A stretch of DNA of 64,000 nt. It comes from Blautia hansenii. GTDB taxonomy: Bacteria > Bacillota > Clostridia > Lachnospirales > Lachnospiraceae. Numbering within the stretch: position 1 is the stretch's first letter; the number at the start of each line of letters is the position of its first letter. Under the pieces are notes generated by a model. The model saw nothing but the letters and a program-made list of their open reading frames with translations. It had not been told where the DNA came from and searched no databases. The position numbers and the translations under genes were made by a program. Location: NCBI RefSeq assembly GCF_013304445.1, contig NZ_JAAITA010000005.1, positions 1 through 64,000 on the forward strand. Direction: 5' to 3'. Positions 1 to 64,000 of the stretch are shown piece after piece.

Positions 1-146
1 TTGGCACTTTGGGCAGACATATTCATTTTTGAATTACAGTTTGCGGAAACTCAAGAATGCCTTCCCGAAATCTTACTTTTTTCACAGGAAAATTCCATAA
101 TCCAAAACAATTCCCGGCATTTCCTCTAATAGAAAAAGCCGCCGCA

Positions 147-845
147 TTACTGCGACAGCTCCTTCATTTCCTCAATCTTCTCTTTGTTATTCCGTAAATG
201 TTCAATCATGGCTTCTCTGGCTTTTTGAGAATCATGAGCACGAATGGCATCCACAATCATCTGGTGGGTTCGGATAGTGTCCAGGGCCAGCGACAGGTCT
301 GTAACATGAATAAACACAGACACACCTGCCTGAATCACCGGAATCAGCTTTGGCGTTACAGAATTTTTGCTGTATTTTGCTACTTTTTCATGGAACTCAA
401 TATCCTTTTCCATGTGCTGCTTTCTCTGTCTGCAAAGCACTGCCACCTCATCCGCTGTTTTCTGTAGTTCCTCTACTTCTTCTGTGGCTCTCTCTGCCGC
501 CAGCGCAGCAATCTCAGGCTCAATAATCATACGGATTTCGCATAAATCCATAGCCAGCTTCTTTTTGTCTTTTACAAAAGCAAAACCAAAAGGATCATCG
601 ACCACACCCGGATGATGGCACACGAAAGTACCTCTTCCTCTTTTTATCTCTACTACATTTCTGGATACCAGAATTTTTACCGCTTCCCGGATAGTGCCTC
701 TTCCCACACCAAGCTGTTCTGCCATTTCAAATTCATTTGGCAGTTTATCACCAGCGTGCAGAGCTCTGTCGGTAATCAGATTAGCAATCTGCTCAGATAC
801 CTGCTCCGGCAACAGTTTGTTATTATTTTTCACTGACTCTAACAT
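147..845 (-). CDS. FadR-subfamily GntR transcriptional regulator
   Basis: A 232-residue DNA-binding regulator. Residues about 13-75 form a GntR winged helix (the segment GVGRGTIREAVKIL is the recognition helix region) and residues about 95-220 form an all-helical FCD effector domain with the usual metal-ligand pattern (EFHEKV, then HQMIVDAI and EHLRN). FCD domains of this subfamily typically bind organic or sugar acids. The ATG at 845 follows GAGG at a good distance. It lies just downstream of a GntP permease on the same strand and has its own promoter with a 14-bp palindrome after the -10, suggesting autorepression. Its target is inferred to be the neighbouring sugar-acid locus; the ligand is unknown. 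Confidence 0.88.
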   Translation of the reverse strand: MLESVKNNNKLLPEQVSEQIANLITDRALHAGDKLPNEFEMAEQLGVGRGTIREAVKILVSRNVVEIKRGRGTFVCHHPGVVDDPFGFAFVKDKKKLAMDLCEIRMIIEPEIAALAAERATEEVEELQKTADEVAVLCRQRKQHMEKDIEFHEKVAKYSKNSVTPKLIPVIQAGVSVFIHVTDLSLALDTIRTHQMIVDAIRAHDSQKAREAMIEHLRNNKEKIEEMKELSQ

Positions 846-870
846 ATATTTTTCCTCAATTTCCTATAAC

Positions 871-920
871 TGCATACCTATGCAAGTTCTTATTATATCA
901 GTCTGCCAATGAAAAGTCTA
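871..920 (-). promoter_or_regulatory. Promoter and palindromic operator of the GntR gene at 147-845
   Basis: On the minus strand a -35 TAGACT (915-920) and a -10 TATAAT (892-897) are separated by 17 bp. Directly downstream lies TGCATACCTATGCA (871-884), arms TGCATA/TATGCA around 2 bp, where a bound repressor would block initiation. The sequence shows the boxes; autoregulation is inferred. Confidence 0.55.
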
Positions 921-952
921 CTTTTACTCTGCAAAAACAGGAAAGAAACGAT

Positions 953-2341
953 TTACATCATCAATCCCGGAAGGAACCCCTGGAACAAGGATAAAATGGA
1001 CACAAAAATCAAAATAGCCACACCCGCTATAAACCCGCCGATACTCCAACCTCGGATTGTATCCGGTACGGAAATCCGGAAGAATCTGCTAATAGCCCAG
1101 AAACCGGAATCATTTGGCAAAGATAAACCGATACCGCCTGCACAAATGGCAATTGCACACAGAATAGGAGAAACTCCGCATGTGGCAATGGTACTGGATA
1201 AAATCGCTGCGGTTGTCATAAGGGCTACCGTTGTAGAACCCTGTGCGCAGCGGATAATTTGTGCAATCAGGAAACAGAGCACCAGAATCGGAATATTGAA
1301 CTGAGACAAGGAACCGGCCACATAGTCTGCGATTCCCGTAGCCTGAAGAATTTTACCAAAAGCTCCGCCTGCACCTGTAATCAGAAGAATCAAACCTACC
1401 TGATCAGCTGCTTCTGTCATAATATCCGTAGCTGATTTTTCAATATATTTCCGGGAAATCAATGCTGCATATACAACACCTGCCATCATAGCAAAGTTTT
1501 TGTCGCCGATAAATTTTACAACAGGCGTTATCGCTGCGTCGTCTCCAAGCGCCAACGGCACAAAACTTCCCAGCAGAATCAGGATAATGGGAACCAGTAA
1601 AATGGACAATGCTTTTCCTGCGCCCATTTTCTTTCTGCCTGCAGCTTTGTTCATCTCTGCTTCTTCTTCGTCCAAATCTTCAAAGGTATAAAAATGATTG
1701 TTTTTGTGATCCTGCTTGTTCAGAAGCATACCATAGAAAATACCGCCGGCCAGCATACCTACAAAGGCAGAAATCAGAGCATAAAAGAAAAAGATACCAA
1801 TTTCCACGCCCAGCTCTCCAGCCACAGCTAAAGGCGGGGCTGTCGGAAGTACCAGCGCAAAAGTACAGGTCGTTGCCACCGAAATCGCACAGGAAAAGGT
1901 AACCATGGAAATGCCTGTTTTTTTGGACAATACCCGAAGCATCGGTGCAAACATAATGTACACCACATCTCCAAACACCGGAATACCGGTAATAAATCCT
2001 GAAATTGCCACAGCAACCGGTGATTTTTTCTCTCCGAATATACCTAAAATTCCGTTGGAAATAGATTCGATACCGCCGGATTCAAACATGAATTTTCCCA
2101 GCATAACACCTAAGCCGGTTACCATACCAATACTGCCCAGAGTACTTCCGAATCCGTCCGTAACTGTACTTGCCACATCCGGCAGCGGCATGTTCACCAA
2201 TACCCCTGTACCAAATGCCGTCAGCAAAAGTGCAACAAACGCATTGAGTTTAAATTTAATAATCAGCAGCAGCAATACCACAATGGCAAGAATAAAAATG
2301 CCGATTAACAGTGGCCCTGATACCATTCCTCCTGAAAACAT
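953..2341 (-). CDS. GntP-family gluconate/sugar-acid permease
   Basis: A 462-residue integral membrane transporter of the GntP (gluconate:H+ symporter) family, with about 12-14 hydrophobic segments, small-residue-rich motifs such as GLGVMLGKFMFESGG near residue 75, and a C-terminal signature GGIGLSLPNDSGFWAISRFF. Length is typical (about 440-470). An open frame extends 44 codons further upstream, but the ATG at 2341 is preceded by AAGGAGG at an ideal distance and starts at MFSGGMVSGP, so it is preferred. It is flanked by two GntR/FCD regulators and its promoter carries two copies of a GACGT-N3-ACGTC dyad. The substrate is inferred to be gluconate or a related aldonate. Confidence 0.88.
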   Translation of the reverse strand: MFSGGMVSGPLLIGIFILAIVVLLLLIIKFKLNAFVALLLTAFGTGVLVNMPLPDVASTVTDGFGSTLGSIGMVTGLGVMLGKFMFESGGIESISNGILGIFGEKKSPVAVAISGFITGIPVFGDVVYIMFAPMLRVLSKKTGISMVTFSCAISVATTCTFALVLPTAPPLAVAGELGVEIGIFFFYALISAFVGMLAGGIFYGMLLNKQDHKNNHFYTFEDLDEEEAEMNKAAGRKKMGAGKALSILLVPIILILLGSFVPLALGDDAAITPVVKFIGDKNFAMMAGVVYAALISRKYIEKSATDIMTEAADQVGLILLITGAGGAFGKILQATGIADYVAGSLSQFNIPILVLCFLIAQIIRCAQGSTTVALMTTAAILSSTIATCGVSPILCAIAICAGGIGLSLPNDSGFWAISRFFRISVPDTIRGWSIGGFIAGVAILIFVSILSLFQGFLPGLMM

Positions 2342-2383
2342 AATCGTTTCCTCCTTTTTCTTTTCCTTTTGATCGTTAATAGT

Positions 2384-2443
2384 AAGACGTATGACCTCTT
2401 TATTCCATGCAAAGAATGTAGCATATAAGACGTCATACGTCAA
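2384..2443 (-). promoter_or_regulatory. Permease promoter with twin GntR-type operators
   Basis: Minus-strand -35 TTGACG (2438-2443), 17-bp spacer, and -10 TACATT (2415-2420) preceded by TG. Two dyads with a GTNNNAC core occur: AAGACGTCATACGTCAA at 2427-2443, covering the -35, and AAGACGTATGACCTCTT at 2384-2400, just downstream of the start region. Their centres are 43 bp apart, about four helical turns. The core and spacing match FadR-subfamily GntR operators; binding by either neighbouring regulator is inferred. Confidence 0.6.
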
Positions 2444-2512
2444 TAAGGAAACGAAATTATGTTGAATAATCATAAATTTATCGTTTAATTTTTATATATT
2501 TTGCACAACTGT

Positions 2513-3208
2513 TTACGCAAAGTATTCCGGATACTTTTCAAAAATTTCTGAAAATCCTTTTCGGTAAGTTCCCAGATGTCGGTCGTAAAAATTTTTCCAT
2601 TCAAAATCCGGTGCCATACCCAGAAGCAAAATCTGAAAAATTTTCTTATGCTCTTCATAAATATTTTTCAATTCGGTATGGTACATAATGGCATCCAGAT
2701 ACCGAATCCGGTCATAATGGGTACTGACTTTTTTCACTGCATACCAGGTGCGGGGTTTTCCTGCCATCTGGTACAGCAGATGGTGGAAAGAATCATCCAG
2801 TTTAAAAAAAGTATCTATCTTATCCTTCTGATGAAGGGCCGCTTTCTGTCTGTCCAGATTCTCTCTGAGTTCTGCCGCCTGCCCGGAAGAAATATTTCCC
2901 GCCATATGGGCTATAAGCTCCGGCTCTATAAGTGAGCGCAAAAAATATCCCTCCTTTAAAATGTCCAGTTGTATTCTGGAAATTTTAGAACCGCTTTGAG
3001 GATACACATCTACCAGATATTCCTCTTTCAGCATTAATACCGCTTCATGTATGGGTGTTCTGCTGGTATGAAAAAGTTCGGCTAATTCTCCTTCATTAAT
3101 GGTTGTCCCCGGCAAAAGCTGCAGAGTCATAATATTATCCCTTAAAACACGGTACGCATACTCCCGGTTATTTTCTTTTTCTATTCTTTTTGACAGTATT
3201 ATGGGCAT
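2513..3208 (-). CDS. GntR-family (FCD) transcriptional regulator
   Basis: A 231-residue regulator. Residues about 15-80 are a GntR winged helix (INEGELAELFHTSRTPIHEAV is the helix-turn-helix) and residues about 85-215 an FCD-like helical domain containing DDSFHHLLY and a later HKKIF. It is divergent from the dehydrogenase/LarA-like operon and on the same strand as the GntP permease, so it is the best candidate regulator of the palindrome at 3402-3417. A candidate promoter is TTGACG (3265-3270), 17 bp, TACGAT (3242-3247) on the minus strand. It is only distantly like the regulator at 147-845, so the two probably sense different signals. Confidence 0.85.
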   Translation of the reverse strand: MPIILSKRIEKENNREYAYRVLRDNIMTLQLLPGTTINEGELAELFHTSRTPIHEAVLMLKEEYLVDVYPQSGSKISRIQLDILKEGYFLRSLIEPELIAHMAGNISSGQAAELRENLDRQKAALHQKDKIDTFFKLDDSFHHLLYQMAGKPRTWYAVKKVSTHYDRIRYLDAIMYHTELKNIYEEHKKIFQILLLGMAPDFEWKNFYDRHLGTYRKGFSEIFEKYPEYFA

Positions 3209-3318
3209 ATTTCTTCTTCTCCTGTTTTCCTTTCTTTCAGAATCGTAGCACAGGCCTCTTCTTCCGTCAATGGTCCGGTTGGAAGTATCTTTTCATCATA
3301 ATACGTCATATGTTTTGT

Positions 3319-3329
3319 GTAGATTCTAC
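3319..3329. promoter_or_regulatory. Small palindrome GTAGATTCTAC in the divergent intergenic region
   Basis: A perfect 11-bp palindrome lies between the divergent GntR gene and the dehydrogenase operon. The flanking CTTGTAG word occurs once more about 30 bp away. It may be a second regulator site; no function can be assigned. Confidence 0.3.
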
Positions 3330-3363
3330 AAGATATTCCCCTTTTTCTTGTAGGGATTTCATA

Positions 3364-3417
3364 TTGCACTTTTTATGAGACTCTGCTATAGTGACTGCAT
3401 AAACTGATATATCAGTT
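3364..3417 (+). promoter_or_regulatory. Promoter and 16-bp operator of the dehydrogenase/LarA-like operon
   Basis: A -35 TTGCAC (3364-3369), 17-bp spacer and TG-extended -10 TATAGT (3387-3392) are followed by the perfect palindrome AACTGATATATCAGTT (3402-3417), which would cover positions around +4 to +20. This is a classical repressor roadblock layout; the FCD/GntR regulator divergent from it is the likely ligand-responsive repressor (inference). The 5' leader up to the start codon would be about 130 nt. Confidence 0.6.
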
Positions 3418-3532
3418 ATCTGACCATCTTTATTCCAATTTCTTCTATATGGTACATATTTTATTTTAGTACTATAGATTATCGCAGCAAACTAATATAT
3501 TAATATTATTTATGATGAAGGAGTATGGAATT

Positions 3533-4558
3533 ATGAAAGCTATCAAAGTAACCGAACCATTTAAAGTAGAAATCGTAGATGTACCAAAACCAACTATCCA
3601 AAAGAAAGATGATGTCCTTGTACGGATTACCTCCGGGGGCATCTGCGGCTCTGATATTGGTATTTACAATGGAACCAATTCTCTGGCTACTTATCCCCGG
3701 CTCATTGGACATGAATTTGGCGGCATTGTTACCGAAATAGGCGAAAACGTAACTTCTGTAAAAGTCGGAGACAAAGTTGCCGTAGACCCGGTAAGAAGCT
3801 GCGGTCACTGTTACGCCTGCCGTATCGGAAGACACAATGTCTGCTCTTCTCTTGAAGTCATGGGCGTTCACAGAGATGGGGGCTTTGCCGAATATGTAAC
3901 TGCACCTGAATCAAACATTCATCTCTTCCACAAGGATTTTGACGAATCTCTCCTTGGTCTTGTGGAGCCGTTTACCATTGGAGTGGAAATCAACCGCAGA
4001 GGACAGATTTCAAAAGGAGACAAGGTATTGATTATGGGATCCGGTCCCATTGGGATCTGTGCCATGCAGGTGGCTAAGAGAAACGGCGCTCAGGTTATTA
4101 TGACAGATTTAGTCAAAGAACGTCTGGAAAAGGCAGAATCCATGGGCGCAGATGAAACGGTTCTGGTTTCCAATGAAAACCTGGAAGAACGGCTGATGAA
4201 ATTTACAGATGGAGAAGGAATTCCCGTTGTTGTGGATACCGTATGTATTCCTTCCTCTTTTGAGCAGGCCGTCCAGCTGGCCTGCCCTGCCGGACGCGTG
4301 GTTTGTATCGGTCTGAAAAACCAGCCCTCCCAGATTACCATGGCAGAAATCACGAAAAAAGAACTGACTATTGTGGGTTCCCGCTTAAATAACAACTGCT
4401 TTGATGAAGTGATTGCCGGATTTGAAGACGGAACTCTGAAGCCAGAGCAGCTGATGACCAAGGCGTACAACTATAAAGATATTATGGAGGCCCTGACTAT
4501 GATTCAGGAACATCCCCAGGATGTATTAAAAATCGTATTAAAATTTGAAGACCGATAA
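3533..4558 (+). CDS. Zinc-dependent medium-chain dehydrogenase (sugar-acid/polyol type)
   Basis: A 341-residue NAD(P)-dependent alcohol dehydrogenase of the medium-chain zinc family. Visible features are the catalytic zinc ligands C38, H60 and E61 (GHEFGG), the structural-zinc quartet C90, C93, C96 and C104, and a Rossmann GSGPIG motif followed by TDL, the acidic residue suggesting NAD+ preference. The frame opens at 3512, but AAGGAG at 3518-3523 places the start at ATG 3533. It is first in an operon with a LarA-family enzyme. Relatives include L-gulonate 5-dehydrogenase and RspB-type enzymes; the context suggests oxidation of an aldonate, but the substrate cannot be read from the sequence. 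Confidence 0.85.
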   Translation: MKAIKVTEPFKVEIVDVPKPTIQKKDDVLVRITSGGICGSDIGIYNGTNSLATYPRLIGHEFGGIVTEIGENVTSVKVGDKVAVDPVRSCGHCYACRIGRHNVCSSLEVMGVHRDGGFAEYVTAPESNIHLFHKDFDESLLGLVEPFTIGVEINRRGQISKGDKVLIMGSGPIGICAMQVAKRNGAQVIMTDLVKERLEKAESMGADETVLVSNENLEERLMKFTDGEGIPVVVDTVCIPSSFEQAVQLACPAGRVVCIGLKNQPSQITMAEITKKELTIVGSRLNNNCFDEVIAGFEDGTLKPEQLMTKAYNYKDIMEALTMIQEHPQDVLKIVLKFEDR

Positions 4559-4590
4559 GAAAATGCCTTTTACGGCAGATTGGAGTTTCT

Positions 4591-5880
4591 ATGAAAGAAA
4601 TCTACTTAACCGATGAAACAAAGGGGCTTTCCCCAAAAGAAGTGAACCAGGCTTTAGAAGCATTGCTGGCACAGTTTCCCCATGTAAAAAAAGTACTGAT
4701 TATTCCTCCGGATTTTACCCGCTGCTACTCTTATGCCGGAGAACTTACCCGGATGCTCTATGAAAAGCTGTCGCCGAGAGCCGTGGTTCATATTATGCCT
4801 GCTCTTGGCACACATATGGAAATGGATAAAGAAGAAAAAGAAAAAATGTTTGGAAAAGACATTCCTGACGGAGCCTTTCTGGTTCACCACTGGCAAACCG
4901 ATACAATTTCTATTGGAACCGTTCCAAAAGAAGTGATTGAAGAAATTTCCCAGGGACTATATTCTACAGAAATCGAAGTGGAGGTCAATGAAAAACTTAT
5001 AAACGGCAGCTATGATCTCATTCTCTCCGTAGGCCAGGTTGTTCCCCATGAGGTCGTAGGTATGGCAAATTACAGCAAAAATATTTTCGTAGGTGTAGGC
5101 GGACGGCAGATGATTAACAAATCCCATATGCTTAGTGCCATCTGCGGTATGGAAAAAGCTCTGGGCGTAGCAGATTCTCCCGCCCGGAAAGTCTTTGATT
5201 ACGCACAGCAGCATTTTCTGGACGGCAGGCTTCCTCTGGTCTATTTGCAGACGGTAACCACTTTAAAGAAAGAGGAGGTCTGCTTAAACGGACTTTATAT
5301 CGGTTCATCCAGAAAGCCTTTTGAACACGGTGTAGCATTGTCCACAAAGCTGAACATCTGCCATGTAGCGCGCAGAGCCAAAAAACTGGTTACTTATTTA
5401 GACCCCTGTGAACTGAAAACCACCTGGGTGGGAAACAAAGGAATTTACCGCACCCGCATGGCTGTAGCAGACGGTGGAGATTTGATAATTCTCGCACCCG
5501 GGGTCAAGTCCTTTGGTGAAAACGAGGAAATGGACCAAATGACCAGAACATATGGATATAAAGGACGGGACTATGTATTAGAACTGTTCCGAAAAGGTGT
5601 CTTTGAAAACCGTATTATGGCGGCTGCCCACTTAATCCAAGGTTCATCCGACGGCAGATTCCGTATCACTTACTGTACCAGACCGGAAAATCTCAGCAAA
5701 GAAGACATCAACCGCGTTGGTTACGACTGGATGGATTATGAAGAAGCGGCAAAGCTATACAATCCGGAGACACTTAAGGAGGGGTGGAATACCCTGGAAA
5801 ACGGAGAAGAAATCTACTTTGTGAAAACACCTGCATTGGGGCTTTGGAAAGCAGACGGTGTCTCTCCAAAATGTCTGTAA
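4591..5880 (+). CDS. LarA-family nickel-pincer racemase/epimerase (DUF2088)
   Basis: A 429-residue homologue of lactate racemase LarA, which uses a nickel-pincer nucleotide tethered to a lysine. The key residues are present: D41/R44 in PPDFTR (substrate carboxylate region), H75 in GTH, H153 in VPH, K163 in YSK (cofactor attachment) and H179 in KSH (nickel ligand). The usual GFSGGRK loop is replaced by GMANYSK, so the substrate pocket differs from that of true lactate racemase. It follows a zinc dehydrogenase by 32 nt, with GGAG before the ATG, and sits in a GntP/GntR locus, so an aldonate epimerase is more likely than lactate racemase (inference). The cofactor genes larB, larC and larE are not in the window. 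Confidence 0.85.
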   Translation: MKEIYLTDETKGLSPKEVNQALEALLAQFPHVKKVLIIPPDFTRCYSYAGELTRMLYEKLSPRAVVHIMPALGTHMEMDKEEKEKMFGKDIPDGAFLVHHWQTDTISIGTVPKEVIEEISQGLYSTEIEVEVNEKLINGSYDLILSVGQVVPHEVVGMANYSKNIFVGVGGRQMINKSHMLSAICGMEKALGVADSPARKVFDYAQQHFLDGRLPLVYLQTVTTLKKEEVCLNGLYIGSSRKPFEHGVALSTKLNICHVARRAKKLVTYLDPCELKTTWVGNKGIYRTRMAVADGGDLIILAPGVKSFGENEEMDQMTRTYGYKGRDYVLELFRKGVFENRIMAAAHLIQGSSDGRFRITYCTRPENLSKEDINRVGYDWMDYEEAAKLYNPETLKEGWNTLENGEEIYFVKTPALGLWKADGVSPKCL

Positions 5881-5993
5881 AAAACCCTGATAAAATAACT
5901 GGTGTCCTGAAAACCACATCGGTTTCCAACCTCTTTTACGGAAAGTTCAGACTTTAACAGCCACACCCTTGCCTGCTCCAGACAATCTCGCAC
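5814..5993 (-). pseudogene. AraC-family HTH C-terminal remnant
   Basis: About 58 codons on the minus strand read as the second helix-turn-helix of an AraC/XylS activator: ARVWLLKSELSVKEVGNRCG followed by FQDTSYFIRVFYRHFG and TPSAFQ, ending at a stop. The upstream part of this frame runs into the DMT transporter and bears no AraC likeness, so the sensor domain and first HTH are gone. Its 3' end overlaps the last 67 bases of the LarA-like gene on the other strand. It is probably the fossil of a third regulator of the sugar-acid locus. Confidence 0.7.
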
Positions 5994-6021
5994 AACATTC
6001 CCGAAGTACCATACCTCAAAA

Positions 6022-6050
6022 GAGAAAACAGGTGAAATTCCTGTTTTCTC
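6022..6050 (-). terminator. Hairpin at the end of the DMT transporter gene
   Basis: GAGAAAACAGG (6022-6032) pairs perfectly with CCTGTTTTCTC (6040-6050) around a 7-nt loop, followed on the minus strand by TTTT. The transporter's stop codon lies inside the stem. The U-tract is short, so efficiency is uncertain. Confidence 0.5.
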
Positions 6051-6918
6051 ACTGAAAAGCCAGCCAAACCGTTCCAAAAACCATACAGCCCAGGCCAACC
6101 CCCGCTTTCTTTGACAATTTTTCCCCAAATACCACTGCGGAAAACAAAATAGTAACCAGAATACTCAGTTTATCAATGGGCACCACCACACTGGCAGGCC
6201 CTTCCTGCAAAGCCCGGTAATAGCACAGCCAGGAAGCCCCTGTAGCCAGACCGGACAGAAGCAGAAATCCAAACTCCCCTTTCTCTATCTGCTTAACCTC
6301 CCTCTGTTTTCCGGCAGCAAACACCATAATCCACGCCATAAACAGCACTACTGTGGTTCGGATGGCTGTGCCCAGATTGGAATCTACATGCTGAATTCCA
6401 ATTTTCCCAAGAATGGCTGTCAAACTGGCAAATACTGCGGACAGAACAGCATATACGAGCCACTCTCTGCCCTTTGTATGGTTTTCCTGCCCTTCTGCTG
6501 CCTTTGGTGCAATCATCAGCAGCGTTCCTGCGCCAATCAAAATTACGGACAGCGCTTTCTTCCAACTCATCCCTTCTCCCAGAAATATCAGAGCCAGCAC
6601 AATGGTCAGCACCGTGCTGGATTTGTCAATGGGAACCACCCGGTTTATATCCCCTTTTTGCAGTGCATGGAAATAGCACAGCCAGGAGGCCCCCGTGGCC
6701 AGACCGGACAGAATCAGAAACAAAAATGTTCTGCCGCTGATTTGTGCCATTCCTGTTTCTGCCCCTGTAAGAAAAACCATAAGCCAGGAAAACAGCAGTA
6801 CCACGATCGTACGAATGGCCGTTGCCACATCGCTATCCGTCTTTCGGATTCCGCATTTGGCAAGAACGGCTGTCACTCCGGCAAAAAAGGAAGAACCTAT
6901 TGCATAAAATATCCACAT
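6049..6918 (-). CDS. EamA-family drug/metabolite transporter
   Basis: A 289-residue inner-membrane transporter with ten predicted helices in two tandem EamA repeats. The duplication is obvious: GLATGASWLCYFHALQKGDI in the first half recurs as GLATGASWLCYYRALQEGPA in the second, each followed by VVPIDK. Length is typical for the family. The frame opens at 6966, but GGAGG lies 8 nt before the ATG at 6918 and a good promoter lies at 6965-6992, so 6918 is chosen. The substrate is unknown; relatives export amino acids or small metabolites. Confidence 0.88.
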   Translation of the reverse strand: MWIFYAIGSSFFAGVTAVLAKCGIRKTDSDVATAIRTIVVLLFSWLMVFLTGAETGMAQISGRTFLFLILSGLATGASWLCYFHALQKGDINRVVPIDKSSTVLTIVLALIFLGEGMSWKKALSVILIGAGTLLMIAPKAAEGQENHTKGREWLVYAVLSAVFASLTAILGKIGIQHVDSNLGTAIRTTVVLFMAWIMVFAAGKQREVKQIEKGEFGFLLLSGLATGASWLCYYRALQEGPASVVVPIDKLSILVTILFSAVVFGEKLSKKAGVGLGCMVFGTVWLAFQ

Positions 6919-6964
6919 ATTCCTGTCCTCCAAAACAGTTTTTAACAGTTTCTTTGTCCTTCTC

Positions 6965-6992
6965 ATTATAACGCAGCCTGCCGTATGTGCAA
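6965..6992 (-). promoter_or_regulatory. Sigma-A promoter of the EamA transporter
   Basis: Minus-strand TTGCAC (6987-6992), 16-bp spacer, TATAAT (6965-6970). The predicted start is about 40 nt before the transporter's ATG and just after the stop of the upstream ABC permease. Confidence 0.6.
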
Positions 6993-7006
6993 CAGCCTTT
7001 TCCTAA

Positions 7007-9508
7007 CTACTCTGCCCGCAGCAGCTCCACCACGCTTCTCTTGTTCCATATTTTATCCGTCATGGCGGAAATGCACACAGACAAGAAAAGGGAAATCCCA
7101 AACACTACCAGCGCAGGAACCAGAGTAAAATGGTATTTCATATACCAGATTCCTGCAGTAATTCCTTTTACCAGGGTCATGGACAAAATCGCGCTGATAA
7201 AAAGCCCCATCATTCCTGCCAGCACTGCATAAAGCACTCCTTCACAAATCATCAGCTTTCTGAGCTGCTTTTTCGTCATGCCGATGCTTCTCATGGCAGC
7301 AAATTCTCTCTGTCTGGCAATTACACCTGTCAAAATCACGTTGACAAGATTTAAAGTTCCGATACTGCCCAGAATGACAGAAACCACAATTCCTACCATA
7401 CTAAACGTAGTCTTTATTTCCTTAAATTCTGCTTCCGCCGTCAATCGGGTAAGTACCGACAGATTGTTTCCCTCGGCAATCTTCTCCACCTTCTCATAAA
7501 GGGTATCAAAGGAACCTTCTTTTGCGTCAAAGAGGCAGTGAATCGGATTCTGCATTTCCGGAAACATCTGCAAAAATACCGACTCCGGAAAGGCTATGGC
7601 TTCATAACCGCCGCTGCTGTAGCTCATCTCCTGTGCCTGCTCCACTCCTACCACTGCCAGAACCGTATATTCCTTTACTGTTCCTTTGATTTCAGCTTCA
7701 ATAATATCACCTGCGTGAAATTCCTGTGCCTCATAATTATATTCTCCCGAATCTCCCAGACTGCCCGCCATCACTACATAATCTCCGCTGCAAAGTTTTT
7801 CATAATCCATCGTTCCCTCTATTACAGCTGCTCTGGCCAATGCATTTTCATTGTATCCATATAACATGCGATTTCGTTCAAAAACCTGGCTGTTTTCTGA
7901 TGTTTCTTTTCCGTTCACACGGAGGATCTTTCCCAAATCCTCTCTTTTTTCCGTCCTCTTTTCTTCCGGAAGCATATATGTATACACTTTTCCAAAATCC
8001 TGTACGCCTTCCAGATTTTCCAGTTCTCTTACAGCACTCCCCTTCACCACTTTTTTGTACTCCTCTGTACCAGGCTTCAGAAAGTCCCTGCTGCGAACAT
8101 CAATATCAGAAATTACCATTCCCTCCACAAACGTTTTCTCATCCATATTGCCGGTATAATTTAAAGCGCAGTTTAAAAGTACGGCGCTGAAAGAAAGGGA
8201 TAATACTACCAACAGCGTCTTTCCCTTATTTCTGCTTAAATTGGCCACCGCCATGGCCCCCAGCGGAAAACGGGTTTCTTTTCCTCTTCTGTGGGTCTGC
8301 TTATTTTGCACACCGCTCTGATATTTCAATGCTTCCACAGGAGAAATTCTTCCTGCAATCTTTCCCGGTCTGCTGCAGCTGATACGCACCGTTACAAAAG
8401 TAAACAGCGCGGCCAGCAGCCATATCCACCAGGAGGGAACGATAAACTCTGTTTCCGCAAAATTTGTACTTGCCATAACCAGGGGCAGCAGTCCATTTCC
8501 CAAAAGCCATCCAAGTACCAGTCCTGCGGGAATTCCCACCAGAGAGAGGATACTTCCCTGCCGGATAATCATGTAACGAATCTGTTTCGGCGAAGTTCCA
8601 ATGGTTTTTAACTGTCCATACAAGCGAATGTCTTTCTCCACAGAAATTTTAAAAATATTGTAAATGACCAGATAACCGGCAAACAAAATCAGCAGAATCC
8701 CGATTCCTATCAATATTATAGTCTGGGGAGACTGTTGTGTAGACTGCTCGTAAGCCGGGCTTACATGGTGAATCAGATATCCCTCCTCGCCTTGTTTGGC
8801 TTCCGGGTCATATCCCATTTTCTCAATCAGGTTATCCAGCCGCTCCTGTATATTTTTATCACTGTGAAAACTCCCCCTTACACTGTAGCTTTCCCCTTTT
8901 GTCTCCATCTTTTCAGCCAGTCCTTTGGAAATCAGCAGGGAGGCGTTCTGCTCATGACTCCTTCCTTCCCAGACACCGCAAAGGGTCATTTTCTTTTCCA
9001 GCTTTTCCTCTCCTATAGAATACTGCAAAGTAACGGTGCTGCCCGGTTTGGGGGAAACTCCCAACAGCTTAAGAATTTCCGTATCACAGGCAATTTCATT
9101 CTCCTTTTTAGGATAATGCCCCTCTGTTAACTCCATAAAACTGTTTTTTGCCGTAGTTTCATCTACCCATCCTGCCACTGCGTGAATGTTTCTCAGTTCC
9201 TGGTTATTTACATTAGCCACATAGTGCTCTACTCCGGCTTCTGAAAACACGGAATCCTTTGCCAGAGTCTCTGCTTCTTCTTTTGACAGACCTTTTAAGG
9301 ACACCATAAAACGGCTTCCTGCCTGACGAAGCATCTGATTTTTCATGGATACCTGCGTACCTTCCATAACCGTAGTCAGCCCCATAAAAAGAACCGCCGT
9401 CAAAATAATGGCAAGTACCGCAATCCCATTTCTGCTTTTATTGGCTTTCAGGCAGCTTCCCGACAAGTTTTTCATAAACTTCCGATTGTTATTTTCCAAC
9501 AGCTTCAT
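7007..9508 (-). CDS. FtsX-like ABC transporter permease (large, two FtsX domains)
   Basis: An 833-residue permease. TM1 lies near residues 25-50 (GIAVLAIILTAVLFMGL), then a long extracytoplasmic domain, an FtsX core (near 255-365), a second TM and extracytoplasmic domain (near 415-690), and a C-terminal FtsX core (FREFAAMRSIGMTKKQLRKL-type coupling helix near 755). This duplicated layout is typical of Firmicute exporters of the YknZ/BceB/SalY group acting on peptides, lipids or antibiotics. The frame extends upstream into the ATPase gene; the ATG at 9508 follows AGGAAG and is preferred. It forms an operon with the ATPase and sits beside a two-component system. Confidence 0.87.
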   Translation of the reverse strand: MKLLENNNRKFMKNLSGSCLKANKSRNGIAVLAIILTAVLFMGLTTVMEGTQVSMKNQMLRQAGSRFMVSLKGLSKEEAETLAKDSVFSEAGVEHYVANVNNQELRNIHAVAGWVDETTAKNSFMELTEGHYPKKENEIACDTEILKLLGVSPKPGSTVTLQYSIGEEKLEKKMTLCGVWEGRSHEQNASLLISKGLAEKMETKGESYSVRGSFHSDKNIQERLDNLIEKMGYDPEAKQGEEGYLIHHVSPAYEQSTQQSPQTIILIGIGILLILFAGYLVIYNIFKISVEKDIRLYGQLKTIGTSPKQIRYMIIRQGSILSLVGIPAGLVLGWLLGNGLLPLVMASTNFAETEFIVPSWWIWLLAALFTFVTVRISCSRPGKIAGRISPVEALKYQSGVQNKQTHRRGKETRFPLGAMAVANLSRNKGKTLLVVLSLSFSAVLLNCALNYTGNMDEKTFVEGMVISDIDVRSRDFLKPGTEEYKKVVKGSAVRELENLEGVQDFGKVYTYMLPEEKRTEKREDLGKILRVNGKETSENSQVFERNRMLYGYNENALARAAVIEGTMDYEKLCSGDYVVMAGSLGDSGEYNYEAQEFHAGDIIEAEIKGTVKEYTVLAVVGVEQAQEMSYSSGGYEAIAFPESVFLQMFPEMQNPIHCLFDAKEGSFDTLYEKVEKIAEGNNLSVLTRLTAEAEFKEIKTTFSMVGIVVSVILGSIGTLNLVNVILTGVIARQREFAAMRSIGMTKKQLRKLMICEGVLYAVLAGMMGLFISAILSMTLVKGITAGIWYMKYHFTLVPALVVFGISLFLSVCISAMTDKIWNKRSVVELLRAE

Positions 9509-9521
9509 ACTTCCTGCCCCC

Positions 9522-10190
9522 TTATTCTGTAATCTTTCCGTCTTCAATATGAAGCATTCTGTCCGCTATCTGAGCCAATTCCGGATTGTGGGTAATCATC
9601 ACCAGCGTCTGCCCAAACTCCGTTGTAGTCATTTTTAAAAGCTGCATGACCTCCAAGGAGGTGCGGGTATCCAGATTACCGGTAGGTTCATCTGCTAACA
9701 AAATAGCTGGTTTTGCCGCTAACGCTCTGGCAATGGCTACTCTCTGCTGCTGTCCTCCGGAAAGATTATTCGGCAGATTATCCAGTTTTTCCTCCAAATG
9801 CAGAACCCTGATAATTTCCTTTACATAGGTTCTGTCTACCTTGTTCCCATCCAGTTCTATCGGCAGCACAATGTTCTGATATACATTCAGAATGGGCACC
9901 AGATTGTAATTTTGAAATACAAAACCAATATTCCTTCTGCGAAAAACCGTAAGCTGCTCATCATTCATTTTTGCAATTTCTTTTCCTCTGATTTTCACAC
10001 TTCCCGAGGTGGGAACGTCCAAACCGCCCAGCATATTAAGCATAGTAGATTTTCCGCTGCCTGATGTACCAATTACAGATACAAATTCCCCTTTTTCCAC
10101 TGCAACGCTTACTCCATCCAGGGCTTTTGTCACATTTGTCCCCTGTCCGTAATATTTTTTCAAATCCTTTGTTTCTAAAATATAATCCAT
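9522..10190 (-). CDS. ABC transporter ATP-binding protein (MacB/LolD type)
   Basis: A 222-residue ATPase. Walker A GTSGSGKST is at residues 41-49, then the Q-loop FVFQNYNLVP, signature LSGGQQQR, Walker B ILLADEPTGNLD and the switch histidine in ITHNP. The subgroup is that of lipoprotein/antimicrobial-peptide exporters pairing with FtsX-like permeases. The ATG at 10190 has AAGGAAGG upstream; the 13 earlier codons lack a ribosome binding site. It is first in a two-gene operon, 13 nt before the permease, and downstream of a response regulator/kinase pair that probably controls it. Confidence 0.93.
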   Translation of the reverse strand: MDYILETKDLKKYYGQGTNVTKALDGVSVAVEKGEFVSVIGTSGSGKSTMLNMLGGLDVPTSGSVKIRGKEIAKMNDEQLTVFRRRNIGFVFQNYNLVPILNVYQNIVLPIELDGNKVDRTYVKEIIRVLHLEEKLDNLPNNLSGGQQQRVAIARALAAKPAILLADEPTGNLDTRTSLEVMQLLKMTTTEFGQTLVMITHNPELAQIADRMLHIEDGKITE

Positions 10191-10231
10191 CTTAGTACCT
10201 TCCTTTCCTTTGATGCTATCAGCATACAAAA

Positions 10232-10279
10232 AAATTATCTCAAACTGTTCTCAAAAAAGTAACAGAATTGAGATAATTT
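10232..10279 (-). terminator. Hairpin between the two-component and ABC operons
   Basis: AAATTATCTCAA (10232-10243) pairs perfectly with TTGAGATAATTT (10268-10279), with an inner CTGTT/AACAG stem. On the minus strand it is followed by seven T, consistent with termination of the kinase transcript. It also contains a TCTCAAA direct repeat (10238 and 10249) with 11-bp spacing that may be the response-regulator site for the ABC promoter. Confidence 0.6.
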
Positions 10280-10291
10280 CTTTTTCTGCTT

Positions 10292-11233
10292 TCACTGCTC
10301 TACAGGCAGGTGGATACAAATAGCCGTTCCTTCTCCAACTCTGGAGTGGGCTTCCACAAAACCTTTCTGGAGCATGACAATCTCTCTGGTCAGATAAAGC
10401 CCAATGCCTACACCTTCTGTCTCTGCAGACTCCGGTTCCCTGTAAAAACGTTTAAAAATATGGGGAAGTCTGTCTTCCGGAATACCTCTTCCATTGTCCC
10501 GGATTTTTATTCTCACGAAAAAATCTGTCTTTTCCGCTGAAATCCACAATTTTCCTCCCTGTCCGGTGTACTTAATGGCATTGTCCAGCACATTAAACAC
10601 GGCTTCCTGTGTCCATCTTTTATCAAAATACGCCCGAAGGCTTTCCTCACAGGAAACTTGGATTTCAATTCCTTTTTCCTCTGCCTTTAAGGCAGCATCA
10701 CAGATAGCCCTTGCCAGAAGTTCATAGACAGAATGTTCTTTTGGCTGCACCTTAATCAGTCCTGTTTCCATTCGGGACATTCGAATCATGCTCTGCATAA
10801 AAAACTCCAGCTTATCAACCTGATGTTCCGAGGCCTGGAGAAATCTCTCCCTCTGGTCTTCAGAAATCCCCCTTCTCTCCAGAAGATTGTGATACATACG
10901 AATACCTGCGATAGGAGTCTTTACCTGATGGGAAATGTCGGAAATCATGGATTCCAGTTGTTCTCTCTGGCGAAGGTTTTCCTCCGATTTCATTTCTATG
11001 ATTTCATAAAGGCGACGCATTCTCATCTGAATTTTACCCATCAGCGTTTCCTGACTTTCCTGGAATACAATATTCCTCTTGCCTGCAATCATGGCTTCCA
11101 GGCATTCCATGATTTGTGAAGTATACGAAAGAACTCCCCTTCTGGCATAAAACACCAGAAACAGCCCAAAGAGAAAAAAGAAAAAAGAAAACGCCAGCAA
11201 AATAATTTCCACTTTTATTTCCCGCCTTTCCAC
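10292..11233 (-). CDS. Sensor histidine kinase paired with the ABC exporter
   Basis: A 313-residue kinase with one clear N-terminal TM (residues 9-30), a short cytoplasmic linker, a dimerisation/phosphoacceptor domain with H102 in ISHQVKTP, and an HATPase_c domain (N box NVLDNAIKYT, G1 DNGRGIPE, F box IFKRFYR, G2 GVGIGLYL). There is almost no sensory extracytoplasmic domain, so it may sense through the membrane or through the partner ABC transporter, as bacitracin-type systems do (family knowledge; inference here). It overlaps the response regulator by 19 nt, indicating coupled translation. Confidence 0.9.
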   Translation of the reverse strand: MERREIKVEIILLAFSFFFFLFGLFLVFYARRGVLSYTSQIMECLEAMIAGKRNIVFQESQETLMGKIQMRMRRLYEIIEMKSEENLRQREQLESMISDISHQVKTPIAGIRMYHNLLERRGISEDQRERFLQASEHQVDKLEFFMQSMIRMSRMETGLIKVQPKEHSVYELLARAICDAALKAEEKGIEIQVSCEESLRAYFDKRWTQEAVFNVLDNAIKYTGQGGKLWISAEKTDFFVRIKIRDNGRGIPEDRLPHIFKRFYREPESAETEGVGIGLYLTREIVMLQKGFVEAHSRVGEGTAICIHLPVEQ

Positions 11234-11892
11234 TGATACCCCATTCCATACAAAGTTTTAATGTAAGAGCGCACAGGGGTTTCTATCTTCTTTCTTAAAC
11301 GGTTGATATTGACAGCCACTGTATGTTCATCCACAAAGCTCCCGCCCTGGTCCCAGATTTTTTCCAGCAGCAGCCCTTTTGTCATCACCCGGTCTGCATT
11401 GGCAATAAGAAGCCGTAAAATCCGATATTCCGTGGGCGTCATAGAAAGGCTTTCTTCGCCTTTTACAGCCGTCATTTTATCAAAATCTATTTTCAGATAT
11501 CCATCGTCATACACAGCCCTGTCTGCCGTCTTTCCACTTTTCCGCAGAGCTGCCTGAATTCTCCTGTGCAGAATGGGCATTTTAAAAGGTTTTGTGATAT
11601 AATCATCCGCACCGCAGTCAAAGCCCTTCATCTCGTCCCGTTCCATATCCCTGGCTGTGAGAAAAATAACGGGAATATCCTGTTCTGCCTTTACGGCCCT
11701 GCAGAAATCAAAGCCGTCCCCATCGGGCAGATTCCCGTCCAGCAAAATCAAATCCACTTCTTCCCGTGTAAGAATCTCCATGCCCTCTCCCAATGTAAAT
11801 GCAGAACAGACCCGGTAATTTTCCAATTCCAAGTCACAGGTGAGCCCGGTATTTAAGTCTCTGTCATCCTCAATCAGCAATATCTTTTTCAT
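11215..11892 (-). CDS. OmpR/PhoB-family response regulator
   Basis: A 225-residue regulator. The receiver domain has the acidic pair D9/D10, phosphoacceptor D52 (LLDGNLPDGDG), T in FLTA and K in ITKPF; residues about 130-225 form a winged-helix trans_reg_C domain ending GMGYQWKGGK. It is first in the operon with its kinase and upstream of an ABC exporter operon. Its own promoter is TTGACC (11957-11962), 17 bp, TATGAT (11934-11939) on the minus strand. The likely target is the 11-bp-spaced TCTCAAA direct repeat at 10238-10255. Confidence 0.92.
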   Translation of the reverse strand: MKKILLIEDDRDLNTGLTCDLELENYRVCSAFTLGEGMEILTREEVDLILLDGNLPDGDGFDFCRAVKAEQDIPVIFLTARDMERDEMKGFDCGADDYITKPFKMPILHRRIQAALRKSGKTADRAVYDDGYLKIDFDKMTAVKGEESLSMTPTEYRILRLLIANADRVMTKGLLLEKIWDQGGSFVDEHTVAVNINRLRKKIETPVRSYIKTLYGMGYQWKGGK

Positions 11893-11933
11893 GTTCCTCC
11901 GTTCCCTTTTTCATCCTGTTTTTTCTATATTAC

Positions 11934-11962
11934 ATCATAGCATTTATGTTTTTCCCGGTCAA
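11934..11962 (-). promoter_or_regulatory. Promoter of the response regulator/kinase operon
   Basis: Minus-strand TTGACC, 17-bp spacer ending in TGC, then TATGAT: a TG-extended sigma-A promoter about 40 nt upstream of the response-regulator start. Confidence 0.55.
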
Positions 11963-12016
11963 AGGGTAAAAGTCGTTAAAATTTAAACAATTTTTATAAA
12001 ATCTATATTTTTTTTA

Positions 12017-12044
12017 TTGATTTATTGAGGTAAATATGTATAAT
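12017..12044 (+). promoter_or_regulatory. pckA promoter
   Basis: TTGATT (12017-12022), 16-bp spacer, TATAAT (12039-12044), in an AT-rich stretch. It gives a leader of roughly 100 nt before pckA. Confidence 0.6.
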
Positions 12045-12050
12045 AGAAAA

Positions 12051-12120
12051 GAGAACCAGGTTACTGGTTTCTCTGAAAAGGAATATCACGGAAGCCTGTT
12101 TTTCAGGCTGAATTCCGGTG
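12051..12120 (+). promoter_or_regulatory. Structured 5' leader of pckA (two hairpins)
   Basis: Two inverted repeats fill most of the leader: GAGAACCAG/CTGGTTTCTC (12051-12073), and CACGGAA-GCCTG pairing with CAGGC-TTCCGGTG (12087-12120) with a 4-nt bulge. No T-run follows, so these are not simple terminators. They may stabilise the mRNA or regulate it; no known riboswitch class was recognised. Confidence 0.45.
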
Positions 12121-12153
12121 ATTATTATGAAAGAAAAGAGAGGTACATGTAAG

Positions 12154-13758
12154 ATGGCAGAATTGAATTTAAGCAAGTACGGCATCACAGGAACGACTGA
12201 AATCGTTCACAATCCTTCTTATGAATTATTATTCGCTGAAGAAACAAAACCGGAACTGGAAGGTTTTGAAAAAGGTCAGGAAAGTGAACTTGGCGCAGTG
12301 AACGTAATGACAGGTGTATACACCGGACGTTCTCCTAAAGACAAATATATTGTTATGGATGAGAACTCCAAAGATACTGTATGGTGGACTTCTGACGAAT
12401 ACAAAAATGATAACCATCCGGCTTCACAGGAAGCATGGGCTACTGTAAAAGACCTGGCTATCAAAGAACTTTCCAATAAAAAACTGTACGTTGTAGACGC
12501 TTTCTGCGGCGCAAACAAAGATACCCGTATGGCTATCCGTTTCATCGTAGAAGTTGCTTGGCAGGCTCACTTTGTTACAAATATGTTTATCCAGCCTACA
12601 GCAGAAGAACTGGAAAACTTTGAGCCTGATTTCATCGTATACAACGCTTCCAAAGCAAAAGTAGAAAACTACAAAGAATTAGGATTAAACTCCGAAACAG
12701 CTGTTATGTTTAACATTACAAGCCGTGAGCAGGTTATCGTAAATACATGGTACGGCGGAGAAATGAAAAAAGGTATGTTCTCTATGATGAACTACTACCT
12801 GCCGTTAAAGGGTATCGCTTCCATGCACTGCTCTGCAAACACAGACTTAAACGGTGAAAACACAGCTATCTTCTTCGGTCTTTCCGGAACAGGTAAAACA
12901 ACTCTGTCCACAGACCCGAAACGTCTTCTTATCGGTGATGACGAACACGGCTGGGATGACAACGGCGTATTCAACTTTGAAGGCGGCTGCTACGCAAAAG
13001 TTATCGATCTGGATAAAGAATCCGAACCAGATATCTACAACGCAATCAAACGTAACGCTCTTCTTGAAAACGTTACTCTGGATTCCGAAGGAAAAATCGA
13101 CTTCACAGATAAGAGCGTAACAGAAAATACTCGTGTATCTTATCCGATTAACCATATTGAAAACATTGTTCGCCCTGTTTCTTCCGCACCGGCAGCAAAA
13201 GAAGTTATCTTCCTGTCTGCAGATGCATTTGGCGTACTGCCTCCAGTATCTATCCTGACACCGGAACAGACTCAGTACTACTTCCTGTCTGGATTTACAG
13301 CAAAACTGGCTGGTACAGAACGTGGAATCACAGAGCCTACACCAACTTTCTCAGCTTGCTTCGGCCAGGCTTTCCTGGAACTGCACCCAACAAAATATGC
13401 AGAAGAGCTTGTTAAGAAAATGGAACAGAGCGGCGCAAAAGCATACCTGGTAAATACAGGATGGAACGGAACAGGAAAACGTATCTCCATCAAAGATACC
13501 CGTGGTATCATCGATGCTATCTTAAACGGAGATATCTTAAACGCTCCTACTAAGAAGATTCCTCACTTCAACTTTGAAGTACCTACAGAACTTCCTGGTG
13601 TAGATTCTAACATCCTTGACCCACGCGATACTTATGCTGACGCTTCCGAATGGGAAACAAAAGCAAAAGACCTGGCTCAGAGATTCGTTAAGAACTTCGC
13701 TAAATACGAAGGAAACGAAGCTGGTAAAGCATTAGTTGCTGCTGGTCCTCAGGAATAA
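12154..13758 (+). CDS. pckA: Phosphoenolpyruvate carboxykinase (ATP)
   Basis: A 534-residue cytosolic enzyme interconverting oxaloacetate + ATP and PEP + CO2 + ADP. It has the substrate-binding [13 protein letters not shown], the kinase-1a loop [11 protein letters not shown], metal-binding GDDEHGW, and the adenine-binding region [10 protein letters not shown]. The length matches the ATP-dependent family (about 530). The ATG at 12154 follows GAGAGG; the 12 codons upstream in frame are leader. It is monocistronic, with a strong promoter, structured leader and downstream terminator. In gut fermenters this enzyme often works in the PEP-carboxylating direction for succinate/propionate metabolism or CO2 fixation (family knowledge). 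Confidence 0.97.
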
Positions 13759-13781
13759 TTTCTGAATAATTTAAAATTCTT

Positions 13782-13811
13782 AGAAAAAGGCTGCTGCGGC
13801 AGTCTTTTTCT
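13782..13811 (+). terminator. Rho-independent terminator of pckA
   Basis: AGAAAAAGgCTGC and GCAGtCTTTTTCT form a near-perfect stem around TGCG, ending in a U-tract, 23 nt after the pckA stop. Confidence 0.8.
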
Positions 13812-13838
13812 GTTTGTGTAAACGGCCTGTTCAAAAAA

Positions 13839-13881
13839 GGAATCCATAGACAGCTTCTGTTTTCCTGCTGTCTTGGATTCC
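13839..13881 (-). terminator. Rho-independent terminator of the DegV-argS-HIT operon
   Basis: GGAATCCA..GACAGC pairs with GCTGTC..GGATTCC around a 12-nt loop. On the minus strand the stem is followed by TTTTTT. It lies 24 nt after the HIT gene stop, in the convergent interval with pckA. Confidence 0.8.
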
Positions 13882-13905
13882 TCGTTCTTTTTCCATAACC
13901 TGAGA

Positions 13906-14331
13906 TTATTTCATAAGCACTTCTCTATATTTTTCCACCATATCCGCATACTCTGTTTCTGTCAGAGTTTTTTCAGCAGGATTCATGGCAAAGGTTCCGC
14001 CCCATTCATACTGGTCTTTATATTTCGGTACCAGATGAAAGTGCAGGTGATGCCCTGTATCTCCGTACGCTCCGTAATTCACTTTATCCGGGTGGAACAG
14101 CTGATGTACCGCCTGGGCTACTTTGTTAATATCTTCCATATAAGCTGCTCTCTCTTGTGCTGTCAGCTCTGTAATTTCGCTCACATGTTTCTTGTGGGCT
14201 ACAATCACTCTTCCCGGATGGCTCTGTTCTTTGAACAAATATACTTTAGAAGTCTCCAGTTCACATATTTTAATTCCGAAGGCATCTACCAGTGTTCCCT
14301 CCATGCAGTACGCGCAATTTGTATCTTTCAT
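13906..14331 (-). CDS. HIT-family nucleotide hydrolase/transferase
   Basis: A 141-residue protein with the histidine-triad motif H95-L-H97-F-H99 in the segment GHHLHFHLVPKY; the middle histidine would be the nucleophile on a nucleotide alpha-phosphate. An N-terminal CAYC pair (C6, C9) may bind zinc with later histidines, as in Hint-type proteins. Substrates of this family are nucleoside phosphoramidates or dinucleotides such as Ap4A. It is the last gene of the DegV-argS-HIT operon, 18 nt after argS. Linkage to an aminoacyl-tRNA synthetase fits removal of aminoacyl-adenylates (inference). Confidence 0.92.
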   Translation of the reverse strand: MKDTNCAYCMEGTLVDAFGIKICELETSKVYLFKEQSHPGRVIVAHKKHVSEITELTAQERAAYMEDINKVAQAVHQLFHPDKVNYGAYGDTGHHLHFHLVPKYKDQYEWGGTFAMNPAEKTLTETEYADMVEKYREVLMK

Positions 14332-14349
14332 ACTTGTCTCCTTTTCTCC

Positions 14350-16116
14350 TTACATTCTCTCCGGGGCGTCAAATCCCAGCAAATCAATACAGGTTTCCAG
14401 GACTTTCTCTGTCAAGGCCAGCAGACGAATCCAGGAAGTCTGTTTGCTTTGGTCTTCCTCTGCCAGAATTCTGGTGTTGTGATAAAAGCTGTTAAAAGCA
14501 TTTGCCAAATCATAAATATAGGAGCAGATTCTATGAGGCGCTTTTTCTTCAAAAGCAGGTTCAATAATGGAATTGAATCTGGAAAGTTCCAGCATCAATG
14601 TCTTTTCACTGTCGCTGACTGCACCCTGAATGCTTCCCTGTTCCGGATTTTTGCCTTCTTCTGCGTAACGGTTTAAGATAGACTTGATACGCACAATGGT
14701 ATACAAAATATACGGACCCGTATTGCCTTCAAAAGAAGTGAAACGGTCAATATCAAATACATAATCCTTGGAAGCCTGGTTAGACAAGTCTCCATATTTA
14801 ATGGCAGATAAGCCAACCAGCTGCGCCGTATGCTCTGCATTTTCGTCTTTTACACTGCGGTTTTCCACAATTTTTTTGTACATTTCTTCATTGATTTCCG
14901 CAATGAGACGTTCCAGACGCATAACACCGCCTTCTCTTGTCTTGAAAGGCTTTCCGTCTTTTCCATTCATGGTACCAAATCCCACAAAGGAAAGCTTTGT
15001 ATCTTCATCCACCATGTTCGCTTTCTTTGCACAGCGGAACACCTGTACAAAATGCAGTTCCTGACGTTTATCCACCACATAAATAATTTCATCCGGATGA
15101 AAATCTTCCATACGCTGCACAATCGTGGCCAAATCGGTGGTATTGTACAGAGACGCACCGTCTGATTTTAAAATCATACACGGCGGGATTTCTTTTGTGT
15201 CAGACTCCTCTTTCACATCTACCACCAGGGCGCCCTGGTCCATATACGCATATCCGTTGTCCTTCAGGTATTTTACCATATCCGGAATGTAGGCGTCTGC
15301 GTCAGCCTCACCTTTCCAGAGGTCAAAATCTACTTTTAATTTGGCATAGTTCTTCTTCAAATCTGCCACAGACACTTCCATAATGTGTTTCCACAGGGCA
15401 CGATACCCTCTTCTGCCCTGCTGCAGCTGCAGAGTCGCTTCTAAGGCTTCACTTTTATAAGCTTCATCTTCTTTGGATTTGCCGCTGGCTGTTGGATAGA
15501 TTTCCTCCAGTTCGCTTACGGTAAATGGTGGTTCTTTAGGATATTCTCCTTCATAGCTTTCATCAAAGTACACCAAATCCGGCTGTCTTTTGGACAGTTC
15601 TGTAATAATCAGCCCCATCTGCAGACCCCAGTCTCCCAGATGTACATCACCAATCACTTTATGTCCCAGAAAACGTCCCATTCTCTTAATACTTTCACCA
15701 ATAATTGCGGAACGCAGATGTCCTACATGAAGCGGTTTTGCCACGTTTGGTCCGCCGTAGTCGATGACAATGGTTTTGGGCTCTTTACTCTCTTCTACAG
15801 ACAGTTTGTTATCTTCCAGCATGTCATTTAAATACCCTGCCAGATAGTTTTTGCTTATCTTGATATTGATAAATCCCGGATTGACAGCCTCTATGGTTTC
15901 AAAGATTTCACTGTTCTGCAGTTTTTCCACCACATCGTTTGCAATCATAATGGGGGCTTTTTTATATGTTTTCGCTGCCGCCATGGCGCCGTTGCACTGG
16001 TATTCACAGAGGTCCGGACGATTGGAAACCGTTGCCTTTGCAAATTTTTCATCATATCCGGCTGCCAGAAATGCCTCTTTTAATACTGCTTCTATATGTT
16101 CAACAATTCTCTTCAT
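14350..16116 (-). CDS. argS: Arginyl-tRNA synthetase
   Basis: A 588-residue class I synthetase charging tRNA-Arg. An N-terminal Arg-tRNA additional domain (residues 1-90) is followed by the HIGH motif as HVGH (130-133, within GGPNVAKPLHVGHLRSA), the catalytic core with GTMNGKDGKPFKTREGG in the place of KMSKS, and a C-terminal DALR anticodon-binding domain ending LLGFDAPERM. The length is typical. It starts 6 nt after the DegV gene and shares its promoter. No T-box was seen upstream. Confidence 0.97.
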   Translation of the reverse strand: MKRIVEHIEAVLKEAFLAAGYDEKFAKATVSNRPDLCEYQCNGAMAAAKTYKKAPIMIANDVVEKLQNSEIFETIEAVNPGFINIKISKNYLAGYLNDMLEDNKLSVEESKEPKTIVIDYGGPNVAKPLHVGHLRSAIIGESIKRMGRFLGHKVIGDVHLGDWGLQMGLIITELSKRQPDLVYFDESYEGEYPKEPPFTVSELEEIYPTASGKSKEDEAYKSEALEATLQLQQGRRGYRALWKHIMEVSVADLKKNYAKLKVDFDLWKGEADADAYIPDMVKYLKDNGYAYMDQGALVVDVKEESDTKEIPPCMILKSDGASLYNTTDLATIVQRMEDFHPDEIIYVVDKRQELHFVQVFRCAKKANMVDEDTKLSFVGFGTMNGKDGKPFKTREGGVMRLERLIAEINEEMYKKIVENRSVKDENAEHTAQLVGLSAIKYGDLSNQASKDYVFDIDRFTSFEGNTGPYILYTIVRIKSILNRYAEEGKNPEQGSIQGAVSDSEKTLMLELSRFNSIIEPAFEEKAPHRICSYIYDLANAFNSFYHNTRILAEEDQSKQTSWIRLLALTEKVLETCIDLLGFDAPERM

Positions 16117-16122
16117 GTACTT

Positions 16123-17001
16123 TTACTCCACTTCCACTTTTTTTGAAACTGCTACCGCAAGAGCGCCCTGTCCAATATGGCAGGCTACGCTTAAAGACAG
16201 AGGGTCCATATGCACAGGCATACCGGGGAACTGCTTTTCCAGCTCTTCCTTCCACTCCAGCGCTTCCTCGGGATTTCCCGCATAAGCCGCTTCCAGACAC
16301 ATCAGCCCTTTTTCCGTATATTGGCGGAATCTGCCTTCCAGGTCTGCCTTCATAGCCTGCAGCATGGTACGCTTCGCCTGCTTCTTTCCTCTGGCTTTTG
16401 AAAACGCATCCAGCTTGTCCCCCTGAATCTGCAGAACCGGCTTTAAATTCAGCACGGTACCAAGGGCTGCCGCCGCAGGTGTGATTCTGCCGCCTTTTTT
16501 CAAATATTTCAACGTTTCCAGGGTAATATAAATACTGGATTCTCCCGCTTCCCTTTCCAGAACTTCCTTAATCTCTGCCGCACATTTTCCGGCCTTTGCC
16601 AGAGCCATGGCGTCCATAACCGACTGTCTCTGGGTTACAGAAATGCGCTGATTATCCACCACCTGCACTTTTCCGTTAAATTCCTTTGCCAGAACAAAAG
16701 CGGTCTGACAGGAATTGCTCAGCCCGCTGGACATGGGAATATGCACGATTTCTTCACAGTCTTTCAGCAGTTTTTCCCATGTTTCCATAACATCTGCAGG
16801 AGAAGGCTGAGAGGTAGAAATAGCCGCATCCTTCTCCAGATGTCTGTAAAATTCCTCCTGGGTAAGTGTGATATCTTCAAAATATAATTGTTCATCAATA
16901 TAAAATGGCATGGCAAGCACGGTAATTCCCAGTTCCTCTGCCTGTTTCTGGGTAATGCCGCTGTTGCTGTCCGTTACAATTTTGACTCTTGTTTTCTCCA
17001 T
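16123..17001 (-). CDS. DegV-family fatty-acid-binding protein
   Basis: A 292-residue cytosolic DegV protein: N-terminal VKIVTDSNSGIT, the loop with SQPSPADVMETWEKL, SSGLSNSCQTA that would contact the carboxylate, and a C-terminal domain ending HIGQGALAVAVSKK. Family members bind fatty acids and some serve as FakB subunits delivering them to the kinase FakA; no FakA is nearby. AAAGGAG precedes the ATG. First gene of the operon with argS and HIT. Confidence 0.9.
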   Translation of the reverse strand: MEKTRVKIVTDSNSGITQKQAEELGITVLAMPFYIDEQLYFEDITLTQEEFYRHLEKDAAISTSQPSPADVMETWEKLLKDCEEIVHIPMSSGLSNSCQTAFVLAKEFNGKVQVVDNQRISVTQRQSVMDAMALAKAGKCAAEIKEVLEREAGESSIYITLETLKYLKKGGRITPAAAALGTVLNLKPVLQIQGDKLDAFSKARGKKQAKRTMLQAMKADLEGRFRQYTEKGLMCLEAAYAGNPEEALEWKEELEKQFPGMPVHMDPLSLSVACHIGQGALAVAVSKKVEVE

Positions 17002-17040
17002 GGTTTTGAGCTCCTTTTCTATTTTAAGTCGCTAGTTCTA

Positions 17041-17069
17041 ATGATACCATAGAGCCTGTTTAAATACAA
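17041..17069 (-). promoter_or_regulatory. Promoter of the DegV-argS-HIT operon
   Basis: Minus-strand TTGTAT (17064-17069), 17-bp spacer, TATCAT (17041-17046), about 40 nt before the DegV start codon and after the upstream ABC permease gene. Confidence 0.5.
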
Positions 17070-17076
17070 TCCTTTT

Positions 17077-18330
17077 TTACATTCTCCGCAGGGCTTCAAT
17101 AGGACTTAAATTCGCCGCTTTAATGGAGGGAAGCAGTCCGAATACGATTCCGATAACCGTGGAGAACACCACGGCACCTACGGCTGCCGGAATACTGATA
17201 ACCATGGGAGTTCCGGACATTTTAGCAATTCCTGCCGCCAGAATAATTCCCGCAAACACGCCTAAAATTCCACCGATACTGGTCAGCACCGAAGCTTCTG
17301 TAAGAAACTGCCCCAAAATTCTGCATTTATTGGCTCCAATAGCCTTTTTCAAACCGATTTCACCCGTCCGCTCCGTCACAGACACCAACATAATATTCAT
17401 AACGCCGATTCCTCCTACCAGAAGGGAAATGCTGGCAATCCACAAAAGCTGACGATTGGTGCTCTCGCTAATCTGCTGCAGGCCTTTGGCCTTTTCCATC
17501 ATATCCTTTGCTTCGTACTTTATGGTACCTGTGGACGAGGTAATCGATTCATTTAAAATTTTAGCTGTTTTCTTTCCGGCTGCGCTCATCTCTTCCGGAG
17601 AAGGCGCTTTAACGGAAACTATCTGCGGCTCATCATACTGATATACCACCGGCCAGGCTGCAGACGGCATAAGAACCACGCCGCCGCTGCTGCTGTAATA
17701 GGTATTATATTCTTCTATACTGTTAATCACAGGCTCAAATTCTTCCACTTTCTTAATAATGCCTGTTACCGTAAAGGGTTCTCCCTGAATTTCCACGGTT
17801 TTCCCTACTTCTTCTCCCTTTTCAAAGAGACTGCCTGCTGCGGTTTCATCCATGAGAATCACTTTGCTGTATTTTTCATAATCCTTATCTGAAAATCCCC
17901 GTCCGCGAATCACCTGATACCCACAGGTATCCAGATAGTCTTTGTCAATGCCCAGTACATTTCCGCCATTGATGCTTTTATCCTTATAATAAATCCCGCT
18001 GGCATACTGCCTTGACTGATAAAGCGTTGCATTTTCCACTTCTTTTAAATCCAGAATTTTTTCCTTTTGTTCCTGCGAAATCACAGGCACGCCTTCCGGG
18101 ATTCCCTGATATTCAATCTGATATTCACTTCCGTTATCACTCAGATAAATATCAACCACATTATCCCCTTCACCGATAAGATTTTTCTTAATCTGCTCAT
18201 TGGTTCCTTTGATGGTAGACACAATGGATATCAAAGAGGCAATGCCGATAATAATACCCAGCATGGTCAAAAAGGAACGCATTTTATGTGCCCAGATTCC
18301 CTGGAACGACAATCTTATATTTTCAATCAT
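17077..18330 (-). CDS. MacB-like ABC transporter permease
   Basis: A 417-residue permease with the canonical four-TM MacB topology: TM1 near residues 18-40 (MRSFLTMLGIIIGIASLIS), a periplasmic-core-type extracellular domain (about 45-280), and TM2-TM4 with the FtsX coupling segment VTERTGEIGLKKAIGA near 325. It ends SPIEALRRM as is usual. It lies 17 nt after an adaptor gene and is the last of three genes. No ATP-binding protein is encoded beside it, which is unusual because MacB-type permeases normally travel with their ATPase. Confidence 0.9.
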   Translation of the reverse strand: MIENIRLSFQGIWAHKMRSFLTMLGIIIGIASLISIVSTIKGTNEQIKKNLIGEGDNVVDIYLSDNGSEYQIEYQGIPEGVPVISQEQKEKILDLKEVENATLYQSRQYASGIYYKDKSINGGNVLGIDKDYLDTCGYQVIRGRGFSDKDYEKYSKVILMDETAAGSLFEKGEEVGKTVEIQGEPFTVTGIIKKVEEFEPVINSIEEYNTYYSSSGGVVLMPSAAWPVVYQYDEPQIVSVKAPSPEEMSAAGKKTAKILNESITSSTGTIKYEAKDMMEKAKGLQQISESTNRQLLWIASISLLVGGIGVMNIMLVSVTERTGEIGLKKAIGANKCRILGQFLTEASVLTSIGGILGVFAGIILAAGIAKMSGTPMVISIPAAVGAVVFSTVIGIVFGLLPSIKAANLSPIEALRRM

Positions 18331-18347
18331 GTATCTGCTTTCCTTTC

Positions 18348-20189
18348 TTAATACATATTATAAAGCTCTGAAATTTCACTTCTCTTTACTTTTGCCCCGT
18401 CTTTTACCTTTTTCCCATAGGGAAATGCCAGATAGTCTTCTTCGGTAATGCCTTCTTTGATTTCCACCAATTCTCCATAGAAAATCTGGCCGGTTTTCAC
18501 TGTCTGCTTTTCCAGTTTTCCGTTTTTCCCTTCTTTGTATACAAAGTCTTTTCCGTCTTTGTTTCGGATAAACTGTTTACTGATAAAAATCCCCTGAATA
18601 CTGTTGTCTTCCTGAGGAACATCCAGGCTTACCATTTCGTTATCCTTTAACCCTGTGCTGTCCTTGATAAACGCTGTAAATGGATAATAAGACATTTCCC
18701 TGTCGCCGCCCATAGAATAATTATCCTGGGGATAAGGAGAAACTTCTTTCACTTCTGCCTCAAATCCCATCATGGATTCATATCCCATTCCGGTCAGTAT
18801 CTGCCCCGCTTTTACCTTATCCAGTACATTTTCGGCCACCACACCCTGTATGTAAACGCCGCCGCTGCTTTCTACTACCATAAAGGGTTCTCCGTCAATT
18901 TCCCCCTTTGCAGGGTCTCCTACTGTTTTTACCACACCGTTTACCGTACTTTTCACGGTTTCTTCCTGAAGCTGCTGTTCCACCTTCTGAATTTTCAGTT
19001 GGGCTTCTTTAATATCCAGCGCTGCTGTGGAAATTTCTCTTTCTTTTTCTCCAATGGCTTTTTCCAGTTCTTCTTTGGAATAACCGCCGATAATGTCTTC
19101 TTCCGGCATCATATTTCCCATACCATCAGGCAGTTCTTCCCAGGTATCATCCTGGGGCTCCTGCGGAAGCAATTCTTCCCACTGATTCTTCCCAAGGCTG
19201 GTAGCAAACCAGGCAGACGGCTCTACACTGTTTTCCAAAACGCTTCCATCCAGTGTCATAGAAGCCAGCAGCACACCATCTGTACAATCCTCACTGCGCA
19301 CTTCTAAAATACAGGAATACGGGTCTCTCACCCGTTCTCCGGATTCATCAAAGCCTGCAAGCTGATTGAGAAAAGCTCCCTGAATCAGCACATTCTGTTT
19401 ACACAGATAAACGTCATAAGCGCTGTTTTCTCCCATTCTTTTATAGGGAATGGCATTTTCTATAATGGCATCGTCATCGGGAAATTCGGTGCTGGGAAGT
19501 GTCACATCACGATAAAGCCGCTGGTAAGCACCGGAAGGTTTTTCTGTATCCGGCGTTTCCTGGTTCGCTCCGTTATCCGGAGTCTCTTCCCCATTTGGAG
19601 GTGTGACGGTTTCTCCGCTTCCCTCTTCTCCCTGCTCCCCAGGCGGATTCTCTCCCGGGGGTGTGGCCGTGCCGTTATCTGTTCCATTTCCTGCCCCGGT
19701 ATCTTCCCCTTCCGAATTTTCCTGGTTGGAAGGCTGCTCTGAAGTCTGGTTCAGAGGCTGCAATTCATAACTTTTCTTTGTGGATGCCATCTGGCTTTTA
19801 TCTTCTTTTAACTTCTGCAGTTCCTGCTCCAGACCCTTTTTCTTAATTTCCAACTGCTGTTTATTTAACTTTTCCATTTCCAAGTCCAGATTTACCAGCG
19901 TCATATCATAAGATAAAAGAGGGTCGCCTTCTTTTACTTCCTGCCCTTCTTTCACAAAGACCTGGGATACAATCTGTTTGTCTGCAAGATGCACCTGCTG
20001 GGATACGTTGGAGGAAACAGAGCCTTCCAGACTGGGCATATCTCCGAATACAGACTGAGAAAGCTCATTCATAGAATACACACTGACCGTTGCTTTCTGC
20101 AGCTTTGTCACTCCAAACCAGATACCTGTCCCGGCTAACAAAATACCTGCCGTACTGATGACCGCTATTTTTATTTTCTTTTTATCCAT
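18348..20189 (-). CDS. HlyD/MacA-like adaptor with a large insertion in the hairpin
   Basis: A 613-residue membrane-anchored adaptor: TM (residues 7-28), first lipoyl half (SQQVHLADKQIVSQVFVKEG and following), helix 1 (LVNLDLEMEKLNKQQLEIKK region), helix 2 (YSKEELEKAIGEKEREISTA region), second lipoyl half, and beta-barrel and membrane-proximal domains. Between the helices sit about 250 extra residues: a Pro/Glu/Gly/Asn-rich acidic linker (about 150-225) and a compact domain (about 228-350). Ordinary adaptors have a short turn there. The start is ATG 20189 after GGGGAAAG. It follows a second adaptor by 16 nt and precedes the permease; probably part of one export complex. Confidence 0.88.
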   Translation of the reverse strand: MDKKKIKIAVISTAGILLAGTGIWFGVTKLQKATVSVYSMNELSQSVFGDMPSLEGSVSSNVSQQVHLADKQIVSQVFVKEGQEVKEGDPLLSYDMTLVNLDLEMEKLNKQQLEIKKKGLEQELQKLKEDKSQMASTKKSYELQPLNQTSEQPSNQENSEGEDTGAGNGTDNGTATPPGENPPGEQGEEGSGETVTPPNGEETPDNGANQETPDTEKPSGAYQRLYRDVTLPSTEFPDDDAIIENAIPYKRMGENSAYDVYLCKQNVLIQGAFLNQLAGFDESGERVRDPYSCILEVRSEDCTDGVLLASMTLDGSVLENSVEPSAWFATSLGKNQWEELLPQEPQDDTWEELPDGMGNMMPEEDIIGGYSKEELEKAIGEKEREISTAALDIKEAQLKIQKVEQQLQEETVKSTVNGVVKTVGDPAKGEIDGEPFMVVESSGGVYIQGVVAENVLDKVKAGQILTGMGYESMMGFEAEVKEVSPYPQDNYSMGGDREMSYYPFTAFIKDSTGLKDNEMVSLDVPQEDNSIQGIFISKQFIRNKDGKDFVYKEGKNGKLEKQTVKTGQIFYGELVEIKEGITEEDYLAFPYGKKVKDGAKVKRSEISELYNMY

Positions 20190-20205
20190 AGCTTTCCCCT
20201 TTCTT

Positions 20206-21591
20206 TCAGATTCCCGGAAGGAAATTTGATTCCTTTTGTAAGCCACCTAATGCTACATCGTTTCCTTCCTCTGAAGTTTCTGCCGGCTGTTCTTCACCCT
20301 CCGGTACTGTTTCGCCTTCCGGAACCATTTCGCCTTCCGGCAATACTTCTCCCTCCGGAACGGATTCTCCCTCCGGCAGAACTTCTCCGCCCGTATCGCC
20401 GCCCATGGTGCTGTTTTCTATCTCATGGGTGGTTTTCATACCTTCTTTTAAAAATTCCTGGGGATAAGCCACATAATCTGAACTTTTCAGACCTTTTTCA
20501 ATCTTATACTGCATCATATTCTCATCATAGGTTCCAAGCACCACGGTTCTTTTCTCCAGTGTGCCTTTCCCGGTCTCTGCCCATACATAAGGCTTCTTAT
20601 CTATATCCGCAATAAAAGCTTCATCCAGCCAAATGCCTTTTTCCCTTTCTTCCAGTCCGTTGTCCTGCTCAATATACACATGCTGTCCCAAAAGCAGTCC
20701 TTCCGAAGATTCCAGTTCTACATAGAAGGGATAGGAGGTTGAGGTATTCTGGGAGGCTTCCTCTGAAGACATTCCATACATCATGTTATTGCTGCTGTTA
20801 TTGGGATTTTTCGTATCCACCGCTGTGTATGTCCCTCTCCAGGTCATATTTTCATCCACACGGGAACGGATAATGGCCGGCTGTCCCTCTACAACCTGAG
20901 AAACATTCTGCTCATTGACCTTTCCTTTGATACGGTATTGTCCCGTAGCCAGAATTGTCATAAAAGCCTGGCTGGAATCGCTGTACATGTTGCTGTTGGA
21001 ACTATTTTCATTGTTTACAGATTTTACAACGCCTTTCATATCACTTTTCACGGTAGAATTCTGTATCTGGCTCTGGAGGCGGTTGATTTCTACCTCTTTT
21101 GCTTTTCTCTCATATTCGCTTTTTTTCAAGTCCATTTCCCCGGATTGTATCTGGGTCGTATAAGAAAGCTGTTCATCCTCTGACGCATTTTCTTTATCTT
21201 TTTGCAGTTGGGCAATCTGGGCTTTCAGATTTGCCATATCATTATCTGCTCTTTCCAAATCCAACTGGGCCTGCTGCAAATCAGCTTCCAGTTTTTCTGT
21301 ATCATATGTAAACAATGCGGTTCCTACATCCACCTCATCTCCTGCCTTTACCAGGACTTCTTTTACTTCTCTTTCCGAATCTTTTTGAATATCCTGGGTT
21401 TTCTGGGATTCTACCACGCCGGACATCCGCTGGATTCCCGCCATTTCATTCATAGAGGAAACGCTCATGACATAAGCCAGTTCTTTCCCGTCTTTTTCTT
21501 TCTTATTGTGGCTGAAAAAAATTCCTGCTGCCAGCCCTCCGATGCATACTGCTGCACAGACACCTGCTATGATTTTCTGTTTTTTCTTCAT
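20206..21591 (-). CDS. HlyD/MacA-like efflux adaptor with PEGE-repeat tail
   Basis: A 461-residue adaptor: N-terminal anchor (residues 6-26), split lipoyl domain (VKEVLVKAGDEVDVGTALFT), a coiled-coil hairpin (about 105-185), beta-barrel, membrane-proximal domain, and a low-complexity acidic tail (about 400-445) of six near-identical units of the type VLPEGE/SVPEGE. It is first in an operon with a second adaptor and a MacB-like permease. Two adaptors for one permease suggest a hetero-oligomeric ring. AGAGG precedes the ATG. Confidence 0.88.
   Translation of the reverse strand: MKKKQKIIAGVCAAVCIGGLAAGIFFSHNKKEKDGKELAYVMSVSSMNEMAGIQRMSGVVESQKTQDIQKDSEREVKEVLVKAGDEVDVGTALFTYDTEKLEADLQQAQLDLERADNDMANLKAQIAQLQKDKENASEDEQLSYTTQIQSGEMDLKKSEYERKAKEVEINRLQSQIQNSTVKSDMKGVVKSVNNENSSNSNMYSDSSQAFMTILATGQYRIKGKVNEQNVSQVVEGQPAIIRSRVDENMTWRGTYTAVDTKNPNNSSNNMMYGMSSEEASQNTSTSYPFYVELESSEGLLLGQHVYIEQDNGLEEREKGIWLDEAFIADIDKKPYVWAETGKGTLEKRTVVLGTYDENMMQYKIEKGLKSSDYVAYPQEFLKEGMKTTHEIENSTMGGDTGGEVLPEGESVPEGEVLPEGEMVPEGETVPEGEEQPAETSEEGNDVALGGLQKESNFLPGI
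20290..20385 (-). repeat. 18-bp tandem repeats encoding the PEGE tail
   Basis: Imperfect 18-bp units (plus-strand core TCTCCCTCCGG / TCGCCTTCCGG) repeat about six times in the 3' part of the adaptor gene, each encoding PEGE plus two variable residues. Such arrays expand and contract by slippage, so length variation between strains is expected. Confidence 0.75.
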
Positions 21592-21671
21592 ATGCTACCT
21601 CTTTTCTTTTTCAGATTTTTTATTGCATATCGTTAATTTTGTCCGTTTATACCCCTAGTATATCAAAAAAT

Positions 21672-21690
21672 AGCCGGGATGTCCCCGGTT
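21672..21690. terminator. Symmetric terminator-like hairpin upstream of the adaptor operon
   Basis: A CCGGG-N5-CCCGG stem flanked by six A on the left and seven T on the right could terminate transcription on either strand, yet no gene reads into it: the adaptor operon leaves to the left and the lipoprotein gene to the right. It is either an attenuator in the adaptor-operon leader or the relic of a lost gene. Confidence 0.45.
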
Positions 21691-21859
21691 TTTTTCTTAA
21701 AATTTATGCATTATTTTACATTTTTCTTACGATTCTATGGATTTCTGTTCCTGCATTGTGTTGCAAGTTATACACAATTTTGATAAACTAATGAAATACA
21801 CTTGAAACATCCTATTTCAGGTTATACTACAAAAGAAAAAGAAAACATGGAGAACTGAT

Positions 21860-22963
21860 ATGACCCCCAGAAAAACAACGCTTTTTTTATGCGTCTGCTG
21901 CTGCCTGATTCTATTCTTCCTTTCCGGCTGTGATTCCAAAGAGGAAAAAAATGTGAGAAAAGCCTTGGAAACAGAATTGAACCAGTTGAAGGACTCTGAT
22001 TCGGAGATGGCCCGGCAGTATATGCAGACAGAAGATATGGCTTTGGTCTTCCAGAATGAGGACGGCCTTTCGGAAGACATTGCGTATATTTTCCAGCTCT
22101 TTTATAAAGACTTCTCTTATAAAATCGGGAAAATTTCCATTACAGAAAATAAAGCCGTTGTTCATACAAAATTAAAGATTATGAACAGCCAAAAACTGGC
22201 CAAAGATTTTGCCCGGCTTTCTCTGGAAAAGAATATCGAACAAGAGGCCAGCCCCAGTGAAGTACAAACTTCTGCTGCAGATTCCTACACGCTTTTAAGA
22301 GAATTATTGGAATCCAAAGATTATAAAACCCAGTCTGTTTCCGCAGACATTTCTCTGAAAAAAAAAGGAGACACCTGGAAGGTTATCCATACCGCCAAGT
22401 TAGATGAAACTCTGACGGGAAATTTCTTTTCCTATGTCACCAGTTCCAATCTCCTCTCTCCTTCTGAAATTGTAGAAACACATTTCCATACAATGAAGGA
22501 GTTTGATTCGGAACAATTAAAACATTATCTGTCTCTTGACACTCTGACAGACACAGAAGATTCTGAGAAGAACACCTTGATACAGGCTGTCACGGAACAA
22601 ATTCATCAGTCTTTTGACTTTAAAATCAAAAAAGAAACCATTGACGGTACTTCTGCGGTTGTACAGACTGCCATTACCAGTGTGGACTTTGAACAGATTC
22701 TGCAGACTTATCAGGAAGAACTTTCCAAGTGGCTGAAAACTTCTGCAGCTCTTGCAGGCGGTTCTGAGGGAAGAAGACAGAAAGAATACGAACTTCTGCT
22801 TTCCTGTATGGAACAAAATAAGGCCATAGTTTCTCACGATGTAGAAATTCCTTTGGTAAATGATGGAGTAAACTGGAAAATTCAAATGACTCCTGAGGTT
22901 TCTCAGGCTGTTTTTGGAGATGTGCAGAACGCACTGAATACGGTTTCGGAAAGCAAAAACTAA
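21860..22963 (+). CDS. Predicted lipoprotein of unknown function
   Basis: A 367-residue secreted lipoprotein. The N-terminus has a hydrophobic stretch and lipobox LSGC, giving lipidation at C24. The mature part is hydrophilic, mostly alpha/beta, with two weakly similar halves (about 30-180 and 205-345), each ending in a strand with a KIQM- or KVIH-like pattern, resembling cystatin-like DUF4878/DUF5105 lipoproteins. A possible promoter is TTGAAA (21802) and TATACT (21823), with a short 15-bp spacer. Monocistronic, followed by a strong terminator. I cannot name the family with certainty. Confidence 0.8.
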   Translation: MTPRKTTLFLCVCCCLILFFLSGCDSKEEKNVRKALETELNQLKDSDSEMARQYMQTEDMALVFQNEDGLSEDIAYIFQLFYKDFSYKIGKISITENKAVVHTKLKIMNSQKLAKDFARLSLEKNIEQEASPSEVQTSAADSYTLLRELLESKDYKTQSVSADISLKKKGDTWKVIHTAKLDETLTGNFFSYVTSSNLLSPSEIVETHFHTMKEFDSEQLKHYLSLDTLTDTEDSEKNTLIQAVTEQIHQSFDFKIKKETIDGTSAVVQTAITSVDFEQILQTYQEELSKWLKTSAALAGGSEGRRQKEYELLLSCMEQNKAIVSHDVEIPLVNDGVNWKIQMTPEVSQAVFGDVQNALNTVSESKN

Positions 22964-22986
22964 TTGCCCAAAATGAAAAACATACG

Positions 22987-23043
22987 AAGAGAGTCCCGCC
23001 AGGCGCAGCCATCATGGCCACATCCAGAGGGACTCTCTTTTTC
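22987..23043 (+). terminator. Rho-independent terminator of the lipoprotein gene
   Basis: AAGAGAGTCCC (22987-22997) pairs with GGGACTCTCTT (23029-23039), with an inner GCCA/TGGC stem, followed by TTTTT. It lies in the convergent gap with aspS. Confidence 0.85.
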
Positions 23044-23050
23044 TGTTCTT

Positions 23051-24853
23051 TTATTCTGCTGCTTCTTCTTCCTGTACACGAATGGCAATGCCCAGTTCTT
23101 CCAACTGCTTTTCGTCTACAATATCCGGCGCCTCTGACATGAGGCAGGAAGCGTCTTTCACCTTCGGGAAGGCAATGACGTCACGAATGGAATCTACCTT
23201 TGCCATAAGCATAACCAGACGGTCCAGACCGTAAGCCAGTCCTGCGTGAGGCGGAACGCCATACTTAAAGGCATCTAACAGGAAACCGAACTGCTTCTGC
23301 GCTTCTTTCTTTGTAAAGCCCAGAGCTTCAAACATTTTTTCCTGAATGTCGTCCTGATGGATTCGCACAGAACCGCCGCCGATTTCATTGCCGTTTAAGA
23401 CAATGTCATAGGCTTTTGCACGAACTCTGCCAGGGTCTGTATCAATATACTGCAAATCCTCTTCCATAGGCATAGTAAACGGATGGTGCATAGCAGTAAA
23501 TCTCTGGTCGTCCTCTGACCACTCTAAAAGTGGGAATTCCGTAATCCATACGAAACGATATTCGTTTTTATCCAGAAGGTTCATCTGTTTTGCCAGTTCC
23601 AGACGCAGTGCGCCTAAGACATCCCATACCAGCTTTGTCTTATCTGCGGCAAAGAGCAGAAGGTCGCCATTTTCTCCCTGCATAGCAGAAATCAAGGCTG
23701 CCATTTCCTCTTCCTTCATGAATTTGGCAAAAGAAGATTTCACTGTGCCGTCTTCTCCAATGGCAATATAAGCCAGACCTTTGGCGCCGTAGCCTTTGGC
23801 AAATTCTACCAGCTTATCAATTTTCTTACGAGGCATAGCTCCCTGTCCCTTGGCATTGATACCACGCACACTGCCGCCATTTTCCAAAGCGCCTTTAAAC
23901 ACTGCAAATTCACAGTCTTTTACCACTTCGGAAACATCGGTCAGTTCCATGCCAAACCGCAAATCCGGCTTGTCAGAACCAAAGCGGTTCATGGCTTCCT
24001 GCCAGGTCATTCTCTGAATAGGCAGCTGTACTTCTATATCCAGAACCTCTTTAAACAGGAACGCCAACATTCTTTCGTTTACGTCCAGAACATCTTCCAC
24101 ATCTACAAAAGACAGTTCCATATCAATCTGGGTAAATTCCGGCTGGCGGTCCGCACGCAAATCTTCGTCACGATAACATCTGGCCAGCTGGAAATAACGG
24201 TCATAACCGGAGCACATCAAAAGCTGTTTAAAAATCTGGGGAGACTGCGGAAGCGCATAAAAACTTCCCGGGTGCACACGGCTCGGCACCAGATAATCTC
24301 TGGCTCCCTCCGGCGTACTCTTAATCAGAGTCGGTGTCTCAATTTCCAGAAACCCTTCTTTTGCCAGGAACTGACGAACCAGGGTAGACACCTGAGAGCG
24401 CAGCATCATATTTCTCTGCAAATCAGGTCTTCTCAAATCCAGATAACGGTATTTTAAGCGCACTTCATCTCTGGTTTTGCTGTTTTCTTCAATAGGAAAC
24501 GGTGGTGTCTCCGCTTCAGATAAAACACGAAGTTCCGTAGCCCGCACTTCAATTTCTCCGGTAGCCAGATTGGTATTTACCGCACCGGAACGTGCCTCTA
24601 CATGGCCTTTTACCGCAATCACAAACTCACTTTTCAAGCGTCCTGCCTTTTCAAAGCCCTGCTCGTCAATATCTTCGTTTTCAAAAATAATCTGCATGAT
24701 ACCGGAACGGTCTCTTAAATCTACAAACACAATTCCGCCTTTATTCCGGCTTTTCTGCACCCAGCCCATTAAGGTTACGGTGCTTCCGATATCCGCTTTC
24801 GTCACTTCTGCACATCTATGGCTTCTTTTCAGCCCATTCATTGATTCTGCCAT
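23051..24853 (-). CDS. aspS: Aspartyl-tRNA synthetase
   Basis: A 600-residue class IIb synthetase of the bacterial type: N-terminal OB-fold anticodon-binding domain (about 1-105, GWVQKSRNKGGIVFVDLRDRSG), class II core with motif 2 (FQLARCYRDEDLRADRQPEFTQIDME), a bacterial GAD insertion (about 290-420) and motif 3 (HAGLAYGLDRLVML). AAGGAG precedes the ATG. It is the last gene of a long leftward operon, 33 nt after hisS, the usual Firmicute arrangement. Whether it is discriminating or also charges tRNA-Asn cannot be told here. Confidence 0.97.
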   Translation of the reverse strand: MAESMNGLKRSHRCAEVTKADIGSTVTLMGWVQKSRNKGGIVFVDLRDRSGIMQIIFENEDIDEQGFEKAGRLKSEFVIAVKGHVEARSGAVNTNLATGEIEVRATELRVLSEAETPPFPIEENSKTRDEVRLKYRYLDLRRPDLQRNMMLRSQVSTLVRQFLAKEGFLEIETPTLIKSTPEGARDYLVPSRVHPGSFYALPQSPQIFKQLLMCSGYDRYFQLARCYRDEDLRADRQPEFTQIDMELSFVDVEDVLDVNERMLAFLFKEVLDIEVQLPIQRMTWQEAMNRFGSDKPDLRFGMELTDVSEVVKDCEFAVFKGALENGGSVRGINAKGQGAMPRKKIDKLVEFAKGYGAKGLAYIAIGEDGTVKSSFAKFMKEEEMAALISAMQGENGDLLLFAADKTKLVWDVLGALRLELAKQMNLLDKNEYRFVWITEFPLLEWSEDDQRFTAMHHPFTMPMEEDLQYIDTDPGRVRAKAYDIVLNGNEIGGGSVRIHQDDIQEKMFEALGFTKKEAQKQFGFLLDAFKYGVPPHAGLAYGLDRLVMLMAKVDSIRDVIAFPKVKDASCLMSEAPDIVDEKQLEELGIAIRVQEEEAAE

Positions 24854-24886
24854 GATAGTATCTACTCCTTCTGCTGTTTCCGATTC

Positions 24887-26146
24887 TTATAATTCGGAAT
24901 CGTTGTATACTTCTTCTATAATAGAATATCCTTCTTTTTCCAGCTGCTCTTTCTGGAATTTCTTATTCTTCTTTGCATAGACAATATTCACGCTCTGTCC
25001 GGCAGCACGCTCTTCTCCGGCTTTTTTCATCACTGCCAGAATCTTGTCAGAGGACAGCTTTTTGTCCAGAAGGTAAACCTTCTTCTCTTTTGTTCCCGGA
25101 ACTTTAAAGCCTTTCTCCATCAGCAGCATAACAATACGCTCAAATCCAATGGAAAATCCCGTTGCCGGTGTTGGTGTTCCTGTGAACTTGCCAATCATCT
25201 CATCGTAACGGCCGCCGCCGCCTACGCTGCCTGCAAAACCGTCAATGGAAATTTCAAAAATCGGTCCGGTATAATAGGACATACCGCGTACCAGCGTGGG
25301 GTCGAATTCCAGATTAAAGTTGGCTGTCTTAGCCTGCATGACACTCTCGATAATCGTGGTCAAATCCTCTGCCACCTTCGGATCTAAAAATCCTTCCAGC
25401 TTTTCCTTGCAGTAAGCCACACCGTCAACGCCGGCACCCATAGCCTTGAACAAATCCATATATTTTTCTACGCCTGCCTGGTCAAAACCGGATTCCACCA
25501 GCTCTGCTGCCACGCCGTCCATGCCGATTTTATCCATTTTATCCAGAATGATAAATACCTGGGTAAAGGATTCCTCCGGAAAACCGCTGTAAGCTGCCAT
25601 GGCCTTTAAAATTCTTCTGTCGTTGATACGAATGGTAAAGCTGTCGAAATCCAGCTTTCCTACCAAAGTGGAAGTTGCCAGAATAACATCAATTTCAGCC
25701 AGGAAAGTCGGCTCGCCCAGAATATCAATATCACACTGCATAAACTGACGGAAACGGCCTCTCTGAGGACGGTCTGCACGGAATACATTTCCGATGTGCA
25801 GAGCCTTGAATGGCTGCGGCAGTTCATTGGCATTGTTGGAATAGAAACGGCACAGTGGAACGGTAAGGTCATAGCGCAGACCACTGTCCACCAAATCATT
25901 TTCTTCCTTGGCCTCACTGATTTTCAGCTTTTCTCCTCTTTTCAGAATACGGAAAATCAGTTTTTCATTGTCCCCGCCCTGCTTACTGGTCAGATTCTCA
26001 ATGTGTTCTACGCAGGGTGCTTCCATGGAGGTAAAACCAAACTGTTTGTAAGTTTCCTTAATCAGTCCGATAACATAATCGCGGATTTCCATTTCCTGAG
26101 GTAAAATATCTTTCATTCCTGTTACTGGTTTTTTCTTTAACTGCAT
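24887..26146 (-). CDS. hisS: Histidyl-tRNA synthetase
   Basis: A 419-residue class II synthetase. It begins KKPVTGMKDILPQEM, and has motif 2 (ALHIGNVFRADRPQRGRFRQFMQCDIDI), the histidine-specific segments LVRGMSYYTGPIFEI and GGGGRYD, motif 3 (GFSIGFERIVMLL), and a C-terminal anticodon-binding domain (about 325-419). GGAG lies before the ATG. It sits between an HD-GYP gene and aspS in the leftward operon. Confidence 0.97.
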   Translation of the reverse strand: MQLKKKPVTGMKDILPQEMEIRDYVIGLIKETYKQFGFTSMEAPCVEHIENLTSKQGGDNEKLIFRILKRGEKLKISEAKEENDLVDSGLRYDLTVPLCRFYSNNANELPQPFKALHIGNVFRADRPQRGRFRQFMQCDIDILGEPTFLAEIDVILATSTLVGKLDFDSFTIRINDRRILKAMAAYSGFPEESFTQVFIILDKMDKIGMDGVAAELVESGFDQAGVEKYMDLFKAMGAGVDGVAYCKEKLEGFLDPKVAEDLTTIIESVMQAKTANFNLEFDPTLVRGMSYYTGPIFEISIDGFAGSVGGGGRYDEMIGKFTGTPTPATGFSIGFERIVMLLMEKGFKVPGTKEKKVYLLDKKLSSDKILAVMKKAGEERAAGQSVNIVYAKKNKKFQKEQLEKEGYSIIEEVYNDSEL

Positions 26147-26164
26147 CTCTTTTTCTCCTCTCTT

Positions 26165-26695
26165 TTATGATTCATGGACGACTCTCTGAAATGCAAGAAA
26201 TATCTGCATATCAAAATTTTTCACTTCATCTATCATCATCCTGACAGCCGTCTGGCTGTCAAAGGCGTCCCGGTAAGGGCGTTTCTCCGTAAGGGCTGCA
26301 TAAGTGTCGCATACCCGCAGAATCCGGCTTCCCAAAGGGATTTCCTCTCCCCGCAGATTTTCCGGATAACCGCTGCCGTCAAAATTCTCATGGTGGTAAT
26401 AAACTGCTTCCAGAACAAAGGAAGAATATCCTTTGTTTTTCAGTGCTTCATATCCCAGCTGGGTATGTCTGCGGACATATTTGATTTCTTCAATTACCAG
26501 GGGATTTTTATCTCCGGACACATACCGGGAAAGCCGCAGCTTTCCGATGTCATGAAGCATGCCTGCCACAGCCAGTTCATAGCACACATCTTCTGCAAGG
26601 CTCATCTGCCTTCCCGTCTTATAAGCCAGATTGCTGACCTGTATCCCATGATTGATTTCTGTCTCCAGGTCATAGCGGATAATCTTTTCACTCAT
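26165..26695 (-). CDS. Stand-alone HD-GYP-like phosphohydrolase
   Basis: A 176-residue metal-dependent phosphohydrolase comprising only the catalytic domain. It has the metal-binding HD in AGMLHDIGKLRLS, the downstream YYHHENFDGSGYPENLRG typical of HD-GYP proteins, and ILRVCDTYAALTEKRPYR. HD-GYP enzymes hydrolyse c-di-GMP or related nucleotides. The start is chosen at 26695, where ATGA overlaps the hemZ stop; an ATG three codons earlier is possible. There is no sensory domain. Its position between hemZ and hisS, downstream of relA, is not universal in this otherwise conserved operon. Confidence 0.85.
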   Translation of the reverse strand: MSEKIIRYDLETEINHGIQVSNLAYKTGRQMSLAEDVCYELAVAGMLHDIGKLRLSRYVSGDKNPLVIEEIKYVRRHTQLGYEALKNKGYSSFVLEAVYYHHENFDGSGYPENLRGEEIPLGSRILRVCDTYAALTEKRPYRDAFDSQTAVRMMIDEVKNFDMQIFLAFQRVVHES

Positions 26696-28149
26696 TTCAG
26701 CCATGTCTCGATTCCGACTCTTTTCCGTTCTATCATTTCATCGATGCGGCTGATGTAGCCTGCCACATCTTTTACATTTTCCGTCCGTTCAATACGCGCT
26801 CCGTGCTGGAATACATATTTGGTAGACGCACCGGCACCGGCCGCCAGAATCGATTGTTTCTCCTCCATTATAAGTATATTGTAAATTCCGGCTTTGTCAA
26901 CTTTTGCATAGCCGGTATTTTCCAGATTTCCGCACATATTTTTCTGACGGTACAGATAATAGGGAGACATCTCACAGGATCTGGCGTATTCCATAGTCAT
27001 ATCCATGATTTCCTGATTGTTCTCCAGTCCCATTTCCCGGTACTGCTCCTGAAACAGCTTCAGCCGTGCCGCTCGTTTTACTGCCAGTGAATGGACGGTA
27101 AGACTGTCCGGATTCAGCTTTTTCACTTCTTCCAGTGTATGCCGTACGTCTTCCTTCTGTTCTCCCGGAAGACCGACAATTAAATCCATATTGATGTTAT
27201 CAAATCCACATTCCCTCGCCAAAGCGAAGGCGTGTCGCGTATCCTCCACCGTATGCTTTCTTCCGATAATATCCAAAGTCACCTGGTTCATGGTCTGGGG
27301 ATTTACGGAAATTCTGGTGATGGGAAACTTCCGGATGGCCTCCAGTTTCTCTCTGGTAATGCTGTCCGGACGCCCGGCTTCAATGGTGTATTCTTTTACC
27401 TGATGTACCGGAAATTTTGCCTGAATATGTCCGAGCAGCCTGGTCAGCTGATAAGGCTCTAAGGTTGTTGGCGTTCCTCCTCCGATATAAATGGTATCCA
27501 GCACTCTGTCCTTCATGGCTTCGGCAATAAAGTCCAACTCTTTCAAAAGAGCATCCAGATAACTGTCTACTTTTTCCCGCCATCGCTCTAATGGAGAGGA
27601 ACTGAAAGAACAGTACAGGCAGATACTGGGGCAGAAAGGAATCCCCACATACAGACTGTAGCCCTTTTCATAGTCAATATCCTTCAAAATATCACGTTCC
27701 CGATTGGCAATGGCAATGGCCAGCGCTGTCTTTTCGTTGCTGGTAAAATAGGTATTTCTCATATATTCTGCGGTCTGTGCATTGCTCATACCGGACTCTA
27801 TCAGCCCCATAGCAATCTTCGTGGGACGGATTCCTGTCAGATTTCCCCAGGGAAGCGCCTGTCCCGTTTCCTGCACCAACAGCTTATAGAGCACCTGTTT
27901 TAATTTATTTTTTCTTGTTTTTCTGTCTTCTGTTTCATCGTAAGGCAAAAAATCTTCCTGCTCTTTTCCGGCAAACTTCAGACGGATTTTCACCTTTTCT
28001 CCATATTCTATGGAAATCAGCCTGTCATATGCCCTGGTTTCCTCCTCCGCGGTACAATACATCTCTATGTCTTCCTGGGGATAAAAGGCCTTCACCAGGG
28101 TATAGGCATCATATTCAAATTCTCTTTGATTAAACGCAATTCCAATCAT
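26692..28149 (-). CDS. hemZ: HemZ-like radical SAM coproporphyrinogen dehydrogenase family protein
   Basis: A 485-residue radical SAM protein of the HemZ group: an N-terminal domain (about 1-160), the [4Fe-4S] cluster motif CPSICLYC in VGIPFCPSICLYCSFSS, the SAM-binding IYIGGGTPTTL, and a HemN_C-like C-terminus. HemZ proteins resemble oxygen-independent coproporphyrinogen III oxidase, but many related Firmicute proteins lack demonstrated activity, and no other heme genes are nearby. It is cotranscribed between an MBL-fold hydrolase and an HD-GYP gene. Confidence 0.88.
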   Translation of the reverse strand: MIGIAFNQREFEYDAYTLVKAFYPQEDIEMYCTAEEETRAYDRLISIEYGEKVKIRLKFAGKEQEDFLPYDETEDRKTRKNKLKQVLYKLLVQETGQALPWGNLTGIRPTKIAMGLIESGMSNAQTAEYMRNTYFTSNEKTALAIAIANRERDILKDIDYEKGYSLYVGIPFCPSICLYCSFSSSPLERWREKVDSYLDALLKELDFIAEAMKDRVLDTIYIGGGTPTTLEPYQLTRLLGHIQAKFPVHQVKEYTIEAGRPDSITREKLEAIRKFPITRISVNPQTMNQVTLDIIGRKHTVEDTRHAFALARECGFDNINMDLIVGLPGEQKEDVRHTLEEVKKLNPDSLTVHSLAVKRAARLKLFQEQYREMGLENNQEIMDMTMEYARSCEMSPYYLYRQKNMCGNLENTGYAKVDKAGIYNILIMEEKQSILAAGAGASTKYVFQHGARIERTENVKDVAGYISRIDEMIERKRVGIETWLK

Positions 28150-28176
28150 ATACGTTGGTCTCTTTCTCTCTATTTT

Positions 28177-28809
28177 CTACAGATAAGGATTATTCTTTCT
28201 CTCAAATTCTGCATCTGTAGCTTCTCCGTGTCCCGGATAAATTTCTGTGCTGCCCGGAAGAAGATGAAGCAGACGGTTTAAACTCTGCCGCATGCTGCTC
28301 ATACTGCCTCCCGGCAAATCGGTTCTGCCGCAGCTTCCGCAAAAAACAGTATCACCGCTAAGACAGACACCCTCGTCTTCTATCCAGTAACAGCAGGAAC
28401 CCGGTGTATGTCCCGGAGTCAGCAGCATTTTTACAGAAAAGCCGCCTGCCTCAAAAACAGCGCTGTCCTCCAGGTACACATCCGCCTTTACCGTATACGG
28501 CACGCCTGACCAGTCTGCAGACAGATTGCTGTATGTATCTGCCAACAGCCCTTCCTCTGCCTTCGCTGCATAAACCGGAATTCCGTAATGCTCTCTCAGT
28601 TCATTGGCTGCACAGATATGGTCATAATGACCATGGGTAAGCAATATGGCCGCTGGCTTTCCCTGCAGTTTTTCCAGCGCATAAATAATTCTCTCCGCTT
28701 CGGCTCCCGGGTCTGCAATAACAAGTTCCCCTGTTTCTTTATGTTTCAGAAAATAACAGTTGGTCTGTACCGGTCCAACCACGATTCCTCTCAATATCAG
28801 ATTCTTCAT
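28177..28809 (-). CDS. Metallo-beta-lactamase-fold hydrolase (glyoxalase II-like)
   Basis: A 210-residue cytosolic MBL-fold protein. It has the metal-binding THGHYDH (HxHxDH), a second histidine in LTPGHTPGSCCYW, aspartate in CLSGDTVFCGSCGRTDL, and histidine in YPGHGEAT. It resembles YcbL/glyoxalase II thioester hydrolases. The ATG at 28809 follows AAGGAG and lies 10 nt after the relA stop, so a longer start overlapping relA is rejected. Its place after relA is conserved in many Clostridia. Substrate unknown. Confidence 0.9.
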   Translation of the reverse strand: MKNLILRGIVVGPVQTNCYFLKHKETGELVIADPGAEAERIIYALEKLQGKPAAILLTHGHYDHICAANELREHYGIPVYAAKAEEGLLADTYSNLSADWSGVPYTVKADVYLEDSAVFEAGGFSVKMLLTPGHTPGSCCYWIEDEGVCLSGDTVFCGSCGRTDLPGGSMSSMRQSLNRLLHLLPGSTEIYPGHGEATDAEFERKNNPYL

Positions 28810-28819
28810 ACAAAACTCC

Positions 28820-31129
28820 TTAACCGGCAGTACGCTCAATATCCTTAACGCTGTCTATCTGCCTGATTTTCTCAATCAGACTGTTCAGCTCTTCCTTGCT
28901 TTTGACTTCAAAACAAATATTAATCGTTGCCACTCCCTGTTTGCTGGTTCTGGTATTCAGCGCCGAAATATCAATTTTCCGCTCTGTAAAAATCTTGGAA
29001 ATATCCACAATCAATCCGGTGCGGTTATAGGCAAACACATTTAAATCTGCCATGTAACGCTCTTCCGTCTCTTGTTCCGGCACCTGCCATTCCGCATCAA
29101 TCAGACGGTTCCTATCCTCTGCAGACATATTCATCACATTGATACAATCGGTTCGGTGAATGGTTACCCCACGGCCTCTGGTTACATATCCCACAATTTC
29201 ATCTCCCGGAATGGGGTTGCAGCATTTGGAAAACCGCACAGCCACATCGTGAATACCTTTTACCACAATACCGCCTTTGGCCTTTCCGATATGCAGCTTC
29301 TCTTTATGCTCTGCCGTAGCCTCCAGCACCTTTTCGTCTGTCAGCTCTGCCTTATGATCCTTATTATAGACTTCCAGCAGCTTGTTGATAATCTGACCTT
29401 CCTTTAAGCCTCCATGACCTAATGCTGCCAGCACAGAATCCCAGTCTCTGAAACCGTATTTCTTCATAACCGCTTCCTGGTATTTGGGTTTTTGAATTTC
29501 CCCCAGAGCAACTGCTTTTACTTTTGCGTACTGTATCAGCATTTCCTTGCCCTTCAGGATATTATCTTCTTTTAATTCCTGCTTGAACCACTGGTTAATC
29601 TTATTCTTGGCCTGGGTGCTTTTTACTACTTTCAGCCAGTCCCGGCTGGGGCCTTTGGAATTCTGGGAAGTGATAACTTCCACCCGGTCTCCGTTCTTAA
29701 TCACATATTCAATGGGTACCAGTTTGCCGTTCACTCTCGCCCCTACCATCTTATTGCCCACTGCGCTGTGTACACTATAGGCAAAGTCAATAGGCGTAGA
29801 GCCGTTTGGCAGAGTCTTTACATCCCCTGCAGGGGTGAAGCAATACACACTTTCGGAAAATAAGTCCAAATCACTCTTTAGCAGACTTAAAAACTCCTTA
29901 TTGTCAGACATATCTCTCTGCCATTCCAGAATCTGCCGAAGCCAGCTCATTTTTTCTTCTTCCGACTGTGTAACACTGACTTTTCCGTTATTGGAAACCT
30001 CTTTATATTTCCAGTGGGCCGCGATACCGTATTCTGCAGTCCGGTGCATTTCAAAGGTCCGAATTTGAATCTCAAAAGGCTGTCCCGTAGGACCGATAAG
30101 TGTGGTATGCAAAGACTGGTACATATTGGGCTTCGGCATGGCAATATAGTCTTTAAACCGGCCGGGAATAGGCTTATACATTTCATGGATAAGCCCCAGC
30201 GCTGCATAACAGTCCCTCACCGTGTCCACAATAATGCGGACCGCAAACAAATCGTATATCTGGTCCAGGGTTTTATCCTGATTCACCATCTTCTTATAAA
30301 TACTGAAAAAATGTTTGATTCTGCCATCTATCTGCGCATGAATACCCGCGTGGTCAATATGGCTGCGTACATCGCCCACAATCTGGTCAATAAAAGCCTG
30401 CCGTTCGCTCTTCTTCAGATTGATTTTTTCCACCAGTTCATAATAGACTTCCGGGTGCAGGTATTTTAAAGACAAATCATCCAGTTCGATTTTCACCTTG
30501 GAAATACCCAGCCGCTGAGCAATGGGTGCATAGATATCCATGGTCTCTCTGGCTTTTTCCTTCTGCTTATGAGGCGGCATATATTTCAACGTCCGCATAT
30601 TGTGCAGACGGTCTGCCAGCTTAATCAGGATAACGCGGATATCCTTTGCCATGGCTAAAAACATCTTACGCAGATTTTCCGCCTGTACTTCCACCTTATC
30701 TGCTGAATAATTCAACTGTCCCAGTTTTGTAACGCCATCCACCAGAAGTTCCACCTCTGCACTGAATTCTTCTCGTATCTGCTCAGAAGTCATAACCGTA
30801 TCTTCTACTACATCGTGGAGAAGGCCCGCCACAATGGTTTCTTTATCCAGTTCCAAATCTGCCAGGATAATTCCCACACAGAGCGGATGAATGATATAAG
30901 GTTCTCCGGATTTACGCACCTGTCCTGTATGGGCATTATTGGCAATGTTAAAGGCTTTTTCTATCATGGAAATGTCCGTAGACGGATGGTATTTCCTGAC
31001 ACTGGAAATCAGTTCTTTATACAGAACCTCCGGACTGGTAAAATCCTCCATTGTCTTTACATTGGCGTCTGCCTGTCTGATTTTTTCTACTTCCTCTTCT
31101 CCCAGGGTGGACTCTCTTTTCTCTTCCAT
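28820..31129 (-). CDS. relA: RelA/SpoT bifunctional (p)ppGpp synthetase/hydrolase
   Basis: A 769-residue long RSH enzyme controlling the stringent response. Domains in order: hydrolase HD domain (about 50-200, with LLHDVVEDTVMT), synthetase domain (about 240-370, with RIIVDTVRDCYAALGLIH and FKDYIAMPKPNMYQSLHTT), TGS (about 405-470), helical region and conserved-cysteine domain (RFSKCCNPIPGDEIVG), and a C-terminal ACT domain (about 690-769). Both catalytic halves look intact. The frame opens with GTG at 31132, but ATG 31129 lies better behind GAGAGG. It is between apt and the MBL-fold gene in the conserved operon. Confidence 0.96.
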   Translation of the reverse strand: MEEKRESTLGEEEVEKIRQADANVKTMEDFTSPEVLYKELISSVRKYHPSTDISMIEKAFNIANNAHTGQVRKSGEPYIIHPLCVGIILADLELDKETIVAGLLHDVVEDTVMTSEQIREEFSAEVELLVDGVTKLGQLNYSADKVEVQAENLRKMFLAMAKDIRVILIKLADRLHNMRTLKYMPPHKQKEKARETMDIYAPIAQRLGISKVKIELDDLSLKYLHPEVYYELVEKINLKKSERQAFIDQIVGDVRSHIDHAGIHAQIDGRIKHFFSIYKKMVNQDKTLDQIYDLFAVRIIVDTVRDCYAALGLIHEMYKPIPGRFKDYIAMPKPNMYQSLHTTLIGPTGQPFEIQIRTFEMHRTAEYGIAAHWKYKEVSNNGKVSVTQSEEEKMSWLRQILEWQRDMSDNKEFLSLLKSDLDLFSESVYCFTPAGDVKTLPNGSTPIDFAYSVHSAVGNKMVGARVNGKLVPIEYVIKNGDRVEVITSQNSKGPSRDWLKVVKSTQAKNKINQWFKQELKEDNILKGKEMLIQYAKVKAVALGEIQKPKYQEAVMKKYGFRDWDSVLAALGHGGLKEGQIINKLLEVYNKDHKAELTDEKVLEATAEHKEKLHIGKAKGGIVVKGIHDVAVRFSKCCNPIPGDEIVGYVTRGRGVTIHRTDCINVMNMSAEDRNRLIDAEWQVPEQETEERYMADLNVFAYNRTGLIVDISKIFTERKIDISALNTRTSKQGVATINICFEVKSKEELNSLIEKIRQIDSVKDIERTAG

Positions 31130-31163
31130 CACGCAACCATCACCTCTCGTTCATCACCTGATT

Positions 31164-31703
31164 TTATTTTCCTTCATAACGAATAACTGATGCAACATTA
31201 TATTTGCTCAGACGTTCTCTTCCCTTTAATCCTGCCAGTTCCATAAGGAAGACAATTTTCACAACTTCGCCGCCCAGTTCTTCTACCATATGCGCTGCTG
31301 CTTCAATGGTCCCGCCTGTGGCAATCAAATCATCTACAATGGCTACCTTCTGTCCCGGTTTGATGGAATCCTTATGCATCTCCACCACGGCGCTGCCGTA
31401 TTCCAGTTCATAACTCTGCTCAATCGTTTCACAGGGCAGTTTTCCTTTCTTCCGAACCAGCACCAGAGGCTTATGTAAATTATACGCAATGGGTGCTCCA
31501 AAAATAAATCCTCTGGACTCCGTTCCCACAATGACATCCACTTTGCTGCCCTCCAGCAGCTTCTGCATGGAATCCACAGCCAGAGCAAAACCGTCTGCGT
31601 CCTGCAAAATACTGGTAACATCCCGGAATATCACACCTTCCTCCGGAAAATCCGGAATACTTCTTACATACTCTTCTATTTTCTTTTCTTTACAATTTTC
31701 CAT
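31164..31703 (-). CDS. apt: Adenine phosphoribosyltransferase
   Basis: A 179-residue purine salvage enzyme making AMP from adenine and PRPP. It begins with the typical IPDFPEEGVIFRDVT, has the adenine-binding ESRGFIFGAPIAY, and the PRPP-binding motif KVAIVDDLIATGGT. AGGGAG precedes the ATG. It lies between recJ and relA, an arrangement conserved across Firmicutes that links purine salvage to ppGpp metabolism. Confidence 0.97.
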   Translation of the reverse strand: MENCKEKKIEEYVRSIPDFPEEGVIFRDVTSILQDADGFALAVDSMQKLLEGSKVDVIVGTESRGFIFGAPIAYNLHKPLVLVRKKGKLPCETIEQSYELEYGSAVVEMHKDSIKPGQKVAIVDDLIATGGTIEAAAHMVEELGGEVVKIVFLMELAGLKGRERLSKYNVASVIRYEGK

Positions 31704-31798
31704 GTTCTCTCCCTGCCCTTTATATCGAATCCTGTCATATATCAGATTTTTATGTGGTTTAGTATATCATCTTTTTCTGGCAGAATCAAATTTTATTT

Positions 31799-33514
31799 TT
31801 ACCGAATATTCTGAATCACCATTTCTATACTTTCCCGTCCCCGAAATACATTCACAGACGGATAATAAATCACATCCCAGCACTCTTTTTCCCGGAGTTT
31901 TTCCAGAAAGTCATCCCCATCGCCAAACCAGATACACTCTGCTGTAAATCCAAATTCGTCTTTCCCCTGCATCTTTACCACATTTCTGTTTTTCCCGAAT
32001 ACTCTGCAATCTGCAAAACGCAGCTTCTTCTGTGCGAACACCGGCTTTGTATTGCCTTTTCCAAAAGGCTCCAGCTGGGAAAGCTGACGAATCAGAGGAA
32101 TCGTCACATAAGACATGGGCATAGGCACGTCAATGACAATTTTTTCTATCATATCCTCCTGGGTCAGCACACAGTTTTCATTTAATTTTCTGCGAAAGGC
32201 TTCCACATTCTCTTCCGGCAGGGAAAGGCCTGCAGCCATAGGGTGTCCTCCGAATTTTGTCAGCAGTTCTTTACACTTTACCATTTCCTGAAACATGTGA
32301 TACGCTTCAATGGAACGCCCGGAGCCTTTCACCCCCTCTTCCGCCCGTGTTAGTACAAATACCGGCCGTGTGTATCTCTCCCGGATTCTCCCGGCAATAA
32401 TCCCGGCCAGGCTTTCATGACAATCCGGCAGATAGATAACCAGCACCCGGTCATAAAGCAAATCCGTAGTTTCCACCAGTTCCACTGCCTGTTCAACCCC
32501 TTTTGCCGTCATATCCTTCCGGCTGTCGTTGAGATTCTTCAAATCTTCCGCCAGTACAGAGGCTTCTTTGACATCCTGAGAAAGCAGAAGCTGCAATGCC
32601 CTTTTTGCTGTGCTCAGCCGGCCGCTGGCATTCATGCAGGGACCCAGAACAAATCCGATGTGATATGCCGTGATTTCTCTGTTTTCCAGATTATTGACCC
32701 GTATCAGAGCTTTTAAACCTTCATTTTCCGGATTCTGCAGTCTTCTGAGTCCATCCTTCACCAAAATCCTGTTTTCATCCACCAAATCCATCACATCCCC
32801 TACCGTGGCAATGGCTGCAAAAGGAATCAGTTCTTCCGCTTCTTTAAAAGGAATTCCCAGTTTTTCATAAAGGCCGCAAATGACTTTAAAAGCTACCATG
32901 CCTCCGCAGATTCCCTTAAAAGGATAACCGCAGTCCTCCTGTTTGGGATTGACAATGGCATCTGCATCCGGCAGAAACGTACGGATACTTCCGTCTTCCT
33001 GTTCTTCATAAGGTACCTCATGATGGTCCGTCACCAGCACCGTCATGCCCAGCTCTTTTGCATAGGCAATCTGCTCTATGGCGCTGATACCGTTGTCGCA
33101 GGTAATAATCGTATCTGTTCCGGCTTCCTTTGCCAAATCAATCAGTTCCCGGCTGATACCGTAGCCGTCTTTCATCCGGTCCGGTATATCCACATCCACT
33201 GCTGCCCCGGCCCGCTTCAGCCCCTTTAGAAGAATATAAGTAGAGCAAACACCATCAATATCATAATCTCCGATAATCCTGATTTTTTTCTGCTCTTTGA
33301 TTTTTTCTGTCAGGATGTCCAGAAGAGACTCCATTCCTTTCAACAGCTTCCAGGAATGAAGCTCCGTTATTTTCCCGTGCAGATACGTATCGATTTCCTC
33401 ATCGGTAATCTGTTCTCTGTTCCGGATAAGTCTGGCCACCACCGGGTCTATCCCAAATTTATTTGCAATCTGCTGAAAGTCCGCCTTCTTGGCAGACACT
33501 ACCCATTTTTCCAT
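31799..33514 (-). CDS. recJ: Single-stranded-DNA-specific exonuclease RecJ
   Basis: A 571-residue 5'-3' exonuclease of the DHH/DHHA1 family used in recombination and mismatch repair. Visible motifs: IIGDYDIDGVCSTYIL (motif I), ITCDNGISA (motif II), VTDHHEVP (DHH, motif III), GPCMNASGRL (motif IV), the DHHA1 motif KFGGHPMAAGLSLPEE, and a C-terminal OB-like domain. The frame extends 16 codons upstream, but GGAGG precedes the ATG at 33514. It is 76 nt after secDF and 95 nt before apt. Confidence 0.95.
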   Translation of the reverse strand: MEKWVVSAKKADFQQIANKFGIDPVVARLIRNREQITDEEIDTYLHGKITELHSWKLLKGMESLLDILTEKIKEQKKIRIIGDYDIDGVCSTYILLKGLKRAGAAVDVDIPDRMKDGYGISRELIDLAKEAGTDTIITCDNGISAIEQIAYAKELGMTVLVTDHHEVPYEEQEDGSIRTFLPDADAIVNPKQEDCGYPFKGICGGMVAFKVICGLYEKLGIPFKEAEELIPFAAIATVGDVMDLVDENRILVKDGLRRLQNPENEGLKALIRVNNLENREITAYHIGFVLGPCMNASGRLSTAKRALQLLLSQDVKEASVLAEDLKNLNDSRKDMTAKGVEQAVELVETTDLLYDRVLVIYLPDCHESLAGIIAGRIRERYTRPVFVLTRAEEGVKGSGRSIEAYHMFQEMVKCKELLTKFGGHPMAAGLSLPEENVEAFRRKLNENCVLTQEDMIEKIVIDVPMPMSYVTIPLIRQLSQLEPFGKGNTKPVFAQKKLRFADCRVFGKNRNVVKMQGKDEFGFTAECIWFGDGDDFLEKLREKECWDVIYYPSVNVFRGRESIEMVIQNIR

Positions 33515-33590
33515 AAATTCCTCCGCTTCTGTATTTTCTAAACAGGAAAGAGACTGCCGCATTTCCTGCAGCAGCCTCCCGTCTGAAATT

Positions 33591-35828
33591 CTATTTCTGT
33601 TTCTTTATTTTTGTCTTCATCACATACCACAGGGCTCCTGTAATACATACGGAAGAGTAACCGCCGCATACAATGCCTACCATCAGAGGCAGAGCAAATT
33701 CGCGGATAGAAGAAACTCCCACAATAAACAGCAGGAATACCATAATAAACGTGGTCAGTGAAGTGTAAATACTTCTGGTAAGCGTCTGTGTAATGCTGGC
33801 GTTTACCAGAGTTTCCAAATCTTCTTTCTTTCTTCCTGCAGCCAGATTTTCCCGGATACGGTCAAAGATAACAATCGTTGCATTGATAGAGTAACCCACA
33901 ATAGTCAGCATACATGCAATAAAAGTATTGCCCACGGATACTCTGGCAATGGCATAAAATGCAAACACAACCAATACGTCATGTATCAGGGCAAGAACCG
34001 CACTGCTGGCAAAACGGATATCCTTGAAACGGAACCAGATATACAGCAGCATCAGCACCGTTGCCATAATTACCGCTTTTGCCGCGTCTGTACGCATTTC
34101 GCTGCTGACCGTAGAAGAAATACTCTCTGATGTAATCTTTTTGGCGTCTACGCCAAATTCATCTACCAACGCATTTTCCAGACGTTCTCTCTGTTCTACG
34201 TTCAAAGTCGTTGTTTTGATAATGACCTGATTGCTGTCCACGACTTTTGTAGCCTGTACATTTTTGTCTCCCGTTATTTCTTCTACCAGAGGCGTTACCT
34301 GGGAATCGATGTCCGCAATAGACATATTCTCATTAAAGGTTACGTTTGTAGAGGTACCGCCCTTAAACTCCAGACTGTATTTCAGCGCTTCTCCTGTGCT
34401 TCCCTTAAAGGCCATCATGGCAATGGGACCGCTTACAATCATGAGGATTGAGATTGCAAAAAAGACTTTCTTTTTCTGCAGGAAGCGGATAGGCGTTCTC
34501 TCTTTTCTCTTTCCGTAGAATTTCTCATCTTTGATTCCTACTGCATAAGCCGCGTACATCACATACCTGGAAATCACCAGTGCAGTAAACATGGACAGTA
34601 CAATACCAAGAGCCAATGTCTGTGCAAATCCCTTGACAGAGCCGGAGCCCATCCAGTTTAAGACAAACGCAGCGATTAATGTAGTAATGTTTCCGTCAAA
34701 AATAGCGGAAAATGCCTTTTTGAAACCGTTCTGCAGCGCGGTTCTCACACTTTTCCCCGCTGCAATTTCTTCCTGGATACGGGCATAGATGATAACGTTT
34801 GCATCCACAGCCATACCAATAGAAAGAATAATACCCGCAATGCCCTGCAGCGTCAGTGTCAGGTCAAAGGCATTTAAGGCAATCAAATCCAGACACACAT
34901 AAATAATCAGGGCAATACCGGACACCAGACCCGGAATCCGATACACAACAATCATAAAGAGAATAATCAAAGCAAGACCAATGGCTGCCGCAAGCAAACT
35001 GGTGGAAATAGCTTCTTCCCCCAACTGTGCTGCAACCACACTGGAACGCAGTTCCGTCAGTTCCAGTTTCAGACCGCCGATACGAATGGTAGAAGCCAGA
35101 TTTTCTGCTTCCTCTGCACTGGCCATACCATCAATCTGTGCATTTCCGTCTTTGATTTCAGACTGTACATTGGGAACGCTGACAAAACTTCCGTCATAAT
35201 AAATACCAATACTGTCTTTTCCCGCTTCATATGCACTTTTCGTAGCTTCGGCAAATTTCTTTGTTCCCTCTTTTGTAAAAGAAAGACTGACCACATTCAC
35301 CTTATTGCTCAGGTCATCCTGAGATACAGCTGCTTTAGCGTCCTTTACATCTGTACCGGTCAGAACAATACCGCCGTCTGCCTCAATCTCTTCGATGGTT
35401 TTGTTCAGCTTATATTCTCCCGTTGCAGCGTCATAACTATAGTTTTCGTTGCCCTCAGAATCCTTGTGGGCAATAAAATACAGGGAACCTGGTTTTCCAA
35501 GTTCTTCCAGAATCTTATTGGCATCTGTTACACCGGGAATTTCCACGATAATGCGGTTATCCCCTTCTTTGTAAACCTGCGCCTCTGTACTGTACTGCTC
35601 CACACGCTTCTGGAGTTTATAAATAGTATCTGACATTTCGTCTTCCGTAGGTGATTCTTTTGACGCCTGATAAGTAATGCTGACACCGCCGGACAAATCC
35701 AGACCTGTCTTAATATTCTTTGCGGCACCTGTACCCGTAGGACCAAAGCCCACTGCAGTGGTAAAAATCAGAAGCGCCGTAACGATAACAGTCAGCACCA
35801 ATACCAGTACTCCTCTGCTTTTCTTCAT
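33591..35828 (-). CDS. secDF: Fused SecD-SecF protein-export membrane protein
   Basis: A 745-residue fusion of SecD (about 1-440) and SecF (about 445-745), which use the proton gradient to complete Sec-dependent export. About 12 TM segments are visible: TM1 (residues 6-28), the P1 extracytoplasmic domain (about 30-265) with GLDLSGGVSITYQ, five more SecD helices with GMAVDANVIIYARIQEE, and SecF with LEFKGGTSTNVTF and GYSINATIVIFDRIREN. Fused forms are common in Firmicutes. The ATG at 35828 is favoured over the upstream basic extension, which overlaps scfB. It lies 26 nt after scfB. Confidence 0.95.
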   Translation of the reverse strand: MKKSRGVLVLVLTVIVTALLIFTTAVGFGPTGTGAAKNIKTGLDLSGGVSITYQASKESPTEDEMSDTIYKLQKRVEQYSTEAQVYKEGDNRIIVEIPGVTDANKILEELGKPGSLYFIAHKDSEGNENYSYDAATGEYKLNKTIEEIEADGGIVLTGTDVKDAKAAVSQDDLSNKVNVVSLSFTKEGTKKFAEATKSAYEAGKDSIGIYYDGSFVSVPNVQSEIKDGNAQIDGMASAEEAENLASTIRIGGLKLELTELRSSVVAAQLGEEAISTSLLAAAIGLALIILFMIVVYRIPGLVSGIALIIYVCLDLIALNAFDLTLTLQGIAGIILSIGMAVDANVIIYARIQEEIAAGKSVRTALQNGFKKAFSAIFDGNITTLIAAFVLNWMGSGSVKGFAQTLALGIVLSMFTALVISRYVMYAAYAVGIKDEKFYGKRKERTPIRFLQKKKVFFAISILMIVSGPIAMMAFKGSTGEALKYSLEFKGGTSTNVTFNENMSIADIDSQVTPLVEEITGDKNVQATKVVDSNQVIIKTTTLNVEQRERLENALVDEFGVDAKKITSESISSTVSSEMRTDAAKAVIMATVLMLLYIWFRFKDIRFASSAVLALIHDVLVVFAFYAIARVSVGNTFIACMLTIVGYSINATIVIFDRIRENLAAGRKKEDLETLVNASITQTLTRSIYTSLTTFIMVFLLFIVGVSSIREFALPLMVGIVCGGYSSVCITGALWYVMKTKIKKQK

Positions 35829-35854
35829 TGTTTTTCCCTTCTTTTTCTTAGATT

Positions 35855-37219
35855 TTATTCTGCTTCTTCTGCCTCTGCCGCTTTCAGCATAATGGCGCAT
35901 TCCACTCGTTTTCTCTGTAATTCACAGCCCAGTTCATAGACGTCATTGATGGAACCGTGGAAATTGTAGGAGTTTGCCGCACAGCCGCCGCTGCAGTAGA
36001 ATTTTGCAAAACAGTTCTGGCATTTTTCCTTTGCGTATACATTGCATTCTTTAAACTCACTGCAGATATCCGTGCGCTTTACACCATCCCACACATTGCC
36101 CATAAGGAATTTTTCTTCTCCTACGAACTGATGGCAGGGATAAAGATCCCCCCACGGAGTGACAGCCAGGTATTCCGTACCGGAACCACAGCCGGATAAA
36201 CGCTTGTACACACAGGGACCGCCTGTTAAATCTATCATAAAGTGGAAGAAATTAAATCCTTTGCCTTCTTTCTTCCGTTTTATCATTTCTTTTGCCAGCT
36301 TGTCATACTCTTCACAGATTTTCGGTACATCTTCCCACTGCAGAGCATATGCTTCTTTCTCGTCTGCCACCACCGGTTCCACAGAAATCTGGTCAAATCC
36401 CAAATCTGCCAGGTGCAGCACGTCTTCTGAAAAATCCAGGTTATGACGGGTAAAGGTTCCTCTTGCGTAATAACTCTTTTCCCCTCTGCTCTTGGCAAAT
36501 TCCTGAAATTTCGGCACCACTAAATCATAGCTGCCTGCCCCTTTGCGGAACGGACGCATGAAATCGTGAACCTCTTTTCTTCCGTCAATACTCAAAACCA
36601 CATTGGCCATTTCTTTATTGGCAAATTCCATAATTTCGTCATTTAAAAGGACGCCGTTGGTTGTCAGTGTAAAACGGAATTTTTTATTGTGAAGTTCTTC
36701 CTGTTCTCTTCCGTATTCTACCAGCCGCTTTACCACATCCCAATTCATCAGCGGCTCTCCGCCAAAGAAATCAACTTCCAGGTTCTTTCTGTTCCCGGAA
36801 TTGGCAATCAGGAAATCCAGAGCCTGTTTTCCTACTTCATAGGACATCATAGCTCTGCGTCCGTGGTATTCCCCTTCTTCCGCAAAGCAGTATCTGCAGG
36901 CCAGATTGCAGTCATGGGCAATGTGCAGGCACAGGGCCTTTACCACCGTTTCTCTTTCCTTGAAATGTTCAATGGCGTTTCTGTAAATATCCTCTGTAAA
37001 AAGCATACCTGCGTCTTTCAGCTCCCGAATCTCGCCGCAGGCTGTGCGGATGTCTTCTTCCTTATACGTGCTTTTTAAGGCTTCTAAAATTTCTGTTTCC
37101 TGTTTTCCCTGGTCTAACAATCCGATTATCTCATAGACCAACTCATCTACTACGTGTACGGAGCCGCTGTTGACGTCCAGTACAAGATTGTAGCCATTAT
37201 TTTTATAACGATGAATCAC
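35855..37219 (-). CDS. scfB: SCIFF peptide radical SAM maturase
   Basis: A 454-residue radical SAM/SPASM enzyme that in this family installs thioether (sactionine-type) links in the SCIFF peptide. An N-terminal peptide-recognition domain (about 1-90) precedes the SAM-cluster motif C104-x3-C108-x2-C111 (CNLACRYC), the segment FFGGEPLMNW, and a C-terminal SPASM domain rich in cysteines (CGSGTEYLAVTPWGDLYPCH, then CQNCFAKFYCSGGC) for two auxiliary clusters. Its substrate gene scfA is immediately upstream, separated by a hairpin. The scfA-scfB-secDF order is a Clostridia hallmark. Confidence 0.95.
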   Translation of the reverse strand: MIHRYKNNGYNLVLDVNSGSVHVVDELVYEIIGLLDQGKQETEILEALKSTYKEEDIRTACGEIRELKDAGMLFTEDIYRNAIEHFKERETVVKALCLHIAHDCNLACRYCFAEEGEYHGRRAMMSYEVGKQALDFLIANSGNRKNLEVDFFGGEPLMNWDVVKRLVEYGREQEELHNKKFRFTLTTNGVLLNDEIMEFANKEMANVVLSIDGRKEVHDFMRPFRKGAGSYDLVVPKFQEFAKSRGEKSYYARGTFTRHNLDFSEDVLHLADLGFDQISVEPVVADEKEAYALQWEDVPKICEEYDKLAKEMIKRKKEGKGFNFFHFMIDLTGGPCVYKRLSGCGSGTEYLAVTPWGDLYPCHQFVGEEKFLMGNVWDGVKRTDICSEFKECNVYAKEKCQNCFAKFYCSGGCAANSYNFHGSINDVYELGCELQRKRVECAIMLKAAEAEEAE

Positions 37220-37267
37220 CGTGTTTCCCCTTTCTCTTGTCTTCTGCTCTTAAAATTTTGTCCCTGC

Positions 37268-37304
37268 AAAAAATGAGCAGCGGCTTTTATACCGCTGCCC
37301 TCAT
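37268..37304 (-). terminator. Terminator/attenuator between scfA and scfB
   Basis: On the minus strand ATGAGgGCAGCGG pairs with CCGCTGCTCAT around an 8-nt loop and is followed by TTTTTT. It lies 38 nt after the scfA stop and about 50 nt before the scfB start. Partial readthrough would give much more peptide mRNA than maturase mRNA. Confidence 0.75.
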
Positions 37305-37341
37305 TCGCTCCTCGCATGTAAAAGCTGCCTGAGTCCTCTGA

Positions 37342-37482
37342 TTATTTGTGTTCGCAGCTCTGGTTTCCTACTGTACAGGATGTCTTGCATGCGGACTGGC
37401 AAGATGTCTGACATTCTCCGCATCCACCTTTTTTCACGGTGTTCTGTAAGCTTTTTGTATTTAATGTTTTGATATGTTTCAT
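37342..37482 (-). CDS. scfA: SCIFF ribosomally synthesised peptide precursor
   Basis: A 46-residue peptide with exactly six cysteines in its C-terminal half (C21, C24, C28, C32, C36, C43) in the pattern CxxCxxxCxxxCxxxCx6C, preceded by the conserved leader MKHIKTLNTKSLQNTVKKGG. This is the SCIFF (six cysteines in forty-five residues) family, modified by ScfB. GGAGG lies 8 nt before the ATG. It is shorter than usual gene-calling cutoffs and easily missed. It has its own strong promoter and a terminator before scfB. The biological role of SCIFF is not established. Confidence 0.95.
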   Translation of the reverse strand: MKHIKTLNTKSLQNTVKKGGCGECQTSCQSACKTSCTVGNQSCEHK

Positions 37483-37535
37483 CACATATTCCTCCATATG
37501 TATTAGATTTTAAGATATAATATACATCTGGCAGT

Positions 37536-37564
37536 ATTATAGCATAGCTGGTATCGCCAGGCAA
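37536..37564 (-). promoter_or_regulatory. Strong promoter of scfA
   Basis: Minus-strand TTGCCT (37559-37564), exactly 17 bp, and a TG-extended TATAAT (37536-37541), about 50 nt upstream of scfA. The near-consensus -10 suggests high basal expression. Confidence 0.7.
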
Positions 37565-37594
37565 GTGTTTCTTTCCCGGATTCTTTCAGGCCTT

Positions 37595-37969
37595 TCAGGA
37601 AAGCATACCGCCCAGAGCTCCCCCAATGGTGCAGAGAAAAAACAGCAGCGCCATTTCTTTCATGTCGCCCCGCATCTGGTGCTCTGTGAGAAAAGTTACA
37701 GCTGTCAAAAGACAGGCATATCCCACGCCCAGACCCATGCCCCATAAAAATCTTCGGATTTTCACCTTTTTTCCCATATAAAAGCCGCCCAACAGGCTGG
37801 ACAATATGTATATCACCATAATTCCCAGGTTTACCTGGCTCTCTCCAAGCCCCAGCTTATACAGGAGAAAAGCCAGCACAAGCAGCAGTATCCCTGTTAC
37901 AGCATAAGCCAGCACAAGAGCCTTCATCATCAGCAGAGGTTTTGCATTTTTTGACATTGTCTGTTCCAT
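37595..37969 (-). CDS. Small four-TM membrane protein (TIGR04086-like)
   Basis: A 124-residue protein made almost entirely of four hydrophobic helices (about 13-35, 44-64, 72-92, 100-122). From family memory it fits the TIGR04086 membrane proteins often found beside the SCIFF system in Clostridia; the context supports this, but I could not search. Function unknown. The ATG at 37969 follows GGGAGGG; a longer frame start at 38017 lacks a ribosome binding site. The ribosome binding site lies inside a hairpin arm (37974-38008). Confidence 0.78.
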   Translation of the reverse strand: MEQTMSKNAKPLLMMKALVLAYAVTGILLLVLAFLLYKLGLGESQVNLGIMVIYILSSLLGGFYMGKKVKIRRFLWGMGLGVGYACLLTAVTFLTEHQMRGDMKEMALLFFLCTIGGALGGMLS

Positions 37970-37973
37970 AGAG

Positions 37974-38008
37974 AAACCCTCCCATATGTTAAATATATGG
38001 AAGGGTTT
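37974..38008 (-). other. Hairpin that can sequester the TIGR04086-like gene's ribosome binding site
   Basis: On the minus strand AAACCCTTCCATAT pairs with ATATGGGAGGGTTT around 7 nt with one mismatch. The 3' arm contains the GGGAGGG Shine-Dalgarno just before the ATG. It may terminate the surface-protein transcript weakly, control translation, or both. Confidence 0.5.
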
Positions 38009-38033
38009 GAAAAACATGACTCTTTGTCACACT

Positions 38034-40166
38034 CTATTTTTTCTTTTTTCCCAGAATAATAGCTATCACTGCCAGTACAACTGCCGCTCCTCCTGCCAGG
38101 AGATATGTCATAATGTTATTTTCATCGCCTGTTTTTACCGTACGGATAACCTTGGTATTGCTCTTCTTTGCAGTAGAAGCTGAAGACTGTGTATTTGTAT
38201 TTGCAGCCGTGCCCGTTGTTCCGGAATTCTGCGTTGTCTGGGTTGTCGTTGTCCCTCCTGCAGTACTTCCGGAAGAGCCTGCAGCAGTACCTGTGGAAGG
38301 CTTGTGATTATTGCTGCTGGTTCCCGGACCTACAATCTGATGTCCCCCTACATTGAAGGGGCTGAAAGAGGCCGTCTCAAAGGAAAGGTACTCTTTTCCA
38401 TCCACTTCCTCCACAGACATATTTCCCACTTTTCCGTCACGGTCAAATACGAAATATTCGTATTCATTATTCCCCAGATAATGGGCAATAGACAACTCTG
38501 AATAGCAATTTGCATTTTCCGGAAGCGGAATCAGCACTTTTACTTTTTCTCCTTCCGGAAGTTTATACTCTTCGTTTTCCTTTAAATCCCAGAGTTTTAA
38601 TTCATATGCGGAAAGAATTTCTCCGATTCCCGCATCCGGCAGCTCACTGACTGCGTCATTATAGGAAACCTGCAAATCCACATAAAACGGAAGGAAATCT
38701 CCGGATACCTGTACCCCTGTGGCTTCATCTATCAGACTTCCCACCGGAACTGCCTCCGGTGCTTTATCGGCTACTTCTCCTGTCTTGCCCTGTTCTGCGC
38801 TGTAGTCCACGTTTTCTTCGGTTGTTTCCTCTTTCTCCGGTGCTTTTTCCTCTTCTACAGGAGTAATGACAACCTTGTCAGAATCTTCTTTGCCTTCCTG
38901 TTTATCCTCACTGTCTGTCTTATCTGTTTCGTCTGTTTCGTCTTTTTCCCCGTTGTCCTGGGGAGTTTCCGGCTTTTGAACCTCATCTTCTTTATCTGTG
39001 CTGTCTTCCGGTTTTTCGGTGTTTCCTTCATCGGTACCGCTCTCCGGATTTTCGGTATCCTCTTTGTCAGCACTGTCTCCCGGCTTCTCTGTATTGTCCT
39101 CAGGCTTGGTTTCCGATTCCGGATTTTTCAGTTCCTCGGTTACCACCTTCACGGTTCTGACAACGGTCTTTGTCTCTTCATTCCAGCCGGATACCTGGCT
39201 GTAATCTTTTTCCTCTGTATCGGAAGGGGTAAATACAACTTTTCTCTCTGTCTCATAAGCTTCCGGTTCCGCCTGATTTTCCCAGGCAAAGCTTCCGGTT
39301 CCCGTAAAGCCGGCTGCTGCAAAATCAAAGGCTGTCCACTCTGCCTTTTTCTGCAGATTCACCTGCGCCGGTATGGTAACCGCCCCCTCCTGTTTTTCCT
39401 GGGGCTTCAGTTCCTCTATTGTTACTTTTACGGTTTTGACCACTGTCTTTGTATCTTTATCCCACCCGGATACCTGCGTATAGTCATACTGCTCTGTGTC
39501 CTTTGGCGTAAAAACCACCTGCAGGGAAGATTCATAAGCAGAAGGTTCTGCTTTATCCTGCCATGCAAAGGTTCCCTCTCCTGAAAATCCGGCTGCAGAA
39601 AACTGAAAGTTTTTCCATTCTTCCAAAGAAGCCACCGTTACCTGAGATGGTATCTCCACAGTACCTTTCTTCTTTGTCTCTTCTGCCTGTCCCGTCACAA
39701 AGGCATTTTTGCCGGCTTCTGCTGCGGAAGTATCTACATCAGAAGCTGAGAGCTGATTTCCCACAACCGTCAGTCTGCCCTTTCCGGTTACTTTCACCAG
39801 TGGGCCGGTAAAGCCCTCTGCGCGCTTGATGGAAACACCTGCCGGAATGATAAGTTTTTGCTCTGTATTGACCGTTACGGTACCGCACACCAGAACAGTG
39901 CCTTTGTCCCCCGCAAGGCTCAAAGCTTTTTCCAACGAGGAAACTGCATTTTTCTTTGTACTGCCGTCTGCTTTCTCATCTGCCGCTGCCTCTCCGTTTA
40001 CATATACGGAAGCTGCTGCTGTTTTTTCCTTTTCCTGTGTCTGCTGGGCAGCAAATACCGGCACTGTCACATCCGTTACCGCACCTGCCGCTACTACAGA
40101 AGCCAACGTAAGTCCCAGTACATTGGCTGTTACTTTTTTATGTAAATTCTTTTTATTTCTGTTCAT
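38034..40166 (-). CDS. Secreted cell-wall-anchored repeat protein
   Basis: A 710-residue surface protein. Signal peptide residues 1 to about 39 (ends VPVFA), a beta-rich region (about 45-165), two homologous repeats of about 85 residues (about 168-253 and 258-343, sharing AAGF-G-G-FAW and VVFTP-DTE-DY-QVSGW), an Asp/Glu/Lys/Thr-rich stalk (about 345-445), a folded region (about 485-630) and a Ser/Thr-rich segment. The C-terminus has VKTGDEN, a hydrophobic helix and KKKK, a sorting signal in which KTGD replaces LPXTG. A TG-extended -10 TATACT lies at 40239-40244. Ligand unknown; it may bind host or sibling surfaces. Confidence 0.85.
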   Translation of the reverse strand: MNRNKKNLHKKVTANVLGLTLASVVAAGAVTDVTVPVFAAQQTQEKEKTAAASVYVNGEAAADEKADGSTKKNAVSSLEKALSLAGDKGTVLVCGTVTVNTEQKLIIPAGVSIKRAEGFTGPLVKVTGKGRLTVVGNQLSASDVDTSAAEAGKNAFVTGQAEETKKKGTVEIPSQVTVASLEEWKNFQFSAAGFSGEGTFAWQDKAEPSAYESSLQVVFTPKDTEQYDYTQVSGWDKDTKTVVKTVKVTIEELKPQEKQEGAVTIPAQVNLQKKAEWTAFDFAAAGFTGTGSFAWENQAEPEAYETERKVVFTPSDTEEKDYSQVSGWNEETKTVVRTVKVVTEELKNPESETKPEDNTEKPGDSADKEDTENPESGTDEGNTEKPEDSTDKEDEVQKPETPQDNGEKDETDETDKTDSEDKQEGKEDSDKVVITPVEEEKAPEKEETTEENVDYSAEQGKTGEVADKAPEAVPVGSLIDEATGVQVSGDFLPFYVDLQVSYNDAVSELPDAGIGEILSAYELKLWDLKENEEYKLPEGEKVKVLIPLPENANCYSELSIAHYLGNNEYEYFVFDRDGKVGNMSVEEVDGKEYLSFETASFSPFNVGGHQIVGPGTSSNNHKPSTGTAAGSSGSTAGGTTTTQTTQNSGTTGTAANTNTQSSASTAKKSNTKVIRTVKTGDENNIMTYLLAGGAAVVLAVIAIILGKKKK

Positions 40167-40238
40167 TTACCTGTTCCCTTCTGCTTCTCTGTTTTCATGA
40201 TTCTGAAGGCATTTCCTGTTTTTTTCCTTATTTTGATA

Positions 40239-40247
40239 AGTATAGCA
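40239..40247 (-). promoter_or_regulatory. Extended -10 of the surface-protein gene
   Basis: TGCTATACT on the minus strand, about 75 nt upstream of the start; no clear -35 is seen. Confidence 0.35.
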
Positions 40248-40298
40248 CAGTTTTTCCTTTTCCGACACCCCCTAAAAGTAACTTTTTTCTCCCTTTTC

Positions 40299-40327
40299 TT
40301 GCATTCTATTTTAAAATCATGTATATT
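40299..40327 (+). promoter_or_regulatory. Promoter of the CNNM/CorC-DUF624 operon
   Basis: TTGCAT (40299-40304), 17-bp spacer, TATATT (40322-40327), about 50 nt before the start codon. Confidence 0.5.
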
Positions 40328-40378
40328 AGTTTTAATAGCTGGTTAAGCTGTAATTTATTTTAAAAGGAGTTGAAACTA

Positions 40379-41677
40379 TTGGATTCCAGTGACGCCATAC
40401 AGTTTCTGATTCTGATTCTTTTGATTTGCCTTTCGGCATTCTTTTCATCAGCAGAAACTTCTATGACAACCGTAAACAAAATTCGTATTCAGTCTCTTGC
40501 TGAGCAGGGTGACAAAAAAGCCCAGACACTTCTCAAGGTGATAGAAGATTCCGGCAAGCTCCTGAGTTCAATCTTAATCGGAAACAATATCGTAAACATC
40601 ACAGCCTCCTCTCTGGCCACGACCATTACCATGCGTCTGTTCGGCAATGCGGCAGTGAGTATCAGTACCGGTATTATTACTCTTCTGGTTTTGATTTTCG
40701 GAGAGATTACGCCCAAAACTCTCGCCACCCTTCATGCAGAAAAAATGGCTCTTGCCTATGCCAGAATCATTCGTCTGCTTATGATTATTCTCACACCCGT
40801 GATTTTTATTATAAACGGCCTGGCCCACGGTGTATTGACGCTGATGCGTGTAGATGACAGTGTAAAAGGAAACACCATTACGGAACACGAACTTCGTACG
40901 CTGGTAAATGTAGGCCATGAAGAAGGTGTCATTGAAAGCGAAGAACGACGCATGATTTACAATGTATTCGACTTTGGTGACTCTCAGGCCCAGGACGTTA
41001 TGATTCCCCGTATTGATGTAACTTTTGCGGATGTTAACAGCAGCTATGAAGATTTAATTCAGCTGTTCCGTGAAGAAAAACATACCCGTTTTCCTGTTTT
41101 TGAGGACACCACGGACAATATTATCGGTATCATTAATATGAAAGACCTTCTGCTTACAGAAAAAAAGGGATTTTCTGTACGAAAACTTTTAAGAGAAGCT
41201 TATTTCACCTATGAATATAAGAAGACATCCGAACTTCTGATGGATATGAAGGCCAATTCCGTATCCTTTGCCGTAGTTCTGGACGAATATGGTGCAACCT
41301 CCGGTATTGTTACGCTGGAGGACCTCATTGAAGAAATCGTAGGAGATATTCACGATGAATACGATACAGAAGAGGAAGAGGATTTAACAGAAATTATTCC
41401 TCATCAGGAATATGTGGCTCTTGGCTCTGCAAGGCTGGATGATTTAAATGAAACTCTGCACCTGGACATCGAATCCGAAGATTACGATTCCATAGGCGGC
41501 TACATAATTGAACAACTGGACCGTTTCCCCGAACAGGGAGAATCTCTTACTACAGAATCCGGCATACGACTGGTAGTGGACAAAGCGGAACGAAACAGAA
41601 TTGAATCCGTTCATATTTATCTTCCGCCCAAAAAAGAACAGGTTTCTGAATCTGACAACAATTTAAGAAAGGATTGA
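40379..41677 (+). CDS. CNNM/CorC-family membrane protein (DUF21-CBS-CorC_HlyC)
   Basis: A 432-residue protein often labelled hemolysin C. An N-terminal DUF21/CNNM membrane domain (about 1-180, three to four helices, with FFSSAETSMTTVNKIRI and EITPKTLATLHAEK), a pair of CBS domains (about 200-325, with DVMIPRIDVTF and VVLDEYGATSGIVTLEDLIEEIVGDI), and a CorC_HlyC domain (about 345-425). The family is linked to Mg2+/Co2+ transport or efflux. AAAAGGAG directly abuts an upstream in-frame TTG, so the second TTG at 40379, 9 nt downstream, is the likely start. First of two genes. Confidence 0.88.
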   Translation: MDSSDAIQFLILILLICLSAFFSSAETSMTTVNKIRIQSLAEQGDKKAQTLLKVIEDSGKLLSSILIGNNIVNITASSLATTITMRLFGNAAVSISTGIITLLVLIFGEITPKTLATLHAEKMALAYARIIRLLMIILTPVIFIINGLAHGVLTLMRVDDSVKGNTITEHELRTLVNVGHEEGVIESEERRMIYNVFDFGDSQAQDVMIPRIDVTFADVNSSYEDLIQLFREEKHTRFPVFEDTTDNIIGIINMKDLLLTEKKGFSVRKLLREAYFTYEYKKTSELLMDMKANSVSFAVVLDEYGATSGIVTLEDLIEEIVGDIHDEYDTEEEEDLTEIIPHQEYVALGSARLDDLNETLHLDIESEDYDSIGGYIIEQLDRFPEQGESLTTESGIRLVVDKAERNRIESVHIYLPPKKEQVSESDNNLRKD

Positions 41678-41681
41678 CATT

Positions 41682-42377
41682 ATGAGCAGTTTTTTTAACA
41701 TGGACAGCCCGATTATGCGGTTTTTGTCCCGTATATGTGACTTGATGATTTTAAATATTTTATGCATTATCTGCTGCCTTCCTGTGGTGACAGCAGGCGC
41801 TTCTATCACCGCCCTTTACACCATTACACTGAAAATGGTACGCGGAGAAGAATCCTATATTTTCAAAGGATTTCTCAAAGCTTTTAAGGAAAACTTTAAA
41901 CAGTCTACCATTCTGTGGCTGATTATGGCTGTTTTGGGACTGTTTATTTTTGTAGATTACCGTGCAGCTTCTTTTCTGCCTGAAAACATGAGTACTATTT
42001 TCCGTATTCTCATTGGGGCCCTTCTGGTTTTATATCTGATGGTGCTGACTTATGTTTTCCCCTACACGGCAAGATTTGAAAATAATATCAAAAACACTTT
42101 CAAAAATGCTCTGCTGATTTCTATTTTGAATCTGCCCTGGACACTGGTTCTGGTTGTCTGTCCGGCAGCCCTTGTATTTGTAACCTTCCTTACACCTTCC
42201 ACTCTGGTGTACGGCAGTATGCTGTGGATGCTTCTGGGATTTGCTGCAGTTGCGTATGTTTCTTCCATTATTTTCCGCAAAATATTTGCAAAATATGAGC
42301 CGCAGGAAGAAGAGAACACATCCAATCCAGATGCTTTCAGTCTGCCTGAAGAACCTGCAGATTCTGAAGAAAATTAA
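41682..42377 (+). CDS. DUF624 (YesL-like) membrane protein
   Basis: A 231-residue integral membrane protein with about five helices. It begins with the family's FFNMDSPIMRFLSRICDLM and CLPVVTAGASITALYTITLKM; a charged cytoplasmic tail ends the protein. DUF624 proteins often accompany carbohydrate transport genes, and their function is unknown. It starts 4 nt after the CNNM/CorC gene and is closed by a strong terminator. Confidence 0.88.
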   Translation: MSSFFNMDSPIMRFLSRICDLMILNILCIICCLPVVTAGASITALYTITLKMVRGEESYIFKGFLKAFKENFKQSTILWLIMAVLGLFIFVDYRAASFLPENMSTIFRILIGALLVLYLMVLTYVFPYTARFENNIKNTFKNALLISILNLPWTLVLVVCPAALVFVTFLTPSTLVYGSMLWMLLGFAAVAYVSSIIFRKIFAKYEPQEEENTSNPDAFSLPEEPADSEEN

Positions 42378-42405
42378 ATTATCTTGATACTGGAAAAACA
42401 ATGAA

Positions 42406-42478
42406 AATGCCGCATGAAAAGCAATCCGGAATATGCAGATATTCCCGGTGTGCACGAAATGCGGCATTCTTTTTTTGC
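42406..42478 (+). terminator. Terminator after the DUF624 gene
   Basis: AATGCCGCAT (42406-42415) pairs perfectly with ATGCGGCATT (42459-42468), followed by CT and seven T. The 43-nt loop holds a second hairpin (CCGGAATAT/ATATTCC), giving a two-tier structure. Confidence 0.8.
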
Positions 42479-42521
42479 TCATATTTTTCCGATTGTATGG
42501 AATAATAAACATGGTATTACC

Positions 42522-42550
42522 TTGACTTTTTAAGTCCAATATTATAGAAT
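42522..42550 (+). promoter_or_regulatory. Promoter of the pyruvate formate-lyase operon
   Basis: TTGACT (42522-42527), 17-bp spacer, TAGAAT (42545-42550), about 55 nt before the first start codon. Confidence 0.65.
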
Positions 42551-42606
42551 CCACATATAACAGAAAAGTTATTTACAACTAACTACAAGATATAGGAGGT
42601 TATACT

Positions 42607-44682
42607 ATGCTCAAAGAATGGGAGTCTTTCCAGGGAGGCATCTGGGAAAAGGAAATCAATGTTCGGGATTTTATCCAGAAGAACTATGTGCCTTATGACG
42701 GAGATGATACTTTCCTGCAGGGACCGACGCAGGCAACACAGGATTTATGGCAGCAGGTTATGGACTTAACAAAGCAGGAGCGGGAAAAAGGCGGTGTCCT
42801 GGATATGGATACCAAAGTAATCTCCACCATTACTTCTCATGGTCCCGGTTATCTTGACAAAGCAAAAGAAACCATTGTGGGCTTCCAGACCGACAAACCT
42901 TTTAAACGTTCTCTGCAGCCATACGGCGGTATCCGCATGGCTATGAAAGCCTGCGAGGACAATGGATATAAAGTAGACCCGGAAGTGGTAGAATTTTTCA
43001 CCAAACACCGCAAAACACACAACGACGGTGTTTTCGACGCCTACACACCGGAAATGCGCGCCTGCCGTTCCAGCCACATCATCACAGGTCTTCCCGATGC
43101 ATACGGAAGAGGCCGCATTATTGGTGATTACAGACGTGTGGCCCTTTACGGCGTAGACCGTCTGATTGAAGACAAACAGAATCAGAAGGACAGCACCAGA
43201 ACCATTATGTACTCTGATGTAACCAGAGAAAGAGAAGAACTTTCCGAACAGATTAAGGCTTTAAAGGAATTAAAAGAGCTTGGCCATATTTACGGCTACG
43301 ATATTTCCCGTCCGGCACAGAATGTCCAGGAAGCAATCCAGTGGCTGTATTTCGGCTATCTGGCTGCCATCAAAGAGCAGAACGGCGCTGCCATGTCCCT
43401 TGGACGTACTTCTACTTTCCTGGATATTTATGCAGAAAGAGACTTGAAAAACGGCACTTTCACAGAAGAACAGATTCAGGAGTTTATTGATCACTTTATC
43501 ATGAAGCTGCGCCTTGTAAAATTTGCCAGAACACCGGAATACAATGCCCTTTTCTCAGGTGACCCCACCTGGGTTACCGAGTCCATTGCCGGTATGGGAA
43601 TTGACGGACGCCACATGGTAACCAAAATGTCCTACCGTTATCTCCATACACTGGAAAATCTGGGCACAGCGCCGGAACCAAACCTGACCGTACTCTGGTC
43701 CACCAGACTGCCGCAGAACTTCAAACGTTTCTGTGCAAAAACTTCCATTGCATCTTCTTCCATCCAGTATGAAAATGATGACTTGATGCGTGTTACACAC
43801 GGAGATGACTATGCAATTGCCTGCTGCGTGTCTTCCATGAAAGTGGGAAAAGAAATGCAGTTCTTCGGTGCAAGAGCAAACCTGGCCAAGTGCCTGCTCT
43901 ACGCCATCAACGGCGGTGTAGACGAAATTTCCAAAAAACAGGTAGGACCGAAATACCGCCCCATCACTTCCGAATATTTGGACTACGAGGAAGTCATGGA
44001 ACGTTTCCAGGATATGATGAAATGGCTGGCCTGCGTATATGTGAACACTTTAAATATCATCCACTATATGCATGATAAATACAGCTATGAAAGACTGCAG
44101 ATGGCTCTCCACGACAAAAAAGTAACCCGTTGGTTTGCCACAGGAATTGCCGGACTTTCCGTTGTTGCCGATTCTCTTTCCGCAATCAAGTATGCCAAGG
44201 TAAAACCAATTCGTGACGAAAACGGTATTGCCATTGATTACGAAATTGAAGGAGATTTCCCAAAATACGGAAACGACGATGACCGTGTAGACGATATTGC
44301 ATACGATATCGTGCACCAGTTTATGCAGTATATCAAAGGAAATCACACTTACCGAAACGGAATTCCAACAACTTCTATCCTGACCATTACCTCCAATGTG
44401 GTATATGGAAAGGCAACCGGTTCTACTCCGGATGGAAGAAAAGCGGGACAGGCCTTTGCTCCGGGTGCAAACCCTATGCACCACAGAGACCGTCACGGCG
44501 CTGTGGCCTCTTTAAATTCTGTTTCCAAGCTTCCTTTTAAGGACGCACAGGACGGTATTTCCAATACCTTCTCCATTATCCCCGGTGCGCTGGGAAAAGA
44601 TGATGCTATCCTGTTTGATGACATTACTTTCGAGCTGGAACCGGATTGCGCCTGCTGCGAACCTAATGCACAGCTTGATTAA
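42607..44682 (+). CDS. pflB: Pyruvate formate-lyase catalytic core lacking the glycyl-radical domain
   Basis: A 691-residue formate C-acetyltransferase core, which splits pyruvate + CoA into acetyl-CoA + formate. The active-site cysteine pair C406-C407 ([10 protein letters not shown]) and flanking substrate-binding segments are intact. Classical enzymes have about 740-770 residues and end with a glycyl-radical domain (RVSGYAV); this one stops after [16 protein letters not shown] without it. The missing domain is encoded 49 nt downstream in another frame with its own GGAGG and ATG (44732-44974), so this is a genuine split, not one stop mutation. AGGAGG precedes this start as well. The CACC tail is an unusual cysteine cluster. 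Confidence 0.95.
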
Positions 44683-44731
44683 TCTCTGAAGACAAAAACT
44701 TTTCATAAAAAATTTAACGGAGGTAGAAATT

Positions 44732-44974
44732 ATGAATATCAGTGACGCTCAGATTGACAACCTTGTAGGTTTATTAGACGGTTATGCCGAAAAAGGCGGC
44801 CACCACTTAAATGTAAATGTATTTACAAAAGAAACTCTTTTAGATGCACAGGAACACCCGGAAAAATATCCTCAGCTGACTGTTCGTGTATCCGGATATG
44901 CGGTAAACTTCAATAAGCTGACAAAAGAACAGCAGGACGAGGTTATTTCCAGAACTTTCCATGATGGAATGTAA
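44732..44974 (+). CDS. Autonomous glycyl-radical subunit of pyruvate formate-lyase
   Basis: An 80-residue protein equal to the C-terminal glycyl-radical domain of [27 protein letters not shown], then [16 protein letters not shown] with the radical glycine at G55, then [18 protein letters not shown]. There are 25 residues after the glycine, as in full-length PFL. It resembles E. coli GrcA (YfiD), a spare part for oxygen-damaged PFL, but here the partner core has no such domain, so this subunit should be obligatory. GGAGG precedes the ATG, and the gene overlaps the activase gene by 14 nt. Confidence 0.93.
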
Positions 44975-45725
44975 AGAAACCGGTTATATCCATTCTCTGG
45001 AAACCTTTGGCACGATAGACGGTCCCGGAATACGCCTTGTGGTGTTTTTCCAGGGCTGCCCTATGCGGTGCCTGTACTGCCACAATCCGGATACCTGGGC
45101 ACCGAAAAAGGGCCAGACAATGACCGTAGATGAGATTCTGGATATCTATGAAAAAAATAAAGGCTTCTATTCCAAGGGTGGTATCACAGCTACAGGGGGG
45201 GAACCTCTTATGCAGCTGGATTTTCTCATTGCCCTCTTTGAAGGTGCAAAAAAACGGAAGATTCATACCTGTCTGGATACATCGGGAATTCTCTATCGGA
45301 AAGAAAAAGACGAAGCGTACAGACGGCTTTTTGCCTCTACAGACCTTCTTCTCCTGGATTTAAAACACAGTCAGGCAGATACCCATAAAACCCTTACCGG
45401 GCAAGCCCTGCAGTCTGTTCTGGAGTTTCTCGACGCTGCTGACAAATCTGGGGTTTCTGCAATTATCCGTCATGTAGTGGTCAAAGGCTACACCGATACC
45501 CCAAAAGAATGGGACGGCATCGGAAAAATCATTGCAGAGCATAAAAATGTCAAAGGTCTGGAAGTGCTCCCTTATCACAATATGGGAGAAATCAAGTATA
45601 AAGAACTGGGACTTTCCTATCCTCTTCAGGGAATGGAAAATCTTTCAAAAGAACTGGCACAGAAAGCCCGGCAGACCATTTTACAAAGTATCCGAAAATA
45701 CCGCAGCCAGAATCATCTCTCCTAA
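44961..45725 (+). CDS. pflA: Pyruvate formate-lyase activating enzyme
   Basis: A 254-residue radical SAM activase that abstracts hydrogen from the glycine of the glycyl-radical domain. The [4Fe-4S] motif is CPMRCLYC in [18 protein letters not shown], with SAM-binding [11 protein letters not shown] and a preceding [13 protein letters not shown]. Typical length. Two ATGs are adjacent (44961 and 44964) within the end of the glycyl-radical gene, with no separate strong ribosome binding site, so translation is probably coupled to it. Its natural substrate would be the 80-residue subunit docked on the core. Confidence 0.96.
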
Positions 45726-45734
45726 AGCCTTTTC

Positions 45735-45771
45735 AACCGGAAAACAGAGGATTCGTCTCTGTCTTCCGGTT
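45735..45771. terminator. Convergent terminator hairpin after pflA
   Basis: AACCGGAA/TTCCGGTT outer stem and ACAGAG/CTCTGT inner stem lie between pflA and the convergent YdcF-like gene. The U-tract is weak, but the stem is long and symmetrical, so it may serve both strands. Confidence 0.6.
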
Positions 45772-46391
45772 CATTTATCTATTGGCTCTTCTTTTCGTAT
45801 TTCCCCTATGATTTCATGAAACTGTATGCCAATGCGTTCCATTTCTCCCAAAACCACCTTTGTCCCCTGCTCAGTCTGATACCAGTTGTCCTTTCGGATA
45901 CTGCTTTCTTTTACCGGACAAACCAGAAAACGGGTATCCGGGTACAAAAGCTGATAATACAAAAGACTTCTTCTGGCATGATAAGGCTTGCAGCAAAGAA
46001 TGGCCTGCCGAATCTCCAGACGAGCCTTGTCTGTTACTTTTCTGGAATAAATCGCATTTTCATAGGTATACGTGGCTTTTTCTTCCTTTAAAACAGCTTC
46101 TTTGGGAACCCCGTTTTCTATCAAAACACGGCTGAGAAATTCCCATTCCGTATGGTACTTTCCCGGATAAAGCGCTTCCTTTTCCTGTACACCACCAAAG
46201 TGTCCCTGTGTAATACTATAACGCCCGGACGGAAGAATATAAGGCGCAAAACCTTTCTTATAAAGCTGTGCCGCCTCTTCTGCAAGCTGCGGAAAGCCGC
46301 TGCCGGGGATGAAAATAATATCCGCTTTTTCCGGTTCATTCTCCACAAAAACAAAATCTGTAATCTGCTTCAAAAATGCTGCATGTTTCAT
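45771..46391 (-). CDS. YdcF/ElyC-like DUF218 protein
   Basis: A 206-residue protein with the DUF218 fold: ADIIFIPGSGFPQLAEEAAQ near residue 25, YILPSGRYS, then a helix-rich region with ATYTYENAIYSRKV and AILCCKPYHARRSLLYYQ. DUF218 proteins are implicated in envelope or vancomycin-related functions in enterobacteria, but the role of soluble members is unknown. The ATG at 46391 follows AAGGAAG; a start at 46478 would overlap the upstream GNAT gene by 56 nt and is rejected. Confidence 0.82.
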   Translation of the reverse strand: MKHAAFLKQITDFVFVENEPEKADIIFIPGSGFPQLAEEAAQLYKKGFAPYILPSGRYSITQGHFGGVQEKEALYPGKYHTEWEFLSRVLIENGVPKEAVLKEEKATYTYENAIYSRKVTDKARLEIRQAILCCKPYHARRSLLYYQLLYPDTRFLVCPVKESSIRKDNWYQTEQGTKVVLGEMERIGIQFHEIIGEIRKEEPIDK

Positions 46392-46422
46392 AAGTTTCTG
46401 TCTTCCTTTTCCAAACGTTCTT

Positions 46423-46698
46423 TTATTCCTGTATGATGTGCTGAAATTCCTTATGACGCGCAAACCAGCCTTTTGCATACGAACAGGTAAGCACTGCCTT
46501 CTTCCCCTGTCTGGAAATTTCTTCTGCCGCAGCCTGCATCAGTTTCCCTGCTATACCGGTTCCCCGGAGAGAGGGAGAAACAAAAGTATGATTAATCTCC
46601 ACGGTATGCTCATCCAGTTTCGGAAATGTTACCTCTGCGTTTTTTTCCCGGTTTTCATCCATATAATAAATGGCATTTTCTTCCACGATAAAATTCAT
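46423..46698 (-). CDS. Small GNAT-fold N-acetyltransferase (YjdJ-like)
   Basis: A 91-residue minimal GCN5-related acetyltransferase of the NATD1/YjdJ type: beta strands with EINHTFVSPSLRGTGIAGKL, where RGTGIA is the acetyl-CoA pyrophosphate loop, and VLTCSYAKGWFARHKEF. Very short but typical of this subgroup (about 90-100). AAGGAG precedes the ATG at 46698. Substrate unknown. Confidence 0.85.
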   Translation of the reverse strand: MNFIVEENAIYYMDENREKNAEVTFPKLDEHTVEINHTFVSPSLRGTGIAGKLMQAAAEEISRQGKKAVLTCSYAKGWFARHKEFQHIIQE

Positions 46699-46727
46699 AT
46701 TTCCATTCTCCTTTTTGCAAGTTTTTT

Positions 46728-47783
46728 TCATGCCTGTTGTTCATCCTTCCTGGATTCTAAACGTTTAATTTTTTCCTGAAGCTCTGCAATTTGCCTTTCC
46801 CGTTCTTCCATTTCCTTCTTTGCTCTTTCCTCCGCTGCTTTTCTCTCCTGTTTCTCCTGTTCTGCCCTTTCCTCCGCTGCCTTTACTTCTGCCTCCAACT
46901 CTTCAATCATATAACTCACTGTGTTCCGGTCCATTTCCTCCAGTTCTTTTGAAAATAAACTCATAATACCCTCCACATTTCTGCACATCTGGTACACTTC
47001 TTCATATATTTCACGAAACTCAGGATACTTTTCCAAAAGTTCCATGATTCTTTCCGGCTCATCGCTGCTGAGTAAAAACAGCCAAGCCTCCAGTTTGTTT
47101 TCTATAGACCTATTTTCTATATTTTTCCGAAAAATGTCAAGAGCTACCAATACACTTTTCTGAAGTGTTTCCAGCTTTAGTCCCGTATCATAGATGTGCT
47201 CCCCATAATGGAGATACTTATCTGGAATCTCATGAAATTCTCTTGTACTTTTCTCAAATAAAACAATTGTATATACTTTCTTTAAATCCCTGTAATTAAA
47301 CTTTTTATTTTCGCTCCTCTTCCTGTCCTTCACTCTCTTGTATTGTCTGAGCAACAAATCTGCGGAGTAGCACGCTGTCCTCTGGCCAGGAAAAGCATAA
47401 CCTATCTTCTGTATTTCCAAATTTGCAATTCTTCCATCCTCGGTCTCTATTACAATATCTGTAATGAGCAGGGTATATTCATCTGCCAGACGAACGGAAT
47501 CATTGGGCAAAATTTGTTTAATACGGATTTTTGTCTCCAGCAAAAGACTTAACAGCTCTTCCAGTCTTTCTGCATGATATTCCGGATTGAAAATTTCTTT
47601 AAAAAAAGAATCATACAGAATCTTTACTCCCTTTACTCCTGTACAAAAATCCAGAAACTCCTCCTGCTGTTCTTCGCTCCAGCTCTCAAACAAATTTGTC
47701 AGTTTCTCTTTCTCCCCAATCAGGTTCAGCACTTCTTCTCTTGTGCGGATGATTGGAAAATACGTTTTCAGTAAAGTGTCCAT
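46728..47783 (-). CDS. Rpn-family PD-(D/E)XK nuclease/transposase-like protein
   Basis: A 351-residue member of the Rpn/PDDEXK transposase-like family (recombination-promoting nucleases). The nuclease core is in residues about 45-150, with LITDIVIETEDGRIANLEIQK giving the D...ExQ catalytic pattern and RTACYSADLLLRQYK. The C-terminus (about 285-351) is a highly charged coiled coil of EERA/EKQER units. Such genes are multicopy and variable in gut Firmicutes. The ATG at 47783 follows GGGAGG. It borders the IS91-like element. Confidence 0.85.
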   Translation of the reverse strand: MDTLLKTYFPIIRTREEVLNLIGEKEKLTNLFESWSEEQQEEFLDFCTGVKGVKILYDSFFKEIFNPEYHAERLEELLSLLLETKIRIKQILPNDSVRLADEYTLLITDIVIETEDGRIANLEIQKIGYAFPGQRTACYSADLLLRQYKRVKDRKRSENKKFNYRDLKKVYTIVLFEKSTREFHEIPDKYLHYGEHIYDTGLKLETLQKSVLVALDIFRKNIENRSIENKLEAWLFLLSSDEPERIMELLEKYPEFREIYEEVYQMCRNVEGIMSLFSKELEEMDRNTVSYMIEELEAEVKAAEERAEQEKQERKAAEERAKKEMEERERQIAELQEKIKRLESRKDEQQA

Positions 47784-47921
47784 AAACATCTACCTCCCTG
47801 TTTGCTTTATTTTACATTTTTGAAATACCGCTTCAGAAAAGAAGCTATAGAAAAAAGACGTTTAGACATAAGATGATATAAGTTTTCTTAGTCTGAATGA
47901 ATGATGTATAAAGATATGTTA

Positions 47922-48908
47922 TCATCTTTGTTTTACAGATACAAGCACTATTTTCCGCATAAAGGAAATCCGTTTATCTGATTCGCATGATATCTTCTTT
48001 GTTATGACTCGCATAAATTCAACACCAGAAAGGGTCAGTTCTTTCCATTGTCCTTTGTTCCGGTAATCTTTTACAGAAAAAGTAACGTTTTCATCGTCCA
48101 TACAGATGATGCGGTGATTGCTGATGGCAATCCTATGGGTATACTTTCCAAGGTAGTCAATCACAGACTGTGCGCCGTTAAAAGTTTTCTTACAATAAGG
48201 AATCCATTCCGCATCATAACAGAAATCAATCAGTTCTTTGAACACATAATGGTTACTGTATTTTTCGGCAGTTCCATGAAACTTAAGTTGATTCGTATTC
48301 CAGAGATTTTTCAACTCATCCATATATTTTCCACGAAAGACTTTGGAGATAGCCCATATAGGAAGAAAAAACTCAGTACCGTTGTCTTTCCATTCGTTTT
48401 TGGATGTCAGACCACCGCCGAGCAGTATTGTATGGATATGGGGATGAAAGTTCATTTCAGATCCCCATGTATGCAGGATGCAGATATAGCCGACATCAGC
48501 ACCAAGGTGCTTTGGGTCAGCAGTCAGTTCACTGATTGTAGCAGAAGCTGCATGATACAGGGTGTCATATAACAGTTTCTGATTATTGTAAATGATTGGA
48601 TTCAGAATGTCAGGAACTGTAAATACCAAGTGGAAGTAGGGTGCATCAAGCACATCCTCTTTGCGGGCATCCATCCACATTTCCTTTGGAACAGCCTGAC
48701 ACATGGGACAACAACGGTTGCGGCAGGAATTATAGTGAATCTGAACAGCACCACAGTCTTCACATACACTGACGTTTGCACCATAGGCTCCGGTTTTGCA
48801 GTTCAAGATGTTCCGGGCAACTTTTGCCTGTTCCGGAGAAGAAGAATACTTTTCAAGGTATGCCGAATAAAAACACCGGAAAATATCCTGAACGGTGGGC
48901 TTATTCAT
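47922..48908 (-). CDS. IS91-family Y2 HUH transposase, 3' end apparently frameshifted
   Basis: A 328-residue rolling-circle transposase. An N-terminal zinc-binding region (CKTGAYGANVSVCEDCG then CRNRCCPMCQ) is followed by the HUH motif HPHIHT in FHPHIHTILLGGG and a two-tyrosine motif YLGKY. Up to LSGVEFMR it is normal; afterwards the sequence diverges, while another frame reads DIMRIR, stop, TDFLYAE, resembling the expected MRIRYYGFL ending. A small deletion plus frameshift in the last 30 or so codons is inferred. The start at 48908 overlaps the recombinase 3' end by 8 nt. Confidence 0.85.
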   Translation of the reverse strand: MNKPTVQDIFRCFYSAYLEKYSSSPEQAKVARNILNCKTGAYGANVSVCEDCGAVQIHYNSCRNRCCPMCQAVPKEMWMDARKEDVLDAPYFHLVFTVPDILNPIIYNNQKLLYDTLYHAASATISELTADPKHLGADVGYICILHTWGSEMNFHPHIHTILLGGGLTSKNEWKDNGTEFFLPIWAISKVFRGKYMDELKNLWNTNQLKFHGTAEKYSNHYVFKELIDFCYDAEWIPYCKKTFNGAQSVIDYLGKYTHRIAISNHRIICMDDENVTFSVKDYRNKGQWKELTLSGVEFMRVITKKISCESDKRISFMRKIVLVSVKQR

Positions 48909-49752
48909 AATCAGCACCTTCTTTCCTGTCAAAGGGACTTTGGATTCCCATGAGAGATTTGTTGCTGACATGAAGATAAACTTCCGTGGATTTTGGGTCA
49001 CGGTGTCCAAGCAGTGCCTGAATATTCTGCCGTTCTACTCCCTGCTCCATCAGATGAGTTGCAAAGCTATGACGGAGACAGTGTGGAGTTGCTTTCTTTG
49101 GAAGTTCAGCATCGGATACTGCCCGTCGCATCACTTGCTCCAGTGTACTGACTGTCAGGTAATTACCAGTAAATTTATTAGGAAACAGGATCCCACGGGG
49201 ACGTCCTTTCTCAAACCAGTATTGTGTAAGGATATCCAGACACCGTTTAGAAAGAATTGTATAGCGGTCCATCCTGTTCTTCGTATCCCGGACATGGATC
49301 TGCATATTTGAACGGGAAATATCATCATAATGAAGGTGGATCACTTCAGAAACCCGCATCCCGGAAGAATACATCGTTGCAAACATGGCTCTATATTTGA
49401 TATCATCAACAGCTTCTAATAGACGGTCTATTTCATCAACAGTCAGTACGGTCGGAAGCTTGTGTTCCAGAATCATACGTGGAACTGTGATATCATCCCA
49501 AAGGATATGCAGGACATTCCGATAGAAAAAACGGATAGCCGAATTATAAAGGTTCAGAGTTGTGGCTCTTAGTCCTTCCTCTTTTTTGGCAAGCAAAAAA
49601 TTTCTGACATCCTGGCAGGTAAGTTCTTCAGGGTGCTTCGCTTGATATTTCAGGAAGTAAGAAACATAGTTTTTATAGCAGTTGATGGAACGTTCTTTGA
49701 GGTTGCGGATTTTTCCGGCTTCCTCAAGCTGTTCTAAATATTTTTCATACAT
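48901..49752 (-). CDS. Tyrosine-type recombinase/integrase (XerC/D-like)
   Basis: A 283-residue recombinase. The N-terminal SAM-like core-binding domain (about 1-90) is followed by a catalytic domain with R in SSGMRVSEVIHL, HxxR in HCLRHSFATHL, H in LLGHRDP and nucleophile tyrosine in STEVYLHV. It is complete. GGAGG lies 8 nt before the ATG at 49752. It overlaps the IS91-like transposase by 8 nt and is probably part of the same element, perhaps resolving transposition intermediates (inference). Confidence 0.92.
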   Translation of the reverse strand: MYEKYLEQLEEAGKIRNLKERSINCYKNYVSYFLKYQAKHPEELTCQDVRNFLLAKKEEGLRATTLNLYNSAIRFFYRNVLHILWDDITVPRMILEHKLPTVLTVDEIDRLLEAVDDIKYRAMFATMYSSGMRVSEVIHLHYDDISRSNMQIHVRDTKNRMDRYTILSKRCLDILTQYWFEKGRPRGILFPNKFTGNYLTVSTLEQVMRRAVSDAELPKKATPHCLRHSFATHLMEQGVERQNIQALLGHRDPKSTEVYLHVSNKSLMGIQSPFDRKEGADYE

Positions 49753-49825
49753 AATAAAATCCTCCATGTAAAATCAGTAGTAATCAAAACACTGCTTTAC
49801 ACGGAGGTGCATTTGGGTCATAAAA

Positions 49826-49844
49826 CCGCTTGCCAACCAAGCGG
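49826..49844. repeat. Perfect 7-bp-stem hairpin at the edge of the IS91-like element
   Basis: CCGCTTG, loop CCAAC, CAAGCGG. It lies 74 nt upstream of the recombinase start, where a rolling-circle ori/ter structure would be expected. Function inferred from position. Confidence 0.5.
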
Positions 49845-49965
49845 AAGGGTGGTATTCTTTTCATAGGCAGTGGGAAGGTCGATCCTGTTTGATTGTTATT
49901 TTGTGGTGATTTAACAATACTACTTTTAGGACTTGCTTTCCACTGTTTTTTATTATAGAAAACAG

Positions 49966-50011
49966 AAAATCGCTATGCCACAGCCTTGGCAGGCCATCGC
50001 GCAGCGATTTT
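49966..50011. repeat. Inverted repeat upstream of the relaxase remnant
   Basis: AAAATCGCT (49966-49974) pairs with AGCGATTTT (50003-50011), with an inner TGCC/GGCA stem. It lies about 190 nt before a MobA/L fragment and may be a leftover of an oriT region. The rest of 49850-50100 shows no gene. Confidence 0.4.
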
Positions 50012-50100
50012 GTTCAATTCCAGTTTGCTATTCCACACACATCGGGTCAACTTGCCCCGAACTTACAACCAAATACCCGTCGCCCACACAGCGGCACACC

Positions 50101-50136
50101 AAGCAGGAAATCTGAAAAAGGTCTCCTGCTTTTTTT
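50101..50136 (+). terminator. Terminator-like hairpin before the relaxase remnant
   Basis: AAGCAGGA (50101-50108) pairs with TCCTGCTT (50124-50131), followed by a run of T. It probably belonged to the gene preceding mobA in the original element. Confidence 0.6.
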
Positions 50137-50199
50137 CTGCCCAAAATGAGGTGGTAAAACGCCACCCCATCTACTAATTACCGAAAGGAGAAACACGAA

Positions 50200-50370
50200 A
50201 TGCCCTGTCCACACAACGAAATCTCTATTGTGCAGCGAAGCCAACAGCAGTCTGCGGTTGCCGCCGCTGCTTACCAGAGCGGCGAAAAACTGTTCTGTGA
50301 ATATGACCAGCAAGTGAAGCACTACCCGGAAAAGCGTGGTATCGTCCACAATGAAATCCTGCTCCCTTAC
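50200..50370 (+). pseudogene. MobA/MobL relaxase N-terminal fragment
   Basis: About 55 codons from an ATG with AAAGGAG read as the N-terminus of a MobA/MobL relaxase: MPCPHNEISIVQRSQQQSAV, then AAAAYQSGEKL and HYPEKRGIVHNEILLP. The homology breaks off at about 50370, where a different gene is joined, and this frame stops at 50391. The catalytic histidine cluster and all later domains are missing. Confidence 0.8.
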
Positions 50371-50660
50371 AAGGGACGAGGAACGGATTGAGGTTCTGGA
50401 CAAAATGGTCATGCGGCTTTATGAGGATATGATTGCAGGGCGTATCAGTGAGCAGAATTTCAATACCATACTGGAAAAGACACAGACCGAGCAGACGGAG
50501 CTTAAAACAAGAGTATCCGAGGGCAGAAAGCGGCTGTCCGATGAAGTCCAGCTTGCCAATGACGCAAAACAATGGGTGGAAGCCATTCAGGAATACGCCA
50601 ACATCACAGAGCTGAACGCAGCCACCCTCAACCGCTTAATCAAAGAAATCAGTGCAGTTC
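50371..50660 (+). pseudogene. Large serine recombinase C-terminal fragment (TndX-like, DUF4368)
   Basis: About 95 codons read as the coiled-coil and DUF4368 C-terminal part of a large serine recombinase: TRDEERIEVLDKMVMRLYED, then GRISEQNFNTILEKTQTEQ, WVEAIQEYANITELNAATLN and RLIKEI. The serine catalytic domain is absent. It is joined upstream to the relaxase fragment and downstream, without a stop, to a sensor-kinase fragment. It probably marks the deletion scar of a Tn4451/Tn1549-type integrative element. Confidence 0.78.
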
Positions 50661-51285
50661 TTCTTCTATTAATAAACCTACTGGTATTTGGAATTACACA
50701 ATATAATCAGAAAAAAAGCCGTGAATTTACAGAAATGCAGTTGTTGCTTCAAAAAGAATCCGATTCTGCTGAATATTATAAAATGCTGCTGTCTCAAAAT
50801 GAAAACCGGAGTATTTTAATTCATGATATCAAAAAGCACCTGCAGTCCATCAAACTACTAAATGAAAAGGGGGAAAGTGAGAAAATAGATGCTTATATCC
50901 TCCAGCTTATGGATGCTTCTGATTTAAAGGAAACAGCAAGAATCTGCTCCACCATCTGCACCAGAATGACCTGACCTCCCTGTTCTGCAACTTGCTGGAA
51001 AATGCAATGGAAGCTGCGGAACACATCCCGGATTCTTTTATTGACCTTATGGTTCAAAAGAAAGAGAACACTCCTTTTGTTGTAATTGTCCTTGTAAATT
51101 CATGCAGAAGTATGCCGGATTTTGACCAAAACGGATTTCCCGTTTCGCATAAATCCGGCAAAGGAAGACATGGCTTTGGAATCAAAAGTATTCGAAAAGT
51201 AGTAGAGCAGTATCAGGGCAATCTACGGATGTATTATGATGACACCACTGCTACTTTTCATACGATTATAACCTTGAAGCAGTAA
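50661..51285 (+). pseudogene. AgrC-type GHKL sensor kinase remnant
   Basis: The frame from the recombinase fragment runs into the last TM helix (VLLLLINLLVFGITQY) and dimerisation helix of an AgrC-like kinase, with the phosphoacceptor region ENRSILIHDIKKHLQSIKLL, ending at 50974. A shifted frame then continues with LTSLFCNLLENAMEAAEH (HATPase N box), GRHGFGIKSIRKVVEQYQGN and a complete C-terminus at 51285. The sensor TM domain is lost and a deletion plus frameshift lies near 50940. No agrB, agrD or response regulator is nearby. Confidence 0.78.
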
Positions 51286-51324
51286 AGAGCATAAATACCA
51301 AAAGCAGCCCGCAGTCAGGTTTTA

Positions 51325-53181
51325 TTACCGCAGTGAAATTCTTACCTTGTATTTTTCCAGCCAGTCATTCACCTGCAGCATATAAGCCAGCATCTGCGGT
51401 CCTGCCATAAGCTGTCCGTACCAGGGTTTCCCATAATCCGAAGGACTTGCAAGAAAGCGTTCCACTTTCCCCTTATCCAGAAACTGTCCCACAGGGGCAT
51501 TGGAGTCTGCCAGCACCTCACGCAGCCTGTCGCCAAGCATTTTTTCGTATTCGGGATGGTAAGTTTTGGGGTACGGGCTTTTCTTTCTCCACAGTACTTC
51601 TTTCGGCAGCTTTCCTGCCCCTGCATGGCGCAGCAATCCTTTTACCACACCGTCCCGGCATTTCATTTCCCACGGCACATTCCACACATATTCTATAATC
51701 CGGTGGTCTGCAAAAGGAACTCTGGCCTCCAGACCACAGTACATTCCGGTTCGGTCCATTCTGTCCAGAAGCGTAGCCATAAACCATTTCAGGTTCAGAT
51801 AGGCAATCTCTCTTCTTCTCTTTTCCGTACCTGTCTCCCCTTCCAAAAGCGGAGTCTCTTTTATGGTCTTCTCGTAGGCGCTGTGTGCATATTCTTCCAT
51901 AGGCAGCATGTGTATCCACTCTTCTGATAAGAGTGTCTGCCGTACCTTCATATCCGAAGACCAGGGAAAGTCCTGGGTTTCAAACGCTTTTGGATTGTGA
52001 AACCAGGGATATCCTCCGAAAATTTCATCGGCACATTCTCCGGTAAGGGCTACTTTGTTTTTCTCTGCTACCTTGGAGCAAAAGTACAGCATGGAAGACT
52101 CCACATCTGCCATACAGGGCAAATCCCTGGCATCTACGGCCTTGTAGAGATAATCCAACAGCTGTATATTGTCACACTCCAGGAACGTATGCTCACTTTG
52201 ACAGAACTTCACCATTTTCTCAACCCAGGGACGATCCTGGCTGGGCTGAAAACGATTGGCTTTAAAATATTTCCGGTTTCCCTCAAAATCAAAAGAAAAG
52301 GTGCGCAGAGTTTTTCCCTGTTTTTTCAGCTCTTTGGCACAGATTGCCGTCACAAGGCTGCTGTCTACCCCTCCGGACAAAAAGGTGCTGACAGGCACAT
52401 CCGACAACATCTGCAGTTTTACCGCATCCTCTATAAGCCATGAGGTCTTTTCCACAGTTTCTTCAAAAGACGCTTCCTGTACATGGCTTTCCAGCTTCCA
52501 ATAGCAGATATCCCTTATTTTCCCCTTATAAAAAACCAGATAATGGCCCGGCAGAACCTCATAAATGTCTTTCAAAACTCCTTTTCCGTATGTTTTTGCC
52601 GGCCCCAGGGCAAAAATTTCACACAGCGTATCCGCATCTGCCACGGCTTCCATGCCGGGATAGGCCAGAATTCCCTTTAATTCCGAGGCATAAACCAGGG
52701 TTTCTCTGTATTTTGTGTAGAAAAGCGGCTTTACCCCTGCTCTGTCCCGGAAAAGAAAAAGAGTTTCCTTATCCGAATCCCAAAGAGCCGCTCCAAAAAC
52801 GCCGTTTATCCGCTTTACAAAGTTTTCCCCATGAAGCATATAGCCCACCAGAAACACCTCTGTATCACTGTCTGACTGAAAAATTGCTCCTTCTGCCTCC
52901 AATTCTTTTCGCAGTGCTTTCATATTGTAAATTTCTCCGTTGAAGCAAATGGTACAGGTTCGTCCCTGGCTGTGCCGGGACATGGGCTGCTGCCCTCTCT
53001 TTAAATCCAAGATACACAGACGCACATGAGCCATGCCACAGTGAGCATCCAGAAAAATTCCGTCTTCGTCAGGTCCTCTTCGTTTCTGCACCTGATTCAT
53101 GGTTTCCAGGATTTCCTCCCATTTTCCCCGGCATATGCCATAGTCTTCTTCGTAACTGCTAAATCCTGCAATTCCACACAT
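51325..53181 (-). CDS. asnB: Asparagine synthetase (glutamine-hydrolysing)
   Basis: A 618-residue cytosolic enzyme making asparagine from aspartate, glutamine and ATP. The N-terminal class II glutaminase has nucleophile C2 (MCGIAGF), CFNGEIYNMKALR and SDTEVFLVGY. The synthetase domain has the pyrophosphatase loop FLSGGVDSSLVTA (SGGxDSS), ALTGECADEIFGGYPWF and GLEARVPFADHRIIEYV. Length matches AsnB. AGGGAGG precedes the ATG. It follows the dipicolinate synthase B gene by 11 nt, so it may be cotranscribed with the spore genes. Confidence 0.96.
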   Translation of the reverse strand: MCGIAGFSSYEEDYGICRGKWEEILETMNQVQKRRGPDEDGIFLDAHCGMAHVRLCILDLKRGQQPMSRHSQGRTCTICFNGEIYNMKALRKELEAEGAIFQSDSDTEVFLVGYMLHGENFVKRINGVFGAALWDSDKETLFLFRDRAGVKPLFYTKYRETLVYASELKGILAYPGMEAVADADTLCEIFALGPAKTYGKGVLKDIYEVLPGHYLVFYKGKIRDICYWKLESHVQEASFEETVEKTSWLIEDAVKLQMLSDVPVSTFLSGGVDSSLVTAICAKELKKQGKTLRTFSFDFEGNRKYFKANRFQPSQDRPWVEKMVKFCQSEHTFLECDNIQLLDYLYKAVDARDLPCMADVESSMLYFCSKVAEKNKVALTGECADEIFGGYPWFHNPKAFETQDFPWSSDMKVRQTLLSEEWIHMLPMEEYAHSAYEKTIKETPLLEGETGTEKRRREIAYLNLKWFMATLLDRMDRTGMYCGLEARVPFADHRIIEYVWNVPWEMKCRDGVVKGLLRHAGAGKLPKEVLWRKKSPYPKTYHPEYEKMLGDRLREVLADSNAPVGQFLDKGKVERFLASPSDYGKPWYGQLMAGPQMLAYMLQVNDWLEKYKVRISLR

Positions 53182-53192
53182 AGTTTTCCTCC

Positions 53193-53771
53193 CTACTGAA
53201 TAATCGGCTGATATTGTTTTCCTTCCAGAGCAGCTTCTGCCGCCGGTACCAAAAGCCCTGTATGGGCTACCATGGAATTCGGCTTTTTCTGTGCATTGTC
53301 CTGTCCGAAAGGCACGAAAAAGACATGCTTGGCATTCAAAAGCAACCCGATATTTTTCATATTCATTCCCAGAGCATCGTTGGTGGAAATAGACAGCAGC
53401 AGCGGCTTTTCATTCCGCAGATGGGCTTTTGCCGCCATTAAAACCGGAGTATCGGTAATCCCGTTTGCCAGTTTTGCAATGGTATTTCCCGTGCAGGGGA
53501 GAATAATCAGCAAATCCAGAAGGCTTTGCGGGCCAATGGGCTCCGCCTGTGCAATGGTTCCCATAATCTTTTCTCCTGTAATCTGTTCTGCCCTTTTTAC
53601 AAAATCCTCTGCATTTCCGAAACGGCTGTCAATGCTCTTTGCCGCCTCCGAAAAAATGGGCTGTACCTTTGCCCCTTCCCCCACCAGCTTTTCCAATGCC
53701 AAAAAGGCTTTTTCATAGGTACAGAACGAGCCTGTAAAAGCCACTCCGATTTTCTTTCCCTTTAAATTCAT
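53193..53771 (-). CDS. spoVFB: Dipicolinate synthase subunit B
   Basis: A 192-residue flavoprotein-fold subunit (Rossmann-like, GVAFTGSFCTYEKAF then LIILPCTGNTIAKLANGITDTPVLMAAKAHLRN) of the enzyme that converts dihydrodipicolinate to dipicolinic acid in the mother cell during sporulation. NAKHVFFVPFGQDNAQKKPN is typical of SpoVFB. AAGGAG precedes the ATG. It follows the subunit A gene by 27 nt. Shows that the organism can form spores through the SpoVF route. Confidence 0.95.
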   Translation of the reverse strand: MNLKGKKIGVAFTGSFCTYEKAFLALEKLVGEGAKVQPIFSEAAKSIDSRFGNAEDFVKRAEQITGEKIMGTIAQAEPIGPQSLLDLLIILPCTGNTIAKLANGITDTPVLMAAKAHLRNEKPLLLSISTNDALGMNMKNIGLLLNAKHVFFVPFGQDNAQKKPNSMVAHTGLLVPAAEAALEGKQYQPIIQ

Positions 53772-53798
53772 GATAAACTCCTTCCCAAATCTTTTCTT

Positions 53799-54668
53799 TT
53801 ACTCCATATATCGAAAGATGAATTTTGCCAGAATTTCAGCCGAAGAATACGGCGCATACCGCCCCGGCAGCCCCGGCAGCAGCACAGCCTGCAGTTTCTT
53901 CTCTTCCGCGGCCTGATAATCCACCCCTCCCGGCGCAGACGCCATATCCAGAATCAGCGCATCTGCAGACACATATTCCAACAATGCTCTGGGCAGCACC
54001 ATAGCAGGAGCCGTATTAAAAATATACTGCACAGACCCCAAATAAAGGGGCAGCTTAGAGGGCGCTATCACCCGGTCTGCCAAAAGCCCTGCCCTGGCTC
54101 TGACCTTTTCCTCCTTTTCTGCCACTGTCACATGGCAGGAAAATTTTTTCAGATAAGATACCAGTGTGCTTCCACATCTTCCATATCCCAGCACCAGACA
54201 GGAACTTCCAAAAAGATTCCTGGAACTGCGGCAAATGGCTTCCGCAAGAAGCCCTTCTGCAGCCGCAACCGTGTTCTCCATTGCCGTGTATTCATCTTTT
54301 AAATAATCCACACAGACAATGCCCTTCTTTGCCGCCTTTTTCTCATACTCTGCAGGGATTCCTCCGGCAAACAGCACACTGCCTGGCCGCACCAGCTTCA
54401 GGATATTTTCTCTCTGAAGCTCTGTCTGAAACTTTTCCTGGGGATTTTTGCAGAAAACCACATCCTTTTTCAAAAAAGGAACCGGCGCCGCAATGACATC
54501 CGCAGTTTCCAATACCTCTTTCAGACTGGCAGAGGACTCCGTTTCCGTCTCTAAGCCATAGCGTTTTACCTCCTGTCCCTTTTCCTCCAGAATATCTGCC
54601 AGATACACCTGACGCATATCTCCGCCCAGAACCGCAAATCTATAGAAACTTTTCTTCAATTTTTTCAC
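53799..54668 (-). CDS. spoVFA: Dipicolinate synthase subunit A
   Basis: A 289-residue NAD(P)-dependent subunit of dipicolinate synthase. N-terminal FAVLGGDMRQVYLADILEEKG is a family signature; the C-terminal half carries a second Rossmann motif, SSCLVLGYGRCGSTLVSYLKK, and ILDMASAPGGVDY. The start codon is GTG at 54668, with AAAGG 5 nt upstream; no ATG fits. It is first of the spoVFA-spoVFB(-asnB) operon, presumably under a sporulation sigma factor (sigma-K in Bacillus), though no such promoter could be recognised. Confidence 0.94.
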   Translation of the reverse strand: MKKLKKSFYRFAVLGGDMRQVYLADILEEKGQEVKRYGLETETESSASLKEVLETADVIAAPVPFLKKDVVFCKNPQEKFQTELQRENILKLVRPGSVLFAGGIPAEYEKKAAKKGIVCVDYLKDEYTAMENTVAAAEGLLAEAICRSSRNLFGSSCLVLGYGRCGSTLVSYLKKFSCHVTVAEKEEKVRARAGLLADRVIAPSKLPLYLGSVQYIFNTAPAMVLPRALLEYVSADALILDMASAPGGVDYQAAEEKKLQAVLLPGLPGRYAPYSSAEILAKFIFRYME

Positions 54669-54795
54669 TTAAACCTTTTTCTTATATGGTATGCAAAACA
54701 GAGCCAATGGAAACTGTCTTTCCAAAAAGAAAAACCTCTCCGCCTGCTGCCCGGAATATTTCTTTCCAAAACACAGACGAAAAGGTCTCTTTTCT

Positions 54796-55806
54796 CTATT
54801 TTTTCCTTTTTTCCGCCAGAAAAATACTTTCAGCCATGATACCGCCCACAGCCGCCATTGCAGTCCTTCTAAGGTTTTCCAGCATATTGGCATCCTTCGG
54901 ACAGCGAACAAACTTCTGCACTTTGTCAAAAGCCTGCTGCTTTTCCTGCATCAGTCTTGGGAAGAAATCCATATCAGACCACATAGACGGCAGATAATCT
55001 CCGGAAAACCGAAGCGTCATCCACAGCCCTGCCGCAAACAGAAAACAAAATGCAGCGGCCGCCACAAGCTTGATGAAAAGGCGAAAGGCAAAAACTGCAC
55101 ATCTGTTTGTCTGCCGGTATCCTCTGCCAAAGCAGACCAGGACAAAGCCCCACACCGGAAGCGCTGCCAAAACTCTGGCCAGACTACTGTAAAGATTTCC
55201 TTCCCAGAATCCATCCGGCGCACTGCCCGTTATCTGAGTCAAAAGACTCTCTGCCAAAGAGCCGGGCTGCCTGTGGTCTGTATACTGCAAAGAAATTCCC
55301 TCCAGCCCGTCTTCTGTTTCTGCAAAGACAGCAGCAAAAGAGTCTCTGCTTTTTATGCAGCCGCGGACAATGTAGGTTTTCCCAAAAATCTGCACTTGAT
55401 TGCCTTGTATACGCTCTGTTCCGAAAAGCTTTTCTGCCAGACCGCTGCTAATCAGACAGCCTTCCTCATCTTCTTCCCAGGGATAATTTCCCTCCTTCAG
55501 CTGTCCCGCAAAAAACATTTCCATACTTCCTGCGATTTTCCACAAAGTTCCCGAAACGGCCTCCCGCACCTCTCCCTTTATGGGAATCTTATCTTCCTTT
55601 GACCAGCCCGTTATCTGCGGCAGTTGATCCGGCTGTTCCGCCTGGGAGAGAAAGGCAGACAACTCTGCCTCTGTAAGAACCGGCATATCGTAATAACCGT
55701 TAAAGCTGCCCGCCTGTTCCTCCGTCTTTTTATAGAAAAAGAAAGAGAGGCACCAAAGCGCCAAGCTGAGAAAACCTACCCCTGCTCTTATCCATATTTT
55801 TTTCAT
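54796..55806 (-). CDS. MacB-periplasmic-core-like membrane protein with incomplete permease
   Basis: A 336-residue protein. TM1 at residues 5-25; an extracytoplasmic domain (about 30-205) resembling the MacB core: GCLISSGLAEKLFGTERIQG and VQIFGKTYIVRGCI; then two helices (about 212-230 and 245-272), with a charged tail and a weak final hydrophobic stretch (about 312-326). The FtsX coupling helix and full four-TM core are not evident, so it looks like a reduced permease. ATGA overlap with the HlyD-like gene indicates tight coupling. No ATPase accompanies it. Function unknown; perhaps the membrane platform for the adaptor. Confidence 0.72.
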   Translation of the reverse strand: MKKIWIRAGVGFLSLALWCLSFFFYKKTEEQAGSFNGYYDMPVLTEAELSAFLSQAEQPDQLPQITGWSKEDKIPIKGEVREAVSGTLWKIAGSMEMFFAGQLKEGNYPWEEDEEGCLISSGLAEKLFGTERIQGNQVQIFGKTYIVRGCIKSRDSFAAVFAETEDGLEGISLQYTDHRQPGSLAESLLTQITGSAPDGFWEGNLYSSLARVLAALPVWGFVLVCFGRGYRQTNRCAVFAFRLFIKLVAAAAFCFLFAAGLWMTLRFSGDYLPSMWSDMDFFPRLMQEKQQAFDKVQKFVRCPKDANMLENLRRTAMAAVGGIMAESIFLAEKRKK

Positions 55807-57314
55807 TCTTCCAGCCTCACCTTATCTTCCGGAGCAATGTCCTTGCTGCTGCCTGTAATAATTTTATCCTCCTGCCCGAGAGAGGAGGTAATCGCTGCGC
55901 TGGTACTGTCTTTTTCCACCACAGTCACAGCTACCCGTTTTGCCCTGTATTCATTTCCCAGTACGGTTTTCTCCTCTTCTGCCACCAGACAGAACGTTCC
56001 GTCAGAATCCTTTCTTACGGCTGAAAGAGGAATCACCTGCTTATAGGAAGAATCTGTCTGTCTGCTGATTTCATAGGAAATTTCGCTTCCATACACAGCC
56101 TCCTTTTCCTCCATTTCCGCATAAAACACTCCTGCTGCAGTCTGACCCTCCCCCTGCTGATTGGTATTTCCGGAGATTTCTCCAATATTCTTTTTCAAAG
56201 TTTTCCCCTGCCCGGGAACCATAATTTTTACCTCATCTCCGGTCTCTGCCTTAGACAGGTCTTCTGCTGTCAGATTGCCTTTGACCCGGTATCCGCCCCA
56301 GCCAAACATCAGAGATGCCGTATCGTCTGTCACCCCACCGGCTGCTATGGTACTGCTTTTTAAGACCCCGTCCTCCGGGGCTTTCACCTCTCCGTTTTCT
56401 GACTGTACCTTCTGCAGCTTTTCCAGTTCCTTTTTTGCCAATTCTAAATCCACCTGGGCAGACTGTGTGGTGTAGCTGCCTGCCTCTGCTGTCTTCTTAT
56501 CATTTTCTGCCGCAGCCGCATCCTGCTCTTTTGCACTTTCATAGGCATTATACGCCTGAGCTCTGGCCGAATCCTGAGCCTGCAGACTTTCCTCGGCCTG
56601 GCTTTTCTGAAGTTCCAGTTCCTGAATGGCACTGTCATAAGCAGACTGGGCCTGTGCCTTTCTCTGCTCTGCATTCTCCTCTGCCTGCTGACGCAGCTTT
56701 TCTGCTTCCTCTGCCTCTCCTGCAGCTTCCAGTTCCTGTGCCTGCTGCAGTACACGCTCTTTTTCTTCCTCTGCTGCCTGCAGCTCCTGGTCTAAATTCT
56801 GCTGCTGCCCGGCGGCGCCTGTCTCATAAGCTTCCGCTGCTGCATTGTAATCCTCCCACGCTTTTGCATAATTATCCTCTGAAAGCTGTACATCCCGCTG
56901 TGCGCTCTCGGCGGCCTCCACTCTGGCTTGAGGCTGTCCCGTAAGTTTTGCCTGTTCTACCGCCAGTTCCAGCTTTTTGATTTCTGCCTGTTTCTCTTCT
57001 ATCCTTTCCTGCAGATAGTTCTGATCATACTGCAGCAAAACATCTCCCTTTTTCACCACCGTGCCTGTCTGAAGAATTTTTTCTACACGCAGTCCTGTCT
57101 GAAGGGAAAGCAGGCTTTCTTCTCTGGTCTCCACCGTTCCTTTTCCCTGTATGAGAATGCTCAGCTTTCCTTCCTGTACTTTTCCGGTAGTGACTTTCGG
57201 CACTACCATAGAGGCTGCGGCTCTGGAAACCGCCGTACAGACCGCCATAATCAGGAAAAATACAGCAAACGCTGCTGCTGCCAGTTGTTTTTTATTGACT
57301 TTCTCTCTCTTCAT
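55803..57314 (-). CDS. HlyD/MacA-like adaptor with very long coiled coil
   Basis: A 503-residue membrane-fusion-type protein: anchor (residues 10-32), lipoyl half (ILQTGTVVKKGDVLLQYDQN), a long Ala/Glu/Gln-rich coiled coil (about 75-295), second lipoyl half (GEVKAPEDGVLKSSTIAAGG), beta-barrel and membrane-proximal domain. The hairpin is much longer than in MacA. AAAGGAG, partly inside the upstream permease's end, precedes the ATG. It sits between sugar-type ABC permease genes and a MacB-like gene in one polycistron, an unusual company for an adaptor. Confidence 0.87.
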   Translation of the reverse strand: MKREKVNKKQLAAAAFAVFFLIMAVCTAVSRAAASMVVPKVTTGKVQEGKLSILIQGKGTVETREESLLSLQTGLRVEKILQTGTVVKKGDVLLQYDQNYLQERIEEKQAEIKKLELAVEQAKLTGQPQARVEAAESAQRDVQLSEDNYAKAWEDYNAAAEAYETGAAGQQQNLDQELQAAEEEKERVLQQAQELEAAGEAEEAEKLRQQAEENAEQRKAQAQSAYDSAIQELELQKSQAEESLQAQDSARAQAYNAYESAKEQDAAAAENDKKTAEAGSYTTQSAQVDLELAKKELEKLQKVQSENGEVKAPEDGVLKSSTIAAGGVTDDTASLMFGWGGYRVKGNLTAEDLSKAETGDEVKIMVPGQGKTLKKNIGEISGNTNQQGEGQTAAGVFYAEMEEKEAVYGSEISYEISRQTDSSYKQVIPLSAVRKDSDGTFCLVAEEEKTVLGNEYRAKRVAVTVVEKDSTSAAITSSLGQEDKIITGSSKDIAPEDKVRLEE

Positions 57315-57318
57315 GCTC

Positions 57319-58179
57319 TTACTCCTTTAGTCCTGACGCAAGAATTCCCTGCTCCAGATAATTCTGCCCGCAGGCAAATAAAAACACCGACGGCGCCATA
57401 ATTAAAATGGAAGCCGCAAAAGCGGTCCCCATATCATGAATTGTGATATTAGACAGATACAGGGAAACGGGAAACAGGCTCTTGTTCTTTAAAAATGTCA
57501 TAGGCGCCTCAATGGCATTCCAGTATTCCAGAAAATTCAGAATCAGAGAAGATACCACGCCCGGAATTCCCAGGGGCAGACCAATGTAAAAAAAGGAGGC
57601 TGCCACTCCTGCACCGTCCACCTTTGCCGCCTCTAAAAGGGTGTCCGGTATCTGCTGAAAAAATTTTGTCATAAGAAATACCGGGAAAGTAGAGAAAATG
57701 CCCGGCAGTATGACAGACCAGTGGGTATCCAGTACACGCAGAAAAGACAGCACCGTATAACCGGACACCATGGTTACCTGAAAAGGCAGAATCATCAGAA
57801 TCATATACAGATAAAGAATCATCTTTCTTCCCCGAAACCGGAATCTGCCCAGTGCCCAGGCTGCAGGCAGTCCTAAAAGCAGTTGTCCGCCCAGTATGGG
57901 AAACACCTGCCTGCAGGAATTCCAAAACATCACAAAGAAATCCGGACTGTCTAAGAGAAGCTGCAGATAGGCTTTTAAGGTAGGATACAGAGGAAACAGT
58001 TTCCACTGCAAATTTCCGGAGTCCCCATAAAGGACACTGCCATAGCTTTCTCTCAATTCTTCCGTTCCCATAAAAGAGCCTGCCGTCAAAAGCAGAACGG
58101 GAAAAATCAGAGCCAGAACAAACAGGGTGATCAGTATCCAAATCACGGCTTTCTTTCTTCTCACATTCCCTGCCCCCAT
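57319..58179 (-). CDS. Carbohydrate ABC transporter permease (MalG type)
   Basis: A 286-residue inner-membrane permease with six TM helices and the EAA-loop motif LLEAAKVDGAGVAASFFYIGLPLGIPG, which contacts the ATPase. MalG-like C-terminus. The frame opens with GTG at 58215; ATG 58179 is preferred, overlapping the companion permease by 19 nt, though a GTG at 58164 is also possible. It pairs with the permease at 58161-59036 and the solute-binding protein at 59005-61308. The ATPase must come from elsewhere, as with shared MsmX-type ATPases. Confidence 0.9.
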   Translation of the reverse strand: MGAGNVRRKKAVIWILITLFVLALIFPVLLLTAGSFMGTEELRESYGSVLYGDSGNLQWKLFPLYPTLKAYLQLLLDSPDFFVMFWNSCRQVFPILGGQLLLGLPAAWALGRFRFRGRKMILYLYMILMILPFQVTMVSGYTVLSFLRVLDTHWSVILPGIFSTFPVFLMTKFFQQIPDTLLEAAKVDGAGVAASFFYIGLPLGIPGVVSSLILNFLEYWNAIEAPMTFLKNKSLFPVSLYLSNITIHDMGTAFAASILIMAPSVFLFACGQNYLEQGILASGLKE

Positions 58180-59036
58180 TTCTCTTCTATTTTCTGGCTT
58201 CCGATGAGAATACACCCCAGAACCACTGCAAGCATTACGGCCGCTGCTGTCATTTTCTGCATATCCAGCTTCAAAAACCAGTTGTTAAACAAATTCTGCA
58301 GCATGTAAATACTGTCATGAGGATAATTTCCCGCAATCATCCATGCTTCCCGAAATACCTTAAAGGCATTGACCAGAGATAAAATACCGGTCAGAAAGGC
58401 TGTGGGAAGCAGCAGGGGGCAGGTAATATGAAGAAAGCATTTCCAGCCCCCTGCCCCATCCATTTTCGCTGCCTCATAAAGGCTGTCGGGAATCCCCATA
58501 AGACCGGAAAGCCACAAAATCATGTCATATCCCAGATTTTTCCACAGATAAACCGCCACCAGTACGCCAAAAGCTTTTGGCGTATTCATATAATCCACTC
58601 CTTTGCCGCCAAAATGCTGCAGCGCTTCGTTTAAAATTCCGTTTTTATCAAAAAACAGCTGCCAGAACAACACCACAGACCCGGCCGGCACCGCCATGGG
58701 CAGCAAAAATCCGGACTTTAAAAGACTGCTTCTCTTCCCTGCCTGCAAAAGCAAAATTCCAAAAAGCAGAGAAAGTCCCAGAAGCAGAGGGAGGCACACG
58801 GCCAGAAATCTGACCGTATTCCCCGCTGCCAACCGAAAAGCAGTATTTTCCAGAACATTTTTATAATTTTCCAAACCCACAAATCTGCCGCCTACTGCCT
58901 GCAAAAAAGACCTCCGTACCACATCGGCAAAGGGAATCAGAATAAACACACTCACTCCCGTAAGACTGGGGGCCAGCAAAATCCAGGGAATCAACTTTTC
59001 CCTTTTATTCGGAAAGGTAAAGCTGCATTTTTTCAC
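58161..59036 (-). CDS. Carbohydrate ABC transporter permease (MalF type)
   Basis: A permease with six TM helices, beginning IPWILLAPSLTGVSVFILIP and carrying the EAA loop SLYEAAKMDGAGGWKCFLHITCPLLLP. The start is uncertain: the frame is open to 59093, which would overlap the solute-binding-protein gene by 89 nt; GTG 59036 gives a basic N-terminus and 32-nt overlap and is chosen; TTG 58994, behind AAGGG, is an alternative without overlap. It pairs with the MalG-type permease downstream. Confidence 0.88.
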   Translation of the reverse strand: MKKCSFTFPNKREKLIPWILLAPSLTGVSVFILIPFADVVRRSFLQAVGGRFVGLENYKNVLENTAFRLAAGNTVRFLAVCLPLLLGLSLLFGILLLQAGKRSSLLKSGFLLPMAVPAGSVVLFWQLFFDKNGILNEALQHFGGKGVDYMNTPKAFGVLVAVYLWKNLGYDMILWLSGLMGIPDSLYEAAKMDGAGGWKCFLHITCPLLLPTAFLTGILSLVNAFKVFREAWMIAGNYPHDSIYMLQNLFNNWFLKLDMQKMTAAAVMLAVVLGCILIGSQKIEEKWGQGM

Positions 59037-61308
59037 CCAAAGTCTGCGCTGCTTCTTCTGCACTGATACTTCCTCCAAAATACTGTTCTGCACAGTCGAT
59101 AAATGTTTCTCTTACAGACAGGTCAATAACCAGAGGCGTCTCTGCCTTTTTCGCCAGGGCTAGAATCGGCTCCAGCTGTTCTCTGGACGGATAGCCGTAG
59201 GAATGCGTTTCTCCTCCGCCATAGCTGATGCTGAACATCTCCTCCTGTCCGGATTTTTCTGCAATATCGGCCTGTTTCTCCAAACTTTCCGTACGAACCG
59301 GAAGTCCCTCCACGAACTCCTGCTGCTGAATCTCATCGCTTAACATAGTCTGTATAAATTCTTCTGCCAGTTCCTTCTCCCTGGAAGAAGCATTGATACC
59401 CATACGATTCATGGACAGGTACATATTATGGGGATTCTCTACAGAAAGTTCCGGCTGCTTTTTCAAAATATCACACAGCAGAGAAATTTCTGCCAATCCG
59501 GTCAAATCGTCCACACCTGCAATATCTGTTTCCTCATACAACTCCAGCATACCGATACCGGAAAATGCAGACATGGTATTTCCGGATAAAATGCGGCCTT
59601 TAAAGTAACTTCCCCAGCTCTCTTCCATATCTTCGGATGGATTGTTGTCCACAAGCTGCTTAGACATTTCCAATAATTCCTGTATCTTTTCTTCCGAAAA
59701 GCTGCCGTCTTCCTGACGAAGTTCTTCATAATTTGACGCAAACAAAAGGTATGCCATTTGTCCGTAAGACGCGGCTCCTATGATTTTTCCTTCAGGCTGT
59801 TCCTGTAAAAATTTCTTTACGGAATCCAGGCTGTCCAGTCTTGCCATGGCTTCTTTTGTACCATAAAATACCGGAAGACGGAAGGACGCCGGTATTTCAT
59901 AATTTTTCCCGTCCTTTTTTGCGCCGTCCACAATTCCCTTTAACAGTGTGTTATCATTCTCGCCTTTGTCCGCCAAATCGGTTAAATCCTCCAGAATTCC
60001 TTTTTCAATATAAGAATCTACAGGCAGGTCATCCAGGAAAAGCACGTCGGCCCCTTCCTTATTCAAAAGACTGGTATTCAGTGCATCAATATAATCCTCC
60101 GGTTTTCCTTCTGCATCCTGCTTCAGGGCATATTGATAATCCACATCTACTTCCGGATGTTTCTTCTCAAAAGCCCTTACGGCTGCTTCCACCATACGGC
60201 TTTCATAAAGCCCGTACAGGGACAGGGTTTTCTCTGTCTTGGTGCTTGTGGCAGCATTGTAATAATAATGGCAGATGTGAAAAGTTCCGGTCTGATAATT
60301 GTCATAAGCTGCATAGAAATTCTTTTCACCGCCTGCCATGAAATTTTTCATTGTCAGACTATTTTTCATTTCTCCCATATTTCCCCGGCTGCCATCATAA
60401 ATCTGTTCGCCGATACTGCCATTCTCCTTATATACAGAAATTCCTTTTTCCGTTGCAATATAATAAGTTCCATCCCCTGTAGCAGCCAGAAATCCGGTTC
60501 CTGCCTCCATATTTTCCACCTTGATTTTTCCCGTTTCTTTTCCTGTAGTCCCGTCATACAGAAGAAGATTTTTCTGGTCTTCACTGATGGTTGCAATGGT
60601 ATTCCCGGTAATGTTTATCATACCGTCATTGTTGGTGACTATCTGATGACTGGGCAAGGTGTATTTTTCCTTTCCCGTGGTTCCATCATATAAGACAATG
60701 TTAGAGGATGCCACTCCTACCAGAGCAATATCACCGTTTTGTGCGGCTCCCAGATAATACGGGGCAAAACCGCCGTTTTGCTGTTGGTATTCCATATCCA
60801 GGCACTCCACCGGAATTTCCTGGGTCTCTCCCTCCTGGGTGTGACGGTAAAGATACCAGGGCTGGGGCGGAAGACTGATTTCTCCCTCCTCTGTAGTAGT
60901 CACACCAGACTCAGAGGTATCGGTGATTCCACAGGTCATAAGGTAGAGATTTTTATCGGCTCCCTGAAGGAGATAGTACACATAGGTACTGTCGTTGATT
61001 TTCTCCTCCACCCAGTTTTCTTCCTTTTTTTCCCAGTCGCTGCCGCCCTGATGTGTATAAGAAAATACCTGCGGGCTGACCTCTCCCGTTTGGGTATAGA
61101 CCTCCAGTTTCCCATCCTCATTCAGATAACTTCCAAGATAGGATTCCTTCTCTCCCCAGGGGCCTTCCATTTCCTCTTCCACATAACCCCCTTTGGCTTC
61201 TTTTTCAGAATCTTTTCCGTCTTTCTTTTCTTTCTGGGAACATCCTCCCAGCATTCCAAGGGTAACTGCCCCGCAAAGTGCAAGGGCAAGCGCTTTTTTG
61301 AATTTCAT
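59005..61308 (-). CDS. Extracellular solute-binding lipoprotein with N-terminal propeller-like domain
   Basis: A 767-residue lipoprotein: signal peptide with lipobox LGGC (lipidation at C23), then about 330 residues with repeated propeller-like motifs (NIVLYDGTTGKEKYTL and LLLYDGTTGKETGKI recur), then an extracellular sugar-binding domain of the SBP_bac type (about 375-767: ESRMVEAAVRAFEKKHPEVDVDYQ, DVLFLDDLPVDSYIEKGIL, GINASSREKELAEEFIQTML). Ordinary sugar-binding proteins have 400-550 residues. It is first in the polycistron, divergent from a two-component system, with an inverted repeat between them. It may both bind a ligand and signal or scaffold; substrate unknown. Confidence 0.88.
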   Translation of the reverse strand: MKFKKALALALCGAVTLGMLGGCSQKEKKDGKDSEKEAKGGYVEEEMEGPWGEKESYLGSYLNEDGKLEVYTQTGEVSPQVFSYTHQGGSDWEKKEENWVEEKINDSTYVYYLLQGADKNLYLMTCGITDTSESGVTTTEEGEISLPPQPWYLYRHTQEGETQEIPVECLDMEYQQQNGGFAPYYLGAAQNGDIALVGVASSNIVLYDGTTGKEKYTLPSHQIVTNNDGMINITGNTIATISEDQKNLLLYDGTTGKETGKIKVENMEAGTGFLAATGDGTYYIATEKGISVYKENGSIGEQIYDGSRGNMGEMKNSLTMKNFMAGGEKNFYAAYDNYQTGTFHICHYYYNAATSTKTEKTLSLYGLYESRMVEAAVRAFEKKHPEVDVDYQYALKQDAEGKPEDYIDALNTSLLNKEGADVLFLDDLPVDSYIEKGILEDLTDLADKGENDNTLLKGIVDGAKKDGKNYEIPASFRLPVFYGTKEAMARLDSLDSVKKFLQEQPEGKIIGAASYGQMAYLLFASNYEELRQEDGSFSEEKIQELLEMSKQLVDNNPSEDMEESWGSYFKGRILSGNTMSAFSGIGMLELYEETDIAGVDDLTGLAEISLLCDILKKQPELSVENPHNMYLSMNRMGINASSREKELAEEFIQTMLSDEIQQQEFVEGLPVRTESLEKQADIAEKSGQEEMFSISYGGGETHSYGYPSREQLEPILALAKKAETPLVIDLSVRETFIDCAEQYFGGSISAEEAAQTLGEKMQLYLSE

Positions 61309-61363
61309 CTGTCAATCTCCTCTCTGTACCCTAATCGTTGTTTCTGTATCTATCATAACAGGG

Positions 61364-61426
61364 AAATCTCTAAAAATCTTTAAAAATCCCAGATGTTTTT
61401 GGAGATTTTTTAGAGATTTGTATGAT
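61364..61426. promoter_or_regulatory. Divergent control region with inverted AAATCTCTAAAAA repeats
   Basis: AAATCTCTAAAAA (61364-61376) recurs inverted at 61407-61419, and within each arm an AATCT word repeats at 10-11 bp, the spacing of OmpR-family binding sites. A plus-strand promoter TTGGAG (61399-61404), 16 bp, TATGAT (61421-61426) overlaps the right arm. The likely binder is the response regulator encoded at 61463-62149, controlling itself and the divergent importer operon (inference). Confidence 0.55.
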
Positions 61427-61462
61427 ACAATACAAAAGAAGAAAACGAAAGGATTTATCTAT

Positions 61463-62149
61463 ATGCGAATTTTATTAATCGAAGACGACGTTTCTCTATG
61501 TAAGGCACTGCTGATTCACCTTGGCAGCCAGGGGTATGAAACGGATGTGTGCCACAATGGTACCGATGGGCTCTCCTATGCCTTGCAGAATACCTATGAT
61601 TTGATTATTTTGGATCGTATGCTGCCGGAACTGGACGGAATGACGCTGTTAGGTGCAATCCGGAAAAAAAATATTTCTACTCCTGTGATTATGGCAACTG
61701 CCATGGATTCTCTCCGGGATAAAATCAGCGGACTGGACTGCGGCGCAGATGACTATATTACCAAACCTTTTGATGCGGAGGAACTGCTTGCCCGTGTCCG
61801 CGCCCTTACCAGACGCCCGGCCATTCTGAAAGAATCTCCCCTGCTTTGTTTCAGGGACTTATGCTTCGACCCGGAAAATCTGGAATTATCTGCCAATGGA
61901 AAATCTCTGTCTCTCTCAAAAAAAGAGGCTGGACTTATGGAATACTTTCTGAAAAATAAGGAGCAAAATCTGCGCCGGGGACTGATTCTCTCTTATGTCT
62001 GGGGGGCTGACGCGGAAATTGAGGAGGGAAATCTGGACAACTATATTTATTTTCTCAGGCGGCGGCTGCGCACCTTAAAAAGCCGGGTGCAGATTAAAAC
62101 CATTCATGGTGTGGGATATCGTCTGGAAGGAATACAGGAGGACACCTGA
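61463..62149 (+). CDS. OmpR/PhoB-family response regulator
   Basis: A 228-residue regulator with D8/D9, phosphoacceptor D51 (LIILDRMLPELDG), T in MATA and K in ITKPF, then a winged-helix domain (about 125-228) ending IHGVGYRLEG. The frame extends far upstream without a start signal; ATG 61463 is preceded by AAAGGA. It is first in an operon with its kinase; the stop and next start overlap as TGATG. It is divergent from the 59005-61308 importer operon and is its probable regulator. Confidence 0.93.
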   Translation: MRILLIEDDVSLCKALLIHLGSQGYETDVCHNGTDGLSYALQNTYDLIILDRMLPELDGMTLLGAIRKKNISTPVIMATAMDSLRDKISGLDCGADDYITKPFDAEELLARVRALTRRPAILKESPLLCFRDLCFDPENLELSANGKSLSLSKKEAGLMEYFLKNKEQNLRRGLILSYVWGADAEIEEGNLDNYIYFLRRRLRTLKSRVQIKTIHGVGYRLEGIQEDT

Positions 62150-63453
62150 TGTTTCAAAACCTTCAAAAAAAACTTACTTTTTTATATACGCTGACTACCG
62201 GAGCCATTCTCACAGTGATTCTCATTATCTGCTTTTTCTACATGAAAAGTTCTATGGAGGCCCGGTATAAAGCACAGTTTTCCAGTGTTTTTCTCAATAT
62301 TTCCAACCGGTTTCAAACAGAAGCCTTTTTCACAGATTCCTGGCTGTCCCAGATGGAAATGGATAACAGCCTGCTCATTCATATTGAAGAAAATGACACC
62401 CCTCTGTTTTTCCGGGGCGCTTTCCAGCCTGAGACCAGCCGGGAAACCCTTTTAAAAAAGGCCCGGAAAAAGGCAGTAAAAGAAGGCATTACTTCACAAA
62501 AAGCGGCTCTGTCCTCTCCCCTGCAGTCTTCTGTCTTTACCGTCAAAGGCACCCAGGGGGATTCTTATCTTGGCATGTGTTTCCTGGTGTCCACAACGTT
62601 TGGTTACAAGTCTCTTTTTGTCTTACAGGATATTACGGCTTTCTCCAGACAGCTTTTATGGCAGGGCGTATTCTTCCTGTTCACAGGTCTTTCCGGTATC
62701 TTTCTGCTGTATCTGGCAAGCTGGCGGACCGTTGGAAAAACCTTGCTGCCTCTGAAAGAAAACCAGAAAAAACAGGCGGAATTTATTGCTGCCGCCTCTC
62801 ATGAGCTGCGCTCTCCCCTTGCGGTGATTCAGGCCAGCGCATCTGCTGTCCGGACCTCTCCTGAAAATACAGATTTCATGCTTATCAACATTGAAAAAGA
62901 GTGCACCCGCATGGGAAATCTGATTAAAGACCTTCTGATTCTGGCTGCTTCAGATTCTAAAAAGTGGCATCTGACCCTGGGAAACCATGACAGCGATACC
63001 CTGCTTCTGGATGTATATGAAACCTTTGAACCTGTCTGCCGCCACAACGGCATAACGCTGAATCTGATGCTGCCGGATATGGAACTGCCCCGGATTCACT
63101 GCGACAAAAGCCGGGTAATTCAGATTCTCACCATTCTTCTGGACAACGCCATAACCTATACCTTACCTGATGGAATGATTGACCTGGAAATTTTTATTAA
63201 GAAAAGAAATGTCTGCTATCTGGTTGCAGACCATGGAAATGGAATCCCCGATGAAGAGAAAGAACGGATATTTGACCGCTTTTATCAAAGTGACAAATCC
63301 CGGAAAGAAAAAGAGCATTTCGGTCTGGGACTTTCCATTGCCAGAGAACTTACAGAACTGCAAAAAGGAAAGCTGACGCTGACAGACACCCCAGGAGGCG
63401 GGTGTACGTTCTGTCTGATGCTACCAGCCGCAGAGGAAGGGAATGTCACATAA
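62149..63453 (+). CDS. Sensor histidine kinase
   Basis: A 434-residue classical kinase. TM1 (residues 11-31), an extracytoplasmic domain (about 35-165), TM2 (about 170-190), phosphoacceptor H218 in AAASHELRSPLAV, and an HATPase_c domain (N box ILLDNAITYTLPDG, G1 ADHGNGIPDEE, F box IFDRFYQ, G2 HFGLGLSIA). It overlaps the response regulator gene by 1 nt. The extracytoplasmic domain could sense a ligand or the lipoprotein of the neighbouring importer. Its 3' end overlaps the convergent GNAT gene by 8 nt. Confidence 0.93.
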   Translation: MFQNLQKKLTFLYTLTTGAILTVILIICFFYMKSSMEARYKAQFSSVFLNISNRFQTEAFFTDSWLSQMEMDNSLLIHIEENDTPLFFRGAFQPETSRETLLKKARKKAVKEGITSQKAALSSPLQSSVFTVKGTQGDSYLGMCFLVSTTFGYKSLFVLQDITAFSRQLLWQGVFFLFTGLSGIFLLYLASWRTVGKTLLPLKENQKKQAEFIAAASHELRSPLAVIQASASAVRTSPENTDFMLINIEKECTRMGNLIKDLLILAASDSKKWHLTLGNHDSDTLLLDVYETFEPVCRHNGITLNLMLPDMELPRIHCDKSRVIQILTILLDNAITYTLPDGMIDLEIFIKKRNVCYLVADHGNGIPDEEKERIFDRFYQSDKSRKEKEHFGLGLSIARELTELQKGKLTLTDTPGGGCTFCLMLPAAEEGNVT

Positions 63454-63889
63454 AGGCATCCCTTCCTTTCCATTCCATAGTAAACTCTTCTTCCCCGGTG
63501 TCCTCATCCTGTCCTTGCTGCAGCACAAGAAAGTCTTCCCGCAGATAAAAATTCACTGCTGCTTCATTCTTTTTATATACCTTTAGCTTCAGTTCTGGTT
63601 TGGCTGCCTTGGCAAAATCCAAAAACTGCCTGCCAATCCCTCTTGAACGATATTCCTGTCTCACAAAAATTCCGGCTATATAGGATTCCATTATGCCTAT
63701 AAATCCTTCCAGAACCCCGGTATCTGTATTTTCTGATACCATAATTTCCGCCTGAGGCAGCAGCGCCCTCACTTCTTCAAAATGGCTTTTCCAATAGCTG
63801 CTGTCTATAAAGTCATGAGCCTCCATATTGGCGGTGAGCCAGATTTGCATTACTTCTTCCAAATCAGACGCCTGCATTGCTCTAATCAT
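63446..63889 (-). CDS. GNAT-family N-acetyltransferase
   Basis: A 147-residue acetyltransferase. It begins MIRAMQASDLEEVMQIWLTA, has the acetyl-CoA-binding motif EYRSRGIGRQFLDFAK and a C-terminal YKKNEAAVNFYLREDFLV, like PhnO/YjaB-type GNATs. The ATG at 63889 follows GAGGAG. It lies 4 nt after an upstream gene that runs off the window edge, so the two are cotranscribed. Substrate unknown. Confidence 0.88.
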   Translation of the reverse strand: MIRAMQASDLEEVMQIWLTANMEAHDFIDSSYWKSHFEEVRALLPQAEIMVSENTDTGVLEGFIGIMESYIAGIFVRQEYRSRGIGRQFLDFAKAAKPELKLKVYKKNEAAVNFYLREDFLVLQQGQDEDTGEEEFTMEWKGRDAFM

Positions 63890-63893
63890 CTGT

Positions 63894-64000
63894 TTACTCC
63901 TCTCTTGTAAAATTATCAATTTTTACAACTTTATCATCCAGTACCTCTTCTTTGCAGGAAAATTTCACCTGGTCTCCCGGCTTTGTGTTATACAGCTTAT
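63894..64000 (-). CDS. 3' end of an unidentified gene (partial)
   Basis: The last 34 codons of a minus-strand frame reach the window edge without a stop; they include KPGDQVKFSCKEEVLDDKVV and end TREE. The frame is supported by its 4-nt spacing to the next ribosome binding site and start. Too short to identify. Confidence 0.55.
   Translation of the reverse strand, partial: KLYNTKPGDQVKFSCKEEVLDDKVVKIDNFTREE

Follow-up and report, generated by a model that had tools for sequence, protein, structure and literature searches.

A naturally split pyruvate formate-lyase in Blautia hansenii and its relatives, with a cysteine motif in the core tail or in a third small protein

Introduction

Pyruvate formate-lyase (PFL) converts pyruvate and CoA to acetyl-CoA and formate. 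In Escherichia coli, oxygen cuts PFL at residue G734, and the small protein YfiD can replace the part that is lost (PMC8683613, available portions). A strand of YfiD is thought to substitute for strand 10 of the enzyme barrel, the radical being installed in the complex, according to the same portions of that study (PMC8683613). Another glycyl radical enzyme, benzylsuccinate synthase (BSS), also has small partners: its accessory subunits bind [4Fe-4S] clusters, one of these subunits promoting the formation of a thiyl radical, as stated in the accessible part of PMC12590467.

That a PFL can come without its radical domain is not new. NCBIfam names a protein family GrcA3, and the PDB entries 38la and 38lb are cores without a radical domain; neither is among the 50 entries listed from a structure library ending 8 April 2026. 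The literature that we searched, in which few subscription journals are covered, yielded no paper on GrcA3 or on 38la and 38lb; with the same coverage, no paper on a split PFL was found by exact phrase, title or opening of the abstract among the matches listed. Here, we analyze a PFL locus of Blautia hansenii within a window of 64,000 nucleotides, the whole stretch of DNA considered, and compare it with loci from the host's family and phylum.

Results

Core and glycyl-radical domain in separate genes

The core gene (Table 1) exceeds the TIGR01255 cut-off of 994.2 with 1124.1 bits, its match ending at position 668 of 744. A preliminary description of this DNA had proposed that the 691-residue core keeps the pair C406-C407 and has no RVSGYAV domain, and reading of the open reading frame (ORF) together with HMMER alignment bears out both points: the adjacent active-site cysteines of PFL are present, C406 and C407 being aligned to C418 and C419 of the E. 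coli enzyme (1h16), and the glycyl-radical domain is not in the core chain and is held by the next gene. The same description had assigned this domain to the 80-residue protein encoded 49 nt downstream. Similarity of the core to E. coli PFL indeed stops at residue 681, that of the small protein starts at 681, and its G55 aligns to G734; as had also been proposed, G55 lies 25 residues before the end, exactly as G734 does in the 759-residue E. coli enzyme. The two frames differ because their starts lie 2125 nt apart, and this offset, the GGAGG preceding grcA3 and the presence of the split in relatives all sustain the earlier view of a separate frame with its own GGAGG and ATG rather than a stop-codon lesion. 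Judged from these alignments, the core alone is an incomplete PFL, and the pair of core and GrcA3 would be a complete one.

Table 1. Features of the split PFL locus, in window coordinates
Feature	Position	Strand	Basis
Promoter-like TTGACT-17-TAGAAT, 10/12, 5' of core	42522..42550	+	consensus match only
Shine-Dalgarno-like AGGAGG of core gene	42594..42599	+	direct reading
pfl core, 691 aa, PFL without glycyl-radical domain	42607..44682	+	ORF; TIGR01255 1124 bits, positions 2-668 of 744; PF02901 749 bits
Active-site pair C406-C407 (E. coli C418-C419)	43822..43827	+	HMMER alignment to 1h16
C-terminal extension, residues 665-691, absent from one-piece PFLs	44599..44679	+	comparison with relatives
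Cysteine motif C681-A-C683-C684 of tail	44647..44658	+	direct reading; comparable cysteines in relatives
Shine-Dalgarno-like GGAGG of grcA3	44719..44723	+	direct reading
grcA3, 80 aa, separate glycyl-radical domain	44732..44974	+	NF038360 169.2 bits; aligns E. coli PFL 681-758
Codon of radical glycine G55 in RVSGYAV (E. coli G734)	44894..44896	+	HMMER alignment to 1h16
pflA, 254 aa, radical SAM activating enzyme	44961..45725	+	TIGR02493 PFLA 270 bits, cut-off 231.75

The 80-residue protein passes the cut-off of 158 for NF038360 (GrcA3) and misses that of 170 for TIGR04365 (GrcA/YfiD), where it reaches 95.6 bits over model positions 66-125 of 126; the long N-terminal extension of GrcA/YfiD is not present. 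The break at E. coli residue ~681 lies ~12-14 residues before the YfiD/tPFL boundary (residues 693-695). In a phage collection, GrcA3 matches occur in 1539 of 50,697 records, mainly of enterobacterial phages, of which just 37 cover 80%; the closest come from human faecal phage records, with 77.5% identity across all 80 residues.

The first ATG of pflA falls inside the end of grcA3. This 14-nt overlap, earlier taken as a hint of stoichiometric coupling, is seen in the window but is no constant feature: pflA is found between core and GrcA3 in three relatives (L046, L053 and L066), which have the order core-pflA-grcA3 instead of core-grcA3-pflA and lack a local copy of the third ORF described below. 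Promoter-like sites numbered 7 against 5.9 expected in shuffles. Three are on the coding strand, and the sole one of these outside genes lies 5' of the core; none was found on the + strand between the core, grcA3 and the start of pflA. Rfam returned zero families in the window.

The only PFL found in the genome

The window's genome (3.28 Mb in 75 contigs, rated 100% complete) contains a single profile match to PF02901, namely this core. PF01228 gave the two halves and a 21-bit, sub-cut-off match in a 720-residue frame on another contig. The preliminary description had called for a check for any full-length PFL; with PF02901 and TIGR01255 none was found in this genome, the latter model matching the same two pieces only. 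A second GrcA3 copy is likewise absent. NCBIfam places GrcA3 among autonomous glycyl radical cofactors and lone GrcA3 genes exist, which would suit a mere spare part, comparable to YfiD in E. coli, serving a one-piece PFL from some other locus of the genome. The chance of this is very slim, given the one PF02901 match, the lack of a one-piece TIGR01255 match, a partner core devoid of a radical domain of its own, and the occurrence of a one-piece PFL in only 3 of the 58 split genomes of the family survey below. With a single core and no one-piece PFL detected in the genome, the radical has to come from the small protein.

Distribution of the split

Relatives were fetched with peptides of the query core, and the best 80 of 203 were kept, a choice that informs on conservation and not on prevalence. 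A core frame without the radical motif is present in 80/80, so the search for split PFLs in relatives that had been suggested earlier found the arrangement kept in every fetched locus of this set. A separate small ORF accompanies it in 79 of the 80, the remaining locus, L050, ending ~150 nt after the core. Spacers between core and GrcA3 range from a 4-nt overlap to ~870 nt, in many cases with an extra gene between. A chance ORF or an assembly error is excluded by the split in all 80 fetched loci. Open frames of ~790-910 aa in ten genomes were also considered as fused genes and rejected, core and GrcA3 being separate ORFs in each fetched locus.

End-to-end alignment with E. coli PFL, the core reaching residue 681 and the small protein continuing from 681, is what a broken or misassembled one-piece PFL with the 80-aa ORF as its leftover C-terminus would also produce. 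We regard this explanation as having practically no chance, as the radical domain is missing from the core in each of the 80 fetched relatives, the spacers vary and often hold a gene, and the third ORF between the two parts is under purifying selection. The natural two-gene PFL that the preliminary description had put forward is thereby upheld by the single core, the failure to find a one-piece PFL in the genome and the persistence of the split in relatives.

Prevalence was read from a survey of 150 genomes of the host's family, 118 of them PFL-bearing: 56 have one-piece PFLs only, 58 are split (3 with a one-piece PFL as well) and 4 are partial. For two genomes, G480 and G499, the split call comes from an interrupted core match that shares its contig with the third gene and grcA3, and copy counts depend on draft genomes. 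A phylum-wide draw of 398 genomes contained 118 with a PFL above cut-off, and two of these were split: the window's own and G281, which belongs to the host's family.

A cysteine motif in the core tail or in a third protein

In one-piece PFLs, the sequence ALGK runs nearly straight into NLVxLLDGY, whereas split cores have a tail after ALGK. The tail motif of the window's core is DCACCEPN, and other split cores carry, for example, ECGNQACNIPN, DCPDEACRIPNL or CGNGACSSPTLFEGLEDN. Cysteine-free cores finish in a short acidic tail (e.g., VFAGDIELDLNK), and most of them are followed by a third ORF. Chain 38lb of the PDB, a core that lacks the radical domain, ends in DFTIENKPDCACAA and resembles the cysteine tail; therefore, a solved structure may already show such a tail. 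Short tandem duplications of the last core codons (ELDLSK-stop repeated) are seen in the spacer before the third ORF in L048 and L070. A tRNA piece in the spacer of L007 was not confirmed.

The third ORF, of 65-80 residues, lies between split core and grcA3 in L034 (6068-6274), L035 (6050-6286) and many further loci, with the consensus IDDIVAMLDxxMxxGxGHxNV...GCxDCxxGxLACxVPTLxxGxDD. Over its first 32 residues it can be aligned to GrcA3 (32 columns; hhalign E 1.7e-9, probability 96.3). The radical loop and the radical glycine are absent, and the second half bears the cysteine motif of the tail; two cysteines are invariant in 16 aligned members and one more is present in part of them. No Pfam or NCBIfam model was passed by the five members scanned: in four of the five, NF038360 touches the N-terminus (E 2e-4 to 0.07), and Pfam gave only non-credible matches (E 0.05-0.16) in two. 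The single match of a PDB profile search with the third protein, at E 0.36, is not credible either. AlphaFold2 models of read-through frames were poor, with mean pLDDT 55.6 for core plus GrcA3 of L007, 55.4 for core plus third protein of L034, and pTM 0.50; in Foldseek and VIA-align, the best rows for the L007 model were E. coli PFL.

With its 32 GrcA3-like residues and missing radical loop, the third protein could be imagined as a functionless, degenerate remnant of a duplicated radical domain. We give this very little credence. All 247 of 247 pairs with dS 0.1-2.5 have dN below dS (median ratio 0.30), dN/dS falls to 0.02-0.2 in the nearest pairs, and a Shine-Dalgarno-like tetramer precedes a candidate start in 12 of 16 loci read (it is absent in L035, L037, L051 and L075). 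The two invariant cysteines, the survival of an unlinked gene in G021 and G590, and the mutual exclusion of third protein and tail detailed below speak against a remnant as well. By these measures the third protein behaves as a real gene. It follows the split in its distribution: it occurs in 0/56 one-piece-only genomes of the family survey at E 1e-6, and in the phylum-wide draw in 1/398 genomes, namely G281, the sole other genome with a split core above cut-off.

Comparison of these loci points to a second rule that looks new and that the preliminary description had missed: a split core bears the cysteine tail, or its genome encodes the third protein with the same motif. Among 97 split records, which include repeats of loci fetched twice, 48 have at least two tail cysteines, 45 have a local third ORF (counted at at least 39 bits; L058 has one by this HMM count), none has both and four have neither. 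Two of these four, L066 and L138, carry a third ORF elsewhere in the genome, at 75 and 72 bits, respectively. The other two are split loci in which no cysteine element was found: the genome of L053 has no third-protein match beyond GrcA3, and that of L046, whose core tail has a single cysteine, gave only a 26-bit match without the motif. Six loci outside the 97 (L030, L052, L069, L071, L077 and L079) all have the third ORF, and the last 12 residues of their cores are cysteine-free.

In the set used for trees, 65 of 68 split rows divide into 37 with the tail and 28 with the third protein, with none having both or neither; L046 and L053 had been set aside beforehand, L052 is missing, and L066, L138 and L180 were scored as third-protein rows through genes elsewhere. 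In the family survey, the third protein scores at least 47 bits in 35 of 58 split genomes, and at least two tail cysteines occur in 22 of the remaining 23, L176 having an unusual CC form; in the last one, G568, a different contig encodes a divergent third protein of 34 bits. The tree requires eight switches between tail and third protein. The independent pairs located on starred branches number only three, which does not allow a sign test to be significant at 0.05.

A probable single split with two probable re-fusions

Split cores form one clade in a FastTree phylogeny of 109 core rows, from which five one-piece rows were left out (support 100, three changes needed), and again in an IQ-TREE phylogeny of 47 chosen rows (support 99), where the starred branches force three changes. 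Nested within the split clade are two one-piece groups, one comprising five genomes and the other the single locus L195. On these trees, one origin of the split followed by two re-fusions is the simplest reading, which gene transfer could blur. The one-piece PFL of L195, nested among split ones, has the cysteine motif inserted in the linker exactly at the split point, and it is probably a re-fused enzyme. The cysteine motif is absent from the re-fused group of five genomes.

Lone GrcA3 genes

Eight genomes of the family survey contain a second GrcA3 in a short open frame on another contig. In G535 this copy adjoins pflA at a contig edge and may belong to another PFL operon. For the remaining seven, the 1-2 kb fetched to either side contain no PFL core. 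Three of these copies (L183, L187 and L189) are preceded, on their own strand, by a gene that Pfam identifies as a Crp/Fnr-type regulator, with a thioredoxin gene placed between regulator and lone grcA3 in L187; different genes flank the other four. Each of the seven genomes belongs to the third-protein type, and the extra gene is confined to just 7 of 58 split genomes. Lone GrcA3 genes, three of them beside Crp-type regulators, would be expected of a replaceable subunit, and they lend this idea indirect support.

Discussion

We read core, GrcA3 and PflA as a two-subunit PFL with its activase, in which GrcA3 is exchangeable and a cysteine element acts when GrcA3 is away, and assign this reading a probability of about 0.8. 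The core carries the barrel and the C406-C407 pair and lacks the last strand and the radical loop. GrcA3 would dock at the site of the C-terminal domain in a one-piece PFL, complete the barrel and present G55, on which PflA would install the radical within the complex. Oxygen would then cut GrcA3 at G55, and the surviving core would take up a fresh copy.

How GrcA3 might bind can be compared with E. coli. In the portions available, PMC8683613 reports that a core cut at residue 695 showed no YfiD binding by calorimetry; core 1-695 with YfiD was less activated, yet the activated fraction was as active as the wild type. Because of this lack of binding (PMC8683613, same portions), the split enzyme must bind differently. 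The NLVGLLDGY segment, which GrcA3 carries, may be how it attaches to a core without a radical domain.

It is exactly this would-be docking segment that the third protein has in common with GrcA3, so the two should compete for one site, taking turns in the three-gene version. As a competitor, the third protein would be at work while GrcA3 is off the core, a part that the cysteine tail would play in cis. From its co-occurrence with split cores, we suppose that the cysteine element protects a core that has no GrcA3 bound by covering the exposed active site and its cysteines. We favour such shielding, or quenching at that site, over its rivals, partner docking and a metal site; nevertheless, both tail and third protein might just as well serve in docking or in metal binding.

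Regulation or assembly, through the expression ratio or activation by PflA, might be what the split serves in place of repair, with the cysteine element serving PflA or some other partner as a docking or metal site. Core and grcA3 do lie in one cluster with pflA, and the [4Fe-4S]-binding accessory subunits of BSS, one of which promotes thiyl radical formation (PMC12590467, accessible part), would fit such a role. However, extra GrcA3 genes near Crp-type regulators, once with thioredoxin, better fit the supply of a damaged part, and the two nearly invariant cysteines of the motif do not suffice for a [4Fe-4S] cluster within a single chain. We consider this alternative credible but would sooner bet against it. 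By analogy, BSS may be a precedent for small cysteine-bearing subunits that control a radical (parts of PMC12590467 and of PMC10239695).

Beyond the exchangeable two-subunit PFL, we tentatively consider a wider scheme, for which the odds are below even. Exchangeable radical domains would alternate at one site of a durable core, namely an oxygen-cleavable GrcA3 and a radical-free stand-in with the same docking half and a thiol pair; the stand-in would have shrunk to a cysteine tail on the core in the window's and similar lineages, one re-fused lineage would have lost the element, and some genomes would store a regulated GrcA3 near Crp/Fnr-type regulators. None of the literature listings searched showed the cysteine rule, the third protein, the re-fusions or lone GrcA3 genes near Crp-type regulators, and the available portions of PMC8683613, PMC13252398, PMC9403272, PMC11528403, PMC10239695 and PMC12288474 do not mention them either.

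PFL is central to fermentation in the gut and is easily damaged by oxygen; in the family survey, roughly half of the genomes with a PFL (58/118) make it in two parts. As a natural, unengineered split PFL whose radical subunit can be changed at the bench, it makes repair after oxygen damage directly measurable. The cysteine element and the third protein point to a second, unstudied component to be included in reconstitution or in microbiome annotation.

Among described systems, the locus most resembles PflB (TIGR01255; E. coli 1h16), with which it shares the core sequence over 668 of 744 model positions, the cysteine pair, the sequence of the radical loop and an adjoining PflA. E. coli PflB is, however, one polypeptide, whereas here the last ~80 residues are encoded separately, and 27 residues with a cysteine motif have been added to the core as a tail. 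The small protein is like GrcA/YfiD (TIGR04365) and GrcA3 (NF038360) in being a stand-alone radical domain. YfiD has a disordered N-terminus of 60 residues and rescues a one-piece PFL cut by oxygen (PMC8683613, in part); GrcA3 lacks those 60 residues, starts with the extra NLVGLLDGY segment and partners a core without a radical domain. The structures 38la and 38lb, labelled 'Formate acetyltransferase', are, like the window's core, PFL cores without a match to the 80-aa radical-domain query; both differ from it in sequence, and 38la stops at LGKED. The beta and gamma subunits of BSS are likewise small partners of a glycyl radical enzyme that can control its radical chemistry or radical domain (parts of PMC12590467 and PMC10239695). 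They are [4Fe-4S] proteins with a HiPIP-like fold, whereas the third protein is related to the radical domain itself through its first half, and only two of its cysteines are nearly invariant.
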